The notes under the pieces: generated by a model
Databases searched by the model: none
The model's input: the letters and a program-made list of their open reading frames with translations, nothing else
What the model was told of the DNA's origin: nothing
Translations under genes and position numbers: made by a program
Shown here: positions 1 to 64,000 of the stretch, in pieces
Position numbering within the stretch: position 1 is the first letter of the stretch
Layout: every line of letters starts with the position of its first letter
Origin: Mariniphaga anaerophila
Lineage (GTDB): Bacteria; Bacteroidota; Bacteroidia; Bacteroidales; Prolixibacteraceae
Length of the DNA stretch: 64,000 nt
Assembly (NCBI RefSeq): GCF_900129025.1
Contig: NZ_FQUM01000011.1
Location: forward strand, 1-64,000
Direction of reading: 5' to 3'

Positions 1-555
1 TATACTGCACGGCTTACCACTCGGCCTTCATCCCTGACTTTATAATGCATCGCATCGAGCCAAACAATCGGATACAACGATTCAAGCGGACGACTCTGCC
101 AGGCTTTGACCTGTGGAATAACCCGGTCGGTTATCTCACTTAATGTAGAATGGGAGATTTCTACATCATACATCTCTTTAACATGATTAGAGATGTCCCG
201 AAAGCTCATCCCCAGCCCATATAATCCAATGATTTTAGGGGCAAGGTTATCCGCCAGTACAGTCTCTCTCTTTTTTACAAGTTGTGGTTCAAAACTACTG
301 TTGCGATCTTGCGGGGTGGTTATCTCAATTTCTCCCGAGTCGGTTTTGAGCGTTTTACTTTTCTTCCCATTACGTTTGTTGCCTGATAATCGTTCAAAAT
401 CATCCAAATGGGTACTCATCTCTGCTTCAAGGGCACTTTCGATAAACTCTTTTAACAAGGGCGCAAATACGCCATCTTTACCTGTTAGGGATTGTCCACT
501 GCGTAACTGCTCAAGGGCTTTGTCACGCATCGCTTTAAATTCTTTACTTTCCATA
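1..555 (-). CDS. IS256-family (mutator-type) transposase, N-terminal part
   Basis: The first 185 codons are present, with the ATG at 555, and the gene leaves the window in frame. IS256 transposases are DDE recombinases of about 400 residues that move the element by a copy-out or circle route. Visible family traits are the N-terminal stretch ending in a Lys-rich NGKKSK segment, the IIGLYGLGMSFRDI helix-turn-helix-like segment, HSTLSEITD, and the first catalytic Asp in PIVWLDAMHYKVRDEG. The remaining catalytic residues are outside the window. Activity cannot be judged. The gene's position inside a kinase gene shows that the element has moved in this lineage. Confidence 0.9.
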
Positions 556-609
556 ATTACTCTGTCTTGCAAAATTAATACTGTTGGACAGAGTTCATTT
601 TACAGTCTC
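1..609 (-). mobile_element. IS256-family insertion sequence, partial (one end in window)
   Basis: The element runs off the left edge. It contains the 5' part of a mutator-type transposase on the minus strand. Its visible end is placed near 609, because the minus strand from there reads GAGACTGTAAAATGAAC, which resembles the GAGACTGT-type termini seen in many IS256-family elements. To the right, the sequence reads at once in frame into a histidine kinase, so the element sits inside that gene. The other end and the target duplication lie outside the window, so the boundary is uncertain by several bases. Confidence 0.75.
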
Positions 610-1469
610 TTAATCCGTTGGCGTACAAACGTCATATCTCCATGAAAACGAATAATGTGGATTATTTTCTGATTGCCGACTACCAGCGACTGAAACAGGT
701 TCTGTTAAATCTGATAAACAATGCGATTAAGTACAATAAACCCAATGGTTTTGTTGAAACAACATGCGACCTAATCAGTAATGTTGCCGATGGTAGTGGC
801 GATTGGGTGCGAATTAATATTACAGATTCAGGTAAAGGAATTGCTGAGGAAAATCTCTACAAAGTATTCGAACCTTTTGAGCGGGTTGGGGCCGAAATTA
901 CTGAAATTGAAGGATCGGGGTTGGGGCTTTCTATTGTTAAAAAACTGGTAGATGCAATGGGCGGAAAAGTGGGCGTGGCAAGCGAATTAGGAAAAGGAAC
1001 TACATTCTGGCTGGAGCTGCCGCTTGCAGATAATCCTGCCAACCAAATTCAGCAGCATGAGTTCATTTCCGGAAAAATAAATGCGCCATCGCAAAAAGTG
1101 GGGAATTTGTTATATATAGAAGATAATTCTTCCAATATCGATCTGATGGTGCAGGTTTTGGAAGAATATCGGCCCTCTGTGAACCTGATAACCAACATGT
1201 ATGGCAAAAACACAGTTCAGTTTGCCAAAGACTATTCGCCATTTCTCATATTGCTCGATCTTAATCTTCCCGATATTCATGGATATGAAATTGTGAAATT
1301 GCTGAAAGCAGATATGAAAACCAAAGATATTCCGGTAGTTATTGTGAGCGCAGATGCTATGGAAAAACAAGTGAAAAGGCTGATGGATGAAGGCGTTCAG
1401 GGGTATCTTACAAAACCGGTTGATATTGAACAGCTTCTTGATATTATTGATAAGAACCTTAATGTTTAG
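610..1469 (+). pseudogene. Hybrid histidine kinase, 5'-truncated by IS256 insertion
   Basis: Only the C-terminal part of a hybrid sensor kinase remains. It begins just before the HATPase N box (RLKQVLLNLINNAIKYN). It then has the G1 box DSGKGI, the FEPFERV F box and the G2 box GSGLGLSIVKKL, followed by a receiver domain with acidic pair IED, phospho-acceptor LILLDLNLPD, switch Ser in IVSAD and Lys in LTKPVD. The sensor region and the HisKA phospho-His domain are missing and must lie beyond the IS element. The reading frame is open back into the IS end (from about 558). A TTG at 618 or the ATG at 642 could start a shortened product, but it could not autophosphorylate. The next gene is a receiver-kinase of the same pathway type. 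Confidence 0.85.
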
Positions 1470-1575
1470 TGCCATAAGTATAATGAAACAGGCATGTGAA
1501 ATAGTTGCACAGAAGGAGTGCAAAAATGAATCCGTGTTTTAAGCTACTAAATTGAATTCTAATAACCCAGAAAGG

Positions 1576-2772
1576 ATGAAAAGTTTAGCGATAGAAAAAG
1601 CCAAAGTGTTAATTGTTGATGACCAGCAAGATAATATCGATGTTCTTAGCGGATTGCTCGAAATGAAGGGCTATTTTAATATCAAAACAACAACAGATTC
1701 CCGCCTCACAATAGAACTGTGTAAAACATTCTGCCCTGATATTATTCTGTTGGATTTAATGATGCCGTATTTCGACGGATTTCAGATAATGGAACAGCTA
1801 AAGGAGTGTATCGCTCCCGACGATTTTTTGCCTATTCTGGTGCTTACGGCAGACGTTTCGCAGGAGGCCAGGCAAAAAGCGCTGAATAGTGGCGCAAAAG
1901 ATTTTGTTACGAAACCCTTCGATTTTCTTGAAGTGGATTTGAGAATTAGAAATTTACTGGAAACGCGGTTTTTGTACCTGCTGAAAAAAAATCAAAATAA
2001 GATATTGGAAGAAGAGGTGAAAAAACGTACTCTCGAACTTGAAAAAGCAAACAATGAATTAAAGCAGCTGGATGAAGCCAAATCAGATTTTTTAAACCTC
2101 ATTAGCCACGAAATTAATACTCCGCTAAACGGTATTCTCGGGTTTATCAGTATTTTAAAAAGCGAACTGAAGGCAAGTCGACTTGTGGAAATGCTGAAAT
2201 ACCTCGAGGTTTCTGCCAGGCGGCTCGAACGTTTTGCCTGGGTGAGTTTGAATATTACCCGGTTAAAAACTCAAAATCTGGTAATTTACAGAGATAAAAC
2301 CATCGGCAACCATTTCGTGAATCATGTGAAAAATAAATATGCAGAGCAGTTTCACGAAAAAGAAGTTTCCCTGAAGTGTATCGATGGATCATGCGAATCC
2401 AGAATATATGGCGACGTTGTTCTTACCGAATTTTGTTTCGACAGCATTGTGAAAAATGCGATACAATATTCGCCTAAAGGAGGAGAAATTACCATCGAAA
2501 TTAAAAATGACGATCGTACTGCACAGTGTATTTTTTCTGACTAGGGAGCGGGATTTTCAGAAAAGGCGGTGTCCGGAATGCACAATCCTTTTTCCCCGGG
2601 CGAAGAACATGTTGATAAAAACAAGGGACTCGACCTTGTGTTGGTTGGACTTATAATGAAAGCGCACAAAGGGAAAATTGAAGTCAGTAATAACGCCCAC
2701 GGAGCAATTGTAACGCTCACTTTTCCGTGCCCAAAGTATCAGAATATCCCGGTTAAGGAAATTGAGGGTTGA
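1576..2772 (+). pseudogene. Receiver-HisKA-HATPase protein interrupted by in-frame amber codon
   Basis: The ATG at 1576 follows a GAAAGG; a TTG 24 bases upstream is also in frame. An N-terminal receiver (LIVDDQQDN, phospho-Asp in IILLDLMMP, LTAD, TKPFD; about residues 10-130) is followed by a coiled coil. Next comes a HisKA domain with H box FLNLISHEINTPLNGILGF and the start of a HATPase (SIVKNAIQYSPKGG). TAG at 2542-2544 falls directly after the Asp of the G1 box (D-stop-G-A-G-F). The same frame then continues without another stop to 2772 with the rest of the fold (GAGFSEKAV, KGLDLVLVGLIMKAHKG). One base change explains it. Without readthrough the product ends inside the ATP site and would be a receiver plus HisKA only. 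A sequencing error is possible. Confidence 0.85.
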
Positions 2773-2796
2773 ATGTAGTCGGGAAACGCGCTCGTG

Positions 2797-2812
2797 AAAA
2801 CCGGGCGGTTTT
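2797..2812. terminator. Possible short bidirectional terminator
   Basis: A 6-bp stem AAAACC/GGTTTT with a GGGC loop is flanked by A and T runs, between the broken kinase gene and the convergent Wzi-like gene. The stem is short, so this is only a candidate. Confidence 0.35.
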
Positions 2813-4395
2813 TATTTTGTCGGAGAAATAGACCAGAGCAGCCCGCCTTTTATTCCGAATGAGTCGTATAAATCTCCTGAATCGAATCCAAACGAAACGT
2901 TGGCAGAGAAGTTACGTGGCAACTGTCGAAAAAATTCCAACAAAAAGTAATTTTGATTTTTACCTTCTTTGAAATAGTAGTTGGGGCGTTCGTTAAATCC
3001 GCTGGTGTAAAACCCGCTGTATGTTCCAAAGTTTTTGGTGAATGTAGCTTTTGCCCGGTACTTTAGTTTGGCACTGATTGTTCCCGACGCGGTAAAATGA
3101 TGGCTTTGAAGACGATTGTTCCCAATTTTTCGGTAAGTCATATCGTCAATATTCTTGAAATATGAAATCTGCTTGTCTGAGTGCATAAGCGGGAAGCCCC
3201 AAAAATGTTCGTCATAAAAATGCCCCAATTTGTATAAGCCGTGATTGAAATAATTGTCGCGCCCAAACTCCGGATGACCCTGGTTTACTAATTCTACAAG
3301 GTAGGGGTAGAATTCCTCCCATGAGTTGATTTCAACATCAAGTCCGAATTTGTCTTTAAGAAAAGCCGAATAGTCATCAATATTTTTATAGCTTTTTAAG
3401 TGAAGTCCGGGACCACTCTGGTGCTTGGTGTAACCGTATTGGTACGAAAATTTTTCAATCCAGTTCTCCTTTTTCAGTTGTACTGCCAGGTGGATGAGCT
3501 TGTCTTTTGACCTGAACCACCCCGAAAAATCGGTAAAAGGGTCGTGTTTCGACAAACTAACAATTAGATCTTTTGTTTCCAGTTCCACGCCAATTTCGCT
3601 GAACGCAACGTGTTCTCCCGGGGTATTCACTCCTTCTCCGGGCATGAATTCTCCGACTTTTTCCGACGACTGTGCAGAAAACGTACTTAGCCAGTCCACC
3701 GGAATTTTAGTGCCGTCGCTCATGGTTCCACCAAAAAGAACAGAGTGGTTAAATCCCGCAAAAATATTCACCGGCAAATTACCTGATTTCAAATACAAAT
3801 TTTTAAAATGATACCACGGGTTGGTAATTCCAGGCGCTTCCCGGTGGTCATTCAATTTCCCCAGGAGAAAAGCTCCCCTGAATTGAACGTAGTTTTTTGT
3901 GAAAGGTACCGGCGTGTAGTTGAAGAACCCGAGTGAAAATGCTGGCATTGGCCTGATGTTTTTGAAGTTTAAAAACACCGGTTCGCTTTCCTGCCCGGGA
4001 AGATAGTCGAGATTTTTCTTTCCGGCGATAACCGAGAAGTTTTGATACTTTGCTTCTGCGTAAATCTGCCCTGCTGTAACGTGTTTCAGAGTGTTGTCCA
4101 TCCATAAATCCACTCCTGCCGATAGCGAAAGCTTGTTTTGCCAGGTCCGTTTAAAAACCGAATTTGTTCTTCCCAATATTTGTCCGTGGCCAAATTGGTC
4201 AATTCTGCCAAACTGGTTGGTGTGAATCCATAGCGGAACCAGTTCGTCTGAAGAGTAAACGGCAACTCCCTGCATTTCAATTTTTAAACTGTCGTTCTGG
4301 GCCGCCAACTGAAATGATATTCCATTGAACACTAGTAGAATTAGGAGTAATGAAAACCTGTTGTTTTTCCTGAAAGTATGAGGAGTTTTAAGCAT
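2812..4395 (-). CDS. Capsule assembly Wzi-family outer-membrane protein
   Basis: The product is 527 residues with a signal peptide (hydrophobic stretch FSLLLILLVFNGISF, cleavage near LAAQ). The body has alternating aromatic/polar strands typical of an outer-membrane beta barrel, ending in GGLLWSISPTK. The overall pattern (GRIDQFGHGQ, WQNKLSLSAGVDLW, NFSVIAGKKN, a long Tyr/His-rich centre) matches the Bacteroidota branch of the Wzi-type capsule-assembly family. Wzi of enterobacteria is an outer-membrane lectin that anchors capsule polysaccharide; that role here is by analogy. No capsule biosynthesis genes are adjacent apart from a GT-C-like membrane protein 700 bases upstream on the other strand. 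Family assignment is good; the substrate is unknown. Confidence 0.75.
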   Translation of the reverse strand: MLKTPHTFRKNNRFSLLLILLVFNGISFQLAAQNDSLKIEMQGVAVYSSDELVPLWIHTNQFGRIDQFGHGQILGRTNSVFKRTWQNKLSLSAGVDLWMDNTLKHVTAGQIYAEAKYQNFSVIAGKKNLDYLPGQESEPVFLNFKNIRPMPAFSLGFFNYTPVPFTKNYVQFRGAFLLGKLNDHREAPGITNPWYHFKNLYLKSGNLPVNIFAGFNHSVLFGGTMSDGTKIPVDWLSTFSAQSSEKVGEFMPGEGVNTPGEHVAFSEIGVELETKDLIVSLSKHDPFTDFSGWFRSKDKLIHLAVQLKKENWIEKFSYQYGYTKHQSGPGLHLKSYKNIDDYSAFLKDKFGLDVEINSWEEFYPYLVELVNQGHPEFGRDNYFNHGLYKLGHFYDEHFWGFPLMHSDKQISYFKNIDDMTYRKIGNNRLQSHHFTASGTISAKLKYRAKATFTKNFGTYSGFYTSGFNERPNYYFKEGKNQNYFLLEFFRQLPRNFSANVSFGFDSGDLYDSFGIKGGLLWSISPTK

Positions 4396-4568
4396 TCAAA
4401 AAAGTTTTTGTAAAAGTAAACAAATAGTGTTGGGAATCAATTGTGATGAGCGACCCAAAATAATTTGTCAGGAGAAGGCCTTAATTTTCTTTTTTTGTGT
4501 GCACATGGCAGCGTAAAATTTTTAGTGTATAGTTTGCTGGTTCGACCGGTTGAAGTTGCTCTGTTGTG

Positions 4569-4600
4569 TTGAGTAAACAAGTAGGAAAGTGTTATCTTTG
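4569..4600 (+). promoter_or_regulatory. Bacteroidota-type promoter of the GroES-like gene
   Basis: TATCTTTG at 4593-4600 matches the -7 consensus TAnnTTTG, and a TTG at 4569-4571 lies at the -33 distance. The predicted start of transcription is about 15 bases before the ATG at 4622. Confidence 0.6.
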
Positions 4601-4621
4601 CCCATTAAAAGAAAAATTGAC

Positions 4622-5005
4622 ATGTCGTTGGTAATTGAAGAAAAAGACCTCGAAAAATTCATTATGGTAGGCGACCGGGTATTGGTTAAGCCTAAAACTC
4701 CGTCGAGTAAAACCAAAACCGGATTGTATTTGCCGCCAACTGTTCAGGAAAGCGAAAAAATTCAAAGCGGCTACATTGCAAAAGTCGGCCCGGGCTACCC
4801 AATTCCTGCAATTTCAGAAGAAGATGAAGCCTGGAAACAAAAGCAGGATGATGTGAAATACGTGCCGTTGCAGGCGCAGGTGGGAGATTTGGCCGTGTAC
4901 CTGAACAAAAGCGGTTACGAAATCGAATTCAATAACGAGAAATATATTATTCTGCCACACTCAGCGATTTTAATGATAATTCGCGACGAAAGTCTGATGG
5001 TGTAA
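4622..5005 (+). CDS. GroES-like co-chaperone with inserted segment
   Basis: The product is 127 residues, counting from the ATG at 4622; the in-frame start further upstream overlaps the promoter. It shows the Cpn10 fold pattern: VGDRVLVKP at the start, a mobile-loop-like stretch (SSKTKTGLYLPPT), then GYIAKVGPGYPIP, VGDLAVYL and a C-terminal YIILPHSAILMI strand. Canonical GroES is about 95 residues. This one is longer mainly because of an acidic insert (ISEEDEAWKQKQDDVKYVPLQ, about residues 70-88). No groEL is adjacent, so it is probably a second, paralogous GroES rather than the main co-chaperone. Binding to GroEL through the LYL tripeptide is inference. Confidence 0.8.
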   Translation: MSLVIEEKDLEKFIMVGDRVLVKPKTPSSKTKTGLYLPPTVQESEKIQSGYIAKVGPGYPIPAISEEDEAWKQKQDDVKYVPLQAQVGDLAVYLNKSGYEIEFNNEKYIILPHSAILMIIRDESLMV

Positions 5006-5081
5006 GGTGTTGTTACATAGTTTAAAAAACGTATTCAGCTTTTGTTTTTCCTAAAGGAGACCTATCTAATAACAGAAACGA

Positions 5082-6560
5082 ATGAAGATTGGACGAACTT
5101 TATATTTTGCTGCTGCTTTAATTCTTGTTGTGCTTTCATTTTTTCTTTATTCTTCAAGGTATTACCCTCTGTTAAGTTCTGACGATGCCTTAAATGTTTT
5201 GATGACATACTATTACAGGCTTCCACACGATATTTATTGCTGGGGACAGGATCGAGGCGGAACGTTGATTCCTTTAATCAGTCAGGTGTTTCATAGGTGG
5301 TTGGGGTTTTCGCCCATTGTTTCGGTTTCTTTTTCAAACTACTTGGTGTTAATTTTGGGATACTGGGGGTTTTCAAGCCTTTTAAAAAATAGTTACACAA
5401 AATTATTGTTTGCCATAGTATGGTTTTTTCCACCGATCCGGTTTGTTGATTTAACAAGATTCCCTATTGGTGTTCAATACAGTCTGATCGGATTTTCAAT
5501 TTATCTGATAAACAAGGTCAGGTTCAACCAACGAAATAGAATATTCAGTCATGTTTTAATGGTGTTAGTTGTTTTGATTCTGTGTATTTCTGTTTGGGTA
5601 TCAGATTTATCTTTGGTTTCCATTACTTTGTTAATATTTACGCTTTTCTTTTTCCGTTATCGAGAAATCGGAAAATTAAGTATTCCTAAGTCGGTATTGT
5701 TTTATATAGTTGGAGGTGTTGCAGGAGTTTTTTTTATGCTGCGATTTGCCAAAAGGCATGCAACCGGTGTAACCGGAAATTATCTGGGAATTAACACGTG
5801 GGCTGAATTTTGGCAGGCGGTGGAGACGCTTGTTAATGAATTTCTTAGTGTCTATACATTTCAGAATGACGACATAATTTTTAGTATATATGCATGGTTC
5901 GTAATGATTAGTCTCTTGTTTTTGGCCTTTTGTGTGTTAAGAAGTTCATCTTTTGTTGTTCCTGAAAGAATACGTCCGTGGCTTGCCTTTTTTATTCTTG
6001 ATTTTGTTGTCGTTTTGGGAGGAATGGCGTTTTCGAAATGGGTTCTTTTAAACGGTATGGGAAGATGGTACTTCGTTTCAAGTTACATATCATTGTCGTT
6101 AGTAGTGCTTATTTTACTCGATAATAATTCCATGAAGGATTTCAGAAATCGGGCTGTCCATGGAGTTATAGCGCTAACAATACTACTGGGAGCAGTAAGT
6201 ACCCCTCATTATTTGAAGTTTGTACGACCCAAAACGCTGAAATCGAAAGTTGATATCAAAAGAGAATTTCTTACTTTGGGCGAGATTGGCATAATTGGGG
6301 AATTTTGGAATTCATACATTTCTGCCTGCCCAAATCCTTCAATATTAAAAGCAACGGCACACGACAAAAGTGTAGTAAGAAACAAGGAATTAGTGAATGA
6401 AGTGTTTGCCCAACCTGAAATTTACGTCATTAGAGATATGTGGATGAAATCATTCCCTGATTCCCTGAAACAGTTTGGGCATACCCTAGTGAGAGATGGA
6501 GAGCCTTTTAAAATGGCTGGGTGTGATGTTTGCAAATATGCTGATGTTGAACGAGATTAA
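5082..6560 (+). CDS. Polytopic membrane protein, GT-C glycosyltransferase-like
   Basis: The product is 492 residues with roughly ten to twelve predicted transmembrane helices and a soluble C-terminal tail of about 100 residues. After the first helix, the outer loop carries an Asp pair (PLLSSDDALNVLMTYYY) followed by WGQDRGG. An acidic pair in that loop is the hallmark of GT-C (lipid-linked sugar) transferases, so a role in adding sugars to a surface polymer or lipid is plausible but not shown. The tail contains CPNPS and CDVCKYAD, the latter a C-x2-C pair. It stands alone between a GroES-like gene and a convergent aminotransferase. The A+T-rich sequence here may indicate a distinct history. 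Confidence 0.55.
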   Translation: MKIGRTLYFAAALILVVLSFFLYSSRYYPLLSSDDALNVLMTYYYRLPHDIYCWGQDRGGTLIPLISQVFHRWLGFSPIVSVSFSNYLVLILGYWGFSSLLKNSYTKLLFAIVWFFPPIRFVDLTRFPIGVQYSLIGFSIYLINKVRFNQRNRIFSHVLMVLVVLILCISVWVSDLSLVSITLLIFTLFFFRYREIGKLSIPKSVLFYIVGGVAGVFFMLRFAKRHATGVTGNYLGINTWAEFWQAVETLVNEFLSVYTFQNDDIIFSIYAWFVMISLLFLAFCVLRSSSFVVPERIRPWLAFFILDFVVVLGGMAFSKWVLLNGMGRWYFVSSYISLSLVVLILLDNNSMKDFRNRAVHGVIALTILLGAVSTPHYLKFVRPKTLKSKVDIKREFLTLGEIGIIGEFWNSYISACPNPSILKATAHDKSVVRNKELVNEVFAQPEIYVIRDMWMKSFPDSLKQFGHTLVRDGEPFKMAGCDVCKYADVERD

Positions 6561-6576
6561 AAATCCCGTTCAACAT
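6544..6576. terminator. Hairpin between convergent genes
   Basis: A perfect 10-bp stem (ATGTTGAACG with CGTTCAACAT, 6544-6553 and 6567-6576) plus an inner GATT/AATC pairing overlaps the stop codon of the membrane protein gene and lies 10 bases beyond the stop of the aminotransferase gene. It has no long T run, so it may act as a bidirectional terminator or RNA-end stabiliser. Confidence 0.55.
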
Positions 6577-6585
6577 AATATTATT

Positions 6586-7875
6586 TTAGCAGCACTCTTC
6601 GCACGCTTTGTAAATTCCTTCAAATAAATCTTTGACATCCGATGCGGCAACTGCCGAGTAGGCCAGCCTCAAAAGACCATTCAGACTAATTATGCCAATG
6701 CTGTACTTTTCAATGAGCACCTGCCGTACTTTTTCACTGTCCAGCTCGTCGTTTAATCTGATACACATAAAATAACCGGAATTGAAAGGAAGCGGCTTAA
6801 AATACTTCTGGTACTTTTCGTCTTTTACTGCTTCTTTTACTGCGTTGTATCGTTGCTGCAGAATTTGATGTTTTTCCTGCTTTTGAATTGGATATTCGTC
6901 GCTGTTGTAGGCGGCAAACATCAGGGATTGAGAAATATTTGCTGCGTTGGAGATGTTACCGCGGATGGCACCGGCGGTTTTAGATTCAAGTGCTCCGTAC
7001 AATTCAGCGTCTCCGCCTTTTATTGCGTACGAAATAAAACCAACGCGGAATCCCCAAACATAATCTTCTTTGGTAGAACCGTCCAGCTTAACTGCCAACA
7101 CATTTTCGTGCAGGTTAGCCAGTGCTGTAAAAATACTTTCGCGCGCGATGCCTTCTTCGTAAACCAGCCCAAAATATGCATCATCGCTAATGCAAACAAT
7201 TTTATTTCCTTTTTCTGCCGCTTTGCCGATTATCGAAACAATGGCAGCAGCCTCTTTTTCTGTGGGCGTGTATCCTGTCGGGTTATTGGGGAAGTTCAGA
7301 ATCAGAATTTTTTTTCCAATTTCACCTTTATTCAGCGTGGTTTCAAAGGCGTCCAAATCGAATTGTTCGTTCTTAAACAGGTTGAATTTCACCAGGCTGG
7401 CACCGTAGCCATTGGCCAGGGTGAGGTTGTAATTTCCCCAGAAAAGATCCGGAACAATTACTTCGTCGCCTGCATCGGCAAAAAGGTAGCCAGCCATACT
7501 AACTCCGTGGGTAAGGGCGTTGGTAACCACAGGCAAACTTATCTGTGTTTCTCCCAGCGATGGGTTTTTCTCATAAATCATACTTTTCCACTTCGAACGC
7601 AAATCCGGGCGCCCGAAACTCGGGGCATACGGAAATATCAACGACGGATCAAGATTTACTTTTGAGGCAATGGTTTCAAGGCGCATCGGAGTGCCGTCAT
7701 CTTCAGTGGCTGCCCCAATTGTTGCATTAATACGCGTGCCTTTTGCTTCGGCAGTTTGGCCAAGGATTCCTTTCTTCGGAAAGAAAATATTTTTGCCTCT
7801 TTCGGAGAGCATTTCGTAAACTGCCGGATTTTTTTTCCTGATAATTTGATTGAGTTCTTCAGCTTGTGGATTCAT
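6586..7875 (-). CDS. PLP-dependent class I/II aminotransferase
   Basis: The product is 429 residues, taking the ATG at 7875 with AGGAAAAAT upstream; an in-frame extension of 41 codons lacks family sequence. It belongs to fold-type I aminotransferases. Visible features are the NNPTGY turn (NFPNNPTGYTPT), Asp and Tyr of the cofactor site in CISDDAYFGLVY, the PLP lysine in LDGSTKEDYVWGFRVG, and the substrate-carboxylate Arg near the end (GLLRLAYSAV). The family transfers amino groups between amino acids and 2-oxo acids; the specific substrate cannot be read. It is divergent from the PQQ-propeller lipoprotein gene, with an intergenic region of about 220 bases. Confidence 0.85.
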   Translation of the reverse strand: MNPQAEELNQIIRKKNPAVYEMLSERGKNIFFPKKGILGQTAEAKGTRINATIGAATEDDGTPMRLETIASKVNLDPSLIFPYAPSFGRPDLRSKWKSMIYEKNPSLGETQISLPVVTNALTHGVSMAGYLFADAGDEVIVPDLFWGNYNLTLANGYGASLVKFNLFKNEQFDLDAFETTLNKGEIGKKILILNFPNNPTGYTPTEKEAAAIVSIIGKAAEKGNKIVCISDDAYFGLVYEEGIARESIFTALANLHENVLAVKLDGSTKEDYVWGFRVGFISYAIKGGDAELYGALESKTAGAIRGNISNAANISQSLMFAAYNSDEYPIQKQEKHQILQQRYNAVKEAVKDEKYQKYFKPLPFNSGYFMCIRLNDELDSEKVRQVLIEKYSIGIISLNGLLRLAYSAVAASDVKDLFEGIYKACEECC

Positions 7876-8095
7876 ATCTTTATTTTTCCTGTTCTGTTCA
7901 GAATTGAATGAAAATTTGCGATGCAAGATAAGAAACAACCCTTTATCAAGCGACAGTTCGATGACAAATTGAAGAAATTTTTGATGAATTTGTAACATAT
8001 TTAATCAGATGGCCCGAGAATGAAAAAAAATGTAACTATTGAATCGTAACCCGAAATCGCGTATTTTAGCTTTTGAAACCAAAAATCAATCTAAA

Positions 8096-9328
8096 ATGAA
8101 AACCTTGAATTTCTCCGTTTTTGCAATTTTTGTTGGTGTGTCCCTGTTGTTGTTTTCCTGTTCAATCGAAAAAAAATCCGAATGGCCCGGGTGGCGTGGT
8201 GTTAACCGCGACGGCGTGGTGCATAATTTTCAGTCCCCTGAAGAGTGGCCGGCGGAATTAACAAAAGTGTGGGAACAAAACGTTGGCCTGTGCGATGCTT
8301 CATCGGTGATGGCCGACGGGCGGATTTTTCTGCACGTAAAACAGGGCGGTAATGAGGTTACTTTATGTCTCGATGCGGATACCGGAGTTGAAATATGGCG
8401 AACCATAAACAATGCTTCTCCTGAAGTTACCGGCGGAGCGGCTCCTCACCCGGGGTCCAGAAGTACTCCCTACATTTCCGGAAAATACATTTACACGCTG
8501 GGTGTTGGTGGTGCTTTAAATTGCCTCAATATTGAGAATGGCGATGTTGTTTGGAAAAATGAAGAATACACGGAAGTTCCCGCCTTTTTTGTAAGCATGT
8601 CGCCAATAGTTGTTGACAATAAATGTATCGTCCATCTTGGCGGGCACGACTCGGGTATCATCGTTGCTTTTGATGCCCAAACCGGCGAAAAAAACTGGAC
8701 AATTAAAGGAGAGCCGGCTACCTATTCTTCTCCGGTTTTAATGGAAGTTGGCAGCGAGCAGGTGTTGGCCGTTCAGAGTGAAACTGATTTGCTGGGTGTT
8801 TCGCTCGACGGTGATTTGCTGTGGAAGATTCCAACTCCCGGAGAACGCAGGTTTTACAACTCGTCAACTCCGGTTGTTGACGGTCAGAACATTTTTATTG
8901 CAGGGCAGGGGATTGGAACAAGATCGGTTAAAATTGAGAAGTTGGGTGATAAATACACTTGGACTGAAAACTGGTACAACCCTGATTTTGGCGTTTCGTT
9001 TAACACGCCTGTTTTGAAAGAGGGATTTTTGTACGGACACGAAGCCCGGCTTGGAAAAGCGTTTTGCCTTAATGCTGCAACAGGAGAGGTGGCCTGGGCA
9101 GATACCGTTTCGCACAATCGTTTTACGTCCACCCTCGATTTGGGTAACGAAATACTTTCGTTAACGGCCAATGGAAAACTGCTTGTTTTTGAACCAACTC
9201 CCTACAAGTATTCAGAAAAGGCAGCTTACAAAGTCTCCTCTACAAATACCTACGCACACCCACTGGTTTCGGGCAACAGAATTTACACAAAAGATAAAGA
9301 AACATTTACCTGCTGGGAGGTTTTATAA
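8096..9328 (+). CDS. PQQ-like beta-propeller lipoprotein
   Basis: The product is 410 residues from the ATG at 8096. It has a lipoprotein signal (VGVSLLLFSC, Cys about 22), so it is membrane anchored. The mature part opens with WPGWRGVNRDGV and holds repeated blades with the PQQ-like signature, such as CLDADTGVEIWRT, CLNIENGDVVWKN, AFDAQTGEKNWTI and CLNAATGEVAW. Such propellers serve as binding scaffolds or as quinoprotein-like domains. No dehydrogenase active-site residues were identified, so an enzymatic role is not claimed. WPGWRG proteins of this type are common in polysaccharide-degrading Bacteroidota and Planctomycetes. Confidence 0.8.
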   Translation: MKTLNFSVFAIFVGVSLLLFSCSIEKKSEWPGWRGVNRDGVVHNFQSPEEWPAELTKVWEQNVGLCDASSVMADGRIFLHVKQGGNEVTLCLDADTGVEIWRTINNASPEVTGGAAPHPGSRSTPYISGKYIYTLGVGGALNCLNIENGDVVWKNEEYTEVPAFFVSMSPIVVDNKCIVHLGGHDSGIIVAFDAQTGEKNWTIKGEPATYSSPVLMEVGSEQVLAVQSETDLLGVSLDGDLLWKIPTPGERRFYNSSTPVVDGQNIFIAGQGIGTRSVKIEKLGDKYTWTENWYNPDFGVSFNTPVLKEGFLYGHEARLGKAFCLNAATGEVAWADTVSHNRFTSTLDLGNEILSLTANGKLLVFEPTPYKYSEKAAYKVSSTNTYAHPLVSGNRIYTKDKETFTCWEVL

Positions 9329-9330
9329 AA

Positions 9331-9753
9331 TTACAGGCTTTTTAATGCGCCTACAATTACAAAGAACCCTGCAAGTCCTGCCAAAGCGGTGAGGATAATA
9401 AACAGATTCTTGCCTTTTTTGTCTTTCAATTCCAGAAGAAAAGCAGGAATTGCAAGTAACCCGGTAGTAAGAAAAGCAATGTATGCCGGAAGCAGCCTGG
9501 CAACGAAAGGAATTCCTTCCATGGTTTCTTCTTCCATTTCTTCGCTGATTATTTCGGCCGGAGTTAAAAAATCATGGGCTGAAAAACTGCCGCTCAGCAA
9601 CGAATACAGCGAAAATATTCCCAAAAAGAAGAAAATAACCGGCCCCAGCAGGCGAAAAGTTTTTTTGTGTTCTACCCACCCGTAAACGCTGGCAATAATC
9701 GCTGCAAAAACAAACCATTGGGGAATGGTATATAAAATTGTGTCCTGGCTCAT
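9331..9753 (-). CDS. Small membrane protein of unknown function
   Basis: The product is 140 residues with four predicted transmembrane helices: two near the N-terminus (PQWFVFAAIIASVYGWV, LLGPVIFFFLGIFSLYSLL), then an acidic loop (IISEEMEEETMEG) and two more (YIAFLTTGLLAIPAFLL, FIILTALAGLAGFFVIV). I do not recognise the family. It converges on the propeller lipoprotein gene, leaving two bases between stop codons. Confidence 0.65.
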   Translation of the reverse strand: MSQDTILYTIPQWFVFAAIIASVYGWVEHKKTFRLLGPVIFFFLGIFSLYSLLSGSFSAHDFLTPAEIISEEMEEETMEGIPFVARLLPAYIAFLTTGLLAIPAFLLELKDKKGKNLFIILTALAGLAGFFVIVGALKSL

Positions 9754-9854
9754 TGTAAATTAATTTAGAACAAAGTTGGCGAAAATTCCTTAATCCCGAA
9801 AGCTTTGTGGCAAAAGGGTTTTATTTTTACTTTTGTTGCCTGTTTAATAAAATT

Positions 9855-10466
9855 ATGGTGAAAAAACTTGAAATTAATCCCGCGGCAAAAGCACTCATTT
9901 TCGATTTAGACGGAACCCTTGCCGACACAATGCCTGTACATTTTTGGGCGTATAAAAATATTTTAGTCGATTATGGCATCGATTTTACTCCGGAGTTGTT
10001 CGCTGCCATGGCAGGTGTTCCTGCAGTACAAACAATTCAGTTGCTGAATGAAAAGTTTGGCACCCGAATGAACCCCGAGAAGATTGGGCATTTAAAAGAG
10101 GCTGAATACGAGAAAAATATGCACAAAATGAAGCCGATTCAGCCGGTAGTGGATTTGGCAAAACAGTACTACGGGAAATTACCCATGGCGGTTGGTACAG
10201 GCGGTTACAAGCGCTTGGCATGGAAAACTATGGAAATTATCGGGCTCGATAAATATTTTGAAATTTTGGTTCCAAGCGAAGATGTGAAACACCCGAAACC
10301 TCACCCCGAAACGTTTTTGAAATGTGCTGAACTGTTGGGCGTTCAACCCGGGGTCTGCCAGGTTTTTGAAGACGGAGAGCTTGGTATTCAGGCGGCCAAT
10401 GCTGCCGGCATGATGTCCACTTTGGTGACAGATTTTTACGAAGTAACAATTGGCGAAGAGATATGA
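9855..10466 (+). CDS. HAD-superfamily phosphatase, beta-phosphoglucomutase-like
   Basis: The product is 203 residues from the ATG at 9855. HAD motif I is IFDLDGTLADT (nucleophile and general acid Asp), motif II the Thr in AVGTGGYKR, motif III the Lys in KHPKPHPETF and motif IV the acidic pair in VFEDGELGI. An alpha-helical cap after motif I (class C1) fits the subgroup containing beta-phosphoglucomutase and YqaB-type sugar phosphatases. The substrate is probably a small sugar phosphate. Its stop overlaps the start of the next gene (ATGA), which suggests translational coupling. Confidence 0.85.
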   Translation: MVKKLEINPAAKALIFDLDGTLADTMPVHFWAYKNILVDYGIDFTPELFAAMAGVPAVQTIQLLNEKFGTRMNPEKIGHLKEAEYEKNMHKMKPIQPVVDLAKQYYGKLPMAVGTGGYKRLAWKTMEIIGLDKYFEILVPSEDVKHPKPHPETFLKCAELLGVQPGVCQVFEDGELGIQAANAAGMMSTLVTDFYEVTIGEEI

Positions 10467-11548
10467 AACAGGCAGGTGAAAATATTTTTGGTATGAAAAA
10501 GGTTTGCCCGACAGGAAAAATGATTGCCGGGAAAACACATCTTTCTGTACTGGTAATTGCACTTTTCCTTTTTGTTTCATGCAGCAGTTGGAAAAATGCC
10601 GCTTACCGGAACATGACCGTGGTTTTCTACAACGTGGAAAACCTGTTCGATGTAGAAAATGAGCCCGGGAAAAGCGACGGAGAGTTTACTCCTGACGGAC
10701 AAAAAAACTGGGATGAAACCAGGTACCAGAAAAAGCTGAGCGATATTTCTAACGTCATTAGCGGAATTAACGAGGGCGACTTGCCTGAGATTGTTGGGCT
10801 TTGTGAAGTGGAAAATGAAAAAGTGGTTCGCGATTTAGTGCAGACCGGGCTTTTGGCAAAAGGAAATTATGAGGTGGTTCACCATGAAAGTCCTGATTTT
10901 AGAGGCATAGATTGTGCTTTGGCTTATCGCCCTGAGGAATTTAAAGTGCTAAGCCATTCTGCTGTTCCCGTAAGTTTTGAAGACGATCCAAATCCTGCTA
11001 CTCGCGATATTTTGTATGTAAAAGGCCGGACTCGTAACCGCGAGGAGTTTCATGTTTTCGTAAATCATTGGCCTTCTCGTATCGGCGGAGTTGACAAAAC
11101 CGAACCCAAACGCGTTGCCGTAGCTCGTGTTTTAAAATCGAAAATTGATTCGGTGATGTCGAGAAACGCAAAGGCTCACATAATTGTAATGGGCGACATG
11201 AACGATGACCCCGATAAAAAAAGTTTGTCCGAAGTGTTAGGTGCCAATGCTCCTTCAACTCCGGATGCCGTACTGGTTAATTTGATGTTCCCGGATTTCA
11301 ATAATGGAAAAGGAACATACAACTACCGTGGAAACTGGAATATGCTCGACAATATGATTGTCTCTCCGGGACTTCTGGATTCCAAAGGCTTTCGTTGTGT
11401 CGAAGAAAAAGGGCACATTTTTCACGAAGAGTGGATGGAACACAGAAGTCGCAATAAGGAGATGTCTCCCAATCGAACCTACGGAGGACCCAATTATTAC
11501 GGAGGGGTAAGCGACCATTTCCCGGTATATTTCAGGCTGAGAAGGTAG
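10463..11548 (+). CDS. Endonuclease/exonuclease/phosphatase-fold lipoprotein
   Basis: The product is up to 361 residues. The ATG at 10463 overlaps the previous stop; a second ATG at 10493 also precedes the signal sequence. The lipoprotein signal ends VIALFLFVSC. The EEP (DNase I-like) motifs are in order: Asn in VFYNVENLFD, metal Glu in LCEVEN, His in NHWPSR, GDMNDDP with the catalytic Asp/Asn, and the terminal SDHFPV pair. Family members hydrolyse phosphodiesters in nucleic acids or phospholipids or act as phosphatases. A surface nuclease scavenging phosphate is the most likely role, by inference. Coupling to a HAD phosphatase supports a phosphate-release theme. Confidence 0.85.
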   Translation: MKQAGENIFGMKKVCPTGKMIAGKTHLSVLVIALFLFVSCSSWKNAAYRNMTVVFYNVENLFDVENEPGKSDGEFTPDGQKNWDETRYQKKLSDISNVISGINEGDLPEIVGLCEVENEKVVRDLVQTGLLAKGNYEVVHHESPDFRGIDCALAYRPEEFKVLSHSAVPVSFEDDPNPATRDILYVKGRTRNREEFHVFVNHWPSRIGGVDKTEPKRVAVARVLKSKIDSVMSRNAKAHIIVMGDMNDDPDKKSLSEVLGANAPSTPDAVLVNLMFPDFNNGKGTYNYRGNWNMLDNMIVSPGLLDSKGFRCVEEKGHIFHEEWMEHRSRNKEMSPNRTYGGPNYYGGVSDHFPVYFRLRR

Positions 11549-11549
11549 T

Positions 11550-13196
11550 TTACCATCCCAGGTCGTCGCATACGCTCTGGCTGAATTTGTGGTCTACATA
11601 AATTCTTATCCGTCCGTCGTCTATCCGTTCCGAGTGAATGTCGGAACCGCTGGGGTGCACATAGTTGCCATTTTCGTCAAATTCGGTAACTAAAGTGGAA
11701 TATTCCCATTCGTTTTCCCAAAGCAAGCGGTATTCGTATTCCTGCCCCGGAAGCCCCAGCAGGTCAACTACGCCACCAGTCATGTCAGCTCCCTGCCACG
11801 GGCCTTCAGCTCCTTTAATTTTGTATTCTCCGCTATAGGTGGGAGCAACTGCAATGGTTGGGCTATCCGGACAAAATGCTCTTAACACAATCTGATATTC
11901 GGTGTAACCTTCGTTCGGAGTTACCTGCACTTCGTAAGTGCCCGAGCAAAAATCCGAAATTTCCAGTGGTGCAATGGGCTGAAATGCGGGGTTGTTATTT
12001 CTGAAAACCAGTTTAACTGCCTTTTGTGGAGTGTTTTCAACTGCGAATGTTTCAGGAAAATTTCCTTTAAAACTAACTGTTGTTAAGAGTTTATTTTCGT
12101 TGTCGTAAACGTCGGCATCTATGGAGAAGCTTGAAATTGCTTCCGAACGGAAAGTTATCCGGCTACCCATTGGGCACAGAGGTTCGGTGGACGCTTTTGC
12201 AACGGTGTAACTGAAGCCGAGCGCGGAATAAACGTTTTTTGTCCCGGTGAAGTTCCACCTGTCGGTAGAAAATACGGCAAACCCAAACAGGTCGGGAGCT
12301 GGCATTCCCAGATAGGTGCAGCGCGAAATAATAACTCCGCCATTCAGGTCGGCCACTTCTTTGCCTGCAACAACCAGTTTCGTAAGACGGCCTGTTTCAA
12401 GCTTGTGAAACAAAGCACTTACCGGTTGCCCATTGATATCAAGAACATCGGTAACCGGGGAATAGCTGGTGAATTTATTAACGGTTAACTTGAGGAAATT
12501 TGCCTGGTCGGCGTTGTATATTTCCAACAGTTCTTCAGAAGAATTAAACAACGGTTTTCCTGTTTTATCCCTGAATTTCAGAAAGCTCGCTATTGAAATT
12601 TCATATTCGATACGAACTAATTGTTCAACCTGGGCAGATTTTAACTGCTGGTTGTTTTGTGCTGAAATAATAATGGATGTGCCATCATCGCCAATCCCGA
12701 TGTCGCCGCCATACTCTGATTCCTCTTCGTCTTCGGTTTTTACCAACTCCAGTTCAATGGTCTTTTTCCCGGTGCTTTTGTACTGGATTCCCTGACTGAC
12801 ACTGTTGTATCCTTCGGCCTGAACGTTGATGGCAAATTGCAACGGCGAATTTTCAGAAACGGAAACATTGGGATCTACTGTCACTTCCAGTTGTCCCTGC
12901 GCAGTAGAAAAATCAGTTTTCTTTTCTCCGGTGAATGTAACAATGTCGTTGCCGTTCATTCCCGAGAAACTGATGGTAGCCGGGGCAGTCAGCAGCGAAC
13001 CGTCTTTCGCATCTTTTAGTTTTACCGAAATGCGCGTGTCAAAAAAGTTAAAGTCCAGCACCAGCAAATTAATGTCTTCGCCGGTTTCCTTGTCTTTTAA
13101 CGGATTATCGAGGTAGCTGGCACATCCTGAAATGGAAGCAAAAGCTGTTATTATTAATAACCCTCTCAGTATTGTTTTTAATCCTTTGTTGTTCAT
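11550..13196 (-). CDS. Large lipoprotein of unknown function
   Basis: The product is 548 residues with a lipoprotein signal (GLLIITAFASISGC, Cys about 25). I recognise no catalytic domain. The sequence looks like several beta-sandwich modules: an early region resembling a carbohydrate-binding or carboxypeptidase-regulatory fold (PATISFSGMNGND, QGQLEVTVDPN), an acidic linker (KTEDEEESEYGG), and a C-terminal Tyr/Trp-rich part (YEYRLLWENEWEYS). Cys pairs near the end suggest an extracytoplasmic disulphide. It follows the outer-membrane barrel gene by 24 bases, so the two are probably cotranscribed and act together at the outer membrane. Confidence 0.7.
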   Translation of the reverse strand: MNNKGLKTILRGLLIITAFASISGCASYLDNPLKDKETGEDINLLVLDFNFFDTRISVKLKDAKDGSLLTAPATISFSGMNGNDIVTFTGEKKTDFSTAQGQLEVTVDPNVSVSENSPLQFAINVQAEGYNSVSQGIQYKSTGKKTIELELVKTEDEEESEYGGDIGIGDDGTSIIISAQNNQQLKSAQVEQLVRIEYEISIASFLKFRDKTGKPLFNSSEELLEIYNADQANFLKLTVNKFTSYSPVTDVLDINGQPVSALFHKLETGRLTKLVVAGKEVADLNGGVIISRCTYLGMPAPDLFGFAVFSTDRWNFTGTKNVYSALGFSYTVAKASTEPLCPMGSRITFRSEAISSFSIDADVYDNENKLLTTVSFKGNFPETFAVENTPQKAVKLVFRNNNPAFQPIAPLEISDFCSGTYEVQVTPNEGYTEYQIVLRAFCPDSPTIAVAPTYSGEYKIKGAEGPWQGADMTGGVVDLLGLPGQEYEYRLLWENEWEYSTLVTEFDENGNYVHPSGSDIHSERIDDGRIRIYVDHKFSQSVCDDLGW

Positions 13197-13220
13197 TTTG
13201 CGTTTGTTTTGATGTTCAAG

Positions 13221-13934
13221 TTAAAAAAGTCGGATGGCAACTGCAAGTTTTACCACCGGATAATATTTGTAAGCTGAGAACTGTTTTTCGAGACGTTGTT
13301 GCTGACCGTGAACAGGATTGGCTGTGGGTTCGAGCAATCCGGATGCTTCAATGTTTAGTTTTGGCGGGCCAATGTAGTAGAGACCGGTTTCGAAATTGTA
13401 GGTTACCATTTTCCTTTTTCCAATAAATCGTCTGAACCCGATACCTGCATAAGGCGAGACTTTTGTTTCCGGTTCAAAACGGATGTTGAAATCACCTACT
13501 TTCGAAGCCGGAATAGTAATATCTCCGTATTCCATATCGCTATTAGCCGCACCTTTGAGGCGCGGTTGAAAATTGTTGAAAATAACGCCGCCGGTCAGAT
13601 AAAGGGAGTTGGTGTAAAAGTAGTCGCCCATCAGAAAAATGCCGCCGGTTTTGTAGTTAAAATCGGCATCGTATGAAATGTCATTTTCTTCAAACTCATA
13701 ATTGTAGTTCAGACTGAGCGATTCGACTCCGGTTTTCAGAGTCAGCCTTTTCCCCAGAATGTACCTCACGTTAAAACCCAGCCCGTTGGTGGTGGCCTGG
13801 CCTCCGATGTAGAGACCCTTCGCTTCTGTGTTCAGACTCTGGTCTGCTGCCTCAACATCTTGTGCCGATATGCGGTTGGCAAAAAAAGCACATACAATAA
13901 TGGCAATTGGGAGAATTCTTTTTTTGTAGTTCAT
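13221..13934 (-). CDS. Outer-membrane beta-barrel protein, uncharacterised
   Basis: The product is 237 residues from the ATG at 13934. The signal peptide has core LPIAIIVCAFFANRISAQ. The mature protein has alternating strands (GLYIGGQATTNGLGFNVRY, LTLKTGVESLSLNYNYEF, GGIFLMGDYFYTNSLYLTG) and ends VVKLAVAIRLF, with a terminal aromatic as expected of barrels inserted by BamA. An eight-to-ten-strand barrel is likely. It heads a two-gene unit with the large lipoprotein; no ligand can be inferred. Confidence 0.7.
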   Translation of the reverse strand: MNYKKRILPIAIIVCAFFANRISAQDVEAADQSLNTEAKGLYIGGQATTNGLGFNVRYILGKRLTLKTGVESLSLNYNYEFEENDISYDADFNYKTGGIFLMGDYFYTNSLYLTGGVIFNNFQPRLKGAANSDMEYGDITIPASKVGDFNIRFEPETKVSPYAGIGFRRFIGKRKMVTYNFETGLYYIGPPKLNIEASGLLEPTANPVHGQQQRLEKQFSAYKYYPVVKLAVAIRLF

Positions 13935-13949
13935 GAAAGCGTTATTTGT

Positions 13950-13957
13950 CAAAGTTA
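13950..13957 (-). promoter_or_regulatory. -7 element upstream of the barrel/lipoprotein pair
   Basis: The minus strand reads TAACTTTG, an exact match to TAnnTTTG, 15 bases before the ATG at 13934. A second exact match (TAAATTTG, 13967-13974) lies just upstream. No clear -33 box is visible. Confidence 0.45.
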
Positions 13958-14193
13958 AATTCAAAGCAAATTTATGATTAAATAGAATATCAAAATGGGT
14001 GATTTTACTAAAAAAGTATTTGTCCTTTTTAATTTCAGCATTTGAGTTGTGCGTTTGTCAGAAAAATGGAAGAGGAAGAATCGGAAAATTCGACCTGAAT
14101 GTATTTGCTGAGAATGAAATATTGGCTCAATAAATTTATTATTAAACAGATGAATGTGTTTTTGCAGAATTTCTTTTTTCTGAAACTCTTCGT

Positions 14194-14201
14194 TAGTTTT
14201 G
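14194..14201 (+). promoter_or_regulatory. -7 element abutting the uvrB start (leaderless-type)
   Basis: TAGTTTTG matches the -7 consensus exactly and ends only four bases before the uvrB ATG at 14206. Since transcription normally begins about 5-7 bases after this element, the mRNA would start at or next to the initiation codon. Confidence 0.55.
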
Positions 14202-14205
14202 TAGC

Positions 14206-16239
14206 ATGCAATTGAAAGTAGTTTCAGATTACCAACCCACCGGAGATCAGCCCGAAGCAATCAGGCAACTGACCGAAGGGCTGGATAACGGCGAACGTTT
14301 TCAAACCCTGCTGGGGGTTACCGGATCGGGAAAAACATTTACCATGGCCAACGTTATCGAAAAAGTACAGCGGCCAACATTAATTCTTAGCCATAACAAA
14401 ACCCTGGCTGCCCAGTTGTACAGCGAAATGAAACAGTTTTTCCCGGATAATGCGGTGGAATATTTCGTGTCGTATTACGATTATTATCAGCCGGAAGCCT
14501 ACCTGCCTACTACTGATACATACATTGAAAAAGACCTCTCCATTAACGAGGATATCGAAAAACTCCGGTTGAGCGCCACTTCGTCGCTGCTTTCTGGGCG
14601 GCGCGATGTGATTGTGGTTTCGTCTGTTTCGTGCCTTTACGGAATCGGAAATCCTGAAGATTTTCATGCCAACATAACAGAAATGAAGGTGGGGCAGAAG
14701 GTTGCCCGAAATGCCATGTTGCGGCAACTGGTAGATGCATTGTACTCGCGCAGCGAAGCGGAATTTCAACGGGGCAATTTCAGAGTGAAAGGCGACACCG
14801 TGGATATTTATCCTGCCTATGCAGATACGGCAATTCGCGTGGTTTTTTGGGGAGACGAAATTGAAGAGATTTCCAGCTTCGATCCACAGACCGGACATAC
14901 AATCCAGCAGATGGATGAGGTGGTAATTTACCCGGCAAATATATTTGTAACTACCAAATCGCGGATGCAATCTGCCATTCATCAAATTCAGGACGATTTG
15001 ATGGCGCAGGTGGATTATTTTAAAGAAATCGGAAAGCGACAGGAAGCAAAACGAATTCTGGAGCGTGTGGAATACGACATGGAGATGATGCGCGAGCTGG
15101 GGTACTGCCCCGGAATAGAAAACTACTCGAGGTACTTTGATGGACGAAAACCCGGTACCCGGCCGTTCTGCCTGCTCGATTATTTCCCTGATGATTTTTT
15201 GACCATAATCGATGAAAGCCACGTTACCATTCCACAAATCAGGGCGATGTACGGTGGCGACAATTCCCGCAAAGTAACGCTTGTTGAATACGGGTTCAGG
15301 CTCCCGGCGGCCATCGACAATCGTCCTTTAAAATTTGAAGAGTTCGAAAACCTGGTGAATCAGTTGGTTTATGTAAGTGCCACGCCGTCTGATTATGAGC
15401 TGGATAAAAGCGAAGGTGTTGTGGTGGAACAGATCATTCGTCCTACCGGATTACTTGACCCCATAATTGATGTGCGCCCCAGCACCAACCAGATTGACGA
15501 TTTGATGCACGAAATTCATTTGCGTACCCAAAAGAATGAAAGGGTGTTGGTTACTACGCTCACCAAACGTATGGCTGAAGAATTGTCGAAGTATTTGCTG
15601 AATATGGGAGTGAAAACCAGGTACATTCATTCCGATGTTGATACAATGGAACGGGTGGAAATTATGGAGCAGTTGCGAAAAGGGGAATTCGATGTGCTGG
15701 TGGGGATTAACCTGCTGCGAGAAGGATTGGATTTACCCGAAGTTTCGCTGGTGGCGATTCTCGATGCAGATAAAGAAGGTTTTTTGCGTTCGGAACGTTC
15801 GTTGACACAGACGGCAGGGCGCGCCGCCCGAAACCTGAACGGAATGGTAATCATGTATGCCGACAAAATTACAGACTCCATGCAGCGCACCATCGATGCT
15901 ACCAACTACCGCCGCGAAAAACAGATGAAATACAACCAAGAGCACAATATTACACCAAGGCAAATTGTTAAACCTACCCGCGATATTATCGGGCACGAGT
16001 TTAGGGGAGGAAAGCGGCCAGACGCATACGGAAACGCTTCGACCCCCGATGTGGCTGCCGATCCGGTGGTTCAGTACATGAGTATAAGCGGACTTGAGAA
16101 AGCTATTGAGAAATTGAAGAAGCAGATGAAGGCCGCAGCAAAAGAACTCGATTTTATTGAAGCCGCCCAGTTGCGGGATGAAATGTTTGCGTTGGAACGT
16201 TTAATGAAAGAAAAGAAAGATCAGGCACTCAACGAATAA
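14206..16239 (+). CDS. uvrB: Excinuclease ABC subunit B
   Basis: The product is 677 residues, full length. UvrB is the damage-verifying helicase-like subunit of nucleotide excision repair; it is loaded by UvrA and recruits UvrC. Visible are the DYQPTGDQP start, Walker A GVTGSGKT, the damage-probing beta-hairpin (YYDYYQPEAYLP), the DESH motif in IIDESHVTIPQ, motif V/VI (GINLLREGLDLPEV, QTAGRAARN), and the C-terminal UVR domain that binds UvrC (KELDFIEAAQLRDEM). uvrA and uvrC are not in the window. The start is fixed by the family N-terminus and by a promoter that nearly touches the ATG. Confidence 0.98.
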   Translation: MQLKVVSDYQPTGDQPEAIRQLTEGLDNGERFQTLLGVTGSGKTFTMANVIEKVQRPTLILSHNKTLAAQLYSEMKQFFPDNAVEYFVSYYDYYQPEAYLPTTDTYIEKDLSINEDIEKLRLSATSSLLSGRRDVIVVSSVSCLYGIGNPEDFHANITEMKVGQKVARNAMLRQLVDALYSRSEAEFQRGNFRVKGDTVDIYPAYADTAIRVVFWGDEIEEISSFDPQTGHTIQQMDEVVIYPANIFVTTKSRMQSAIHQIQDDLMAQVDYFKEIGKRQEAKRILERVEYDMEMMRELGYCPGIENYSRYFDGRKPGTRPFCLLDYFPDDFLTIIDESHVTIPQIRAMYGGDNSRKVTLVEYGFRLPAAIDNRPLKFEEFENLVNQLVYVSATPSDYELDKSEGVVVEQIIRPTGLLDPIIDVRPSTNQIDDLMHEIHLRTQKNERVLVTTLTKRMAEELSKYLLNMGVKTRYIHSDVDTMERVEIMEQLRKGEFDVLVGINLLREGLDLPEVSLVAILDADKEGFLRSERSLTQTAGRAARNLNGMVIMYADKITDSMQRTIDATNYRREKQMKYNQEHNITPRQIVKPTRDIIGHEFRGGKRPDAYGNASTPDVAADPVVQYMSISGLEKAIEKLKKQMKAAAKELDFIEAAQLRDEMFALERLMKEKKDQALNE

Positions 16240-16243
16240 TGTT

Positions 16244-16251
16244 TATTTTTG
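16244..16251 (+). promoter_or_regulatory. -7 element for the Yip1-type gene
   Basis: TATTTTTG fits TAnnTTTG directly after the uvrB stop and 23 bases before the ATG at 16275, giving the next gene its own promoter. Confidence 0.45.
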
Positions 16252-16274
16252 TGCCGGAAATTGATAAGTAGAAA

Positions 16275-16844
16275 ATGAAAGATTATTTTAATCAGTTATA
16301 CGCTACAGTTAAGGAAGTAATTATTGCCCCCGGGAAATTTTGGGAACGCCGAAAAGAAGAGGGAAGCGAAAGCTCCCGGCCTTTTTCAAATTATTTTTTG
16401 CCGTTGCTGGCCATTGTTTTTTTTGCAGTATTTGCAAGTGAGTTAATGCGCGGCTCCAGGTTTTACATCACTTACCCGCTAATGAGGGCTTTCAGAGAAG
16501 TTCTTTTGTTTTTGCTGCAATATGTTATTTCGGCATTTCTTACCAACGAGTTGATTAAGCCTTTTGGTGGTAAAAAGAATATTGCAATCGTCAGGCAACT
16601 GGTTATTTATTCGCTGACCCCATTTATGCTGGTCTCATTAATTACAGGAGTTTTTCCGTTTTTGTATGTAATTGATATTTTGGGACTGTACGGTTTCTTT
16701 ATTTTCTGGGCAGGAATAAAAGTTTTTCTGGAGTTTCCCGAGCGAAAGCTTCCCAGCTTTTTTCTGGTAGCTGTATTGGCAAATTTTTTCGTGTTTAGCT
16801 TTTTAAGTATTTTTCTATCGAAATTAATGGCTGCTTTTTTATAA
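16275..16844 (+). CDS. Yip1-like membrane protein
   Basis: The product is 189 residues. A short amphipathic N-terminus (VKEVIIAPGKFWERRKEEG) is typical of bacterial Yip1/YIF1-like proteins, where it precedes five transmembrane helices. Those helices follow (FLPLLAIVFFAVFAS, EVLLFLLQYVISAFL, VIYSLTPFMLVSLI, LGLYGFFIFWAGIKVFL, FFLVAVLANFFVFSFLS). Bacterial members have no settled function. The central QLVIYSLTP motif supports the family call. Confidence 0.7.
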   Translation: MKDYFNQLYATVKEVIIAPGKFWERRKEEGSESSRPFSNYFLPLLAIVFFAVFASELMRGSRFYITYPLMRAFREVLLFLLQYVISAFLTNELIKPFGGKKNIAIVRQLVIYSLTPFMLVSLITGVFPFLYVIDILGLYGFFIFWAGIKVFLEFPERKLPSFFLVAVLANFFVFSFLSIFLSKLMAAFL

Positions 16845-16917
16845 GTTGTCGAAAGACAGCATGTTTGGCAGTTCTGGTTTTTAATTCGAAACAAGCAACA
16901 TTTAACAGTAACAACAA

Positions 16918-17376
16918 GTGGCACATCCAAAAGCAAATATCAATATAAAGAATAAAAAGGCAACGTTTGAGTATGAACTGATAGAGCGGTTTGTTGCCGG
17001 GATGCAGTTGGTGGGTACCGAAATCAAATCCATCCGTAACGGCAAAGTTAACATGAACGATTCCTATTGTCAGTTTTATAACGGAGAGTTGTATGCAAAA
17101 AACATTCATATTTCGGAGTACGAGCTGGGAACATGCAACAACCACCAGGCCAGGCGCGACCGGAAATTGCTGCTTACGAAAAGAGAACTGCAAAAGCTGG
17201 ATCGAAAACTGAAAGAATCGGGATTAACCGTTGTGCCTACCCGGCTTTTTGTTACAGACAGAGGGTTGGCAAAACTGGAGATTGCCCTGGCCCGGGGTAA
17301 AAAAGTGTACGACAAACGCGAAAGCCTTAAGCAAAAAGATACCAAACGCGAAATAGACCGGATGATGAAATTTTAG
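16918..17376 (+). CDS. smpB: SsrA-binding protein SmpB
   Basis: The product is 152 residues starting at GTG 16918. SmpB binds tmRNA and brings it to stalled ribosomes for trans-translation. The OB-fold core is clear: [10 protein letters not shown], the [14 protein letters not shown] signature, [21 protein letters not shown], and the basic C-terminal tail ([15 protein letters not shown]) that enters the decoding centre. The tmRNA gene itself is not in the window. Confidence 0.97.
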
Positions 17377-17396
17377 GCTGAACGCAGTGTCTGGCT

Positions 17397-18119
17397 TTAT
17401 GCTACTTCCATGTTTTCGATGGGAATAATTTTGTCTCCTTTGTATTTTAGAAGTAAGTTGGCAACTGCTAGCGTGTCTTTTTCGCAGTATCGTACAATTC
17501 TGTCAATGTCCTTTTTCTCCCAGTACATTTCGGCTACCTGGCTGCCGTCAATATCATCTTTCGGTGTCGGAATATTAAACAATTCGCATAGCAACGACAG
17601 CGAAGTGTAGTGTTTGTAATCACCAAATTTCCATAACTGCAGCGTGTCAATCAACAGGTCTTTCACTTCCCAGGGTTTCGCCCCGGCAATGTCGAGGATT
17701 TTCGGCAACCGAACATTGTTTACCAACGCCCGGCGTGCAATGTAAGGGAAATCAAACTCCTGCCCGTTATGCGCACAAAGCCTGCGTTTCCCTTTTTTCG
17801 AGAACAGATTCAGCGCATTAAAAAAGTTCTGAATCAGTTTTTTCTCGTCCTCGTCGTAAAACGATTTTACCCTAAAAAACAGCTCTCCGTGCTTTTGAAG
17901 AACGTATCCCGCCGAAATGCAGACAATTCTTCCAAACTCAGCATAAATTCCCGCTCTGTCGTAAAGCACTTCCGCAGGCTCGTCGTTGTTAATCTGAAAC
18001 TGCATTTTGTGTTCCCACAATTGCTGCCATTTTTCGTTTAAATCGTTGTACTCCGGAGCTTGCGGCACCGTTTCAATATCAAGAAAAAGCACTTCTTCGA
18101 TGTTCAGATTTTTTAGCAT
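17397..18119 (-). CDS. DnaQ-like 3'-5' exonuclease (predicted PolB-related)
   Basis: The product is 240 residues. The DEDD exonuclease residues can be seen as DIE in VLFLDIETVPQAP, Asp in CAHNGQEFDFPYIARR, and YCEKDTLAVANLL near the end. This pattern matches the stand-alone predicted 3'-5' exonuclease family related to the proofreading domain of family B DNA polymerases. The start codon abuts the udk stop directly, so the two genes are cotranscribed and probably translationally coupled. Confidence 0.85.
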   Translation of the reverse strand: MLKNLNIEEVLFLDIETVPQAPEYNDLNEKWQQLWEHKMQFQINNDEPAEVLYDRAGIYAEFGRIVCISAGYVLQKHGELFFRVKSFYDEDEKKLIQNFFNALNLFSKKGKRRLCAHNGQEFDFPYIARRALVNNVRLPKILDIAGAKPWEVKDLLIDTLQLWKFGDYKHYTSLSLLCELFNIPTPKDDIDGSQVAEMYWEKKDIDRIVRYCEKDTLAVANLLLKYKGDKIIPIENMEVA

Positions 18120-18734
18120 CTACCAGGGTTTTAAAGTGTGGTTGATATGATTGGTTAAAATATTAATAGCCACCTGGTTCATTCCTCCCTGTGGAATAAT
18201 GATGTCGGCAAATCGTTTGGTCGGTTCAATAAACTGCAAGTGGCTGGGTCTTACTGTTTTTTCGTAGCGGTCGAGTACCTGATTTACATTGCGCCCACGC
18301 TCGTTCAGGTCGCGCCTGATTACGCGCGAAAGACGAAGGTCAGAATCGCAATCGACATAAACTTTAATGTCCATCAATTCGCGTAGTTTTTTGTTGGTGA
18401 GGCATAAAATGCCCTCCACAATCAGCACTTCGCGGGGGTCAACATGGCGGGTTTCCGGTTGTCGCGTGCAAGAAATAAAAGAATACACCGGCTCTTCCAC
18501 CGTGGTTCCGTTGGCGAGTTTTTTTACGTGGTCAATCAACAGATCAAACTCAACCGAGTCGGGGTGATCGAAGTTTTTTGCACGGCGTTCTTCCAGGCTC
18601 AAATCTCCGTTGTCGTAATAGTAAGAGTCCTGAGACAGAAGCGCTACTTCGTTCTCAGAAAACTGTTCAATTATCTTTTTTACCACCGTTGTTTTTCCGG
18701 AACCGGTTCCCCCGGCAATCCCAATTATCAGCAT
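18120..18734 (-). CDS. udk: Uridine kinase
   Basis: The product is 204 residues. It phosphorylates uridine and cytidine in pyrimidine salvage. Walker A is GIAGGTGSGKTT. Further family features are LLSQDSYYYD, NFDHPDSVEFDLL, the Y-SF-TR segment (VYSFISCTRQPETR), and VLIVEGILCL followed by DIKVYVDCDSDLRLSRRI-like arginines of the lid (RVIRRDLNERGR). The gene leads a two-gene unit with the downstream exonuclease. Confidence 0.95.
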   Translation of the reverse strand: MLIIGIAGGTGSGKTTVVKKIIEQFSENEVALLSQDSYYYDNGDLSLEERRAKNFDHPDSVEFDLLIDHVKKLANGTTVEEPVYSFISCTRQPETRHVDPREVLIVEGILCLTNKKLRELMDIKVYVDCDSDLRLSRVIRRDLNERGRNVNQVLDRYEKTVRPSHLQFIEPTKRFADIIIPQGGMNQVAINILTNHINHTLKPW

Positions 18735-18850
18735 TTCTCCCTTTTAGTTTATTGTTAATATTGGTTGAATTTCACTTTTTTGCATGAATACCTGCATCTA
18801 AATCACTAATTTCGCCGCCGGAAAGCGAAGGTACAAAAATTCATTTTTTT

Positions 18851-19150
18851 ATGGTAAACCACATAGTACTTTTTAAACTGAAAGAATATCCGGCAGCCGA
18901 AAAAAAAGCGATTATTGCCGAATTGAAAGAAATGCTCGAAGGACTTCAGGGGAAAATAGCCGAATTGAAATTTATTGAGGTTGGTGCTAACTATGAAGTG
19001 GAAGCAAAAAGCTATGATATTGCTCTTGTAACTCATTTCGAAAGCATTGAAGGTTTGGATGTTTATCGGGTACACCCGGAACATCTGAAAGTAACGGAAA
19101 GAATGAAACAAGTTGTTTCGGAACGAGCAGCGGTTGATTACTTTTTTTAG
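18851..19150 (+). CDS. Dabb-family (stress-responsive alpha/beta barrel) protein
   Basis: The product is 99 residues. The Dabb ferredoxin-like fold is recognisable from MVNHIVLFKLKEY at the start, LKFIEVGANYE, DIALVTHFESIEGLDVYRVHPEHLKV and the final VDYFF. Members form dimeric barrels; several are small enzymes (for example olivetolic acid cyclase-like), but most bacterial ones have no defined substrate. A near-consensus -7 element (TAATTTCG) is present near 18804. Confidence 0.85.
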   Translation: MVNHIVLFKLKEYPAAEKKAIIAELKEMLEGLQGKIAELKFIEVGANYEVEAKSYDIALVTHFESIEGLDVYRVHPEHLKVTERMKQVVSERAAVDYFF

Positions 19151-19220
19151 TATCGAAAATTTTGGAAGTTGGCTGCCGCTACAGAGCCAATTAATAAATA
19201 ATTCATAATTAATATATAAT

Positions 19221-20204
19221 ATGCCTGGATTGTATCCATTGAAGTTCAAACCCATTTTTCTTGAAAAGATATGGGGAGGAAACCGGATGAAGTCAGCATT
19301 GGGAAAAGACTACGGAACTTTGCCCAATTGCGGTGAAAGTTGGGAATTGTCAGCAGTTGAAGGAAGCGTTTCTGAAGTGAGCAACGGCTTTTTAGCCGGA
19401 AATAGCTTAACTGAACTTGTGGAGATCTACATGGGAGAGCTTGTGGGTGACAAAATTTACAAAAAGTACGGCATAGAGTTTCCGTTGCTGTTTAAGTTTA
19501 TCGATGCTCAGGACAATTTGTCTATTCAGGTACATCCCAACGACGAGCTGGCGGCCGAACGTCATAACGCTTACGGAAAAACCGAAATGTGGTATGTGAT
19601 AGATGCAGAGAAAGGCGCATTGATAAATTCGGGATTTAACAGGCAATTAACCCGCGACCAATACCTCGATTACCTTAAAAACGGGAAACTCCCCGAAATT
19701 TTGCATTACGATAAAACAATGCCTGGCGATGTTTTCTTTATTCCGGCAGGCAGGGTTCACGCCATTTGCAAAGGCGTTTTGTTGGCAGAGATTCAACAAA
19801 CTTCTGACGTTACTTACCGGATTTACGACTACGACCGGAAAGACGCCAACGGAAATGTTCGCGAACTGCATAATGATTTGGCGCTGGATGCTATCGATTT
19901 TTCTTACCTCGACGATTACAAAACAAAATATACAGTAACGGAAAACCAGTCATCGGAAATGGTAAGTTGCGATTATTTTACCACCAACCTGCTTAAGTTT
20001 TCCAAGGAAATCGACAAAGACTATAATTCGGTCGATTCGTTTATTGTGTACATGAATCTGGACGGACGGTTTGCCATTGAATTTGAAGGAGGGGAAGAGA
20101 TTGTTGAAAAAGGAGAAACAGTACTTGTGCCGGCCAGTTTGGAAACATTTAACCTGAAGCCTTTAACCCAGGAAGTTACTGCGTTGGAGGTTTACATTAA
20201 ATAG
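19221..20204 (+). CDS. manA: Mannose-6-phosphate isomerase, class I
   Basis: The product is 327 residues. It interconverts mannose 6-phosphate and fructose 6-phosphate, linking hexose metabolism to GDP-mannose for surface glycans. Cupin metal ligands are visible: Gln and His in SIQVHPND, Glu in KTEMWYVID, and His in AGRVHAIC. FKPIFLEKIWGG at the N-terminus is typical of the short bacterial class I enzymes. The upstream 70 bases are very A+T rich, without an exact -7 box. Confidence 0.92.
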   Translation: MPGLYPLKFKPIFLEKIWGGNRMKSALGKDYGTLPNCGESWELSAVEGSVSEVSNGFLAGNSLTELVEIYMGELVGDKIYKKYGIEFPLLFKFIDAQDNLSIQVHPNDELAAERHNAYGKTEMWYVIDAEKGALINSGFNRQLTRDQYLDYLKNGKLPEILHYDKTMPGDVFFIPAGRVHAICKGVLLAEIQQTSDVTYRIYDYDRKDANGNVRELHNDLALDAIDFSYLDDYKTKYTVTENQSSEMVSCDYFTTNLLKFSKEIDKDYNSVDSFIVYMNLDGRFAIEFEGGEEIVEKGETVLVPASLETFNLKPLTQEVTALEVYIK

Positions 20205-20258
20205 TTCTTTTTCTATATTATAAATTTTGCGAAATTTGCTCCCCGGAAATTAGCCCTT

Positions 20259-20858
20259 ATGGAGATAAAAGATGCCCGCTTTATTGTTAGCAACACCAAT
20301 GTTGGAAAGTGCCCGCCACCTGATAAGCCGGAATATGCTTTCATCGGACGTTCAAACGTGGGGAAATCGTCGTTGATAAACATGTTGACGTCCCGAAAAT
20401 CGTTGGCGAAAATTTCGGGGAAACCGGGAAAAACACGTTTGATAAACCATTTTCTGATAAATGAAGAATGGTATCTTGTGGATTTGCCGGGGTATGGGTA
20501 CGCAAAAATTGGCAAAAAAGAACGGGAAAAGTGGGAGCAGTTTATCAGAACGTACATTCTGAAGCGCGAGAATCTTTATAATTTGTTTGTGTTAATTGAT
20601 TCACGCCATAATCCACAACCCATCGATCTTGAATTTATGGAATGGTTGGGGTTAAAACAGATTCCGTTTTCCATCATTTTCACAAAAGCAGACAAGCTGA
20701 AACCGGAAGAACTGGAAGCAAATATTAACAGCTATCAGAATAAAATGCTGGAAATATGGGACGAAATGCCACCCTGGTTTATCTCTTCGGCTACGAAGGG
20801 CGACGGGCGCAATGAAATATTACAGTATATTGATAATATTAATATTACAAGCAGATAG
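20259..20858 (+). CDS. engB: Ribosome biogenesis GTPase EngB (YihA/YsxC)
   Basis: The product is 199 residues. It is a TRAFAC GTPase needed for large-subunit maturation. G1 is [11 protein letters not shown]2 follows in [13 protein letters not shown]3 is [16 protein letters not shown]4 is FTKADKLKP and G5 lies in [15 protein letters not shown]. All nucleotide-binding motifs appear intact. It precedes prs by about 100 bases, but prs has its own promoter. Confidence 0.96.
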
Positions 20859-20918
20859 CTGTGATCCGAAAAAAGAGATTTAATACATTATTTCATAGTA
20901 AAAGTAGGGGGAATGCTT

Positions 20919-20926
20919 TAACTTTG
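20919..20926 (+). promoter_or_regulatory. -7 element of prs
   Basis: TAACTTTG is an exact TAnnTTTG match, 36 bases before the prs ATG. The -33 region is weak. Confidence 0.5.
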
Positions 20927-20962
20927 CAGCATCTCCACAATGAAAATAAAAACAACATACCA

Positions 20963-21904
20963 ATGGGAAGTAAAAATCATCCGTTAAAAATTTTTACGGG
21001 AAGGGCTACCCGGCACCTTACAGAAAAAATATGTGACAGTCTGGATGTCGATTTGGGGTTATCGTCATGCCCCGTTTTTGCCGATGGCGAGTTTGAACCC
21101 TGCTACGAAGAAACCATTCGCGGGTCTCATGTATTTATTGTGCAATCGACGCCGCCGCCTGCCGAGAACCTTTTGGAATTGCTGCTGATGGTTGACGCTG
21201 CCAAACGTGCTAGCGCTTCGCATGTGGTTGCCGTAATTCCTTATTTCGGCTTTGCCCGGCAAGACAGGAAAGACAAACCACGCGTTTCTATCGGAGCTAA
21301 ATTAATGGCTGATTTGCTTTCTGCCGCTGGTGTCGACCGTGTGATAACAATGGATTTACATGCCGATCAGATTCAGGGATTTTTCGATGTTCCTGTAGAT
21401 CATTTGTTTGCATCAGCCTTGTTTATTCCGTTCATTAGTAAAATGGGGCTCGACAATATTACTATTGCATCGCCGGATGTGGGTGGTACTAAACGCGCCA
21501 ATACTTATGCACGCATGTTGCAGACTGATATGGTTATCTGCCACAAAACAAGAGCAAAAGCAAATGTGGTAAATAACATGACTGTGATTGGCGATGTAAA
21601 AGGGAAAGATGTAATTATTGTTGACGACATGATTGACACCGCAGGGACCATTACCAAAGCGGCTAACCTGATGAAAAAAGAAGGAGCCAAAAGTGTACGC
21701 GCATTTGCAGCACATGGTGTTTTGTCCGGTCCGGCAATCGAACGTATCGAACGTTCAGTGTTGGAAGAAGTGTATTTTACCGATTCGTTACTTCCGAAAA
21801 CAGGAAGCAGCAAAATCAAATACGTTTCCATTGCCGACGCATTGGGCGAAGCCATCCGGAGAGTATATAAAAATCAATCTATAAGTTCGTTATATTACAG
21901 GTAA
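20963..21904 (+). CDS. prs: Ribose-phosphate pyrophosphokinase
   Basis: The product is 313 residues from the ATG at 20963. A longer in-frame opening would start before the promoter and lacks family sequence. It makes PRPP from ribose 5-phosphate and ATP for nucleotide, His and Trp synthesis. Family signatures include FADGEFEPCYEETIRG, FIVQSTPPPAENLLELL, PYFGFARQDRKD, the divalent-cation site VITMDLHADQIQGFF, and the PRPP loop IIVDDMIDTAGTI. Length and motifs are normal. It is followed by the independent rplY promoter. Confidence 0.96.
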   Translation: MGSKNHPLKIFTGRATRHLTEKICDSLDVDLGLSSCPVFADGEFEPCYEETIRGSHVFIVQSTPPPAENLLELLLMVDAAKRASASHVVAVIPYFGFARQDRKDKPRVSIGAKLMADLLSAAGVDRVITMDLHADQIQGFFDVPVDHLFASALFIPFISKMGLDNITIASPDVGGTKRANTYARMLQTDMVICHKTRAKANVVNNMTVIGDVKGKDVIIVDDMIDTAGTITKAANLMKKEGAKSVRAFAAHGVLSGPAIERIERSVLEEVYFTDSLLPKTGSSKIKYVSIADALGEAIRRVYKNQSISSLYYR

Positions 21905-21908
21905 TTTG

Positions 21909-21916
21909 TATCTTTG
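21909..21916 (+). promoter_or_regulatory. -7 element of the rplY transcript
   Basis: TATCTTTG followed by CACC is an exact -7 match five bases after the prs stop. The predicted start is near 21922. Confidence 0.6.
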
Positions 21917-21921
21917 CACCG

Positions 21922-22076
21922 CTTTTTCCGAAAAGCAGGAGCATTTAGGGTGTGCTTAATCCGTATTTGTTTCATTATTATCAAGTTGGATTTGTACACT
22001 TTTAATTATGCATGCTGTTTGTCCCGATAAAAAGGGAAGGGCTGAGTACCATAATTATTAACGTAAAAATTTAAAA
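21922..22076 (+). promoter_or_regulatory. Long 5' leader of rplY
   Basis: About 155 transcribed bases precede rplY. A tight hairpin (GCTTTT-TCCG-AAAAGC, 21921-21936) sits at the extreme 5' end, and a smaller TCCC/GGGA pairing lies near 22023-22038. Such leaders on ribosomal protein genes often mediate autogenous control. No known leader class was recognised. Confidence 0.4.
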
Positions 22077-22703
22077 ATGAAATTATTAACAGTTGAAGGG
22101 CATAAAAGAGAAGCCCTTGGAAAAAAAGACGCAAAAAAATTGCGGGAAGAAAAGTTGGTTCCTGGGGTATTGTATGGAAATGATGAAGTAGTTCATCTGT
22201 CTGTTCCGTTCGCCTCTTTAAGGCCGCTTATTTACACACCGAATGTTTACCTGATTGACCTTGAAGTTGACGGAAAAACATACACAGCAATGATTCAGGA
22301 TGTACAGTGGCATCCGGTTGAAGAAGAGATTCTGCACATCGATTTCCTGAAAATTGATGCTGACAGGCCTGTGAAAATTGCTGTTCCGGTTAAATTTGTT
22401 GGTATGGCAAAAGGAGCCAAAGCCGGTGGTAAATTAAAAGTGAATATGCGTAAACTGCGCGTAAAAGCACTTGCAGATAATTTACCCGACGCTATTGAAG
22501 TTGATATTACCAAGTTGGCAATTGGCGACAGCATAAAAGTTGGCCAACTTCAGAAAGAAAATCTGGAATTCCTCGACAACAAGTCAAACCTGATTGTAGG
22601 TGTTGTTTCTACAAGGGCAGCAAAATCAGTTACTGCACTAGATGACGACGACGAAGAGGGAGAAGAAGGAGCTTCTGAATCAGAAGAATCCTCAGAACAA
22701 TAA
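22077..22703 (+). CDS. rplY: 50S ribosomal protein L25 (Ctc form)
   Basis: The product is 208 residues, the long CTC/TL5-type L25 that binds 5S rRNA. The N-terminal L25 domain has the R-E-x-x-GK start (EGHKREALGKKDAKKLR), VPGVLYGND and IQDVQWHPVEEEILHIDFLK. The C-terminal beta domain (VKFVGMAKGAKAGGKL) ends in a very acidic tail rich in Asp, Glu and Ser. It lies directly before pth, a frequent arrangement in this phylum. Confidence 0.96.
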   Translation: MKLLTVEGHKREALGKKDAKKLREEKLVPGVLYGNDEVVHLSVPFASLRPLIYTPNVYLIDLEVDGKTYTAMIQDVQWHPVEEEILHIDFLKIDADRPVKIAVPVKFVGMAKGAKAGGKLKVNMRKLRVKALADNLPDAIEVDITKLAIGDSIKVGQLQKENLEFLDNKSNLIVGVVSTRAAKSVTALDDDDEEGEEGASESEESSEQ

Positions 22704-22715
22704 AAATGAATTCGT

Positions 22716-23282
22716 GTGAAGTATTTAATTACAGGGCTGGGAAACATAGGCCCGGAATATAAAAATACACGTCACAACATTGGATTTGAAATATTGGACG
22801 CTCTGGCAGGGGCGTCCAATATTGCTTTTAGCGATAAGCGTTATGGATTTGTGAGCGAGTATAAATTTAAAGGACGCACGTTTGTGTTGCTTAAACCAAC
22901 CACGTATGTGAATTTAAGTGGCCGCGCCGTAAATTATTGGTTACAGAAAGAAAACATCCCCGTTGAGAACTTGCTTGTAGTTGTTGACGACTTGGCACTG
23001 CCTTTTGGATCGTTACGATTGAAAGCGAAAGGAAATCACGGAGGACACAACGGACTGCGGAATATCTCCGAGGTTCTTGGCAGGAGTGACTATGCGCGGT
23101 TACGTTTTGGAATCGGCCATCATTTTCATCCTGGCTTTCAGGTTGATTTTGTATTGAGCGAGTGGACCCGCGAAGAGAAGGAAGAACTGCCGGAAAAAAT
23201 TGACACTTGCGCCGAAATTATCCGGAGTTTTGGAACGATTGGAGTGGAGCGAACCATGAACTTTTTCAACAAAAAGAAGTAA
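22716..23282 (+). CDS. pth: Peptidyl-tRNA hydrolase
   Basis: The product is 188 residues from the GTG at 22716, 12 bases after rplY. It releases peptides from drop-off peptidyl-tRNAs. Active-site elements are present: Asn and His in GLGNIGPEYKNTRHNIGFE (catalytic His), PTTYVNLSGRAV, VVVDDLALPFGSLRL, and KGNHGGHNGLRNI. It forms a translation-linked cluster with rplY and the S4 protein. Confidence 0.96.
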   Translation: MKYLITGLGNIGPEYKNTRHNIGFEILDALAGASNIAFSDKRYGFVSEYKFKGRTFVLLKPTTYVNLSGRAVNYWLQKENIPVENLLVVVDDLALPFGSLRLKAKGNHGGHNGLRNISEVLGRSDYARLRFGIGHHFHPGFQVDFVLSEWTREEKEELPEKIDTCAEIIRSFGTIGVERTMNFFNKKK

Positions 23283-23283
23283 C

Positions 23284-23661
23284 ATGGCCGAAAGTGTCAG
23301 GATAGATAAATGGTTGTGGGCAGTAAGGGTATTCAAAACCCGGAGTCAGGCCACCGAGGCCTGCAAAAAAGGGCGGGTAGTAATTGAAGATCTGCCGGTG
23401 AAACCGTCGCGCGAGGTGCATCCCGGCGAGGTGGTGAAAGTGCGAAAACCACCCCTGACAATAAGTTTGAAAGTATTAGCCGTGGCAGATAAACGGATGT
23501 CGGCAAAACTGGCTGTTGATTTTGTAGAAGATGTGACACCGCCCGAAGAACTTGAAGTTTTGGAAATGCAAAAGCAGATGAACTGGATTTCGCGCGACAG
23601 GGGAGCAGGACGCCCAACCAAAAGAGAGCGCCGAAAACTCGACGATTTTTTTGATTTTTAG
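23284..23661 (+). CDS. S4-domain RNA-binding protein, Hsp15-like
   Basis: The product is 125 residues, with its ATG one base after the pth stop. An N-terminal S4 fold (VRIDKWLWAVRVFKTRSQATEACKKG in two parts, then VHPGEVVKVRK) matches the HslR/Hsp15 family, which binds 50S subunits carrying nascent chains after premature dissociation. A basic C-terminal segment (GAGRPTKRERRKLDDFF) is also typical. A ribosome-rescue role fits its position next to pth. Confidence 0.9.
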   Translation: MAESVRIDKWLWAVRVFKTRSQATEACKKGRVVIEDLPVKPSREVHPGEVVKVRKPPLTISLKVLAVADKRMSAKLAVDFVEDVTPPEELEVLEMQKQMNWISRDRGAGRPTKRERRKLDDFFDF

Positions 23662-23709
23662 TAGAAGAGAAATCTTCTTCTATTGTGTTGAATTAAAATA
23701 TTTTGAATT

Positions 23710-24249
23710 ATGCTGGTTGCAAAGCACAAACGCAAGGAAAACATAGCCGAATACATTTTGTATCTCTATCAGATTGAAGACTTAATCCGGGCCTTTGGTC
23801 TCGATACAAATGCAATTAATGAAAATCTGGTTGCCCGTTACAATGTGGAAGGAGAAACCGCAAAAGAGATTTCTGAATGGTACAGAAACCTGGTAGTGAT
23901 GCTGGAAAAAGAAGGCAAACAGGAAAAAGGGCATTTGCAGTTTTTAATTAATCAGGTGAACGATTTAAATGAGTTTCATCTGCGTTTGATGCAGACCCAG
24001 GCGGCACCAATGTATGCTCCCGTTTTTCAGGCAGTGGCAGGATTGGTGAACGAATTGCGCCAGAAAAACCCGGCAGCAGAAAGCGATGTTCAGGTGGCAA
24101 TAGACGGTATTTACGGATATCTGCTGTTGAAAATCCAGAACAAAAATATTACTCCCGAAACAGAGGACGCCGTAAAGCGAATGAGCCAGTGGCTTTCGCA
24201 GTTGTCGAAGCTTTTCAAAGATTTTGAAGCGGGCGATTTAGAGATGTAA
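23710..24249 (+). CDS. DUF4924-family protein
   Basis: The product is 179 residues, all alpha-helical in appearance, with no signal peptide. The opening (HKRKENIAEYILYLYQIEDLIRA) and LLLKIQNKNITPETEDAVKRM match a Bacteroidota-restricted family known only as DUF4924. No catalytic residues are evident. The function is unknown. Its last 12 bases overlap the convergent DCC gene. Confidence 0.75.
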   Translation: MLVAKHKRKENIAEYILYLYQIEDLIRAFGLDTNAINENLVARYNVEGETAKEISEWYRNLVVMLEKEGKQEKGHLQFLINQVNDLNEFHLRLMQTQAAPMYAPVFQAVAGLVNELRQKNPAAESDVQVAIDGIYGYLLLKIQNKNITPETEDAVKRMSQWLSQLSKLFKDFEAGDLEM

Positions 24250-24663
24250 CTCGTTTTTGCCGGGGAAAAACTCTCGTTCCGAAGCAGTCGGAATTCTACA
24301 AACATTTTTCTTTCCAAACCAATGATATCGGTTCCGGGCAATCCGGCGATAGACAGTGTTTCGCAGGTTTTGGGGAATAATTTGGAATGCTGCGAGCCAT
24401 TTCCATGGAGCAGGTAGCAGCCTCACTATTTTTAGAGCAGCGTCCGATTCATAAAATACTTTCCCGTTATAAATGAGAACGACCGAATCAACATCATTTG
24501 GGATTTTTAGTTTCTGTTTGATTTTCATCCCTGCTTCAGACTGGAGCGCCACAAAACGAAACTGTTTCTGCTTATCTCTTTTCAGAATAAAATTAACCGT
24601 GCCGTTGCATAAATTACAAACGCCATCGAAGAGTACAAGCGGATTTTGAATCGTTTTTTGCAC
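24238..24663 (-). CDS. DCC-family thiol-disulphide oxidoreductase-like protein (DUF393)
   Basis: The product is 141 residues. The family-defining DxxCxxC motif is visible as FDGVCNLCNG, followed by FRFVALQSEAG, YYESDAAL-like FYESDAALKIVRLL and a C-terminal VYRRIARNRYHWFG. DCC proteins are predicted thioredoxin-fold redox proteins; the substrate is unknown. It is the last gene of the minus-strand ion-transport set, seven bases after the MscS gene. Confidence 0.88.
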   Translation of the reverse strand: MQKTIQNPLVLFDGVCNLCNGTVNFILKRDKQKQFRFVALQSEAGMKIKQKLKIPNDVDSVVLIYNGKVFYESDAALKIVRLLPAPWKWLAAFQIIPQNLRNTVYRRIARNRYHWFGKKNVCRIPTASEREFFPGKNELHL

Positions 24664-24669
24664 GTTGGT

Positions 24670-25575
24670 TTATTGTCCGGTATTTCCTTCGCCACGCGTA
24701 TAAAAACGGGTGGTTGGGTAAGCAAATTGAATGTCGCTGTGGGTGCGGAACTGCGTTAAAATATCCTGCCAGATTTCATTTTCGGTTCCTCGGCGTTTGC
24801 GGGGGTTGCACAGGTAGCGAATTGTTAGTTGAACACCAAACTCTTTTATGGAAGTGTAAACATACGGTGTGAGGTGTGTGTAATGGATCATGAAACTTTT
24901 GCTGGCCTCAAAAATTTCGCGTTCGGCAGCCCGGTCAATGTTTTCTGCGTGTTGATTGATAATGCTCTGAAGAATGCTTTTTGCCTTCTCCCAGTTGCTT
25001 TCAAACGTAACTCGAATGGGCATTTCGTTCCAAATGTAGTTAAATCCGGTACTGTAGTTTATCTGGGGTTCGGTAAACACTTTCCCGTTGGGCAGGTGAA
25101 TAATACGTCCGGTGCTCTGGTCTGCTTCCACCCAGTTTCCGATTTCGAGAATGGTAAACTGAAAAAGGCGGATGTCAATCACATCGCCGGCATGCTTGCC
25201 AATCTGAATTCGGTCGCCAACAATAAACGGATGCCTGAAAACAATAAAGAACCAACCGGCGAGGTTCGTCAACGGCTCTTTTAGAGCAATTGCCAGTCCG
25301 GCAGAAAAAAGGCCCAGAAAAGCACCAAACTGACGGAATGCCTGCACCCAGACACTTCCGACCAGAACCAGACCTAAAAATGGAAAAATGAAAGACAGAG
25401 AACGTTTCCATTGGTAGCGGGTTTTTGCGCTTTTTGTTTGTCGCCACACAATGCGCAACATCAATATCTTTAAAAGGTAGAGAAACAAAATAATACCCAT
25501 CGAAAGAATAATCTTCGCAAGGATGTCCGGAGATAATCCGGTTGTTTCGGCCAGATAGTCGTGAATTTTGTTCAT
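24670..25575 (-). CDS. MscS-type small-conductance mechanosensitive channel
   Basis: The product is 301 residues. Three N-terminal membrane helices include the pore-lining one (FRQFGAFLGLFSAGLAIALKE in two parts, then PLTNLAGWFFIVF). The beta domain signature follows: RHPFIVGDRIQIGKHAGDVI, VEADQSTGRIIHLPNGKVF. MscS channels release solutes on hypo-osmotic shock. The alpha/beta C-terminal domain is present. It lies 36 bases downstream of the NAD(P)-binding gene in the same operon-like run. Confidence 0.9.
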   Translation of the reverse strand: MNKIHDYLAETTGLSPDILAKIILSMGIILFLYLLKILMLRIVWRQTKSAKTRYQWKRSLSFIFPFLGLVLVGSVWVQAFRQFGAFLGLFSAGLAIALKEPLTNLAGWFFIVFRHPFIVGDRIQIGKHAGDVIDIRLFQFTILEIGNWVEADQSTGRIIHLPNGKVFTEPQINYSTGFNYIWNEMPIRVTFESNWEKAKSILQSIINQHAENIDRAAEREIFEASKSFMIHYTHLTPYVYTSIKEFGVQLTIRYLCNPRKRRGTENEIWQDILTQFRTHSDIQFAYPTTRFYTRGEGNTGQ

Positions 25576-25611
25576 TCGGTTTCTTTTGAAAGGAGATTAT
25601 TAACTTCTTAA

Positions 25612-26529
25612 TTACATCGAATTAATTATCTGTTTTATTGCTTCGCTTGCAGAAGTCGGTTTCATATTGAAAACCATTTCAAACTTAGAGCTGTCAAATT
25701 CGTAGTCGCGGTCGTACTGGTAAAGCATTTCTTTTGTTTCGCGCATAATGGGGTTGAAAACACCAAGTAGTGTTAACAGCGATTTTGACACTACCATGGT
25801 TTTTGGCTTCGCGTTTAGCTCGCGGGCTGCCAATTCAACCCATTGTTGCATGGTTTGGGCAGGGGCAGTTGGCAAGTGCCAGACCTGTCCGTATGCATTT
25901 TCTGAATTTCCGAGCAGTGCTGTTGCTTTGGCTGCATCAGGGGTGTAAGTGTAGTTGTGTTTGTATTTGACCGAACAGAGGCAAATGGCTTTTTTGCCGG
26001 CTTTCAGGTTTTTTACAACGGCTTCGTTAAAAAGGCTGTTGCCAATACCCGGGCCATAGAAATCAGCAGCCCGCGCAATAAGCGCATTCAACTGGCTGGT
26101 TTCGGTTTCGTGCATTAACATTTCTGCTACCTGAGCCCTTACTTTTCCTTTTTCTGAACCCGGATTTATTTTGGTCTCTTCCACCATAGGGCACAATTCG
26201 GCAGAATCGTATAGGTACATATTGTCGAAGAAGACCAGTTTGCAATGGTGCTTTTTACACGCCGAAATTGCGTTCTGCATAATAACCGGCCACTGTTGTT
26301 GCCACGTTTTTGCGCGGTATGGCAGCCCCGCTGTCAGGTAGGCCACTTCGGCTCCGTTAACTGCCTTGTCAACTGTTTCCGGGTCGTTTAAATCCCCAGG
26401 GAATAATTCATCACTTTCATTTATTTTTTTCGGGTTTCTCCCTACTAACCTCACGCTCGGGGTGTAGTTTTTTAGTGCTCTGGCCAGCTCTTTTCCGATT
26501 GCCCCTCCGGCTCCCAAAATTACCTGCAT
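25612..26529 (-). CDS. NAD(P)-dependent epimerase/dehydratase-like protein
   Basis: The product is 305 residues with a Rossmann start VILGAGGAIGKELARAL and downstream VRLVGRNPKKI, characteristic of extended or atypical SDR proteins. VAYLTAGLPYRAKTWQQQWP and FFDNMYLYD occupy the positions of the catalytic Ser/Tyr region; the classic YxxxK is replaced by a Tyr without an obvious Lys. It resembles uncharacterised NmrA/epimerase-type proteins. It is sandwiched between corA-like and mscS-like genes with a 12-base gap, which is unusual for a metabolic dehydrogenase. Confidence 0.8.
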   Translation of the reverse strand: MQVILGAGGAIGKELARALKNYTPSVRLVGRNPKKINESDELFPGDLNDPETVDKAVNGAEVAYLTAGLPYRAKTWQQQWPVIMQNAISACKKHHCKLVFFDNMYLYDSAELCPMVEETKINPGSEKGKVRAQVAEMLMHETETSQLNALIARAADFYGPGIGNSLFNEAVVKNLKAGKKAICLCSVKYKHNYTYTPDAAKATALLGNSENAYGQVWHLPTAPAQTMQQWVELAARELNAKPKTMVVSKSLLTLLGVFNPIMRETKEMLYQYDRDYEFDSSKFEMVFNMKPTSASEAIKQIINSM

Positions 26530-26540
26530 CTTTTAAATTT

Positions 26541-27605
26541 TTAAAACCAATCCTTTTTTCTGAAATAGTACAACATTGTTGCTGCAATAATAGCCATTAC
26601 GGCAAGCATAACAAAATACGCGTATTTGAAATGTAATTCGGGGAGGTTATCGAAGTTGGTACCATACACTCCGGCAATAAAAGTCAGCGGAATAAAAATA
26701 GAAGCAAAAATGGTGAGTACTTTCATAACTTCGTTGGTGCGGTTGCCAACGTTAGAGTGGTAAATATTCAGATAATCGTTGGCCATGTTGTGATAAATCT
26801 CAACCGCTTCCATAACCTGTGTGGCAAGGTCGTTCAAATCTTTTAAAAATTTGATGGTTTTTTTCTGAATGAGTTTTGATTCTGTTTTGTTGAGCAGAAG
26901 CATTATTTCTTTAAGCGGGAAAACAGATTTTCGAATAAATCCTACGTTGGTTTTCATCCGGTAAATTTCTTCGAGCGTTGATTTTTGTGCATTGTTCAAC
27001 ACTTCTTTTTCCATCTCTTCCATGGACGCACCAACACCTTCAACACAATGAATGTACCCGTCAATCAGCGTGTCGATGAGGGCGTACGCCAGATAATCGG
27101 CGCCCGAGTACCGGATGCGCCCTTTGTTTTGTCGTATTCTTTCGCGCACCGGTTCAAAATAGTGCGCTGTTTTCTCCTGAAAAGTTATAACGGTGTTTTC
27201 TCCCAGTATGATTGACACCTGGTCTCCGGAAACCCTTCTGGTGTCTTCGTGGTATTGTAATATTTTCAAAAAGAAGGTAAGGTTGGTAGGGTTCTCGGTT
27301 ACTTTCGGCCGCTGGTCAGTGTTCATAATATCTTCCAGCTCCAATGGGTGAATTGAAAACCGTTCGCCTGCCTTTGCAATTAATTCGGTGTTTTGCAACC
27401 CGTAAATGTTTATCCACAACACGGCTTCCTCCGGGAGCTCCACAGGTATTTCGGCAACGGTGCTCACCTGCTTTTCTTCCAGATGATCCCGGTTGTAAAT
27501 CATCAGGTGAATCTCTGACTTTTCCATTTTGGGATTCCCGATAAAAATCAGGGACCCCGGTGTGGCGCCGTGCGATTCTTTTCTGTTTTTTATGAAGCGT
27601 GCCAT
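26541..27605 (-). CDS. corA: CorA-family divalent metal ion channel with GTN in place of GMN
   Basis: The product is 354 residues. A long cytoplasmic N-terminal alpha/beta domain (HPLELEDIMNTDQRPKV) and long stalk helix precede two C-terminal membrane helices. The first helix ends in the selectivity loop, here IAGVYGTNFDNLPELH. The hallmark of CorA Mg2+ channels is Gly-Met-Asn; here Met is Thr, so ion preference may differ (ZntB, for example, carries GIN). The ATG overlaps the stop of the upstream transporter (TAATG), implying coupled translation. Confidence 0.9.
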   Translation of the reverse strand: MARFIKNRKESHGATPGSLIFIGNPKMEKSEIHLMIYNRDHLEEKQVSTVAEIPVELPEEAVLWINIYGLQNTELIAKAGERFSIHPLELEDIMNTDQRPKVTENPTNLTFFLKILQYHEDTRRVSGDQVSIILGENTVITFQEKTAHYFEPVRERIRQNKGRIRYSGADYLAYALIDTLIDGYIHCVEGVGASMEEMEKEVLNNAQKSTLEEIYRMKTNVGFIRKSVFPLKEIMLLLNKTESKLIQKKTIKFLKDLNDLATQVMEAVEIYHNMANDYLNIYHSNVGNRTNEVMKVLTIFASIFIPLTFIAGVYGTNFDNLPELHFKYAYFVMLAVMAIIAATMLYYFRKKDWF

Positions 27606-29824
27606 TATTCTATGGTTTTCTGGTCTTTTGAGTGAACAAACAAAATGGTGCCCAACTCATCGTATCCATCAAATACCTTTTCTTTTTCCTTTTTAATGCG
27701 TTCTTCGCGAATGCCAATGAGCGTCAGTCCGGCATTGGACGAATGGTTGTTAATAATTGCCTTAGTGGAAACTTCCGGTTGCTGGGTCAGCAGCTTAATG
27801 TTTTTTCCTGAAATAGGGAGCCTTCCCGAAATAACCAGCTCTTCCATCGCCTTTTTGGTGCTCTGAACTTCTTCCGGCCTGCAAATATTGAAAATTTGGA
27901 TGTGCCCTTTTCTCCAGTCGGGGTGCCCCGAAATGATGAACCCGAGGAAAATCATCAGGTTGGCATTTTCTGTATCCAGCGAATTAATCCAGATGTGAAT
28001 TCCTTTTTTATACTGAATTTCGCGGCTGCCGCTGCTTAAAATGCAAATGTCGAAATCGCCGGAATTGACCAGCGCAAAATTGTCTATGATTTCTTCCAGA
28101 TTAGTAGGATTATCTTTGTCGTATTCAAAAATAACCATGTTGTTTTCCATGCCTGCAATGCCCGGAATCTGAATAGCCTGTGCAATGGCCGAAGTGTTCG
28201 ATGGCGAAATCAGCGTGTCAATATACACGTGGTTCTCGATGTTGTTAACATGGTCAATCAGCTTTTTATGTTCCAGCCGAGCCTGTTCTGCTGTGCTTTT
28301 TGAATAGTAACCCACAATGTGGTGAAGATAAGTTCCAAACCCGTATTTGTACGAAATCCAGTTGAGCAGCCGGAATGCCTTGTCGCGTTTAAACGAGTCT
28401 TTTGATATGCAGATGGCACTCGGCCGCCACTCTTTTTGTGCTTTTTTACTTTGTTTTTTCTGAATAAGCACCTGCAGGTTTCGGTTAAGCTGAAACAGTG
28501 CATTGGCAAAAATAGATGCAAAGCCTTTGCGCGTTTTGTGGTAGTGGTCAACATAAAGGTAGATTACCGTTATTAGCATAAAAGCCAACACAGCGTAGAG
28601 TGTGCTTATTTTGAACATAACCCACACCGCCACTGCAAATCCGGTAAGCGAAATGTACCAGCGACTTTTGAACGACGGCCGGTACGACGGTGAAGAACCG
28701 AAGTGGTTGAGTACCGAAATGAGGCAAAGCGAACCGTAGGTAACCATAAAAAACATTGAGATAATGGAGGCCACCGCGTTTACATCGCCCAGCGCCACAA
28801 AAATAAATGCAATAATCGATGTAATCAATGATGCGTTTACCGGCTCGTTATCGCCAATCCTTCCTTTTGCCAGCCACGAATTTACCTTTTTCGACGGGAA
28901 TGCTTTGTCTAGCGCCAGAGCCTGCAAGGTGCGCGGAGCAACCATTACCGAGCCAAGCGCCGATGAAATGGTGGACGCAGCCAACCCCAGCGGAATTACA
29001 ATTGCACCTCCCAGCGCAATGCGGGACATGATTAGCTGTTCCTGCAAAAGATCCTGAACAGAGGCCGATTGAGCCAGTTTGTACACAACAAAAAAGTAGA
29101 TTATCATTCCGCTAAACGTAGCCAGTGTTGTTCCCATGGGAATAGAAACCGATGGTCGCTTCAAATCGCCCGAAAGCCCTACTCCTGCAGTCATGCCTGT
29201 AAATGCCGGGAAAATTATGGCAAATACAACGAAAAAATCCTGCTTGTTTCTAAACTGGGCATTTGCCAGGTTAAATGTTGAAGCCTCTGCTTGTCCGGTT
29301 TTTCCCAGGAAAAACATTACCAATGAAACAAGTAAAACGGCCACTACAAAATAGAGTGCTTTTACTCCAAGGTTGGCTCCCTTTTTTATGATGAGTATAG
29401 CCAGCCCGGCCATTACCGGCAAACTGATGGCTTGCCGGGGAAGCACAAACCCCAGGGTGTCGGAAATGTATTTGAAAAAAAACTCAAATGCTTCGGTAAA
29501 AGCAATTACATAAAAAGCAACGCTTATTGCCTGCGAAAAGAAGAGCGCAATTCCAATGGTGGCCCCAATGTTCAGCCCAAAAGAACGGGAGATGATGAAA
29601 TATTCACCTCCTCCTTCCACCCGCTTGTTGGTGGCAATTTCGGAAATGGCCAGGGCGGTGGGGATGGTCACCAGGTGCCCCAGCAAAATAATCAGGATAA
29701 CTCCCCAGAATCCCAAGGTTCCAACTGCGTAACCAAAGCGCAAAAATAAGATTGCGCCCAGAATGGTTGAAATTGCAGTAAAAAAGACCGGAGCAGTGCC
29801 AAACTTTTTAGTTTCAATGGTCAT
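27605..29824 (-). CDS. APC-superfamily transporter, SLC12 (cation-chloride cotransporter)-like
   Basis: The product is 739 residues. About twelve membrane helices begin TAISTILGAILFLRFGYAVG, with the GGGEYFIISRSFG and GATIGIALFFSQAISVAFY segments found in SLC12-type proteins. These are followed by a roughly 270-residue soluble C-terminal domain (ICISKDSFKRDKAFRLLNW to the end). That large cytosolic domain and the first helix set it apart from ordinary amino acid permeases. Eukaryotic relatives move K+/Na+ with Cl-; the bacterial substrate is unproven. It is the first gene of a run with CorA- and MscS-like channels. Confidence 0.85.
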   Translation of the reverse strand: MTIETKKFGTAPVFFTAISTILGAILFLRFGYAVGTLGFWGVILIILLGHLVTIPTALAISEIATNKRVEGGGEYFIISRSFGLNIGATIGIALFFSQAISVAFYVIAFTEAFEFFFKYISDTLGFVLPRQAISLPVMAGLAILIIKKGANLGVKALYFVVAVLLVSLVMFFLGKTGQAEASTFNLANAQFRNKQDFFVVFAIIFPAFTGMTAGVGLSGDLKRPSVSIPMGTTLATFSGMIIYFFVVYKLAQSASVQDLLQEQLIMSRIALGGAIVIPLGLAASTISSALGSVMVAPRTLQALALDKAFPSKKVNSWLAKGRIGDNEPVNASLITSIIAFIFVALGDVNAVASIISMFFMVTYGSLCLISVLNHFGSSPSYRPSFKSRWYISLTGFAVAVWVMFKISTLYAVLAFMLITVIYLYVDHYHKTRKGFASIFANALFQLNRNLQVLIQKKQSKKAQKEWRPSAICISKDSFKRDKAFRLLNWISYKYGFGTYLHHIVGYYSKSTAEQARLEHKKLIDHVNNIENHVYIDTLISPSNTSAIAQAIQIPGIAGMENNMVIFEYDKDNPTNLEEIIDNFALVNSGDFDICILSSGSREIQYKKGIHIWINSLDTENANLMIFLGFIISGHPDWRKGHIQIFNICRPEEVQSTKKAMEELVISGRLPISGKNIKLLTQQPEVSTKAIINNHSSNAGLTLIGIREERIKKEKEKVFDGYDELGTILFVHSKDQKTIE

Positions 29825-29955
29825 ATTCAGAACAAGTTATTTTTTCGAAAGATAGAAAATGAAACCCGAAAATGTATATGCTTCGGAAAATATAACCTTC
29901 AATTTTTTGCAGATTTTATCTAAAAGGGTAGTGTCCTGTTTCTGGTATGACTTCC

Positions 29956-30306
29956 CTAATATTTTACTTTTAGGGCATGTCCTTCTTTTACCAGTTCTTC
30001 GTTTAAAGTTATATCGCTATCTGCCAGAAAGATGGTTCCGATGTAGCGCCCGTACTTCCCTGTGTTTTTTTCGGTTTCAATAACTATTTTGTTGTCGTTG
30101 TCTGCCAGTCTTTTTTCGACGTATTGCTTTGCCGCCATTCCGCGTTTATGCTCTTCTGAGTCTTTTTTTACGCTGAAAATTTCAGGTGTGTTAATGTCTG
30201 CCAGCCTGATGCGCTGGTGGGTGGTTATTTTAAATCCCAGGTCAATTGTGATGTCGAGCGTGTCGCCGTCTACTACATAATCTACAGTGGCTTTGTATTG
30301 ATACAT
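29956..30306 (-). CDS. Staphylococcal-nuclease-like (thermonuclease) protein
   Basis: The product is 116 residues, essentially one SNase OB-fold domain. Catalytic positions are visible: DGDTLDITID (metal Asp), RIRLADINTPE (first Arg and the Glu) and GKYGRYIGTI (second Arg). There is no signal peptide, so it may act in the cytoplasm or be released some other way. The length is slightly below that of typical secreted members. It is divergent from the coiled-coil protein gene. Confidence 0.88.
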   Translation of the reverse strand: MYQYKATVDYVVDGDTLDITIDLGFKITTHQRIRLADINTPEIFSVKKDSEEHKRGMAAKQYVEKRLADNDNKIVIETEKNTGKYGRYIGTIFLADSDITLNEELVKEGHALKVKY

Positions 30307-30342
30307 GCGTTTAAAATTTAATGGTTTATCTTTACAATTTAC

Positions 30343-30350
30343 TACTTTTG
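30343..30350 (+). promoter_or_regulatory. -7 element of the coiled-coil protein gene
   Basis: TACTTTTG is an exact TAnnTTTG match 28 bases before the ATG at 30379. Confidence 0.45.
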
Positions 30351-30378
30351 AGTTGAATAGAAACTAAAAATCAGAAAA

Positions 30379-30693
30379 ATGAACCGGGAAGAATTTAAAG
30401 AAAAAGCCAAAAAAAGTATTGACGAGCTCTTTGCCAAAATCGATGAGTTGGAGTCGAAAAAAGGTGAAATTAAAGAGAAATCGAAGGCGAAATTCAACGA
30501 AATAATGGAAGAGATAAAGGAAATTGAGGCCGAGCTTGAGGCCAGGTTTCGCCAAATGGAAGAGTCGGGAGACGGCAAATGGGCCGAAGCAAAAGAAGCA
30601 TTTTCTAAAAGCGCTGAGTCGTTTAAAGAAGCATTTCAGCACCTGGCATCGTTGTTTAAAAATCAGTCGGGTAATTCAAAAGAAGCAAATTAG
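30379..30693 (+). CDS. Small charged coiled-coil protein
   Basis: The product is 104 residues, almost entirely alpha-helical and rich in Glu and Lys with heptad spacing (AKKSIDELFAKIDELESKKG, FNEIMEEIKEIEAELEARF). There is no signal peptide or membrane segment. The composition resembles small stress-related coiled-coil proteins (including apolipoprotein- and sll1863-like families), but no specific family can be named. It has its own promoter-like element. Confidence 0.7.
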   Translation: MNREEFKEKAKKSIDELFAKIDELESKKGEIKEKSKAKFNEIMEEIKEIEAELEARFRQMEESGDGKWAEAKEAFSKSAESFKEAFQHLASLFKNQSGNSKEAN

Positions 30694-30926
30694 TATTGGT
30701 CCGCTGCTCGTTTGGTTTTTCAGGCGAATGGTTTTACGTAATGAAATGGCAGGCGTAAAAATCAGCCGACAGTTTTCCCGGTAAGCTGTTCGGATTTGCC
30801 TTGTTTTTCAATATCCTGTTTCTCTTTTGTTAATGTTTTCGGTTACAGATTGAAAGTTTTTTTTTGTTTTGTTTTGACCCAAAAGTGTGCTGATGCAATT
30901 AATTTTTTGGTTACTTTTAATGAGTA

Positions 30927-32231
30927 ATGGACAATGAAAAAATACAGCAAAAGCTTAGTATTCTTGCTGATGCGGCCAAGTACGATGTGTCGTGTGCCTC
31001 CAGCGGAAGCAACCGTCGAAATGCATCAAAAGGAATAGGTAGCGGCGTGTCTTGCGGAATTTGCCACAGTTTTACGGAAGACGGGCGGTGCATCAGTCTG
31101 TTTAAAATTTTGATGACCAACCACTGTATTTTTGATTGTGCCTATTGTGTGAACCGGCGCAGCAACGATCGGCCGCGCGCAACATTTACCGTTCAGGAGA
31201 TTGTGGATCTTACAATCGGGTTTTATCGGCGCAATTTTATCGAAGGGTTGTTCCTGAGTTCGGGAGTAATTAAAAGTCCGGATTACACAATGGAACGAAT
31301 GGTGCAGGTTGCCCGGAAACTGCGCGAGGAAGAAAATTATTACGGTTACATTCATTTGAAAGCCATTCCCGGTGCCAGCGATGAGCTGGTAAATCAGGCA
31401 GGGCGTTTTGCTGACAGGCTGAGTGTAAATATCGAAATTCCTACCGAGCCCAATCTGAAGAAACTGGCGCCCGAGAAAAATTTTCAGGGAATTATGAATC
31501 CCATGGAACAGATACGCAACGAAATTGCAATGAGCAAAGAGGAGCGAAGAAAGTACAGAACGGCGCCTCTGTTTGCTCCGGCAGGACAGAGTACCCAGTT
31601 GATTGTGGGAGCCACGCCCGAAACCGATCGTCAAATCATTTTGCTGTCGTCCAATCTTTATCAAACTCAAAAATTAAAGCGAGTCTATTTTTCGGGGTAC
31701 ATCCCGGTAAATGTTTACGATCAACGGTTGCCGGCCATGAACAAACCGCCGTTGGTGCGCGAAAACCGGCTGTATCAGAGCGACTGGCTCATGCGTTTTT
31801 ATCGCTTTAAAGCTGAAGAAATACTTACAGAAGAACAGCCTTTTCTGGATTTGGAAGTGGATCCGAAGCTGGGTTACGCGTTACGAAATCTACATCTTTT
31901 CCCGATTGATGTAAATACTGCTGACTATGAAATGATTTTGCGAATTCCCGGAGTTGGGGTGCAGTCGGCACAACGGATTATTCAGGCACGGCGCCACCGA
32001 AAGCTGACTTTTTATCATTTGAAGAAGATAGGCGTTGTGTTAAAACGGGCGAAGTATTTTATTAAAACCAACGAACTGCCCGCCGGACTGAAAACCGACC
32101 TGCCTCCCGAAAACCTGAAACGGATGTTGCTCTCGGGCAGTGCTGCCAGGCGTCGAAAAGCCATGGATACACAACTTAGTCTTTTTGAAATACAGAAACC
32201 TGCGCTGCCGCAAACGCAATGGCAGCATTAG
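30927..32231 (+). CDS. Putative DNA modification/repair radical SAM protein (TIGR03916-like)
   Basis: The product is 434 residues. The radical SAM cluster motif is CIFDCAYC (Cx3Cx2C), preceded by an extra Cys cluster (CGICHSFTEDGRC). The SAM-barrel region (GLFLSSGVIKSPDYTMERMV, GYIHLKAIPG) follows. A C-terminal helix-hairpin-helix (IPGVGVQSAQRIIQARR) is a DNA-binding module. This architecture is that of the radical SAM protein usually encoded beside a uracil-DNA-glycosylase-like partner; the chemistry is not settled. No such partner is adjacent here. A near-consensus -7 element (TACTTTTA, 30912-30919) lies just before the ATG. Confidence 0.88.
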   Translation: MDNEKIQQKLSILADAAKYDVSCASSGSNRRNASKGIGSGVSCGICHSFTEDGRCISLFKILMTNHCIFDCAYCVNRRSNDRPRATFTVQEIVDLTIGFYRRNFIEGLFLSSGVIKSPDYTMERMVQVARKLREEENYYGYIHLKAIPGASDELVNQAGRFADRLSVNIEIPTEPNLKKLAPEKNFQGIMNPMEQIRNEIAMSKEERRKYRTAPLFAPAGQSTQLIVGATPETDRQIILLSSNLYQTQKLKRVYFSGYIPVNVYDQRLPAMNKPPLVRENRLYQSDWLMRFYRFKAEEILTEEQPFLDLEVDPKLGYALRNLHLFPIDVNTADYEMILRIPGVGVQSAQRIIQARRHRKLTFYHLKKIGVVLKRAKYFIKTNELPAGLKTDLPPENLKRMLLSGSAARRRKAMDTQLSLFEIQKPALPQTQWQH

Positions 32232-32296
32232 CAGCCAAAGGAAGATTAGTCCTTTTGAAATCTATATTTTCAACACAAATTTAAAACTGCAAACCA

Positions 32297-33472
32297 TTGA
32301 AAAGAATTCTTACTATTGATATTATGCGGGGCCTCACGCTCTTTTTGATGCTTTTTGTGAACGACTTGTACATGAAAAATGTGCCCTGGTGGCTGGGACA
32401 CACCGAGGCCGGTTTTGATGGAATGGGGCTGGCAGACTGGGTGTTCCCCGGTTTTTTGTTTATGGTGGGCATGGCAATTCCGTTTGCCGTACAAAGCCGA
32501 ATTAAAAAAGGAAATTCTACATGGCAGGTGCTGCAACATATTTTTTCGCGCACCGTTAGTTTGCTGATTATTGGTGTCTTGATGTTGAATGCTTCGAGAT
32601 TGAACCCGGAACTGGCCGGAATTAGTAAAAATCTGTGGGCATTATTAATGTATATTTCCGTGTTTTTAGTTTGGAACTTGTATCGAAATATTTCCCGAAA
32701 AGCAATTTTTATATTGAAAGGGCTGGGGATTGCCGGGCTGCTGTTTCTTGCTGTAATTTTCAGAAGCGGGACTGCAGAAAGTCCGGGCTGGCTGGTCACC
32801 GGCTGGTGGGGGATTTTAGGGCTGATTGGTTGGGGCTACTTGTCTGCGGCATTGGTGTACCTGGTGGCGAAAGAGGGCCTTTTGAAAACCGGTTTGTTTT
32901 GGATGTTGTTTTTTGCTTTGAATGTGCTTTCTCAACTGAAAACGCTTTCAATATTAGAATTCCTGCGTCCTGCTTTGGGTATTTTACTTGAAGGTAGCAC
33001 GCCACTGCTTGTCGTTTCCGGATTGTTTTTCAGCCTTATTTTGAGGAAAACAGGCGCTGAAAAATGGAAGCAATTTTCGACTATTGGCCTAGTGCTTGGC
33101 GTTTTATGTGTGCTGCTCGGATTTGTTTTACGCAACTGGTTTATTATTTCAAAAATAAAGGGCACTCCCAGTTGGGGTTTAATTTGTACCGGCATTAGTA
33201 TTCTGCTTTTTGTGCTACTTTTTTTAGTGCTCGATGTATGGGGAAAAACCAGGTGGAGCAGCGTTTTTAAACCCGCCGGGCAAAATTCGCTGACCACCTA
33301 CCTGGCCCCAAATATTATTTACTATTCGGTTTGGATGAGCAGTTTTCCGTTGTTTTTTTATAAGTACCTGGAAAACCCGGTGTTGGTAATTACCGGTTCG
33401 GTGGTTTGGGCGCTGGCCATGATTGGTTTTTCAGCACTGCTCTCAAGAATTGGAATCAGGCTGAAGTTGTGA
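32297..33472 (+). CDS. DUF5009/HGSNAT-type membrane acyltransferase-like protein
   Basis: The product is 391 residues starting at TTG 32297. It has about ten membrane helices. The opening RILTIDIMRGLTLFLMLFVND and GLADWVFPGFLFMVGMAIPFA match the DUF5009 family, which is related to lysosomal heparan-alpha-glucosaminide N-acetyltransferase. KPAGQNSLTTYLAPN near the C-terminus is also conserved in this group. The likely job is moving an acyl group across the membrane onto a sugar; the acceptor is unknown. It lies 65 bases after the radical SAM gene and ends before a strong hairpin. Confidence 0.82.
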   Translation: MKRILTIDIMRGLTLFLMLFVNDLYMKNVPWWLGHTEAGFDGMGLADWVFPGFLFMVGMAIPFAVQSRIKKGNSTWQVLQHIFSRTVSLLIIGVLMLNASRLNPELAGISKNLWALLMYISVFLVWNLYRNISRKAIFILKGLGIAGLLFLAVIFRSGTAESPGWLVTGWWGILGLIGWGYLSAALVYLVAKEGLLKTGLFWMLFFALNVLSQLKTLSILEFLRPALGILLEGSTPLLVVSGLFFSLILRKTGAEKWKQFSTIGLVLGVLCVLLGFVLRNWFIISKIKGTPSWGLICTGISILLFVLLFLVLDVWGKTRWSSVFKPAGQNSLTTYLAPNIIYYSVWMSSFPLFFYKYLENPVLVITGSVVWALAMIGFSALLSRIGIRLKL

Positions 33473-33530
33473 TTTTTTAGATCGACAGGGCTGGTGCTCC
33501 TGATTATTAGTCAATTTTATCAATGCTTCT

Positions 33531-33583
33531 AAACACAAACATAGAATTCGATTTAACCAGATCGAATTCTATGTTTAGTGTTT
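33531..33583. terminator. Long near-perfect palindrome, probable bidirectional terminator
   Basis: The left arm 33531-33552 and right arm 33561-33583 pair over 22 bp with a single bulged base and an 8-base loop. Each arm contains GAATTC. The palindrome ends in a run of six T. It sits between the acyltransferase gene and the convergent PIG-L gene. The stem is much longer than needed for a terminator. Confidence 0.75.
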
Positions 33584-33700
33584 TTTCACGATTATGTTTC
33601 ATCAGAATTAACAATAAAAACTGAATCATAATTTGACGATACTTCTGTGGTAGTCCCGATTCGATGTCGACGCTTCCCGGGCAAATTTCCCGAAAAGCAG

Positions 33701-34570
33701 TTAATCGAAAAATGGAAACAGTTTTGCCAACTCTTCGTCAGAAGGCCTTCTGCCGTATTCGCAAATCTCGAAAGCCTCTGCTGCGGTAATTTTCGATGCC
33801 TTTTCTTTGCCGTACCATTTAATTAGTGACTGTTCTACCTTTTCTGAAATGCTTGGTTTGCGCCATTCTTTTAACAGCTCTAAACGCGCATCTTCTGAAT
33901 CGGGCACCTGGTCTAGCTTTCCGTTGGTCCACGGAAGCCATTCAAACATTTGTGACTCGTGCGCCGCAATACCGTATATTTTCTGGTTAAACTCTTCTGA
34001 AATATCAACCGAAATATCGGGCTGAAAAGGATATGGTTTCTGAAAACGGTCTTCTACATATAAAAATACCGGGTTCTTTTTTAATGGTGGCACATCCGAC
34101 GCAACATTCGGAACAATTACCATGTAGGCAGCGTCCTGAACAATAATGGCAGTATTCCGGTGGTCGGGGTGGTAGTCGTTGGGGCGCGGCCCCATAACAA
34201 TATCAGCATTCCATTTTCTGATTAGCCTGATTACTTCGAACCTGTTTTCCAGCGTTGGCATCAATTCTCCGTCGTGGTTATCCAGTACAACGTATTTTAC
34301 GCCAAACCGTTTTCCGGCTTCCTGTGCCTCGGCGCGCCTGATGCGTGCCAGCGCTCCGCCTCCCTTTTCGTGATGACCCGCATCGCCGTTAGTAAGCGAC
34401 ACAAACAGAACATTGTGCCCTGCTTTTGCATATTTAATGGCGGTTCCTCCTGCGCGAATATCTGCATCATCGGGATGTGCTCCGATGACGACCACATTTA
34501 AAGGTTGCCCGGCATAAACACAAAAACTGAAGAAGAGGGTTACAAGAAGGGACGTGGCTAGCTTTTTCAT
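33701..34570 (-). CDS. PIG-L family deacetylase, exported
   Basis: The product is 289 residues with a signal peptide (LATSLLVTLFFSFCVYAG). Zinc-site motifs of LmbE/PIG-L N-acetylglucosaminyl deacetylases are present: VIGAHPDDADIRAGGTA (HPDD) and YHPDHRN, with NGDAGHHEKGGG and HESQMFEW. Members remove N-acetyl groups from GlcNAc-type sugars. The exported form probably acts on environmental or surface glycans. Confidence 0.9.
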   Translation of the reverse strand: MKKLATSLLVTLFFSFCVYAGQPLNVVVIGAHPDDADIRAGGTAIKYAKAGHNVLFVSLTNGDAGHHEKGGGALARIRRAEAQEAGKRFGVKYVVLDNHDGELMPTLENRFEVIRLIRKWNADIVMGPRPNDYHPDHRNTAIIVQDAAYMVIVPNVASDVPPLKKNPVFLYVEDRFQKPYPFQPDISVDISEEFNQKIYGIAAHESQMFEWLPWTNGKLDQVPDSEDARLELLKEWRKPSISEKVEQSLIKWYGKEKASKITAAEAFEICEYGRRPSDEELAKLFPFFD

Positions 34571-34819
34571 AGGGAAATTGAATTTTTGTTTAGTTACATA
34601 AAATACGTTTTTCGTAAAGGTAGCAGAAATATCTCATCAATATGAAAACCCGTTTTTGAAATTTTTATTTAACAATATTTTATGTTAACTGTATCTTTAA
34701 TGAAATGCAAATTGTTACTTAAAAACACCTGAAAAATTGTAAAAATAAGTTAACGAGCTATAATTTTTATAAATTCGCCGCCCAGAAGAGTGAGTGATTA
34801 ATTATTTAAAATTTGATTT

Positions 34820-37800
34820 ATGAAGAAAATTGCGCTAATGCTGTTTGGCATTGCTATGCTTGGCATGCTCTCAGTTGAGGCACAGGTGCGGCGTATTACC
34901 GGTACTGTAACAAGTGCCGACGACGGAAACCCGATACCTGGGGTCTCAATAATGGTAGAAGGAACTACGCTTGGAACCATAACAAACATTGATGGTTTTT
35001 ATCAGGTTGATGTTCCGGATGACGCTGGAAAATTGGTTTTTTCTTTCGTCGGAATGACTTCTCAAAAGGTTGAAATTACTTCAGGTACAATTGATGTTGT
35101 CCTTCAACAGGAACTTGTAGGCCTTGATGAAGTAATGGTTGTGGCTTACGGTACCCAAACCAAAAAGTCGTTAACAGGCTCTCAGTCTGCTATTAAAGGT
35201 GAAGAACTCCAGAAAATCCAGGTGTCAAATATTTCAAGAGCTTTGGAAGGTTCAGTTGCAGGTGTTCAGACAACCAGCAGTTCAGGCCAGCCTGGAGAAG
35301 GAGCGAAAGTTCGAATTAGGGGAATGGGCTCGTTGTCTGCAAGCAGTTCTCCATTGTACGTTGTTGATGGAATTCCATACGAAGGAAACATTAACAACAT
35401 TAGTCAGGTTGATATTGAATCAATGACAGTGTTGAAAGATGCTTCTGCTACTGCAATTTATGGGGCACGTGCTGCAAACGGTGTAATTCTTATTACAACT
35501 AAAAGAGGAACATCTGGCAAACCACGTATTGTAGTTGACAGTAAAATTGGTATTAACTCAAAAGCATACGAAGGGTACGATGTAATGACTGACCCCGCAG
35601 AATATTATGAAACATTCTGGGAAGGGTTGAGAAACGATCGTTTATATAAAGGTAATTTATCTTTTATCGAAGCAGGATATTACGCAAGTAACCGGTTGAT
35701 AAAATATGATAATCCTACCACCGGTGCAGCTGAATGGATGCTGGGATACAACAATTATGACGTTCCTAACAACCAGGTTGTTGACCCGCTGACCGGAAAA
35801 GTTAATCCCAATGCCAACCTGCTTTATAGGGAAGATTGGGAAGATCTGACTTTCGATCCCGGAATTCGTCAGGAACATTCAATCAGCATGAGTGGAGTAT
35901 CTTCAGGTACAAACTACTTTATGTCTTTTAACTATTTGGATGACCAGGGATACAGTCCAAACAGCGGGTTTGAACGTTACACCACACGGTTGAAACTGGC
36001 TCAGGACGTAACTAAATGGTTGAAAGTTCATGGGAACATGTCTTACGTGAAAACCAACACCATGAACCCGACTTCGGCTGGTAGCAGCTCGGCTAACATT
36101 TTTTATGTTGCACAGGTAGTTGCTCCTATTTATCCTATTTATCAGCATAACCTTGATGGTTCGCTTAGATTGGATAAAAACGGAAACAAACAGTATGACT
36201 TTGGCGACGATAAGGATATGAAAAGGCCGATGATGCCTCTTGCAAACCCTGCAGGAACTCAGGTGCTGAATACTGAAGAAACTGGGCTAGACCGGATAAA
36301 TTTCACCGGCGGGGCTACACTTTCAATTACTAAAGATTTGGATTTGATTATGAACCTGGGTATTGATAATGCACAAACAAACGGTACCCGAATTGATAAC
36401 AACCAGATTGGCCAGTATGCAGAAACCGGCGGTTATATTTCTAAAAGCAGCAGTCGGACCCGTACAATTAACACAAACCAGATTCTGTCATTCAATAAAA
36501 AGCTTGGCGAAGAGCATTCGTTGACAGCCAAAGCAGGTCATGAATACTATGAGTGGGATTACAGCGCCAGCTACGGCGGTAAACAAAATTTCCTGTTCCC
36601 CGAGATTACTGAAATGGACTGGGCTGTTGTTATGAGTTCAGTTGGTTCGTATGCTTACGATTATACTCTGGAAAGTTATTTTGGACACGTAAACTACGGC
36701 TTCCGCGAAAAATACTACCTGGACGGAAGTATCCGTTACGACGGATCTTCAAGGTTCCATCCCGATAACCGTTGGGGAACGTTCTGGTCTGTTGGTGGTT
36801 CATGGGTAATGAGCGATGAAGACTTCCTGAAAGATCTTTCATTTCTGGATGTACTGAAAATGAGAGTTAGCTACGGTAGTATTGGTAACGATAATCTGGG
36901 TGATTACACCACAGCATCGGGCAGTTATTACTACTACGCTTACGAAGACCAGTATAATATTGTAAATAACGACGGAGAAGTAGGTTTGGAATTTGCTTTT
37001 AAAGGGAACAAAGACCTTAAATGGGAAAGCAACAATACTTTTACTCTTGGCTTCGATTTCGGTTTTCTCAATACATTTACCGGAAATATCGATTATTTCA
37101 ACAGAACAAGTTCAGACCTGTTGTTTGTGTTGCCGCAGGCTCCTTCTTCAGGTATCCCGGAAATTCCTTTTAATATTGGTAAATTATCCAATAAAGGTGT
37201 TGAATTGCAGTTGAACACAAAACTGATAAGCACCAAAGATTTTTCATGGGATGTAACGCTTAACGCTACCCACTACAAAACAACCATCGACGAGTTGCCC
37301 GATATGTACAAAGAAGAAGGGCTTACACGAGGTGCATACCAGAAATGGGACGAAGGCAGTTCTCCTTATTTATTCTACATGCGCAGATATGCCGGAGTTG
37401 ATTCTGAAACAGGCCAAGGTCTTTGGTACATGGACGTGACAGACGACGAAGGAAAGGTAACAGGCGAAACAACAACAGCTGTTTGGTCGGATGCAACACG
37501 TTATAAAACAGATAAAGATGCAACTCCTGACTTGTTCGGAGGTATCTCTACAACTGCTCAGTTTAAAGGTTTCGATTTGAGTGTTCAGACTTCTTTCCAA
37601 ATTGGCGGATACGTTTATGATGGTGTTTACGGTGGTTTTATGCACTCCGGCGATGCAAGCAGTGTTGGTCAGAACTGGCACAGAGACATTCTAAAAAGAT
37701 GGACTCCATCGAATACTAACACAAGCGTTCCTAGAATTGACAGGTATGTTGACGCAAACAATATTAGCGACAGATTCCTTACCAAAGCAGACTATTTTTC

Positions 37801-38020
37801 TTTGAGAAATATTGTTTTAGGTTACACGCTTCCTTCATACATCACAAAAGAATGGAGCATTGAAGCTTTGCGGTTTTATGTTGCAGCCGATAACTTGCTG
37901 TTTATGTCAAGAAGACAGGGATTTGACCCCAGAATGTACTTTAGTGGCGTAACAACTTCTACTGATATGAATTACTCGCCAATTAAAACCATTTCGGCAG
38001 GGTTGAATCTGACGTTCTAA
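34820..38020 (+). CDS. SusC/RagA-type TonB-dependent outer-membrane transporter (first system)
   Basis: The product is 1066 residues. The signal peptide ends LSVEAQ. A carboxypeptidase-regulatory-like domain follows (RITGTVTSADDGNPIPGV, to about residue 100). After it comes a TonB-box/plug region with the SusC signature VVAYGTQTKKSLTGS, GVQTTSSSGQPGEGAKVRIR, PLYVVDGIPYEG and LKDASATAIYGARAANGVI. The rest is a barrel ending in FSAGLNLTF-like aromatic residues. There is no STN domain, so no direct FecI/FecR signalling is expected. It works with the SusD encoded 21 bases downstream to import oligosaccharides or other polymers' breakdown products. Confidence 0.96.
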   Translation: MKKIALMLFGIAMLGMLSVEAQVRRITGTVTSADDGNPIPGVSIMVEGTTLGTITNIDGFYQVDVPDDAGKLVFSFVGMTSQKVEITSGTIDVVLQQELVGLDEVMVVAYGTQTKKSLTGSQSAIKGEELQKIQVSNISRALEGSVAGVQTTSSSGQPGEGAKVRIRGMGSLSASSSPLYVVDGIPYEGNINNISQVDIESMTVLKDASATAIYGARAANGVILITTKRGTSGKPRIVVDSKIGINSKAYEGYDVMTDPAEYYETFWEGLRNDRLYKGNLSFIEAGYYASNRLIKYDNPTTGAAEWMLGYNNYDVPNNQVVDPLTGKVNPNANLLYREDWEDLTFDPGIRQEHSISMSGVSSGTNYFMSFNYLDDQGYSPNSGFERYTTRLKLAQDVTKWLKVHGNMSYVKTNTMNPTSAGSSSANIFYVAQVVAPIYPIYQHNLDGSLRLDKNGNKQYDFGDDKDMKRPMMPLANPAGTQVLNTEETGLDRINFTGGATLSITKDLDLIMNLGIDNAQTNGTRIDNNQIGQYAETGGYISKSSSRTRTINTNQILSFNKKLGEEHSLTAKAGHEYYEWDYSASYGGKQNFLFPEITEMDWAVVMSSVGSYAYDYTLESYFGHVNYGFREKYYLDGSIRYDGSSRFHPDNRWGTFWSVGGSWVMSDEDFLKDLSFLDVLKMRVSYGSIGNDNLGDYTTASGSYYYYAYEDQYNIVNNDGEVGLEFAFKGNKDLKWESNNTFTLGFDFGFLNTFTGNIDYFNRTSSDLLFVLPQAPSSGIPEIPFNIGKLSNKGVELQLNTKLISTKDFSWDVTLNATHYKTTIDELPDMYKEEGLTRGAYQKWDEGSSPYLFYMRRYAGVDSETGQGLWYMDVTDDEGKVTGETTTAVWSDATRYKTDKDATPDLFGGISTTAQFKGFDLSVQTSFQIGGYVYDGVYGGFMHSGDASSVGQNWHRDILKRWTPSNTNTSVPRIDRYVDANNISDRFLTKADYFSLRNIVLGYTLPSYITKEWSIEALRFYVAADNLLFMSRRQGFDPRMYFSGVTTSTDMNYSPIKTISAGLNLTF

Positions 38021-38041
38021 ATTTTTTAAAGAGAAAATGTT

Positions 38042-39574
38042 ATGAAGAGAATTTATAAATATTTGATATTCATCGTTTCAGGCGCGCTTGTTTTAACTAC
38101 TTCCTGTAGCGATGAACTGAATACAGAGCCAAAAGGCACTGTATCTCAATCACAGATAACCAAACTTGCAGAATCGGATCCGGCTGCTCTTGCATTGGTA
38201 ATTGAACCAATGATTGCCGGTATGTACGGGCACCTGGTTACTTTTAACTCAATGGGGTTGAGTGACGCTCAGGTTAAGCACGACGACCACGGGATAAAAA
38301 GTATTTTCCATATTGCCGATATGATGGGAGAAGATGTTGTTCAAACATCGTCTTCGTACAACTGGTATTACCACGATTATTTGCTGGAACTGCGCGATAA
38401 AGACTACACACATCCTTATTTTGTATGGCAATATTTGTATCGTTCTATTAAACTGGCTAACGACATTCTTGCAAAAATTCCGGAAGATGCCGAAGACAGC
38501 CAGATGAAAGCTTTCCGCGGACAGGCACTCGCTACACGCGCATACAGCTATCACTACCTGGTTCAGTTTTTTCAGAAAACGTACGTTGGCCACGAAGATG
38601 ATCCCGGTGTTCCGATTGTTACTGAAGTTGAAAGCGAAGAAGGAACTCCCCGTAAGTCAATGCGCGAAGTTTACACCCTGATGGTGAAAGACCTTACCGA
38701 CGCAATTAAACTTTTGGACGGATACAGCAGAGCGACCAAAGGCTTTATCGACCAGTCGGTTGCCTACGGATTTTTAGCTCGTGTTTATTTAAGCATGGAA
38801 AACTGGGAAGCTGCAGCAGATGCTGCCAGCAAAGCCAGAAGCGGATACCCGATTATGACCGGGGAACAGTACCTCGCCGGATTCAAGTACATTTCAAACC
38901 CTGAATGGATGTTTGGCTCAATTGTAACTTCAGATCTGGATATCGTAAAAACAGGTATTTGCAACCACAACTCGTTCTTCTCAAGTTTTAGTTATGGTTA
39001 TGCTTCTCTTACAGGGATGTTCAAAGCAATCGACCGCAGGTTGTATGATCACATGAGTGACACTGACTCCAGAAAACTGGCGTACCAGTCTCCCGACGGA
39101 ACTACATTTCCTGACGGTGGATACAACGGTGTGGAATTGGCCGCTTATGTAAATGGTAAATTCGGCGCCAGCGACGATGGTGCAGACAATACTCAGGATT
39201 TGGTTTACATGAGAGCTTCAGAAATGTTGCTGATTGAAGCAGAAGCCCGTGCAGAAATGAATCAGCCCGGCGAAGCTGCAGCCCTTTTGAAAGAACTCAT
39301 GGAAAATCGTGATCCCAATTACACTGTGCCTACTTCAAATTTGTTGGAAGAAATCAGGCAGCAACGGAGAATTGAACTGTGGGGTGAAATCGGAATCGCA
39401 CTGTTCGACATTAAACGTTTGAAACTGGGTATTAACAGAGATTACCCGGGCTCAAACCATCCTGAGGATGCAAAACTCGTTGTGCCCGCAGAAGACTGGA
39501 AATTTACTTATATGTTGCCAACCAAGGAAATTGACAACAACCCTGATGTTGGTCCTGAAGACAATAATCCTTGA
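38042..39574 (+). CDS. SusD/RagB-type nutrient-binding lipoprotein (first system)
   Basis: The product is 510 residues. The lipoprotein signal ends LVLTTSCSDE. TPR-like helices support the SusD fold (SIKLANDILAKIPED, RAYSYHYLVQFFQKTYVG, VAYGFLARVYLSMENWEAA, LIEAEARAEM, RRIELWGEIGIALFDIKR). It forms the lid over the SusC barrel. DNNPDVGPEDNNP at the end is typical. It is cotranscribed with the SusC gene upstream and the small lipoprotein downstream. Confidence 0.95.
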   Translation: MKRIYKYLIFIVSGALVLTTSCSDELNTEPKGTVSQSQITKLAESDPAALALVIEPMIAGMYGHLVTFNSMGLSDAQVKHDDHGIKSIFHIADMMGEDVVQTSSSYNWYYHDYLLELRDKDYTHPYFVWQYLYRSIKLANDILAKIPEDAEDSQMKAFRGQALATRAYSYHYLVQFFQKTYVGHEDDPGVPIVTEVESEEGTPRKSMREVYTLMVKDLTDAIKLLDGYSRATKGFIDQSVAYGFLARVYLSMENWEAAADAASKARSGYPIMTGEQYLAGFKYISNPEWMFGSIVTSDLDIVKTGICNHNSFFSSFSYGYASLTGMFKAIDRRLYDHMSDTDSRKLAYQSPDGTTFPDGGYNGVELAAYVNGKFGASDDGADNTQDLVYMRASEMLLIEAEARAEMNQPGEAAALLKELMENRDPNYTVPTSNLLEEIRQQRRIELWGEIGIALFDIKRLKLGINRDYPGSNHPEDAKLVVPAEDWKFTYMLPTKEIDNNPDVGPEDNNP

Positions 39575-39613
39575 TTTCTTTTGCAAATTTTACATTTAAT
39601 AAACTGAGATATT

Positions 39614-40537
39614 ATGAAGAATTATATAAAACTATTCATTTTGATGTTAGCCGGGACAACCGCATTTTCTTCCTGCCAGGAAGAACTTGTGAACCCGGAT
39701 GACTATCGTATTGAATACGATGAAACAAAAGCGCCGGAACTTAGCGAAGTAAGTATTGTGAAAGTTAGCGCCGAATATGCAGTGTTGACTGCAAATGCTG
39801 ATACTGCTGCCATAGACCGGGGATTCCTGCTTTCTGAAAGCGAAACAGACTTTTCGTCGGCAGAAGTTATTTCCGTAACAAAAGATGCAAATGTGGTTGA
39901 AGTTGAAGAAGACGGCACATACACGCTGGTTGCTTCAAGTCTGCAGGGGCAAAAAGCATATTATTTTAAAGCTTTTGCAACCAATTATGAAGGCGGAACC
40001 ACAGTAAGCGAAGTTCAGTCGTTTACTACCAGAGAAGGTGTTACTGCATACGAAATTAGCATTGCCTCAAACTCTGCTGAAGAGTGGGCTGCTGCCGGCT
40101 TCGAGTCAATTGACAAAGATGGCGACGGAAACGGATGGGCGATGACTGATTATGATGAAGAAGGAACTCAAAAAGCATTTGTTTCTTATTCATGGTTAAA
40201 TGCACCGCTTACTCCGGAAAACTACCTCGTATTTCCTGAATTGACACTCGAAGGAGTTGATGGTATGATAACTGTAAATGTTAAGGCTGGCGATGCTTCT
40301 TATTCTGCAGAAACTTTTAAAGTTGTAGCATCTGATTCTCCGATTACCGAAGAAAATTGTAGAGAAGCTGAAGTGCTTTCTACAAACACTTTGTCTGATG
40401 GTGATGAGTTTTCTGCAGCAGTTGCTGTTCCTTCAAAATTTGAAGGTAAAAAAGTTTACATCGCATTGGTTCACACAGAATGTACAGATAATTATGCGAT
40501 TTTCTTTTTAGGCGCAAAATTGACTTACGCCAAGTAA
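39614..40537 (+). CDS. SusE-position lipoprotein with choice-of-anchor J-like domain
   Basis: The product is 307 residues. The lipoprotein signal ends TTAFSSCQEE. An N-terminal fibronectin-like beta domain (ITANADTAAIDRGFLLSES-type, YYFKAFATNYEGGTTVSEV) precedes a jelly-roll resembling choice-of-anchor J/cleaved-adhesin domains (IDKDGDGNGWAMTDYD, PENYLVFPELTL, KVYIALVHTECTDNYAIFF). It occupies the place of a SusE/SusF surface glycan-binding protein, 39 bases after the SusD gene, and is followed by a strong terminator. Confidence 0.75.
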   Translation: MKNYIKLFILMLAGTTAFSSCQEELVNPDDYRIEYDETKAPELSEVSIVKVSAEYAVLTANADTAAIDRGFLLSESETDFSSAEVISVTKDANVVEVEEDGTYTLVASSLQGQKAYYFKAFATNYEGGTTVSEVQSFTTREGVTAYEISIASNSAEEWAAAGFESIDKDGDGNGWAMTDYDEEGTQKAFVSYSWLNAPLTPENYLVFPELTLEGVDGMITVNVKAGDASYSAETFKVVASDSPITEENCREAEVLSTNTLSDGDEFSAAVAVPSKFEGKKVYIALVHTECTDNYAIFFLGAKLTYAK

Positions 40538-40556
40538 AAGATTATAAAACATACAA

Positions 40557-40588
40557 AAGAGGCTGTTCACATCGGACAGCCTTTTTTG
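40557..40588 (+). terminator. Intrinsic terminator closing the first Sus operon
   Basis: The stem AGGCTGT/ACAGCCT (40560-40566 and 40576-40582), with a nine-base loop, is followed by a run of T. It separates the two Sus systems. Confidence 0.85.
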
Positions 40589-40675
40589 TGTTTGGCGGGG
40601 TGTCTCTCGCATACTGTTTTTTTTACTAATTTAGCACCCCGGTTGATAAGAGAAAGTGTACCTAACTTCTAATTC

Positions 40676-43600
40676 ATGAGAAATATAATACTGACGTTTC
40701 TTTTCGTTGCCCTCAGTATAAGTGTAGCTAACGCCCAGATAAAAAGAATTTCTGGTTCTGTTACTACTTCAGGCACGGGAGTCCCGGTATCAGGTGTATC
40801 GGTTGTTGTTAAAGGAACTACACTCGGAACAGTTACAAATCAGGATGGTTATTACCAGCTAAATCTTTCGGGCGACTCGCCGGTTCTTGTTTTTTCATAC
40901 ATTGGAATGAAAACGCGGGAACTCCCTGTTGAAGGCTCAATTCTGGATGTGGCGATGATTCCCGACAATGTTGACGTTGATGAGGTGGTGGTTGTTGCGT
41001 ATGGAACAACGGTAAAAAATCAGTTTACCGGCTCGGTAAGTTCCATCGACGGCGCCCGGCTCGAACAATTTCAAACAGCAAATTTTACAAAAGCACTTCA
41101 GGGGCTATCGGCAGGAGTGCTGGCCACCAGCGGAAGCGGCCAACCCGGAGAAGATGCTGATATTCGAATCAGGGGCTTTAGCACGTTTGGCGATGCCAGC
41201 CCGCTGGTCGTGCTAGATGGTTTTCCGTACGACGGCAGCCTCAGCGCTCTCCCTCTTTCTGAAATTGAGTCTGTCTCCATTCTGAAAGATGCTTCGGCCA
41301 CTGTTCTTTATGGTTCAAGAGCTGCCAACGGCGTAATTATTATTACCACAAAATCCGGTACAAAAGGGCCTTCAAAACTTGATTTGAAAGTTAGTTACGG
41401 AATTTCGAACCGCGCAATCCCGGATTACGACAAGGTTACGGTGCCGGAGTATTACGAATTGCAATGGGAGGGAATCAGAAACGCATTGGTTGCCGGAGGA
41501 ACAAACCCGGATGATGCCAACTCCATGGCCAGCCAACAACTCATTTCGGTGCTGGGAGGTTATAACGCATATAATGTACCCGCCGGCGAAGTGGTGGACG
41601 AGAATGGCGCAATTAATCCGGATGCTGAGTTGTTGTGGAACGATAGCTGGCAGGACCAGTTGTTTGTTACCGGCCAGCGAAAAGAGGTTACGATTAATTC
41701 CAGCGGTGGTACTGATAAAACCACTTATTTTCTTTCTGGAGGTATGCTGGATGAAGGTGGGATAATTAGTGCGTCGAATCTGAAAAGGTTTTCCGCGCGG
41801 GCAAATATTAAAACGCAAATAAGAAGTTGGATAAACGCCGGCATCAATTTATCCGGTTCGCTTTCGGAGCAGAACTACCCCGTTTCTTCGGGCTCTTCGT
41901 ACCTTAATTCATTTATGTTTTCAGGATTGATAGCCCCCATTTACCCGGTCTATTTGTATAACGAAAAAGGCGAAGTTCAAACCGATGCAGAAGGAAATAA
42001 ACTTTTTGATTTTGGAACCGGCTTTGACAGAGCCCGGGCTTTTGCATCCAATCTGAATCCGCTGGGAACAATAACGCACGACAAACGTGAGTATAAAAAA
42101 GATGTGTTCACGTTGCGCTCGTTCATCAATTTCGAGCTTGCCGAAGGGCTTTCTTTTAACGCTTCAGTCGGTGCAGATTATTTTGCCTACTCCGGATTGA
42201 CCCACCAAAATATGAAATACGGCGACGGGCAAAACTTTAACGGACGTTCTGCCAGGCAAACCAACCGCATGTTTTCATACACAGCCAATCAACTTTTACG
42301 GTATGTAACCGGTTTTGGCGGGCACTCTGTCAACGCAATGGCCGGGCACGAAAGTTACAGTTACAAATTGAATACACTTGCTGCAACCCGCTCCGGCTTT
42401 CCTTTTCCCGAACTTGTTGAGCTGGATGCTGCTGCCATCCCCGAGAAATCAGGTTCTTCAGAAGATAATTATCGGCTGGAAAGTTATTTGGTAAAGGTTG
42501 AATATGATTACGATAAGCGGTTTTTTGCAAGTTTTAACATGCGTGCCGATGGGAATTCGCGGTTTGCCGAAAATGCCAGGTGGGGAAGTTTCTGGGGAAT
42601 GGGATTATCGTGGATTATTTCGCACGAAGAATTTTTGCAGGATTTTACAGCTCTAAATCTGTTGCGGATAAAAGCGAGTTACGGAGAGCAGGGGAACGAT
42701 AAAGTTGGGTCGTATTACGGTTACCAGGGGCTTTATAAAACCGGGGTGAATAATATTGATTTTCCGGGAATACTGGCCAGCAGGCTGCCTACTCCGGTAC
42801 TTACCTGGGAATCTCTTAATTCGCTGAATATGGGAGTTGAGGCAGAATTCCTGAATCGGTATTCAATAAATTTTGAATATTATATCCGGAACAACAGCGA
42901 TTTGCTGTTTGAAAAACCGCTCCCTCCGTCAACCGGGTTTACTTCTATTGATGCTAATATTGCAGAACTGTCAAACGTGGGTTTTGATTTGGAGTTGGGT
43001 GGTTTAATTCTGAATGCCAAAAATGTGGTATGGAACCTGGATTTAAATTTGGGCCATTTCAAAAACAAAATTAAAGAGTTGCCGCAGAAATCTATTATTA
43101 GTGGCAATAAACTGTGGCAGGAAGGCGCTTCTATTTACGATTTTTGGGTGGAAGAGTTTGCCGGTGTTGATTCGGAAACGGGTAAAACATTGTGGCGCTA
43201 CACTGATGCAGATACGGGCGAAAAAGGGGTGACCACTTCCTATTCCAAAGCAACCAGGTATTATGCAGGTTCTGCTATTCCCGATCTTTTTGGTGGCATT
43301 AACAATACGATTAAAATTTTCGATTTTGACCTGTCTGTTTTGCTTAGTTTCGGAATTGGTGGAAAAGTAATGGACTCCGGGTATCAGTGGCTGATGCACT
43401 CGGGACAATACGGTTACAGTTTTCATCGCGATATTTTAGATAGGTGGACTCCCGAAAACAGTCAGGCAATCATTCCTGCAATAGACGGGGATTCCTACAC
43501 AAACAGGCGCTCTTCCCGCTTCCTGACTGATGCCAGCTACTTCAATCTGAAAAATATTTCGTTGGGATATAATTTTCCTGAAGCTGTGATTTCGAAGCTA

Positions 43601-43756
43601 AACCTGGCGGGTATTAAACTGAAATTCACTGCAGATAATTTGGCACTGGCTACTGCACGAAAAGGGCTCGATCCTCAGTTTTCGTTAGACGGTTCATACG
43701 GAAAAGTGTATGTGCCAATTCGTACTTTGTCGGTTGGAGTTGACGTTCAATTTTAA
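40676..43756 (+). CDS. SusC/RagA-type TonB-dependent outer-membrane transporter (second system)
   Basis: The product is 1026 residues. Signal peptide (ALSISVANAQ), regulatory-like domain (RISGSVTTSGTGVPVSGV), plug with VVAYGTTVKNQFTGS, SGSGQPGEDADIRIRG, PLVVLDGFPYDG and LKDASATVLYGSRAANGVI, then barrel to VGVDVQF. It is clearly paralogous to the first SusC, in the same order of motifs, but divergent enough to bind a different ligand. No STN domain. A near-match to the -7 element (TAATTTAG, 40627-40634) lies upstream. Confidence 0.96.
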   Translation: MRNIILTFLFVALSISVANAQIKRISGSVTTSGTGVPVSGVSVVVKGTTLGTVTNQDGYYQLNLSGDSPVLVFSYIGMKTRELPVEGSILDVAMIPDNVDVDEVVVVAYGTTVKNQFTGSVSSIDGARLEQFQTANFTKALQGLSAGVLATSGSGQPGEDADIRIRGFSTFGDASPLVVLDGFPYDGSLSALPLSEIESVSILKDASATVLYGSRAANGVIIITTKSGTKGPSKLDLKVSYGISNRAIPDYDKVTVPEYYELQWEGIRNALVAGGTNPDDANSMASQQLISVLGGYNAYNVPAGEVVDENGAINPDAELLWNDSWQDQLFVTGQRKEVTINSSGGTDKTTYFLSGGMLDEGGIISASNLKRFSARANIKTQIRSWINAGINLSGSLSEQNYPVSSGSSYLNSFMFSGLIAPIYPVYLYNEKGEVQTDAEGNKLFDFGTGFDRARAFASNLNPLGTITHDKREYKKDVFTLRSFINFELAEGLSFNASVGADYFAYSGLTHQNMKYGDGQNFNGRSARQTNRMFSYTANQLLRYVTGFGGHSVNAMAGHESYSYKLNTLAATRSGFPFPELVELDAAAIPEKSGSSEDNYRLESYLVKVEYDYDKRFFASFNMRADGNSRFAENARWGSFWGMGLSWIISHEEFLQDFTALNLLRIKASYGEQGNDKVGSYYGYQGLYKTGVNNIDFPGILASRLPTPVLTWESLNSLNMGVEAEFLNRYSINFEYYIRNNSDLLFEKPLPPSTGFTSIDANIAELSNVGFDLELGGLILNAKNVVWNLDLNLGHFKNKIKELPQKSIISGNKLWQEGASIYDFWVEEFAGVDSETGKTLWRYTDADTGEKGVTTSYSKATRYYAGSAIPDLFGGINNTIKIFDFDLSVLLSFGIGGKVMDSGYQWLMHSGQYGYSFHRDILDRWTPENSQAIIPAIDGDSYTNRRSSRFLTDASYFNLKNISLGYNFPEAVISKLNLAGIKLKFTADNLALATARKGLDPQFSLDGSYGKVYVPIRTLSVGVDVQF

Positions 43757-43765
43757 AACGAAAAA

Positions 43766-45214
43766 ATGAAAAAGTTATTCAACTTAATACTAATAATTGC
43801 TGTCTTTGCAACTTCGTGTTCCGATGAGTTTCTGGAAACAATTCCAACCAACGAAATTTCAGATCAGGCAGTTTTTCAGTCGGTAGAAGGGGCACAAACA
43901 GTTATCGATGGCGTTTTGCGAGATATGCGAAGCCAGCATGGCAATGAAGATCAGCATGATCAATTCGGGGTGAAAGCCATTGATTTGTGTGTGGATTTGA
44001 TGGGGGAAGACATGGTAGTTGAGAAGTATCATTGGTTTGGGGCAGACTACCGTTTTGAAAACCGAACAGAAAATGATCAGCGGCCGCTCTACGCCTGGAC
44101 TCTTTTCTACCGGATTATTTACAATGCAAACGAAGTGATTAATCACATTGATGACGTAGCATCTGACAGTGAAACCCTGAAAGCTGACTTAAAAGCACAG
44201 GCGTTGACTTTAAGAGCTTACTCCTACTTTCAGTTGGTTCAGCTTTTTCAGCATACCTACTCCGGTCATGAGGATGAACCCGGAGTGCCGTTGTACACGA
44301 ATGCAACAACCGAAGGAAATCCGCGTAGCACAGTGTCTGAAGTTTACACCCGAATTACCACAGATTTGTCTGAAGCGGTGAGATTGTTCGAAGAAAGTGG
44401 GCTTCAGCAAAAACATATTTCACGTCCTGCTCTGTCTGTCGCCCGGGGGCTTGCTGCACGCGTTGCTCTGGTGATGGAAGATTGGCAGGCGGCGGCAGAT
44501 ATGGCATCGAAGGCGCGGGACGGGTTTTCGCTAATGACTGCCGCTGAGTTCAGCACCGGGTTTGATAATTATACGCAGCAGAACTGGATGTGGGGAATGG
44601 AAGTGAATAGCGAACAATCTACAACTTATGCGTCGTGGTTTTCGCATGTTGACTGGACCATCGGAGGTTATTGCGGCTACGGGTTGAGTCCGAAGTCGTT
44701 TAGCCTTGAATTGTTTAACAGGATGGATAACAGTGATGTGCGTAAGGAGTTGGTGGATACGTCTTTCATCGAGTCCGGTCGGTTGATTCCATATAAATTT
44801 GCTGCGGGTAACGACAAAGGTTTTGATGCTGATTTGGTACTGATGCGGCCGGAAGAAATGCTGCTCATCGAAGCCGAAGCACGCGCGCGAATAAAAGATT
44901 TCACAAATGCCGGGAAACTGTTGAAAGAACTTCGCGACAAACGATTTGATGAACCTGTCTCAACTTCCTGGCCGGAAGAAACGCTGTTGAGCGAGATCCT
45001 TTTGGAAAGGCGAATCGAGCTTTGGGGCGAAGGTTTCAGAGGGTTTGATTTGAAACGGCTGAAGTTGGGGGTTAACCGAACTAACAGCAACCACAATCCG
45101 GTAGTTGCAAAAGTGATGAGCCTTCCGGCAGAATCAGAAGAGTTTATTTACCAGATTCCGCAAAGCGAGATAGATGCCAATTCAAATATTGGAGAAGAAG
45201 ATCAGAATCTTTGA
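43766..45214 (+). CDS. SusD/RagB-type nutrient-binding lipoprotein (second system)
   Basis: The product is 482 residues. The lipoprotein signal ends AVFATSCSDE. Helical repeats of the SusD fold are clear (NANEVINHIDDVASD, LRAYSYFQLVQLFQHTY, LLIEAEARARI, ERRIELWGEGFRGFDLKR). It lies 10 bases after its SusC partner. SQSEIDAN-type ending as in the first SusD. No glycoside hydrolase, sulphatase or regulator is attached to either Sus pair. Confidence 0.95.
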   Translation: MKKLFNLILIIAVFATSCSDEFLETIPTNEISDQAVFQSVEGAQTVIDGVLRDMRSQHGNEDQHDQFGVKAIDLCVDLMGEDMVVEKYHWFGADYRFENRTENDQRPLYAWTLFYRIIYNANEVINHIDDVASDSETLKADLKAQALTLRAYSYFQLVQLFQHTYSGHEDEPGVPLYTNATTEGNPRSTVSEVYTRITTDLSEAVRLFEESGLQQKHISRPALSVARGLAARVALVMEDWQAAADMASKARDGFSLMTAAEFSTGFDNYTQQNWMWGMEVNSEQSTTYASWFSHVDWTIGGYCGYGLSPKSFSLELFNRMDNSDVRKELVDTSFIESGRLIPYKFAAGNDKGFDADLVLMRPEEMLLIEAEARARIKDFTNAGKLLKELRDKRFDEPVSTSWPEETLLSEILLERRIELWGEGFRGFDLKRLKLGVNRTNSNHNPVVAKVMSLPAESEEFIYQIPQSEIDANSNIGEEDQNL

Positions 45215-45220
45215 TCTCTT

Positions 45221-45889
45221 TTACTGCGTTTTTGATGGCTGGTCATCTTTCTGCCATTTCTTTTGCAGCTCTTCCAACTCCCGCTGGTGCTTTTTAATCA
45301 GCTCTTCCCACTCTTTCCGGTGTTCTTCATTTTTAAATCCGGGAAAGCCGAAATTGTCCTCGTTAAATTGATAGAATTGCTGGTTAAGCCGCTCGCTGAA
45401 ATCTTTAAAGAATTCCTCGTCGATTCCCGGAGGAAATTTGTCGTTTGGCCCAACACCGAAATCAAAAAATAGCGAATCAAATTGATACGGGAACGGGGCT
45501 GCAAACAGCGAGTCTGAAAAAGGTGTCAGATTATTTCCCCGGTTTTTACCGTCAAACGGGGAGAAGCGGAATCCGAAAGAAAATGGTTCGCGCGGAAATG
45601 CTTTGTTGTCAAGCAGAGAATCGCCCCAAAATTCGTTCATAAATCGCTCAATGCCCGGAAAATTGAAGCGGGGAGACAGGCTGTCTCCGGGAAATCCGAA
45701 ATGAAAGGTTGTATCTACCGACCAATGGTGTACATACGTAGAATCGTACTGAATCAGGTTTCCCTGGTCATCGTATTTCTTGTTGACAATAACCTGTTCG
45801 TCGGGGTTTTTCTGATCTTTTTGTTGCTGTGCTTTTGCTCCGGATACAGCAAATGCAAAAACGATTGAAATAAAAATAAACTTCTTCAT
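45221..45889 (-). CDS. Secreted protein of unknown function
   Basis: The product is 222 residues. Signal peptide FIFISIVFAFAVSGAKAQ. The mature part is rich in Phe, Pro, Asp and Gly (FHFGFPGDSLSPRFNFPG, PFSFGFRFSPFDG) with no recognised domain. The C-terminal 40 residues are a charged helix (HRKEWEELIKKHQRELEELQ) that could be a coiled coil. It converges on the second SusD gene with six bases between the stops. Confidence 0.65.
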   Translation of the reverse strand: MKKFIFISIVFAFAVSGAKAQQQKDQKNPDEQVIVNKKYDDQGNLIQYDSTYVHHWSVDTTFHFGFPGDSLSPRFNFPGIERFMNEFWGDSLLDNKAFPREPFSFGFRFSPFDGKNRGNNLTPFSDSLFAAPFPYQFDSLFFDFGVGPNDKFPPGIDEEFFKDFSERLNQQFYQFNEDNFGFPGFKNEEHRKEWEELIKKHQRELEELQKKWQKDDQPSKTQ

Positions 45890-45905
45890 GGCTACATTTT
45901 TTCTT

Positions 45906-45913
45906 CAAAATTA
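45906..45913 (-). promoter_or_regulatory. -7 element of the secreted-protein gene
   Basis: The minus strand reads TAATTTTG, an exact TAnnTTTG match 16 bases upstream of the ATG at 45889. Confidence 0.45.
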
Positions 45914-45991
45914 AAGAATTGAAGTATAAATAAGTTTGAAGAAATTTTAAAAAATTTTAAAGTTTGGGGAGAGCCAGAAAAAAGCTGGAAA

Positions 45992-46048
45992 TTTTGCCGG
46001 AAGAATATCAGCTTCTGATTTTAAGAAGATTGTATCCTTCCGGCAAAA
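45992..46048 (-). terminator. Long hairpin downstream of fabI
   Basis: Two 16-base arms (45992-46007 and 46033-46048) pair with one mismatch around a core of GCCGG, and the loop holds a further CTTCT/AGAAG pairing. The hairpin begins three bases after the fabI stop. There is no good T run on the minus strand, so it may stabilise the mRNA end or act as a terminator. Confidence 0.5.
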
Positions 46049-46051
46049 GTA

Positions 46052-46918
46052 CTAATCGAATAAATGTTTGTCTTCAGCCGGACCGCATTTGCAGTCTTCG
46101 TGAAGCCCTTTTTCATATTGTTGCAAAGCGCGCACGCTCATTCCCATGTTGGAGAAGCCTCCGTCGTTGTATAAATTCTGCATGGTTACACGTCGTGTAA
46201 GATCAGAAAACAGGGTGATGCAATAGTCGGCACAATCGTCGGCTGTGGCATTTCCCAGTGGCGACATCCGCTCTGCAAAATCGAGCAGGCGATCGAAGCC
46301 TTTTACACCACTTCCGGCAGTAGTAACTGTTGGCGATTGCGAAACAGTATTAATACGTACATTTCTTTCTCTACCGTAAATGTATCCGAAACTGCGTGCA
46401 ATGGATTCCAAAAGTGCTTTTGCGTCGGCCATGTCGTTGTAGCCGTAAAAAGTACGCTGTGCTGCAACATACGTAAGCGCAACCACTGAGCCCCATTCGT
46501 TAATGGCGTCGAGTTGTCGTGCCGTTTGCAGTACCTTGTGAAAAGATATTGCAGATACGTCGAGCGTTTTGTCCAGGTAATTGTAATCCAGATCGCTGTA
46601 ATGTCTACCTTTTCTTACGTTAGGCGACATACCGATGGAGTGAAGAACGAAGTCGATTTTTCCTCCCAAAGCTTCCATCGATTTATTAAACAGGTTTTTC
46701 AACTCTTCTACGTTGGTGGCGTCGGCAGCAATGGCAACGGTGTTCAGTTTCTCAGCAAGTTTCTGAGTTTCGCCCATGCGCATTGCAACTGCTGTGTTGG
46801 ATAACGTTAACGTGGCTCCTTCTTCATGGGCTCGTTCTGCAACCTTCCACGCAATGGAATCGGGGTTTAATGCTCCAAAAATAATTCCCTTCTTCCCTTT
46901 CAGTAAATTGTAACTCAT
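46052..46918 (-). CDS. fabI: Enoyl-[acyl-carrier-protein] reductase (NADH)
   Basis: The product is 288 residues. It performs the last reduction step of fatty acid elongation. The atypical SDR pattern of FabI is present: KKGIIFGALNPDSIAWKVA, DATNVEELKNLF, VLHSIGMSPNVRKGRHYSD, the catalytic Tyr/Lys pair in FYGYNDMADAKALLE, and RINTVSQSPTVTTAGSGV. The C-terminus is extended (CKCGPAEDKHLFD) with a Cys pair, as in Bacteroidota members. It is divergent from the methionine operon, sharing an intergenic region of about 225 bases with the leader peptide start. Confidence 0.95.
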   Translation of the reverse strand: MSYNLLKGKKGIIFGALNPDSIAWKVAERAHEEGATLTLSNTAVAMRMGETQKLAEKLNTVAIAADATNVEELKNLFNKSMEALGGKIDFVLHSIGMSPNVRKGRHYSDLDYNYLDKTLDVSAISFHKVLQTARQLDAINEWGSVVALTYVAAQRTFYGYNDMADAKALLESIARSFGYIYGRERNVRINTVSQSPTVTTAGSGVKGFDRLLDFAERMSPLGNATADDCADYCITLFSDLTRRVTMQNLYNDGGFSNMGMSVRALQQYEKGLHEDCKCGPAEDKHLFD

Positions 46919-46944
46919 GGTGTTTTTTTATGAATTTTGAGGTG

Positions 46945-46952
46945 CAAAGTTA
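46945..46952 (-). promoter_or_regulatory. -7 element of fabI
   Basis: The minus strand reads TAACTTTG followed by CACC, an exact match, 27 bases before the fabI ATG. Confidence 0.5.
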
Positions 46953-47090
46953 ATTCAGTTTAAATAAAACTAAAAAGTAGAGGACTTTTTCCACTTAAAT
47001 ATGCTCTTTCTTAACCATTCGATTCAAATATTGTTCGCGTTTAGTCAAAAAATTCAATATTATTTTTATCTAAACTGATTCCAAATAAGT

Positions 47091-47120
47091 TTTGTTTTTT
47101 GAAAAAACGCTTTATATTTG
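47091..47120 (+). promoter_or_regulatory. Strong promoter of the methionine operon leader
   Basis: TTTG at 47091-47094, an 18-base spacer, and TATATTTG at 47113-47120 match both Bacteroidota promoter elements. The predicted start is near 47126, about 18 bases before the leader ORF. Just upstream, two overlapping inverted repeats (AATATTG/CAATATT and GTTTAG/CTAAAC, 47027-47075) could be an operator. Confidence 0.75.
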
Positions 47121-47143
47121 TCGCAAACAAAATCGGTAAATAA

Positions 47144-47242
47144 ATGAATTCATTGATTCAACATACTTCACAAAATGTTCCGGGAAACCTTTCCGGAAAA
47201 CGTGGATTCATGTTACCGTCATTTTTCATGTTTATGCGCTAG
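47144..47242 (+). CDS. Met-rich leader peptide upstream of the methionine operon
   Basis: This 32-codon ORF begins 24 bases after the -7 element and ends 91 bases before the aspartokinase-like gene. Its last twelve residues read GFMLPSFFMFMR, so three internal Met codons (23, 29 and 31) fall within the final ten codons, which is far above background. The position, size and amino-acid bias are those of attenuator leader peptides such as those of amino acid operons, where ribosomes slow on the codon of the scarce end product. The downstream genes make O-acetylhomoserine and homocysteine, the precursors of Met. Translation of the ORF is not proven. Confidence 0.6.
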   Translation: MNSLIQHTSQNVPGNLSGKRGFMLPSFFMFMR

Positions 47243-47276
47243 CCTTCTTTCGGTGGTTTTCCCATTGACTGGAGGC
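47180..47276 (+). promoter_or_regulatory. Competing RNA pairings in the methionine leader (attenuator-like)
   Basis: Three pairings can be drawn. A: 47180-47186 with 47190-47196 (CCGGGAA/TTTCCGG). B: 47195-47201 with 47256-47262 (GGAAAAC/GTTTTCC). C: 47242-47247 with 47271-47276 (GCCTTC/GGAGGC). B excludes A and is incompatible with C except as a pseudoknot. A ribosome held at Met31 (47234-47236) would cover the left arm of C. No clear T-run terminator follows, so control might act on translation or by a factor-dependent stop. Confidence 0.4.
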
Positions 47277-47333
47277 ATACAGATTTTAGCGATAACAAAT
47301 TCATAGTTTTTACATTTTTCTTTTTTATTTAAT

Positions 47334-48650
47334 ATGTCGGATAAAGTTATTCGATTGGGCGGCGGCCATGCAGGGTCTGTTGCATCAATTCAAAATTTAG
47401 TTTGGTATTCTGAAAAACAAAACGGCAAAAAATTCATCGTCGTTTCTGCGGTTCCTGAGATTTTATGTTTAGTGCAATCAGCAGTTTCGGAAGCTTTTAG
47501 TGCGGACGTAACAAAGGTTTATGACGAGCTGGCCGGAATATATCTGACGCTGACCGGGAATAATCCTTCTGAAGCTTATGGGGAGCTGGCCACGCAGTTG
47601 GCCGGAATACTTAAAGGAATAGGACTTATTGGTGATTATTCCGCTGCATTGAAGGATCAGGTTTTGAGCTTCAGCGAGAAGTTAACTGCAGAAATATTTC
47701 AGGTTCAGTTTGAGAAATGTGGTATAATTGCCAAAATTTTGCAGCCCGAACAATTGGGGCTGGAAGTTACTCCCGATTACGGAAATGCCACATTTGTTGC
47801 GGTGGGTAAATCGCTAAGTGATCTTGAACCCGGATTTTATCTGGTGCCCGGATCATTTGGAATCACTGCTGAAGGGAAAACAGCCCGCGCTGGAGAAACG
47901 GCTGCCGATTACACCGCTGCCTTTTTAACACGCGAATTCGGAATTGAGAAACTGGAACTTTGGGGACTCAATTTCGATTTTCATCGGGCAGATCCGGCAA
48001 TTGTTTCCGAACCTCCGCGTATTCAGCGGCTCACCTATTCGGAGGCCAGCGAACTGGCATATTTCGACCACTATTCGTTTCACCCGCGAACTGTGGAGCC
48101 GCTGGAAGCTGAACACATCCCAATTCATGTTGTTAATACCAGTTCGAAAGATGGCAGCGTAGATACCGTAATTAATACGGAAACTTATGTTGAACCGCAA
48201 ATTGTGAAAAGTGTGGCCTGTACCGATGATATTTCGTTGTTGCGGCTTAACGGACCCGGAGTGGGGCTGAAACCGGGAATTCTGGCAAAGGTGACTTCCC
48301 GGTTAAATAAAGAGGGAATTAACATAAAATCGGTGATTACTTCTCAGATTTCCATTAACCTGATTCTAGAACGGAAATCCGGTGCCAGGGCTTTGGAGTG
48401 TATTCGCCAATTGGGATTTTCGGCTGTGCAGGACATTACGGTTATCGACGATGTTTCGCTTGTGGCAGTTGTTGGGCACGGCATGCAACAAAGCTACGGA
48501 GTCTCGGCCAAAATTTTTGGTGCGGTTGCCCAGCATAAAATTAATGTAGTTTTAAGCGGCTCAGGTGCTTCCGATTTGGTGAGCTATCTGGTTGTAAAAT
48601 CTTCTGATAAAGAGAAAAGTGTACGCGAAATTTATAAAGCATTTTTTTAA
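47334..48650 (+). CDS. Aspartokinase-like protein with degenerate active site and ACT domains
   Basis: The product is 438 residues. The overall layout is that of monofunctional aspartate kinase: amino-acid-kinase domain to about 290, then two ACT domains (LNGPGVGLKPGILAKVTSRL at 305-324; VSLVAVVGHGMQ at 374-385). YSEASELAYFDHYSFHPRTV (235-254) keeps the family pattern. But the catalytic motifs are altered. The KFGGTSV phosphate-binding motif reads RLGGGHA (7-13). The TTLGRGGSD nucleotide motif reads TARAGETAAD (183-192). The WTDVDG motif reads WGLNFD (210-215). The usual SAMGG region reads VVSAVPEI. It may therefore be inactive and serve as a Met/Thr-sensing regulator. It is followed by metY after 18 bases. 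Confidence 0.8.
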   Translation: MSDKVIRLGGGHAGSVASIQNLVWYSEKQNGKKFIVVSAVPEILCLVQSAVSEAFSADVTKVYDELAGIYLTLTGNNPSEAYGELATQLAGILKGIGLIGDYSAALKDQVLSFSEKLTAEIFQVQFEKCGIIAKILQPEQLGLEVTPDYGNATFVAVGKSLSDLEPGFYLVPGSFGITAEGKTARAGETAADYTAAFLTREFGIEKLELWGLNFDFHRADPAIVSEPPRIQRLTYSEASELAYFDHYSFHPRTVEPLEAEHIPIHVVNTSSKDGSVDTVINTETYVEPQIVKSVACTDDISLLRLNGPGVGLKPGILAKVTSRLNKEGINIKSVITSQISINLILERKSGARALECIRQLGFSAVQDITVIDDVSLVAVVGHGMQQSYGVSAKIFGAVAQHKINVVLSGSGASDLVSYLVVKSSDKEKSVREIYKAFF

Positions 48651-48662
48651 CCCGAAAAATAG

Positions 48663-49973
<1,311 letters not shown>

Positions 49974-49993
49974 TCCAGCATAAGAATAAAAGC

Positions 49994-50029
49994 GCAGTGG
50001 GGGAAAGCAACATTCTCTCACTGCCTGTT
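49994..50029 (+). terminator. Hairpin with T run between metY and metA
   Basis: An 11-bp stem with two G-T pairs (49994-50004 with 50014-50024, core GCAGTG/CACTGC) and a nine-base loop is followed by CTGTTTTTG. It lies 20 bases after the metY stop and 32 before the metA ATG, so it could reduce metA transcription relative to metY, unless metA has its own promoter. Confidence 0.6.
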
Positions 50030-50055
50030 TTTGAATTTTTTAAACAGAAGAAAAA

Positions 50056-50973
50056 ATGCCAGTAAACGTTTCCGATAAATTGCCTGCTATTAAAATTCTT
50101 GAAGAGGAGAATATTTTTGTGATGGATGAGTCACGAGCAGAGCAGCAGGACATCAGGCCCCTAAGAATAATAATACTTAATTTGATGCCGCTGAAAGTGA
50201 CAACAGAAACCGATTTGTTACGATTGCTATCCAATTCGCCTCTACAAATTGAAATTGAATTCATGAAAATAAAGGGGCACAAATCGAAAAATACTTCGTC
50301 GGAGCACATGAAGCAGTTTTATAAGAATTTTGATGAACTGAACAGTAAAAAGTACGACGGGATGATTATTACCGGCGCACCTGTTGAATTGCTGCCGTTT
50401 GAGGAGGTTACTTACTGGAACGAAATAAAAGAGATACTGGACTGGGCGCAGCGTAACGTTTATTCTACAATGTTTATTTGCTGGGCCGCACAAGCCGGCC
50501 TTTATCATTACTACGGAATTCCGAAATACGAGCTTCCGCAAAAAATGTTTGGTGTATTTGAACATACGCATTCCAACTCCCATCTGCCTATTCTTCGCGG
50601 GTTCGACGACGTATTTTTTATGCCGCACTCCCGCCATACAGAAATCAGAACAGCAGATATTGAAAAGGTGGAAGGCCTTGAAATTATTGCGCAGTCTGAA
50701 GAAGCCGGTGTTGCCATGGTTAAAGCGAAAAACGGAAGACAGTTGTTTATCACCGGTCATTCTGAGTATTCCCGCAACACGCTTGATACCGAGTACAAAC
50801 GCGACGTTGCGAAAAAGTTGCCTATTCACATTCCGGTAAACTATTACCCGGGAGACGATCCTTCCAAAACTCCCTGTATGCGTTGGGGATCAACTGCAAA
50901 TCTGCTGTTCTCCAACTGGCTGAATTACTATGTTTATCAGGAAACGCCTTACAATCTTGAAGAAATTGGCTAA
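50056..50973 (+). CDS. metA: Homoserine O-acetyltransferase, MetA type
   Basis: The product is 305 residues. MetA-fold acyltransferase (class I glutamine amidotransferase-like) that activates homoserine for Met synthesis. Lys47 (PLKVTTETD), Cys142 in [11 protein letters not shown], and the His/Glu of HSEYSRNTL are all present. Residue 111 (TGAPVE) is Glu. In this family Gly at 111 goes with succinyl-CoA and Glu with acetyl-CoA, so the enzyme should make O-acetylhomoserine, the substrate of the adjacent MetY. Automated naming as a succinyltransferase would be misleading. Confidence 0.93.
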
Positions 50974-51051
50974 CAGATTTTTCAGTTTTCCGGTAAAAAT
51001 ATATTTTTGAAACAAATTGGAACGGAGATGATTTAAGTGAGTTTGAAGACT

Positions 51052-51059
51052 TAAATTTG
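51052..51059 (+). promoter_or_regulatory. -7 element of elbB
   Basis: TAAATTTG is an exact TAnnTTTG match 32 bases before the elbB ATG. Confidence 0.45.
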
Positions 51060-51091
51060 CGCAAAGTGAGTAAGTTACCTTTTAAAACTTG

Positions 51092-51748
51092 ATGGAAAAA
51101 ATGAAAAAAATTGCGGTTGTTTTGGCAGGAAACGGGGTTTACGACGGAGCTGAAATACATGAAGCTACGCTTACATTGCTGGCTATTGCGCGAAATGGGG
51201 CAACATACCAGTGTTTTGCCCCGGATGTGGAGCAGGCTCATGTTGTTAATCATCTTACAGGGGAAGAAATGGCTGAAACGCGGAACGTGCTGGTTGAAGC
51301 AGCCCGCATTGCCCGTGGAAACATCAAACCGCTCTCCGATTACGACGCCAAAAATTTTGATGCGATTATGTTTCCCGGTGGTTTTGGCGCCGCAAAAAAC
51401 CTGTGCACATTTGCATTCGACGGAGTTGACTGCACTGTTAATCCTGATGTGGAACAGGCCGTGCGTTCAACGGTAGCCGAGGGAAAACCGGTGGGGGCAC
51501 TTTGCATTTCCCCGGTATTAATTGCAAAAATTCTGGGAGATGTGAAAGTAACCATCGGACAGGACGAAGCAACCATTCAGGCCATTGAAAATTTGGGCGG
51601 CACTCACCAAAAAACTACGCACGGACAAGTGGTCACAGACGATAAATATAAGGTAGTTACCACGCCTTGCTATATGCTGGATGCTACCATCGATCAGATT
51701 GCCGACGGAGCAGATAATGTGGTGAAGAAGATTTTAGAAATCATGTAA
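51092..51748 (+). CDS. elbB: ElbB-type glyoxalase (DJ-1/PfpI superfamily)
   Basis: The product is 218 residues from the ATG at 51092 (another ATG follows at 51101). DJ-1/PfpI fold with the ElbB pattern: AVVLAGNGVYDGAEIHEA, YQCFAPDVEQAHVVNH, AIMFPGGFGAAKNL, and the nucleophile Cys in VGALCISPVLIAKIL. ElbB/GatY-neighbour proteins show low glyoxalase III activity and have been linked to isoprenoid synthesis in E. coli; the true role is unclear. TatD-like and tcdA genes follow closely. Confidence 0.92.
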   Translation: MEKMKKIAVVLAGNGVYDGAEIHEATLTLLAIARNGATYQCFAPDVEQAHVVNHLTGEEMAETRNVLVEAARIARGNIKPLSDYDAKNFDAIMFPGGFGAAKNLCTFAFDGVDCTVNPDVEQAVRSTVAEGKPVGALCISPVLIAKILGDVKVTIGQDEATIQAIENLGGTHQKTTHGQVVTDDKYKVVTTPCYMLDATIDQIADGADNVVKKILEIM

Positions 51749-51759
51749 TTTGAAATAAG

Positions 51760-52443
51760 GTGGTTTCTACTCCTTTTATCGATATTCATACGCACAATAA
51801 AAATACAGATCCGGAGACTGTAACTGTATTCAATCTTGAACCGGGTGATCCCATTCATGTTTTTGCGGGAAAGAATTTTTATTCGGTCGGATTGCACCCC
51901 TGGAAAATTAAGAGTGAAAAGGATGACGACGAGCGGATGCTGATGATGGAAGATGCGCTTGACCTCGATCATGTGATTTTTGTGGGAGAGTGCGGCCTCG
52001 ATAAAGTAACCGGAGCGGGTTTCGACGAGCAGATGCGCGCTTTTTCGGCTCAGGCTTTTATGGCTGAAGAGTACGGAGTTCCGCTAATCATTCATTGCGT
52101 AAAAGCCTGGAACGAAGTGGTGGAGCTCCACAAAAAGAACAGGCCTTCCGTTCCGTGGATTTTTCATGGCTACAATGGAAGTGTCGAATTAACCCGGCAG
52201 CTTTTGGATAAGAATTTTCTGTTTTCTTTTGGTGAAGCGCTTTTTCGCGAGAATGGAAAAGCCATTGAGTCGATAAAACTGTTGCCTCTGGAAAAGATTT
52301 TTTTTGAAACGGATATGTGTAAAGGGCCTGTTGAAGATATGTATAAAAGGGGCGCCGAGTTGAAAAATATTCCTGTAGAAAATTTGAAGGAAGCAGTTTG
52401 GGAAAACTTTAACCGGATAGAAAACGTGAACTTCAAAATTTAA
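51760..52443 (+). CDS. TatD-family metal-dependent hydrolase
   Basis: The product is 227 residues, GTG start at 51760, 12 bases after elbB. TIM-barrel hydrolase motifs are in order: FIDIHTHN (HxH), Glu in FVGECGLD, His in LIIHCVKAW, His in WIFHGYNG, and Asp in FFETDMCKG. TatD proteins are 3'-5' DNA/RNA exonucleases in DNA repair or RNA turnover. This one is shorter than E. coli TatD (about 260) and belongs to the compact Bacteroidota group. Confidence 0.88.
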   Translation: MVSTPFIDIHTHNKNTDPETVTVFNLEPGDPIHVFAGKNFYSVGLHPWKIKSEKDDDERMLMMEDALDLDHVIFVGECGLDKVTGAGFDEQMRAFSAQAFMAEEYGVPLIIHCVKAWNEVVELHKKNRPSVPWIFHGYNGSVELTRQLLDKNFLFSFGEALFRENGKAIESIKLLPLEKIFFETDMCKGPVEDMYKRGAELKNIPVENLKEAVWENFNRIENVNFKI

Positions 52444-52494
52444 GTCGATTTTTTTTCCTGAAGAAGGAAACAATAACAGATAAATGTATGGTAA

Positions 52495-53229
52495 ATGAGT
52501 TGGCTGGAAAGAACTGAACTTCTGGTTGGTCCGGAGAAACTGGAAGTATTGAAGAACTCCAATGTACTGGTTGTGGGGTTGGGTGGAGTAGGCGCTTATG
52601 CCGCTGAAATGATTTGTCGTGCCGGAGTTGGAAAAATGACAATTGCCGACGGCGATGTGGTTGATGAATCGAACCGGAACCGGCAATTGCCTGCCTTAAC
52701 GAGCACTGTTGGCCAGCCAAAAACTGAGGTTCTGGCGCAACGGTTTCGAGATATCAATCCGGAGATTGAGCTAACTACTGTAAATGATTTTATTCGGGAT
52801 GAAATAACCATTGAGTTGCTGCAAAGCCAGCCGTTCGACTACGTGGTTGATGCCATCGATACCCTTTCCCCAAAAGTGTTTCTGATAAACCACAGTATTA
52901 ACATGGGGCTTAACGTGGTAAGCGCGTTGGGTGCCGGTGGAAAATCCGACCCTGCGAAAGTACAAGTGGCCGATATTTCAAAATCGTACAACTGTAAACT
53001 GGGAAGAGTGCTGAGAAAGCGTCTGGCGAAACTCGGCATTCGAAAGGGATTTAAAGTAGTCTTTTCTCCGGAGGAAGTTGCCGAGGGGGCAGTGAGGCTG
53101 GAAGAAGGACAAAACAAAAAATCAACAGTAGGCACAATTTCATACATGCCGCCTGTTTTTGGTTGCTTCGTGGCCAGTGTTGTCATTAGGGATTTGCTGG
53201 ATAAAAAGGCGACAACGTTAATTTTGTGA
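52495..53229 (+). CDS. tcdA: tRNA threonylcarbamoyladenosine dehydratase
   Basis: The product is 244 residues. E1-like adenylating enzyme that cyclises t6A37 of tRNAs to ct6A. The nucleotide-binding start VLVVGLGGVGAYAAEM, DGDVVDESNRNRQL, the YVVDAIDTLSPKVFLI segment and SALGAGGKSDPAKVQVADIS match TcdA/CsdL. It ends a three-gene group with elbB and the TatD gene. Confidence 0.93.
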   Translation: MSWLERTELLVGPEKLEVLKNSNVLVVGLGGVGAYAAEMICRAGVGKMTIADGDVVDESNRNRQLPALTSTVGQPKTEVLAQRFRDINPEIELTTVNDFIRDEITIELLQSQPFDYVVDAIDTLSPKVFLINHSINMGLNVVSALGAGGKSDPAKVQVADISKSYNCKLGRVLRKRLAKLGIRKGFKVVFSPEEVAEGAVRLEEGQNKKSTVGTISYMPPVFGCFVASVVIRDLLDKKATTLIL

Positions 53230-53347
53230 TGATCTGATTCCGAACTGGTTGCCGCCTCTTTCCCTTGAAAATAGCGCTGTGCAAAATCTTTTTTTACATT
53301 AAAATGCAACTATTGCTTTCTTTTGTTGAATATAAAAGAGTCAAATG

Positions 53348-53377
53348 TTTGATAATTCCATTTTTAGTTTAACTTTG
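53348..53377 (+). promoter_or_regulatory. Promoter of the RRM/cold-shock unit
   Basis: TTTG at 53348-53351, an 18-base spacer and TAACTTTG at 53370-53377 match both promoter elements. The start of transcription is predicted near 53383. Confidence 0.7.
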
Positions 53378-53383
53378 CGGTGC

Positions 53384-53633
53384 GAATTAATAGATAATTT
53401 AGAATCTTTTAAATTTTCGGTTGTCTGGAAATGAGCAAATTGGTCTTTATTTAGTTGAAATTTTTAGGTATTCTGCAGCCGGGCAAAATTCTCCTTCCTG
53501 TTTTTCACCATGATTTTTTTGGTTTCTGAACTTAATCAATTCAATATTCATCTAAATCCGGGAACAAAGCATAGTTTGAGTTTTCGCATTTTGCAGCAGG
53601 GGCCTGTTTTATTAATTTAATTTTTAGTTACAA
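53384..53633 (+). promoter_or_regulatory. About 250-base 5' leader of the RRM gene
   Basis: This stretch has no plausible gene. It is A+T rich with U-rich tracts (for example near 53490-53520) and leads into the RRM gene ATG at 53634. Long untranslated leaders on cold-shock genes commonly act as temperature-responsive structures; no defined fold was identified here. Confidence 0.4.
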
Positions 53634-53945
53634 ATGAACATTTATGTTGGAAATCTTCCGTACAGTGTAGTTGAGGAAGATTTGAGAGAAATTTTCGAAG
53701 AGTATGGCGAAGTATCTGCTGTCAAAATCATTTCTGATAAATTGACCGGACGTAGCAAAGGTTTTGGATTTGTTGAAATGGACGACGATGAAGAAGCTAA
53801 AAAAGCCATCGAAGAATTAAACAATGCTGAACTTAGCGGACGTAACATTAAAGTAAACGAATCACGTCCAAGATCAAACGACTCCCGTGGTGGAGGTCAT
53901 CGCAGAAGCGGCGGTGGTGGTTTTAACAGAAGAGAACGTTACTAA
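53634..53945 (+). CDS. RRM-type RNA-binding protein with Gly/Arg-rich tail
   Basis: The product is 103 residues. A single RNA recognition motif with RNP2 (IYVGNLP) and RNP1 (SKGFGFVEM) is followed by a tail rich in Gly, Arg and Ser (RGGGHRRSGGGGFNRRERY). Such small glycine-rich RRM proteins occur widely in Bacteroidota and cyanobacteria and affect mRNA stability and cold adaptation. A cold-shock protein gene follows 10 bases later, so the two are cotranscribed. Confidence 0.93.
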   Translation: MNIYVGNLPYSVVEEDLREIFEEYGEVSAVKIISDKLTGRSKGFGFVEMDDDEEAKKAIEELNNAELSGRNIKVNESRPRSNDSRGGGHRRSGGGGFNRRERY

Positions 53946-53955
53946 CGGTTTTCTT

Positions 53956-54150
53956 ATGCAAGGAAAAGTAAAATGGTACGACGCGGTAAAAGGCTTTGGC
54001 TTTATTCAGACTGAAGAAGGCAAAGACATTTTCGTACACCGTACCGGCGTTAAAGACTCACGCTTTGGACTGGAAACAGACCAGGCTGTACAGTTTGAAA
54101 CAAAGGAAAGCGACCGTGGACCGGTAGCTTTTAATGTGGAAGTTATCTAA
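53956..54150 (+). CDS. Cold-shock domain protein
   Basis: The product is 64 residues from the ATG at 53956; an in-frame upstream extension overlaps the RRM gene and is not family sequence. Classic CSD features are MQGKVKWYDAVKGFGFI (RNP1 KGFGFI) and DIFVHRTG (RNP2). It binds single-stranded RNA/DNA as an RNA chaperone. It is coupled to the RRM gene and followed by a strong terminator. Confidence 0.95.
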   Translation: MQGKVKWYDAVKGFGFIQTEEGKDIFVHRTGVKDSRFGLETDQAVQFETKESDRGPVAFNVEVI

Positions 54151-54169
54151 CTATTATAGTGCTCAGAAG

Positions 54170-54200
54170 AAAGGGTCTTGTTTTTCAAGACCCTTTTTTG
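54170..54200 (+). terminator. Intrinsic terminator after the cold-shock gene
   Basis: A perfect 10-bp stem (AAGGGTCTTG/CAAGACCCTT, 54171-54180 and 54186-54195) with a T5 loop and a following T run. Strong. Confidence 0.9.
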
Positions 54201-54439
54201 TTTCTTCTTCTTTCCCCTTTTTCTCGAAAAGCACAGGCAAAGTTTTTTTATTTCTCCGGCTCGAAAGTTTTTTCGGGCATGTTTTTCGGTAGATAATGTT
54301 GCCGTGTTAATATGTGTTATTTGCCTGAGTATTGGTTTTTATTCCGGCTCCATTCAAAAATAATTTTTGGGATTGGTGCAGGGAATATTTATACCGTCGT
54401 TCCGTTTGTTTGTTTTGTTGGGAGGAAAGTATTTTGTTA

Positions 54440-55120
54440 CTACGATTCCTTTTTAATGAAATTGTACACCAGGCCGGCAGCAATCGCTCCCAATACAGGA
54501 ATCAGGATGAATAGCCATAACTGTGACAACGCCCAGTCTCCTACAAACAAAGCCTGACTAATACTCCTGGCAGGATTTACGGAAGTGTTAGTTACCGGAA
54601 TACTGATTAGGTGGATTAGAGTTAATGCCAGTCCGATGGCAACTCCGGCGAACCCTTTTGGTGCGTTTTCGTCGGTTGCACCAAGAATAACAATCAGAAA
54701 CATGAAAGTCATTACAAATTCTGATACGATGGCTGCCAGCATACTGTACCCGCCGGGAGAGTGCTCGCCGTACCCGTTGGCGGCAAAGTTTCCTATTTCA
54801 TTGCCATTTCCGGTGGCAATAACGTACAATACTGCTGCCGCTGCAATTCCGCCCAAAATCTGGGAAATTACATAAGGAACTATGGTTTTTCCGCTTACTC
54901 TGCCGCCTGCCCATAGCCCGATGGTTACTGCAGGGTTTAAGTGCGCTCCCGAGATGTGTCCCAGGGAATAAACAATGGTCAGTACAGTCAGACCAAAGGC
55001 AAGTGCAACGCCAAGCAGTCCAATCCCGACATCGGGGAACCCGGCAGCCAAAACCGCACTGCCGCAACCTCCTAATACTAACCAAAATGTACCAATAAAT
55101 TCAGCTAAATTTTTCTTCAT
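54440..55120 (-). CDS. aqpZ: Aquaporin Z-type MIP channel
   Basis: The product is 226 residues with six membrane helices and both NPA half-helices ([14 protein letters not shown] and [13 protein letters not shown]). ar/R filter residues fit a water-selective aquaporin: Phe in the first half ([13 protein letters not shown]), His in LIHLIS, and Arg after the second NPA. It mediates rapid water flux under osmotic change. It has no partner in the same direction. Confidence 0.95.
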
Positions 55121-55575
55121 CTTTTTTACCAGTTAAATTCCTACTCGTAAGGCTTTTCGGATATGCCCCGTTTTTTTGAGTGGGTGCTGGACTCCACTTT
55201 TCTAATTAAAGTTAGGGAATAGCGTTATTTAAAACAAAATTATTTATGTAATGCTATAACTCAGCTTTTGTATTGTATGTTTCTGTACAACAGTTTGTTC
55301 TTGTGTTTTGGTGTTCTTGTGGTAAATGAGAAATATGCCCGCAATATACGAATTCACGAAGAATCAGTATGCTTTTTTGTTAAATAAAATGTTTTAAGAT
55401 GCGCATGCGTGAGGGTCAGCCCGCCGAGTATTTAGTGTTTTTTTGCTTACAGCATTTAGTGTGAGGATTTGCTGTTTGTTGTTTTTTTTGATTTGTAGAT
55501 GTGGATTAAGTGAGGAAATTGTTGAATAATTTGAGTCCTTAAATTAATCCGGACTTGAATAGTTGTTGATAAGTG
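55121..55575. other. Gene-free A+T-rich interval
   Basis: No gene, tRNA or clear hairpin was found. It presumably holds the aqpZ promoter at its left end and the 3' end of the small basic protein gene at its right end. Confidence 0.5.
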
Positions 55576-55804
55576 TCATTTTCTAAGGTCTTTTTCAGTC
55601 ATGTTTTTGTAGTAGATCTTTTCGTCCTTGTCAAATGTCCATACGTTTGATACTTCTCTAACTTCGGGTAATCCTTCGTCTCCCTGCTGTACATTCTGTT
55701 TTGTGAGCTTTCTGAATTTGCGGTTAGCAATCTGTTTATTTTTTTTTCTCACTATCAGCTGCACCTACTCCTCTAATTTTATTCTTCTTTCGCGATCTGC
55801 TCAT
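55576..55804 (-). pseudogene. Small basic protein gene split by one extra A in an A9 tract
   Basis: On the minus strand an ATG at 55804 starts a peptide MSRSRKKNKIRGVGAADSEK and then reaches nine A (55739-55747) and an immediate TAA. Removing one A lets the frame continue for about 55 more codons (KQIANRKFRKLTKQ, LPEVREVSNVWTFDKDEKIY, MTEKDLRK) to a stop at 55576. The joined product of about 75 residues looks like a small basic Bacteroidota protein beginning MSRSRKK, whose function is unknown. The cause may be mutation, a homopolymer sequencing error, or slippage at A9 that restores the frame. Confidence 0.65.
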
Positions 55805-56083
55805 CTGTGGATTGTTTTGGGTTTTTACTATGTTTTAGTTAGAAATAATTCGAATGCCTTTTTAACGTAGTGTGAATGTAGTAAAATCAGGTTAAAAATA
55901 CTTTTAATTTCGATAATGTAGAATCAATCTTTCAGTTGTTTGAGATAAACTTTGTGGCAGTTGTGTTTGTCTGCTTATTAAGGTTTTTGTTAAATGATGA
56001 GATGCTGTGTTGAAAATTAAGTTCTTATGTTTTATTTGTATTGCGCAAGGCGTAACGGAAAGTGTTAGGTTTGCGGGGCGCTC
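55805..56083. other. Gene-poor interval
   Basis: No supported gene or strong structure; probably upstream DNA of the small basic protein gene and downstream of the secreted protein gene. Confidence 0.4.
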
Positions 56084-56467
56084 TTACTCAAAAAACAGCG
56101 TGCCTTTTTGAAAACTGATGTTACTTTTTACTTTAAGGATAGCTTCATCGCGAGAGGCAAAGTCATAACAAAATTTTGTTTCAATATAATACGCTGTTCC
56201 TTCAATTTCATAGAGATTGCTTTCTTCACGTGTTATCTCAATTTCATAAACCCCCTCTTCGAACTCTGTTGGAAGTAACAATAGTTCAGGCTCTTCCAGA
56301 TCCCCGCCCGAAGTCAGAACTTTCATGCCCGTCTCCGGTTCAATTGCTTCATAAAAATTAACAACATCACATTCGTCTCCTGACATTTCGTTGGTATGTG
56401 CCTTTTTTGATGAAGTTGAAATAAGTGCGATTCCAATTAACAGGATGAGTATTCTGAATTTGTACAT
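56084..56467 (-). CDS. Small exported protein of unknown function
   Basis: The product is 127 residues from the ATG at 56467. Signal-like core FRILILLIGIALISTSS precedes KKAH. The position where many related lipoproteins carry Cys after TS has Ser, so lipidation is not expected. The mature part is acidic with two Cys (DECDVV, KFCYDF), perhaps a disulphide. No family recognised. Confidence 0.55.
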   Translation of the reverse strand: MYKFRILILLIGIALISTSSKKAHTNEMSGDECDVVNFYEAIEPETGMKVLTSGGDLEEPELLLLPTEFEEGVYEIEITREESNLYEIEGTAYYIETKFCYDFASRDEAILKVKSNISFQKGTLFFE

Positions 56468-56636
56468 GTAATTTTGTTTAGAGTATTGATTGATAATGTA
56501 TCGATATGATTTTTTCTTAGCTTTTTTTAAAAGAAACACTCCTTGTTTGTTGAGCAAATACTGTAAAACGTGCTAAGCGCGTAATGCTCTCCGTTTTGTC
56601 AGACTGTTTGTTGGCGGCAGTGTGTGCGTTATTTTT

Positions 56637-57032
56637 TTACTTGGCAGCCCAAATCTCGATTTCAATTTTCAGTTCAGGCAGTCCCAAAGCCGTTATATAA
56701 GCAATAGTCATAGAAGGATATTTCTCCCCAAACAGTATTTCCCATTCGTTGTCAAAAAAATCCCAGTCAATTTCTTCGGTAGCCCAAATGTTTACTTTGA
56801 TGACATTGTCCGGAGTTAGGGTTTGGCTATCCAGCAGTTGTTGAATATTCCTGAAAGTAAGAGTTACTTGTTCGCTCAGTTTTTCGGGAATGTTTCCATT
56901 GTTATCTATGCCAATTTGCCCGGAGAAGGTGTATAAATCTGAATTTTTTGGGATTATTGTTACGTGAGAATAATTGCCTACTGGTGGCGGAATATTTTCA
57001 GGGTTTAACCGAATTATTTTATTTGTATTCAT
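56637..57032 (-). CDS. RidA/YjgF-family protein lacking the catalytic Arg
   Basis: The product is 131 residues. The Rid fold is recognisable: YTFSGQIGIDNNGNIPEKLSE, NIQQLLDSQTLTPDNVIKVNIW and KIEIEIWAAK at the end. RidA deaminases use an Arg in the PARxT motif; here the corresponding segment is PSMTIAYITALG, with Met in place of Arg. It therefore probably lacks imine/enamine deaminase activity and belongs to a divergent Rid subgroup. It lies alone, downstream of the aminopeptidase gene. Confidence 0.85.
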   Translation of the reverse strand: MNTNKIIRLNPENIPPPVGNYSHVTIIPKNSDLYTFSGQIGIDNNGNIPEKLSEQVTLTFRNIQQLLDSQTLTPDNVIKVNIWATEEIDWDFFDNEWEILFGEKYPSMTIAYITALGLPELKIEIEIWAAK

Positions 57033-57089
57033 TGCTTTTCTTTATTTTTTTGGAGGGTTGCTTCTAATTACCAGTCGCTGCTTTTTATA

Positions 57090-58868
57090 CTATTGGTTTT
57101 CTGTGAGTTCTTCCAAAAAGCGAACGAGTTCTTCTCGTACCAACGGTTTCAATTCGCTGCGGACTTTATTGTGATAGGCGTTCAGCCAATTGCGCTCTTT
57201 CTCGGAAAGAAGGCTGATGTCAATTAAATTGGTGTCAATCGGGCAAAGCGTAAGTGTTTCAAATCCCAGGAAATTGCCGAAAGAAGTTTTTTCTTTTTCC
57301 ACACAAACAATCATGTTTTCGGTACGAATACCATACTCGCCTTCGCGGTACAGCCCCGGCTCGTTAGACAACACCATTCCGGGTTGCAGGGGAACTTCGT
57401 TAAACTCTTGCCTGATGGAAACCGGTCCTTCGTGAACATTTAGAAAGTGCCCAACGCCGTGCCCGGTTCCGTGCCCGTAGTTGAGCCCGTGTTCCCAAAG
57501 TGGTTTTCGCGCCAGAATATCGAGGTTGCACCCTTTTGTTCCTTCCGGAAACCTGGCCAAACTAAGTGCAATCATTCCTTTTAACACCAATGTGTAATCG
57601 GTTTTTTGCTGCGCTGTTACTTTTCCCAACGCCACTGTGCGCGTAATATCGGTTGTGCCTTGCAGATATTGTCCGCCCGTATCGAATAACAGTATTCCTT
57701 CGGGGCGCAACGGCAGCGCATTGTCTTTGTTTACACTCAGGTGAACAATTGCGCCGTGTTCCCGGTATCCCATAATTGGTGAAAAGCTTTCCCCTTTAAA
57801 ATCTGGTTGGAGTGAGCGGAACCAGGCCAGTTTTTTGGCGGCGTCAAATTCTGTTACGGTATTGTTTTTTACATTCTCTTTTAGCCAGAACAGAAACTCC
57901 AAAAGTGCCACGCCATCTTTTTTCATGGCTTCCCGGAACCCTGAAAGTTCAGTTTTGTTCTTTCTGGCTTTCAGCATCGAAACCGGAGAAATTCCTTCCA
58001 CAATTTTGTTTTCGTTTTGTAGTGTACTGAAAACAGAAAAGCTGGCTGAGGTTGGGTCGATAAAAACAGTTTTTCCTTTTACTGACTTTAGCCACGCCGG
58101 AAATGCGGAGTAAGGGCGGAGTTCAATCTTTTCTTTTTCGAGGTGGATTTTTAACTGGTTGGGAATTTTAGCGTTGTCAACAAACAGAATCCAATCGTTT
58201 TTGCCGGCAACACCATATCCGGTAAAAACCGGGTTGAACGGAATGTCTGACCCGCGCAGGTTGAATAGCCACGCCAGTTCGTCGAGGGCGGTGATTACCT
58301 GAAAGTCGGCATTGTGTTTCTTCAACTCGGCTGCCAGCAGTTCTTTTTTCCCTCTTCTTGAGATTCCTGTGTGTGCGTGTTTGTAATCGAAAACTTCATC
58401 AGCGGGGATTGCCGGACGATCTTCCCAGATTCTTTCGAAAAGATCGGATGTCTCCACCATGCTGATTCCTGTTTTCTTCAGCGAATTATTCATGGTTTTG
58501 TACCCGGAAACTGAAAGGGTTTGCGGGTCGAATCCCACTTTGCTGTTACGTTGCAGTTTTTTCGAGAGCCACTCTTCCGGAGAAACGGCATCTGCCACAC
58601 GAAGTTTGTACATTTTTATTCCCGAACCTTTTAGTTGCTCTTCAGCCTGTAAAAAATAGCGGGAGTCGGTCCAAAGTCCTGCTTCTTCCTGGGTTATTAC
58701 CACAACTCCGTATGAACCGGTAAAGCCGGAGATGAAAGCCCGGGTTTGCCAGCGTTCAGGCAGGTACTCGCTGGCGTGCGGGTCGGTGCCCGAGATGTAC
58801 CATGCATCAAGATTTCGTTTTAGTAGCTCCAGTCGGAGTGATTTTATACGTTGGCGTATTTCGTTCAT
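57090..58868 (-). CDS. Xaa-Pro aminopeptidase (aminopeptidase P family)
   Basis: The product is 592 residues. Two creatinase-N domains (YISGTDPHASEYLPERW; EELAWLFNLRGSDIPFNP-type) precede the pita-bread metallopeptidase domain. The metal ligands are visible: LLFDTGGQYLQGTTDITRT (two Asp), GTGHGVGHFLNVHEG (His), VLSNEPGLY and IRTENMI (two Glu). It removes an N-terminal residue before Pro. The three-domain form of about 590 residues is like eukaryotic XPNPEP1. Its ATG overlaps the upstream Nudix stop by four bases. Confidence 0.94.
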   Translation of the reverse strand: MNEIRQRIKSLRLELLKRNLDAWYISGTDPHASEYLPERWQTRAFISGFTGSYGVVVITQEEAGLWTDSRYFLQAEEQLKGSGIKMYKLRVADAVSPEEWLSKKLQRNSKVGFDPQTLSVSGYKTMNNSLKKTGISMVETSDLFERIWEDRPAIPADEVFDYKHAHTGISRRGKKELLAAELKKHNADFQVITALDELAWLFNLRGSDIPFNPVFTGYGVAGKNDWILFVDNAKIPNQLKIHLEKEKIELRPYSAFPAWLKSVKGKTVFIDPTSASFSVFSTLQNENKIVEGISPVSMLKARKNKTELSGFREAMKKDGVALLEFLFWLKENVKNNTVTEFDAAKKLAWFRSLQPDFKGESFSPIMGYREHGAIVHLSVNKDNALPLRPEGILLFDTGGQYLQGTTDITRTVALGKVTAQQKTDYTLVLKGMIALSLARFPEGTKGCNLDILARKPLWEHGLNYGHGTGHGVGHFLNVHEGPVSIRQEFNEVPLQPGMVLSNEPGLYREGEYGIRTENMIVCVEKEKTSFGNFLGFETLTLCPIDTNLIDISLLSEKERNWLNAYHNKVRSELKPLVREELVRFLEELTENQ

Positions 58869-59389
58869 CGCTTAAAAAATTGTTGTACAAAACTGTTGAT
58901 AGAAGGGGCCGGAATCTGGTTGAAATCGATTTCGTTTTCTGCGAAAAACCGGAATTCCTGAATGTCGTCCTGAGCTTTTAATCCGGAGATGGTTTCCGGA
59001 ATAACCAGAAACGCCATGTCGAGCGTAAATACGCTGATGCCGGAAAAAATATATTCATTCGGTGCAGACGAAACGTATTGCATCGACTTTACTTTCATTC
59101 CCAACTCTTCCATGAGCTCGCGTTTTACGGCTTCTTCTGCCGTTTCTCCCGGATCGACAAACCCACCGGGCAAATCGAGTTTCCCGTAATCGGGCTCAAC
59201 GCCTCTTTTTGTAAGCAGCAATTTCCCCTCGTCGTTCACCACAAGAGCCGCCACTGCCGCAGCAGAATTTACATAAAAATGAAACCCACAGTCGTTGCAT
59301 TTCAACGATAAGTCGGGGCAGGGGGTTAGTGCAGAGGAACCGCATTTTGGACAAAATTTCAGTACTCTAAGTGGATGGGTCGGTTGCAT
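58865..59389 (-). CDS. Nudix hydrolase with N-terminal zinc ribbon
   Basis: The product is 174 residues. A zinc ribbon (FCPKCGSS, LKCNDCGFHF) precedes a Nudix domain with the full box GGFVDPGETAEEAVKRELMEELG (given by key residues G-x5-E-x7-REx2EE-x-G). This layout recalls NADH pyrophosphatase NudC but is shorter, so it is probably a nucleotide-sugar or dinucleotide pyrophosphatase. It is coupled on both sides: one-base stop/start overlap with the esterase and four with the aminopeptidase. Confidence 0.92.
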   Translation of the reverse strand: MQPTHPLRVLKFCPKCGSSALTPCPDLSLKCNDCGFHFYVNSAAAVAALVVNDEGKLLLTKRGVEPDYGKLDLPGGFVDPGETAEEAVKRELMEELGMKVKSMQYVSSAPNEYIFSGISVFTLDMAFLVIPETISGLKAQDDIQEFRFFAENEIDFNQIPAPSINSFVQQFFKR

Positions 59390-60291
59390 TACTTAATAAT
59401 TTTAATCGCTTTTAGCCAGTTGATAAAAAGTTCCGGCCACTGGTCAGCCGGCAGGTTTTTTTTGTTCATCCCAAATCCGTGGCCTCCTTCTGCAAAAATG
59501 TGCATTTCGGCCGGAATATTATTTTTTTTCAGCGCCAGGTAAAACTCAATTGAGTTTCGAGGAGGAACAGACTTGTCGTCGTCGGCAAGCACCAGAAATG
59601 CAGGCGGGGTTTCCGGGGTTACATGCATTTCGTTGGAATATTTCTGAACCATTTCCCAGTTGTTCCCTTCGCCAATCAGGTTTTTGCGAGAGCCCATGTG
59701 CCCGAACTCCTCACGAAAAGTGATGACCGGGTAAAGCAGTAACATGAAATCGGGACGACAGCTTACTTTTTCCAGCGGGTCGGTGCTCTGTTCGTTTCCG
59801 TAATCGAACCTTGTTCCTACTGTCGATGCCAGATGTCCGCCCGCCGATGAGCCTGCAATTCCGATTTTAGACGGGTCAATTCCCCAGTCTTCTGCATGGC
59901 TTCGCACAATGCGCATGGCCTGCCGTGCATCGCCCGAAGGTATTTCGTGATGCCCGTACGGAAGCCGGTATTTTAATACAATGCCGGCAACGCCCTGTTG
60001 TTTCAGCCACTCGCCCATCTCGTATCCTTCGTGGTCCATGGCTTCAATTATGTAACCACCACCGGGACAAATAACCACTGCCGCGCCTGTGTTTTTACTT
60101 TTTTCGGGAAGATAAACATACATTTCGGCTTCAGATACTTTCCGAACTCTGGCGCCTTCGTATTTTTCTTCGGGTTCGTCCATGCCGTTATGATTGGGCG
60201 CGCCGTTTGGCCAAACCTTTAAAACTTTATTCTGTGCAGTCAATCCTATTGATAATAAAAAGAGGGTTGTAAAAAAGAGTGTTCGTTTCAT
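59389..60291 (-). CDS. Exported alpha/beta-hydrolase (acetyl esterase/BD-FAE type)
   Basis: The product is 300 residues from the ATG at 60291 with signal peptide (FTTLFLLSIGLTAQ). Oxyanion loop ICPGGGYIIEA, nucleophile elbow GIAGSSAGGHLAST (GxSxG), Asp in LVLADDDKSVPP and His in AEGGHGFGM form the triad region. Similar proteins deacylate xylan-type polysaccharides. It is the second gene of the minus-strand unit that starts at 60829. Confidence 0.88.
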   Translation of the reverse strand: MKRTLFFTTLFLLSIGLTAQNKVLKVWPNGAPNHNGMDEPEEKYEGARVRKVSEAEMYVYLPEKSKNTGAAVVICPGGGYIIEAMDHEGYEMGEWLKQQGVAGIVLKYRLPYGHHEIPSGDARQAMRIVRSHAEDWGIDPSKIGIAGSSAGGHLASTVGTRFDYGNEQSTDPLEKVSCRPDFMLLLYPVITFREEFGHMGSRKNLIGEGNNWEMVQKYSNEMHVTPETPPAFLVLADDDKSVPPRNSIEFYLALKKNNIPAEMHIFAEGGHGFGMNKKNLPADQWPELFINWLKAIKIIK

Positions 60292-60292
60292 T

Positions 60293-60829
60293 TTATTTTG
60301 ATTTTGCCCCAACAAAGAAGTCTTCTTTTTCAGCAAAAAGAACATTAAATGTAGTAAGTGACCCGTAAATGCGGGTAATGTATTGCTGAAGGTTTAATTT
60401 TTCTTCGTCGGAAAGGACTTTGTGGCTATTTATGTTTTGCTCCAGCACCCGAAGGCGATCGCGCAGCATTACAATTTTATGGAAGAAAACCTCGATGGGG
60501 ATCTCTTTGGGTTTCAGCTCGTCGTTAGCCGGTTGAATAAGCAATGTCCCGCCTTTCCATTTTTCGCCCAGGGGCACAACGGCGTTCAATGCACCATATT
60601 GGTCAAGCACATATTTCAGTGCATTCTCAACATCAGAAATGGTCAGTCCCTTATGTGGGGGAGCATCCACATTTTTTTCCAGAACGGTTAAATCGGTATT
60701 CCGTTTTGTGAGTTCAATTTTTCCGCCTTTCTCGAAAAAAATTTCGTAGGCAGTAAGTTTATTTTTACTGATTATTCCTTCGCCGTAACGTGGATGTTCC
60801 ACGCGTGTGCCAACAGATAATTCTTCCAT
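60293..60829 (-). CDS. Uncharacterised protein with CarD/Tudor-like N-terminus
   Basis: The product is 178 residues. The first 60 residues (GTRVEHPRYGEGIISKNKL, IFFEKGGKIELTKR) resemble the SH3/Tudor-like module seen in CarD/CdnL and at the C-terminus of UvrD-type helicases. The remainder is helical (LTISDVENALKYVLDQYGA, FFHKIVMLRDRLRVLEQNI) and has no recognised family. It is the first gene of the unit esterase-Nudix-aminopeptidase, with one base to the next start. Confidence 0.6.
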   Translation of the reverse strand: MEELSVGTRVEHPRYGEGIISKNKLTAYEIFFEKGGKIELTKRNTDLTVLEKNVDAPPHKGLTISDVENALKYVLDQYGALNAVVPLGEKWKGGTLLIQPANDELKPKEIPIEVFFHKIVMLRDRLRVLEQNINSHKVLSDEEKLNLQQYITRIYGSLTTFNVLFAEKEDFFVGAKSK

Positions 60830-60931
60830 TTCGTAAATCTTCTCTTTTAGTTAAATGTGAAGGTAAAATTATAAATAATTTACGCATGAGCACCGGCTTT
60901 TAAAAAAATCGGGATTATACACGAAAAAATG

Positions 60932-60939
60932 TACTTTTG
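60932..60939 (+). promoter_or_regulatory. -7 element abutting the LysE gene start (leaderless-type)
   Basis: TACTTTTG, exact consensus, ends four bases before the ATG at 60944, exactly the spacing seen at uvrB (TTTTG-N4-ATG). Confidence 0.55.
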
Positions 60940-60943
60940 CAGC

Positions 60944-61588
60944 ATGTTAGCACGATTATTACTTGAGGGGATGTTTATTGGACTGTTGGCGTCGGTGCCA
61001 ATTGGCCCGGTTAATATTTTGGTGATACAACGTACTATAAACCGAAGCCGGAAAGACGGTTTTTTTTCGGGCTTGGGAGTTGCACTTTCCGATACTTTGT
61101 ATGCCAGCTTTGCGGCGTTTAGTGTGGGGTTTATTCTTCAGTTTATTAAAGAATACGACGTGGCTTTCAGAATCACGGTTTCTGTATTATTGCTGTTGCT
61201 GGGGCTGTTTATTCTGTTTTCAAACCCCGAAAAGATAAGAAATGGAAGCGACAGCGATAAAAGCAGCTATATGAAACGTTTTGTTTCTGCGTTTTTACTC
61301 ACCATTTCCAACCCGCTGATAATTTTTCTGCACCTGGCGTTGTTTACCAGTTTTGGGATTGTATTAAATGTAAATCATCCGGCAGAAGCAATTGTTGTGC
61401 TAAGCGGTTTTATGCTGGGCGCGGTTGCCTGGTGGTTTTCCATTACCGGAATTATCAGCAGGTTCAGAAATTTATTCAGCCTGAAAATCTGCCTCTGGTT
61501 TAACCGGATAGCCGGAAGCATTATTATTCTGCTGATTGTCGGTTCGCTTATCTATTTCTTTTTTCCTGATTTGAAAATGCTTATTTAA
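60944..61588 (+). CDS. LysE-family exporter
   Basis: The product is 214 residues starting at ATG 60944; an upstream in-frame ATG lies inside the promoter. LysE/RhtB family: FIGLLASVPIGPVNILVIQRTI with the GP-N signature, six membrane helices, FLLTISNPLIIFLHLALF. Family members export amino acids or other small cations; the substrate is unknown. The 3' end overlaps the convergent SDR gene by eight bases. Confidence 0.9.
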   Translation: MLARLLLEGMFIGLLASVPIGPVNILVIQRTINRSRKDGFFSGLGVALSDTLYASFAAFSVGFILQFIKEYDVAFRITVSVLLLLLGLFILFSNPEKIRNGSDSDKSSYMKRFVSAFLLTISNPLIIFLHLALFTSFGIVLNVNHPAEAIVVLSGFMLGAVAWWFSITGIISRFRNLFSLKICLWFNRIAGSIIILLIVGSLIYFFFPDLKMLI

Positions 61589-62384
61589 ACGGTGAGTCAG
61601 GCTCTTTTGCAAACCATTTGTAAGACATTTTTTCGACAAAGCGGGGGAGGAACTTTGATAAAAAGACAGTGAGTTTTCCTTCTACAAACGTAAGTACCAA
61701 ATTTCTTTTTCTTTTTCGAATAGCTGTATAAATATGTGACGCACATTCTTCTGCCGACATCATTTTGTCTTCGTCGCGCGGTGTTTCGCCCTGCTGGTTT
61801 CCGGTACTGTTTAATGCTGATTTCCGAATTTCGGAAGAGGTGAATCCCGGGGCTGCAATTAGTACATGCAAGCCGGTTTTCAGGTTTTCAACCCTCAACG
61901 TTTCCAGAAAGCCACGCACTGCAAATTTAGATGCTGAGTAGCCGGTACGTCCGGGTAACCCGATGTATCCGCCAATGGAAATTATTCCTGCCACCGAGCC
62001 TTTCGTTTTTAATAGCCACGGCAGCGCGTATTTTGTGCAGTAAACAGTTCCCCAGAAATTTACATCCATAACCCTTCTCACAACATCCAGCTCGAGTTGC
62101 TCAAAAATGGCCCGCATGGAAATGCCCGCGTTATTGATTAAAACATCAATTTTCCCAAACCGTTTAATGGCTTCGTTTACGAGATTTTTACAATCCTCTT
62201 CGGAGGTAACATCGGTTTTTACGGTAAGTATTTCTGTGTTTTGTAACTTGGTTTTTATTTCCTGCAATCGTTCTTCTCTGCGGGCTGCCAAAACCAAATT
62301 CCAGCCTTCAGCAGCATACTTTTCTGCCAGGGCCTTGCCAATGCCCGACGATGCGCCGGTTATTATGACTACTTTTTTCTGCAT
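61581..62384 (-). CDS. Short-chain dehydrogenase/reductase
   Basis: The product is 267 residues from the ATG at 62384. Classical SDR: VVIITGASSGIGKALAEKY, LAARREERL (NADP-type Arg), NNAGISM, and the catalytic YSASK in RTGYSASKFAVRGF with an upstream Ser (IISIGG). C-terminal hydrophobic/basic residues (FLSKFLPRFVEKM) suggest membrane association like DHRS7-type enzymes. Substrate unknown. Confidence 0.9.
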   Translation of the reverse strand: MQKKVVIITGASSGIGKALAEKYAAEGWNLVLAARREERLQEIKTKLQNTEILTVKTDVTSEEDCKNLVNEAIKRFGKIDVLINNAGISMRAIFEQLELDVVRRVMDVNFWGTVYCTKYALPWLLKTKGSVAGIISIGGYIGLPGRTGYSASKFAVRGFLETLRVENLKTGLHVLIAAPGFTSSEIRKSALNSTGNQQGETPRDEDKMMSAEECASHIYTAIRKRKRNLVLTFVEGKLTVFLSKFLPRFVEKMSYKWFAKEPDSPFK

Positions 62385-62470
62385 AGATAAACCCAAAAAG
62401 GGCAATTCCTCCAATTGATTTTTGTGGCGAAAGTATAAAAAAAACAGGTTCCCGGGTAGGATTTTAGTAT

Positions 62471-62572
62471 GATTTACAACAACAGCGTGGCAGACGCTCT
62501 GTGTGGTGAATCATTTCCTCACGGGGTGTTTCCCGTCAGCAGTACGTTGCAATGGCTGTAATCCGCTTGCAA
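62471..62572. other. Structured intergenic segment
   Basis: Between the aldose epimerase stop and the SDR gene there are several stacked inverted repeats: GATTTAC/GTGAATC (62471-62477, 62506-62512) enclosing AGCGT/ACGCT (62484-62488, 62494-62498), then ACGGG/CCCGT (62521-62525, 62532-62536) and two TTGCAA boxes. It could be a terminator group, a small RNA or an eroded repeat. Confidence 0.4.
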
Positions 62573-62612
62573 TTTTGTGCCAGCTTTTAATAACCGGCTG
62601 TATTTTTTGAAA

Positions 62613-63740
62613 TTACTGTTTTACCGAAAACTTATATGTGGTGGTAGACGTAAAAACATCTCCCGGATTTAATAATGTTGATGGAAATTCCGGCTGGTTC
62701 GGGCTGTCAGGGAAATGCTGTGTCTCAAGACAAAATCCGGTGCGCGCGGTGTATGGCTTTCCACTGTTCCCGATTTCGTTCCCTTTCAGGTGGTTCCCCG
62801 TGTAAAGCTGAACGCCGGGCTCGGTAGTAAATACCTCCATGTAGCGGCCGCTTTCCGGTTCAAATGCACTGGCAGCAAACGCCAGTTCGCCGGGTTTTTT
62901 ATTGATGGCATAATTGAAATCGTATCCAACTCCAAATTTCAACTGTGGATTATCTGCGTCAATTCGCTCACCAATGGCATGTGGCGTAGTGAAATCAAGC
63001 GGAGTTCCTACTATACTTACAATTTCTCCGGTTGGAATCATGCTGCCGTCAACCACAGGAGTTGATTTGTCGGCGTTAATAACCACCACATGATTTAAGA
63101 TGTCGCCATTTTCTTCGCCTCTCAAATTAAAATAACTGTGATTGGTTAAATTAATGCAGGTGGGTTTATCTGTGGTAACTTCGTAATTAATCTGAAGTTC
63201 ATTATCGTCGGTAAGTGTGTAGGTCACCTTTGCCTTTTTATTTCCAGGGAATCCAAATTCCCCATCGGGGCTTTCTATCATGAAAGCAGTTGTGTTTCCG
63301 TTTTTTTCGTAGTCCCACACTTTTCTGTACCAACTGTCTGGTCCGGAATGAAGGCAGGCTTCTCCGTTGTTTACGGGTAGTTGATAAGTTTCGTCGCCAA
63401 TAGAAAACTGAGCGTTGGCAATTCTGTTGGCAAATGGTCCAACCACTGCACCGTGGCTTGCCCCGTATTGCTGATAATCTTTGATGGAATTGAATCCAAG
63501 CAGCACATCGGCAAAGTTGCCGTTTTTGTCGGGGGCATAAATGGAAACTATTTTTGCACCGTAGTTGGTGAGGGTTACTACCATCCCGTTTTTATTTTCC
63601 ATTTTAAACAACCGGGTTGATTTTCCATCGATAACCTCTTGAAAATCGGATTCTGAGTAGGGCATTTCTATTTCGTTTTTGTTCATGGAATTACACGCAG
63701 CAGTAAATGCAATTAGAAGGATTACTCCAAGTTTTTTCAT
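62613..63740 (-). CDS. galM: Aldose 1-epimerase (galactose mutarotase), lipoprotein
   Basis: The product is 375 residues. The lipoprotein signal ends LLIAFTAACNS, so the enzyme is exported and lipidated. Mutarotase motifs are present: LTNYGAKIVSIYAPD, VVGPFANRIANAQF (substrate Arg), LHSGPDSW (His), LTNHSYFNLRG (catalytic His) and CLETQHFPDSPNQP (catalytic Glu). It speeds anomer exchange of sugars outside the inner membrane, fitting the Sus-type sugar uptake nearby. Confidence 0.93.
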   Translation of the reverse strand: MKKLGVILLIAFTAACNSMNKNEIEMPYSESDFQEVIDGKSTRLFKMENKNGMVVTLTNYGAKIVSIYAPDKNGNFADVLLGFNSIKDYQQYGASHGAVVGPFANRIANAQFSIGDETYQLPVNNGEACLHSGPDSWYRKVWDYEKNGNTTAFMIESPDGEFGFPGNKKAKVTYTLTDDNELQINYEVTTDKPTCINLTNHSYFNLRGEENGDILNHVVVINADKSTPVVDGSMIPTGEIVSIVGTPLDFTTPHAIGERIDADNPQLKFGVGYDFNYAINKKPGELAFAASAFEPESGRYMEVFTTEPGVQLYTGNHLKGNEIGNSGKPYTARTGFCLETQHFPDSPNQPEFPSTLLNPGDVFTSTTTYKFSVKQ

Positions 63741-63784
63741 TTTATGATTTTTTTTTTGACGCTTTATTGTTTAATAATAAAATC

Positions 63785-63792
63785 CAAAAATA
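63785..63792 (-). promoter_or_regulatory. -7 element of the mutarotase gene
   Basis: The minus strand reads TATTTTTG, exact consensus, 44 bases before the ATG at 63740. Confidence 0.4.
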
Positions 63793-63870
63793 CGAATTCG
63801 AATAAAAAAAGTAATTTTTATTGTCTATAAAATTGTTTTTCGATCATCTGTTACTAGTTGAACAGATAAT

Positions 63871-64000
63871 ATGACGAAAAAACTAAAAACAGATTTTCTT
63901 TCATTATTGAAGAACGAAAAGTTTATCCGGTTGGCTAAACAGTCTGATGATTCATCGAAATTATCGGAACATCTTCGAACAAGGTATCCCGATGATGCTG
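63871..64000 (+). CDS. Unidentified gene, first 43 codons
   Basis: ATG at 63871 opens a frame that runs off the window; a stop lies 10 bases upstream. The visible part (TDFLSLLKNEKFIRLAKQSD, HLRTRYPDDA) resembles the short N-terminal segment of Bacteroidota FecR-type anti-sigma factors, but the match is weak. No firm identification. Confidence 0.45.
   Translation, partial: MTKKLKTDFLSLLKNEKFIRLAKQSDDSSKLSEHLRTRYPDDA

What the first reader, a model, noticed from the sequence alone, without database searches (positions are those of the whole stretch)
47144..47276. Candidate methionine-sensing leader peptide
A promoter matching both consensus boxes drives a 32-codon ORF ending FFMFMR, with three Met codons in the last ten, followed by mutually exclusive RNA pairings and then a Met-biosynthesis operon. 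I found no SAM riboswitch motif in the interval. This looks like ribosome-mediated control by Met in Bacteroidota, where riboswitches are usually expected.
Basis: partly seen in the sequence, partly recalled or inferred. Interest (0 to 1): 0.8.

Follow-up and report, generated by a model that had tools for sequence, protein, structure and literature searches.

The report
Methionine-sensing leader peptide in Bacteroidota
Upstream of a bacterium's methionine genes lies a tiny gene whose protein ends in alternating methionines right before a conserved RNA hairpin; the design is kept in many related species and in some follows a SAM riboswitch, which suggests that a stalled ribosome reports methionine shortage.

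Summary
Upstream of orthologous aspartate kinases (AK) in one GTDB family, 90 of 91 regions examined carry a short ORF ending at a shared hairpin: 87 with a Met tail (typically MxM[R/Q]-TAG), 3 with Thr/Ile codons. The G of TAG opens hairpin P2 (GCCUUC…GAAGGC). Swap tests between genera support P1 and P2's inner stem. In four genomes where no such AK was found, the leader directly precedes metY-metA. In 13 genomes of other Bacteroidales families, and in genus g17 of this family, a SAM-I riboswitch lies upstream of the Met leader; no SAM-I was found in 4 genomes of the window's genus. There is no conserved terminator/antiterminator pair, so it is not a textbook attenuator. Most likely a ribosome short of Met-tRNA parks on the tail and keeps both helices open; what this gates (Rho termination favoured) is inferred. 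No expression data were available. My searches found no published Met leader peptide. New variant of a known kind.

The parts
47091..47120 (+). Promoter-like boxes TTTG - 18 nt - TATATTTG
   Evidence: Sequence. A TTG-N17-23-TAnnTTTG match was found upstream of 87 of the 90 regions listed (none for L086, L088, L104); not a mapped start.
47134..47151 (+). 5' strand of helix P1 ('lock'): CGGUAA 47134-47139 and AUGAAUUC 47144-47151, covering the leader start codon
   Evidence: matched -10.5 vs swapped between genera -7.6 kcal/mol, 0 of 2000; present in the centroid of the window fold
47144..47242 (+). Leader ORF, 32 codons, stop TAG
   Evidence: synonymous share of single-base differences within genera 0.39 (last 9 codons) and 0.34 (rest) against 0.18 and 0.22 expected (the pairs are not independent)
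47204..47218 (+). 3' strand of P1: GGAUUCAU 47204-47211 and UUACCG 47213-47218
47228..47242 (+). Tail M-F-M-R-stop (Met codons 47228 and 47234; a third Met codon at 47210)
   Evidence: Position frequencies; invariant columns
47242..47276 (+). Hairpin P2: GCCUUC 47242-47247 with GGAGGC 47271-47276; inner stem 47250-47256 with 47262-47268
   Evidence: Fold -18.5 kcal/mol, 0 of 200 shuffles as good; inner stem matched -6.74 vs swapped -3.21, 0 of 2000; lower stem
47277..47333 (+). Spacer between P2 and the AK start; no terminator-like site
   Evidence: none for L002; C 0.105, G 0.070
47334..48650 (+). Aspartate kinase, first gene of the operon
48669..49973 (+). metY, O-acetylhomoserine sulfhydrylase
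50056..50973 (+). metA, homoserine O-acetyltransferase

Best explanation
A ribosome-mediated leader that senses methionine through its Met codons controls the AK-metY-metA operon. Shown by comparison: a conserved short reading frame with a fixed Met tail, a hairpin P2 that begins with the G of the stop codon, a helix P1 between the leader's start region and the codons just before the tail, and linkage to methionine genes. Inferred: with enough Met-tRNA the ribosome finishes and leaves; P2 forms, P1 closes the leader start, and the leader RNA stays free of ribosomes (operon off). With Met-tRNA short, a ribosome halts on the last Met codons and by its footprint covers the 3' strand of P1 and the 5' arm of P2 (operon on). 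The output step is the least certain: I favour Rho-dependent termination in the untranslated leader, because no consistent U-tract follows P2 and I saw no structure over the AK start. Where SAM-I is present it probably adds a second input by closing the leader's start region at high SAM.
For: 90 of 91 regions; covariance model hits 110 of 140 family genomes at E <= 0.05, 108 at E <= 1e-7, and one place in the own genome; P1 and P2 swap tests; compensatory GUCUUC/GAAGAC in G102; leader before metY-metA without the AK in G083, G088, G090, G096; Thr/Ile codons in place of most Met codons in three g9 genomes that also carry SAM-I; Met-tail ORFs with unrelated hairpin stems in other families.
Against: No expression, start-mapping or ribosome data. 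The lower stem of P2 hardly varies, and slid controls reach a similar covariation score. P1 is not above its swaps in 4 of 15 genera: g8, g9, g13, g16. Five leaders have lost the stop at this place. 9 of 88 P2 hairpins are followed by 5 T in 8 nt, and 26 of 90 leaders hold some loose terminator-like site; the first one listed lies inside the ORF in 22 of the 26. C over G after P2 is modest (0.077, n=63, vs 0.011, sd 0.072, n=43) and only 0.035 in the window. Met shortage would also slow initiation, which complicates Met sensing by a leader.
Confidence: 0.75

Rival explanations
1. Nascent-peptide sensor: the peptide end MxMxM[R/Q] itself arrests the ribosome in response to Met or SAM, in the manner of TnaC (recalled).
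For: Alternating rather than consecutive Met; -1 is Arg or Gln in 83 of 91 rows; Cys at -14 in 46 of 88.
Against: Positions upstream of about -10 drift; the tail differs between families, and g9 uses Thr/Ile. The -1 codon is limited to a few related codons, CGC, CGA or CAA in 83 of 91 rows, which may be an RNA constraint.
Confidence: 0.14
2. The leader is a textbook transcription attenuator with terminator and antiterminator.
For: Geometry of regulatory codons followed by a hairpin; loose terminator-like sites in 26 of 90 leaders.
Against: No consistent U-tract after P2, none scored in the window, no conserved pair of mutually exclusive helices in the genus alignments (by eye).
Confidence: 0.07
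3. A structured RNA (new riboswitch or protein site) in which the reading frame is incidental.
For: P1 and P2 supported; near-invariant GCCUUC.
Against: Frame and synonymous bias; Met codons kept across families with different stems; no Rfam match at the leader.
Confidence: 0.04

Closest known systems
Amino-acid leader-peptide attenuators (trp, his, thr, leu; Rfam leader families listed in PMC3766115, passages read)
   Same: Short ORF rich in the codon of the pathway's end product, followed by RNA structure, before the biosynthetic operon.
   Different: Met, Bacteroidota, a single stop-adjacent hairpin without a consistent U-tract, plus a start-region helix; no antiterminator seen.
Cys leader peptides of mycobacterial cys operons (PMC1262725, passages read)
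   Same: Regulatory codons near the stop codon, no obvious terminator; the authors weakly suggest Rho. They report no conserved RNA element at methionine operons of Actinobacteria.
   Different: Those leaders lack conserved hairpins; here a hairpin begins in the stop codon.
Bacteroid-trp RNA, RF01692 (PMC2864571: only its table row seen; that it holds Trp codons is recalled)
   Same: Candidate cis-regulatory RNA in Bacteroidetes; leader-like control in this phylum is therefore not new as such.
   Different: No Rfam match at this leader; different amino acid.
Short leader ORFs in Bacteroides thetaiotaomicron 5' UTRs (PMC7366714, passages read)
   Same: Authors note sORFs reminiscent of leader peptides.
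   Different: Named example is a hypothetical gene, not methionine.
toiL uORF of E. coli (PMC12121999, abstract and outline) and B12 riboswitch plus uORF in M. tuberculosis (PMC11260477, abstract and outline)
   Same: Ribosome stalling in a uORF changes RNA structure with Rho termination downstream; a riboswitch that controls a translated leader.
   Different: Different signals and genes; no Met codons reported in what I saw.
SAM-I riboswitch, RF00162
   Same: Present before the same operon in relatives.
   Different: Not found in the window's genus; in tandem leaders it is followed by the Met ORF, whereas L209 has SAM-I, a strong terminator and no leader.

Membership tests
Classical leader-peptide transcription attenuator | Short ORF with regulatory codons for the pathway's product, conserved in relatives | tested here: met
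   87 of 91 regions have at least 2 Met among the last 6 residues
Classical leader-peptide transcription attenuator | Upstream of the cognate biosynthetic operon | tested here: met
   AK, metY and metA together in 14 of 17 contexts; metY-metA alone in 4 further genomes
Classical leader-peptide transcription attenuator | Intrinsic terminator and a mutually exclusive antiterminator | tested here: not met
   loose sites in 26 of 90, none in the window leader
Classical leader-peptide transcription attenuator | Expression rises when the amino acid is short, through stalling | not testable with these tools
   No expression data
SAM-I riboswitch (RF00162) | Match to the aptamer model | tested here: not met
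   No match in the window leader or own genome
Rho-dependent leader (tnaC or mycobacterial Cys type) | C-rich, G-poor loading region after the leader ORF | tested here: inconclusive
   Modest in the family, small in the window
Nascent-peptide arrest leader | Conserved residues beyond the regulatory codons | tested here: inconclusive
   Arg/Gln at -1 and Cys at -14 are frequent but not fixed

The most novel reading that the evidence does not exclude
The ancestral Bacteroidales form is a two-input switch in which a SAM-I riboswitch gates translation of a Met-codon leader, so that the operon is on only when SAM is low (leader starts) and Met-tRNA is low (ribosome parks). Lineages then dropped or swapped an input: the window's genus kept the Met leader with an RNA lock and no SAM-I; genus g9 kept SAM-I and recoded the leader to Thr/Ile.
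Probability: 0.4. Interest if true: 0.86.

Novelty: new variant of a known kind. Interest (0 to 1): 0.73.

Why it matters
Met is not among the amino acids with leader families listed in PMC3766115 (His, Trp, Thr, Leu; passages read), perhaps because Met also starts every protein (my reasoning). A conserved Met-codon leader would add a new specificity and a simpler architecture to ribosome-mediated control, in a phylum where leader peptides are barely documented: one 2010 paper (PMC2965389, passages) knew of none outside Proteobacteria and Actinobacteria apart from its own Firmicutes cases, while PMC7366714 and the Bacteroid-trp entry hint at some. The tandem with SAM-I and the codon swap to Thr/Ile are natural experiments on how riboswitches and ribosomes share or replace each other.

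Tried and rejected
Class-wide search with covariance model R1: 10 weak hits outside the own genome (E 0.001-0.01). 9 of 10 lie in stop-free frames of 246 codons or more; L108 does not, and shows no Met-tail ORF. Treated as chance. Only a sample was scored, with strict filters, so absence beyond the family is not shown.

Class-wide search with AK profile A2: besides the own genome only hits in open frames of 815-836 codons, taken as bifunctional kinases. Pattern TAGCCTTC-N8-38-GAAGGC in the own genome: 0, because the window has GGAGGC. Upstream of thrA in the own genome and two relatives: a hairpin with T-run after the preceding gene (looks like recA, unverified), no Met leader. Viral contigs: two remote AK relatives, not followed. 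The L203 stretch folded was badly cut; one search has the right one.

Rows dropped: L086 and L131 are one leader (G102); G134 (L104, L133, L256) has no leader. One search listed this AK type in 111 family genomes; I examined 91. Of the 20 left out, 18 have an R1 hit (G048, G056) do not. One search left out G102. Starts were set by hand for L076, L092, L094 and L098. Tandem leaders outside the family were found by reading short ORFs, partly with a filter of at least two Met codons, so that count is not blind; several have only M-x-M (L201, L203, L205, L242).

My earlier wording 'no terminator after SAM-I' was too strong: 7 of 16 tandem leaders hold one loose terminator-like site, 9 of 16 none.

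Full report
Observation. The window is contig C34 of a 5.05 Mb genome. Its best matches among named records by AK are Mariniphaga and Tangfeifania, so that GTDB family f1 is probably Prolixibacteraceae (inferred). Rfam has no match at the leader.

Conservation. One search listed this AK type in 111 of 140 family genomes. I examined 91 upstream regions: 90, and G101. 83 of 90 match a strict pattern. Reading the other 7 by eye shows the element in 6 and none in G134. With G101 that makes 90 of 91. 87 have at least two Met among the last six residues; the 3 that do not are genus g9, ending IRTNTSML, TRTNTSML and TRTSISML. Met is at -2 in 89 of 90 and at -4 in 86 of 90. The stop is TAG in 84 of 90, TGA in 1, and lost in 5: CAG in 3, CTG in 1, AAG in 1 (whose 91 rows count G102 twice). 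Model R1, built from 59 leaders, hits 110 of 140 family genomes at E <= 0.05, 108 of them at E <= 1e-7, and one place in the own genome.

Reading frame. Frame 0 is open by the way starts were chosen; over the same stretch the other frames are open in 1 and 18 of 86 leaders. Single-base differences within genera are synonymous in 0.39 (last nine codons) and 0.34 (rest), against 0.18 and 0.22 expected (pairs are not independent).

P2. The G of TAG opens GCCUUC/GAAGGC. In 59 rows all 354 cells pair, but 4 of 6 pairs never vary, one varies on one side in 5 rows and one on both sides in 2; slid controls reach a similar covariation score. The lower stem alone is therefore weak evidence. The inner stem is better: matched halves -6.74, swapped between genera -3.21 kcal/mol, 0 of 2000 draws (87 leaders, 15 genera). 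G102 has the compensated stem GUCUUC/GAAGAC. After P2, 9 of 88 hairpins have 5 T in the next 8 nt, the rest fewer.

P1. The leader's start region (22 nt before to 8 nt into the ORF) pairs with the stretch 42 to 16 nt before the stop. In the window: CGGUAA with UUACCG and AUGAAUUC with GGAUUCAU. Other genera use other sequences, for example AAGGCAUAAUAA with UUAUUAUGCCUU in g7. Matched -10.5, swapped -7.6 kcal/mol, 0 of 2000 with one leader per genus; shuffled segments -7.7. It exceeds both swaps in 11 of 15 genera and not in g8, g9, g13, g16. In g6 and g2 the best duplex is not always over the start codon.

Methionine linkage. AK, metY and metA stand together in 14 of 17 contexts. Exceptions: L131 (contig ends soon after the AK), L132 (whole contig, AK-metA), L133 (G134: AK with neither gene in about 5 kb downstream, and no leader). 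In G083, G088, G090 and G096, where one search found no such AK, the leader directly precedes metY-metA.

SAM-I. 0 of 4 genomes of genus g1 and 40 of 100 family genomes have a match. It lies just before this operon in g17 (G111-G114) and g9 (G074, G075, G077) by coordinates, confirmed in the sequences of L121, L118 and L136. Outside the family 21 genomes have this AK type: 20 of 393 order genomes, counting without the 5 of the family, and G769. SAM-I lies upstream in 16 of 21. Not found in G755, G760, G803, G622; G908 was not scanned. A Met-tail ORF follows in 13 of those 16 and occurs without SAM-I in G755. None seen in G549, G691, G694, G760, G803; G622 and G908 could not be read properly. 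The gap from the end of SAM-I to the leader AUG is 8-16 nt in 14 of 16 tandem leaders measured, 21 in L136 and 43 in L200. In L203 (GCUUCUUC/GAAGAAGC) and L242 (GCGC) the stems are unrelated to GCCUUC but again begin at the G of TAG. 7 of 16 tandem leaders have one loose terminator-like site, 9 none; L209, with SAM-I and no leader, has a strong one.

Mechanism. Shown: frame, Met tail, helices, linkage, tandem. Inferred: stalling, opening of P1 and P2 by the ribosome, SAM-I acting on leader translation, Rho as the output. The Thr/Ile tails of g9 favour codon sensing over a fixed arrest peptide, although they keep Met at -2. C over G after P2 is modest across the family and small in the window, so Rho is a guess.

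Literature. Full-text searches listed no methionine leader peptide; most subscription journals are not held. Passages read: PMC7366714, PMC12452182, PMC2965389, PMC3766115, PMC1262725, PMC8632094, PMC2864571. Abstract and outline: PMC11260477, PMC12121999. Everything else was seen as listings only.

Noticed in passing
window 47066-47089: Imperfect inverted repeat TTATCT-N11-AAATAA just upstream of the -33 box; a similar repeat (TTATCT...A[AG]ATAA) stands there in 25 of 88 family leaders (g1, g6, g12, g22 among those printed) and once without mismatch in the window. Possible operator of a second regulator.
   Followed up: partly
L118, L102, L136 (G074, G075, G077, genus g9): SAM-I followed by 15-codon leaders MITMTTITRTSISML, MITIYYITRTNTSML, MITNNNTIRTNTSML before AK-metY-metA: Thr/Ile codons instead of a Met tail.
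   Followed up: partly
L025, L064, L077, L046, L048: TAG replaced by CAG, CTG or AAG; the ORF then runs into the hairpin, but the G that opens P2 is kept.
   Followed up: no
L087-L100, L105 (genera g3, g10, g17): A second small hairpin of changing sequence (such as TGCTC/GAGCA, GTCT/AGAC, GGTCC/GGACC) about 10-15 nt after P2.
   Followed up: no
L204, L206, L237, L238, L246 (family f114): The tail runs on through a GCATGC-N3-GCATGC hairpin that itself holds Met codons.
   Followed up: no
window 55134-55202, minus strand: Rfam DUF805 RNA (RF03081, 76.5 bits) directly upstream of a gene at 54440-55120 that looks like an aquaporin (by eye).
   Followed up: no
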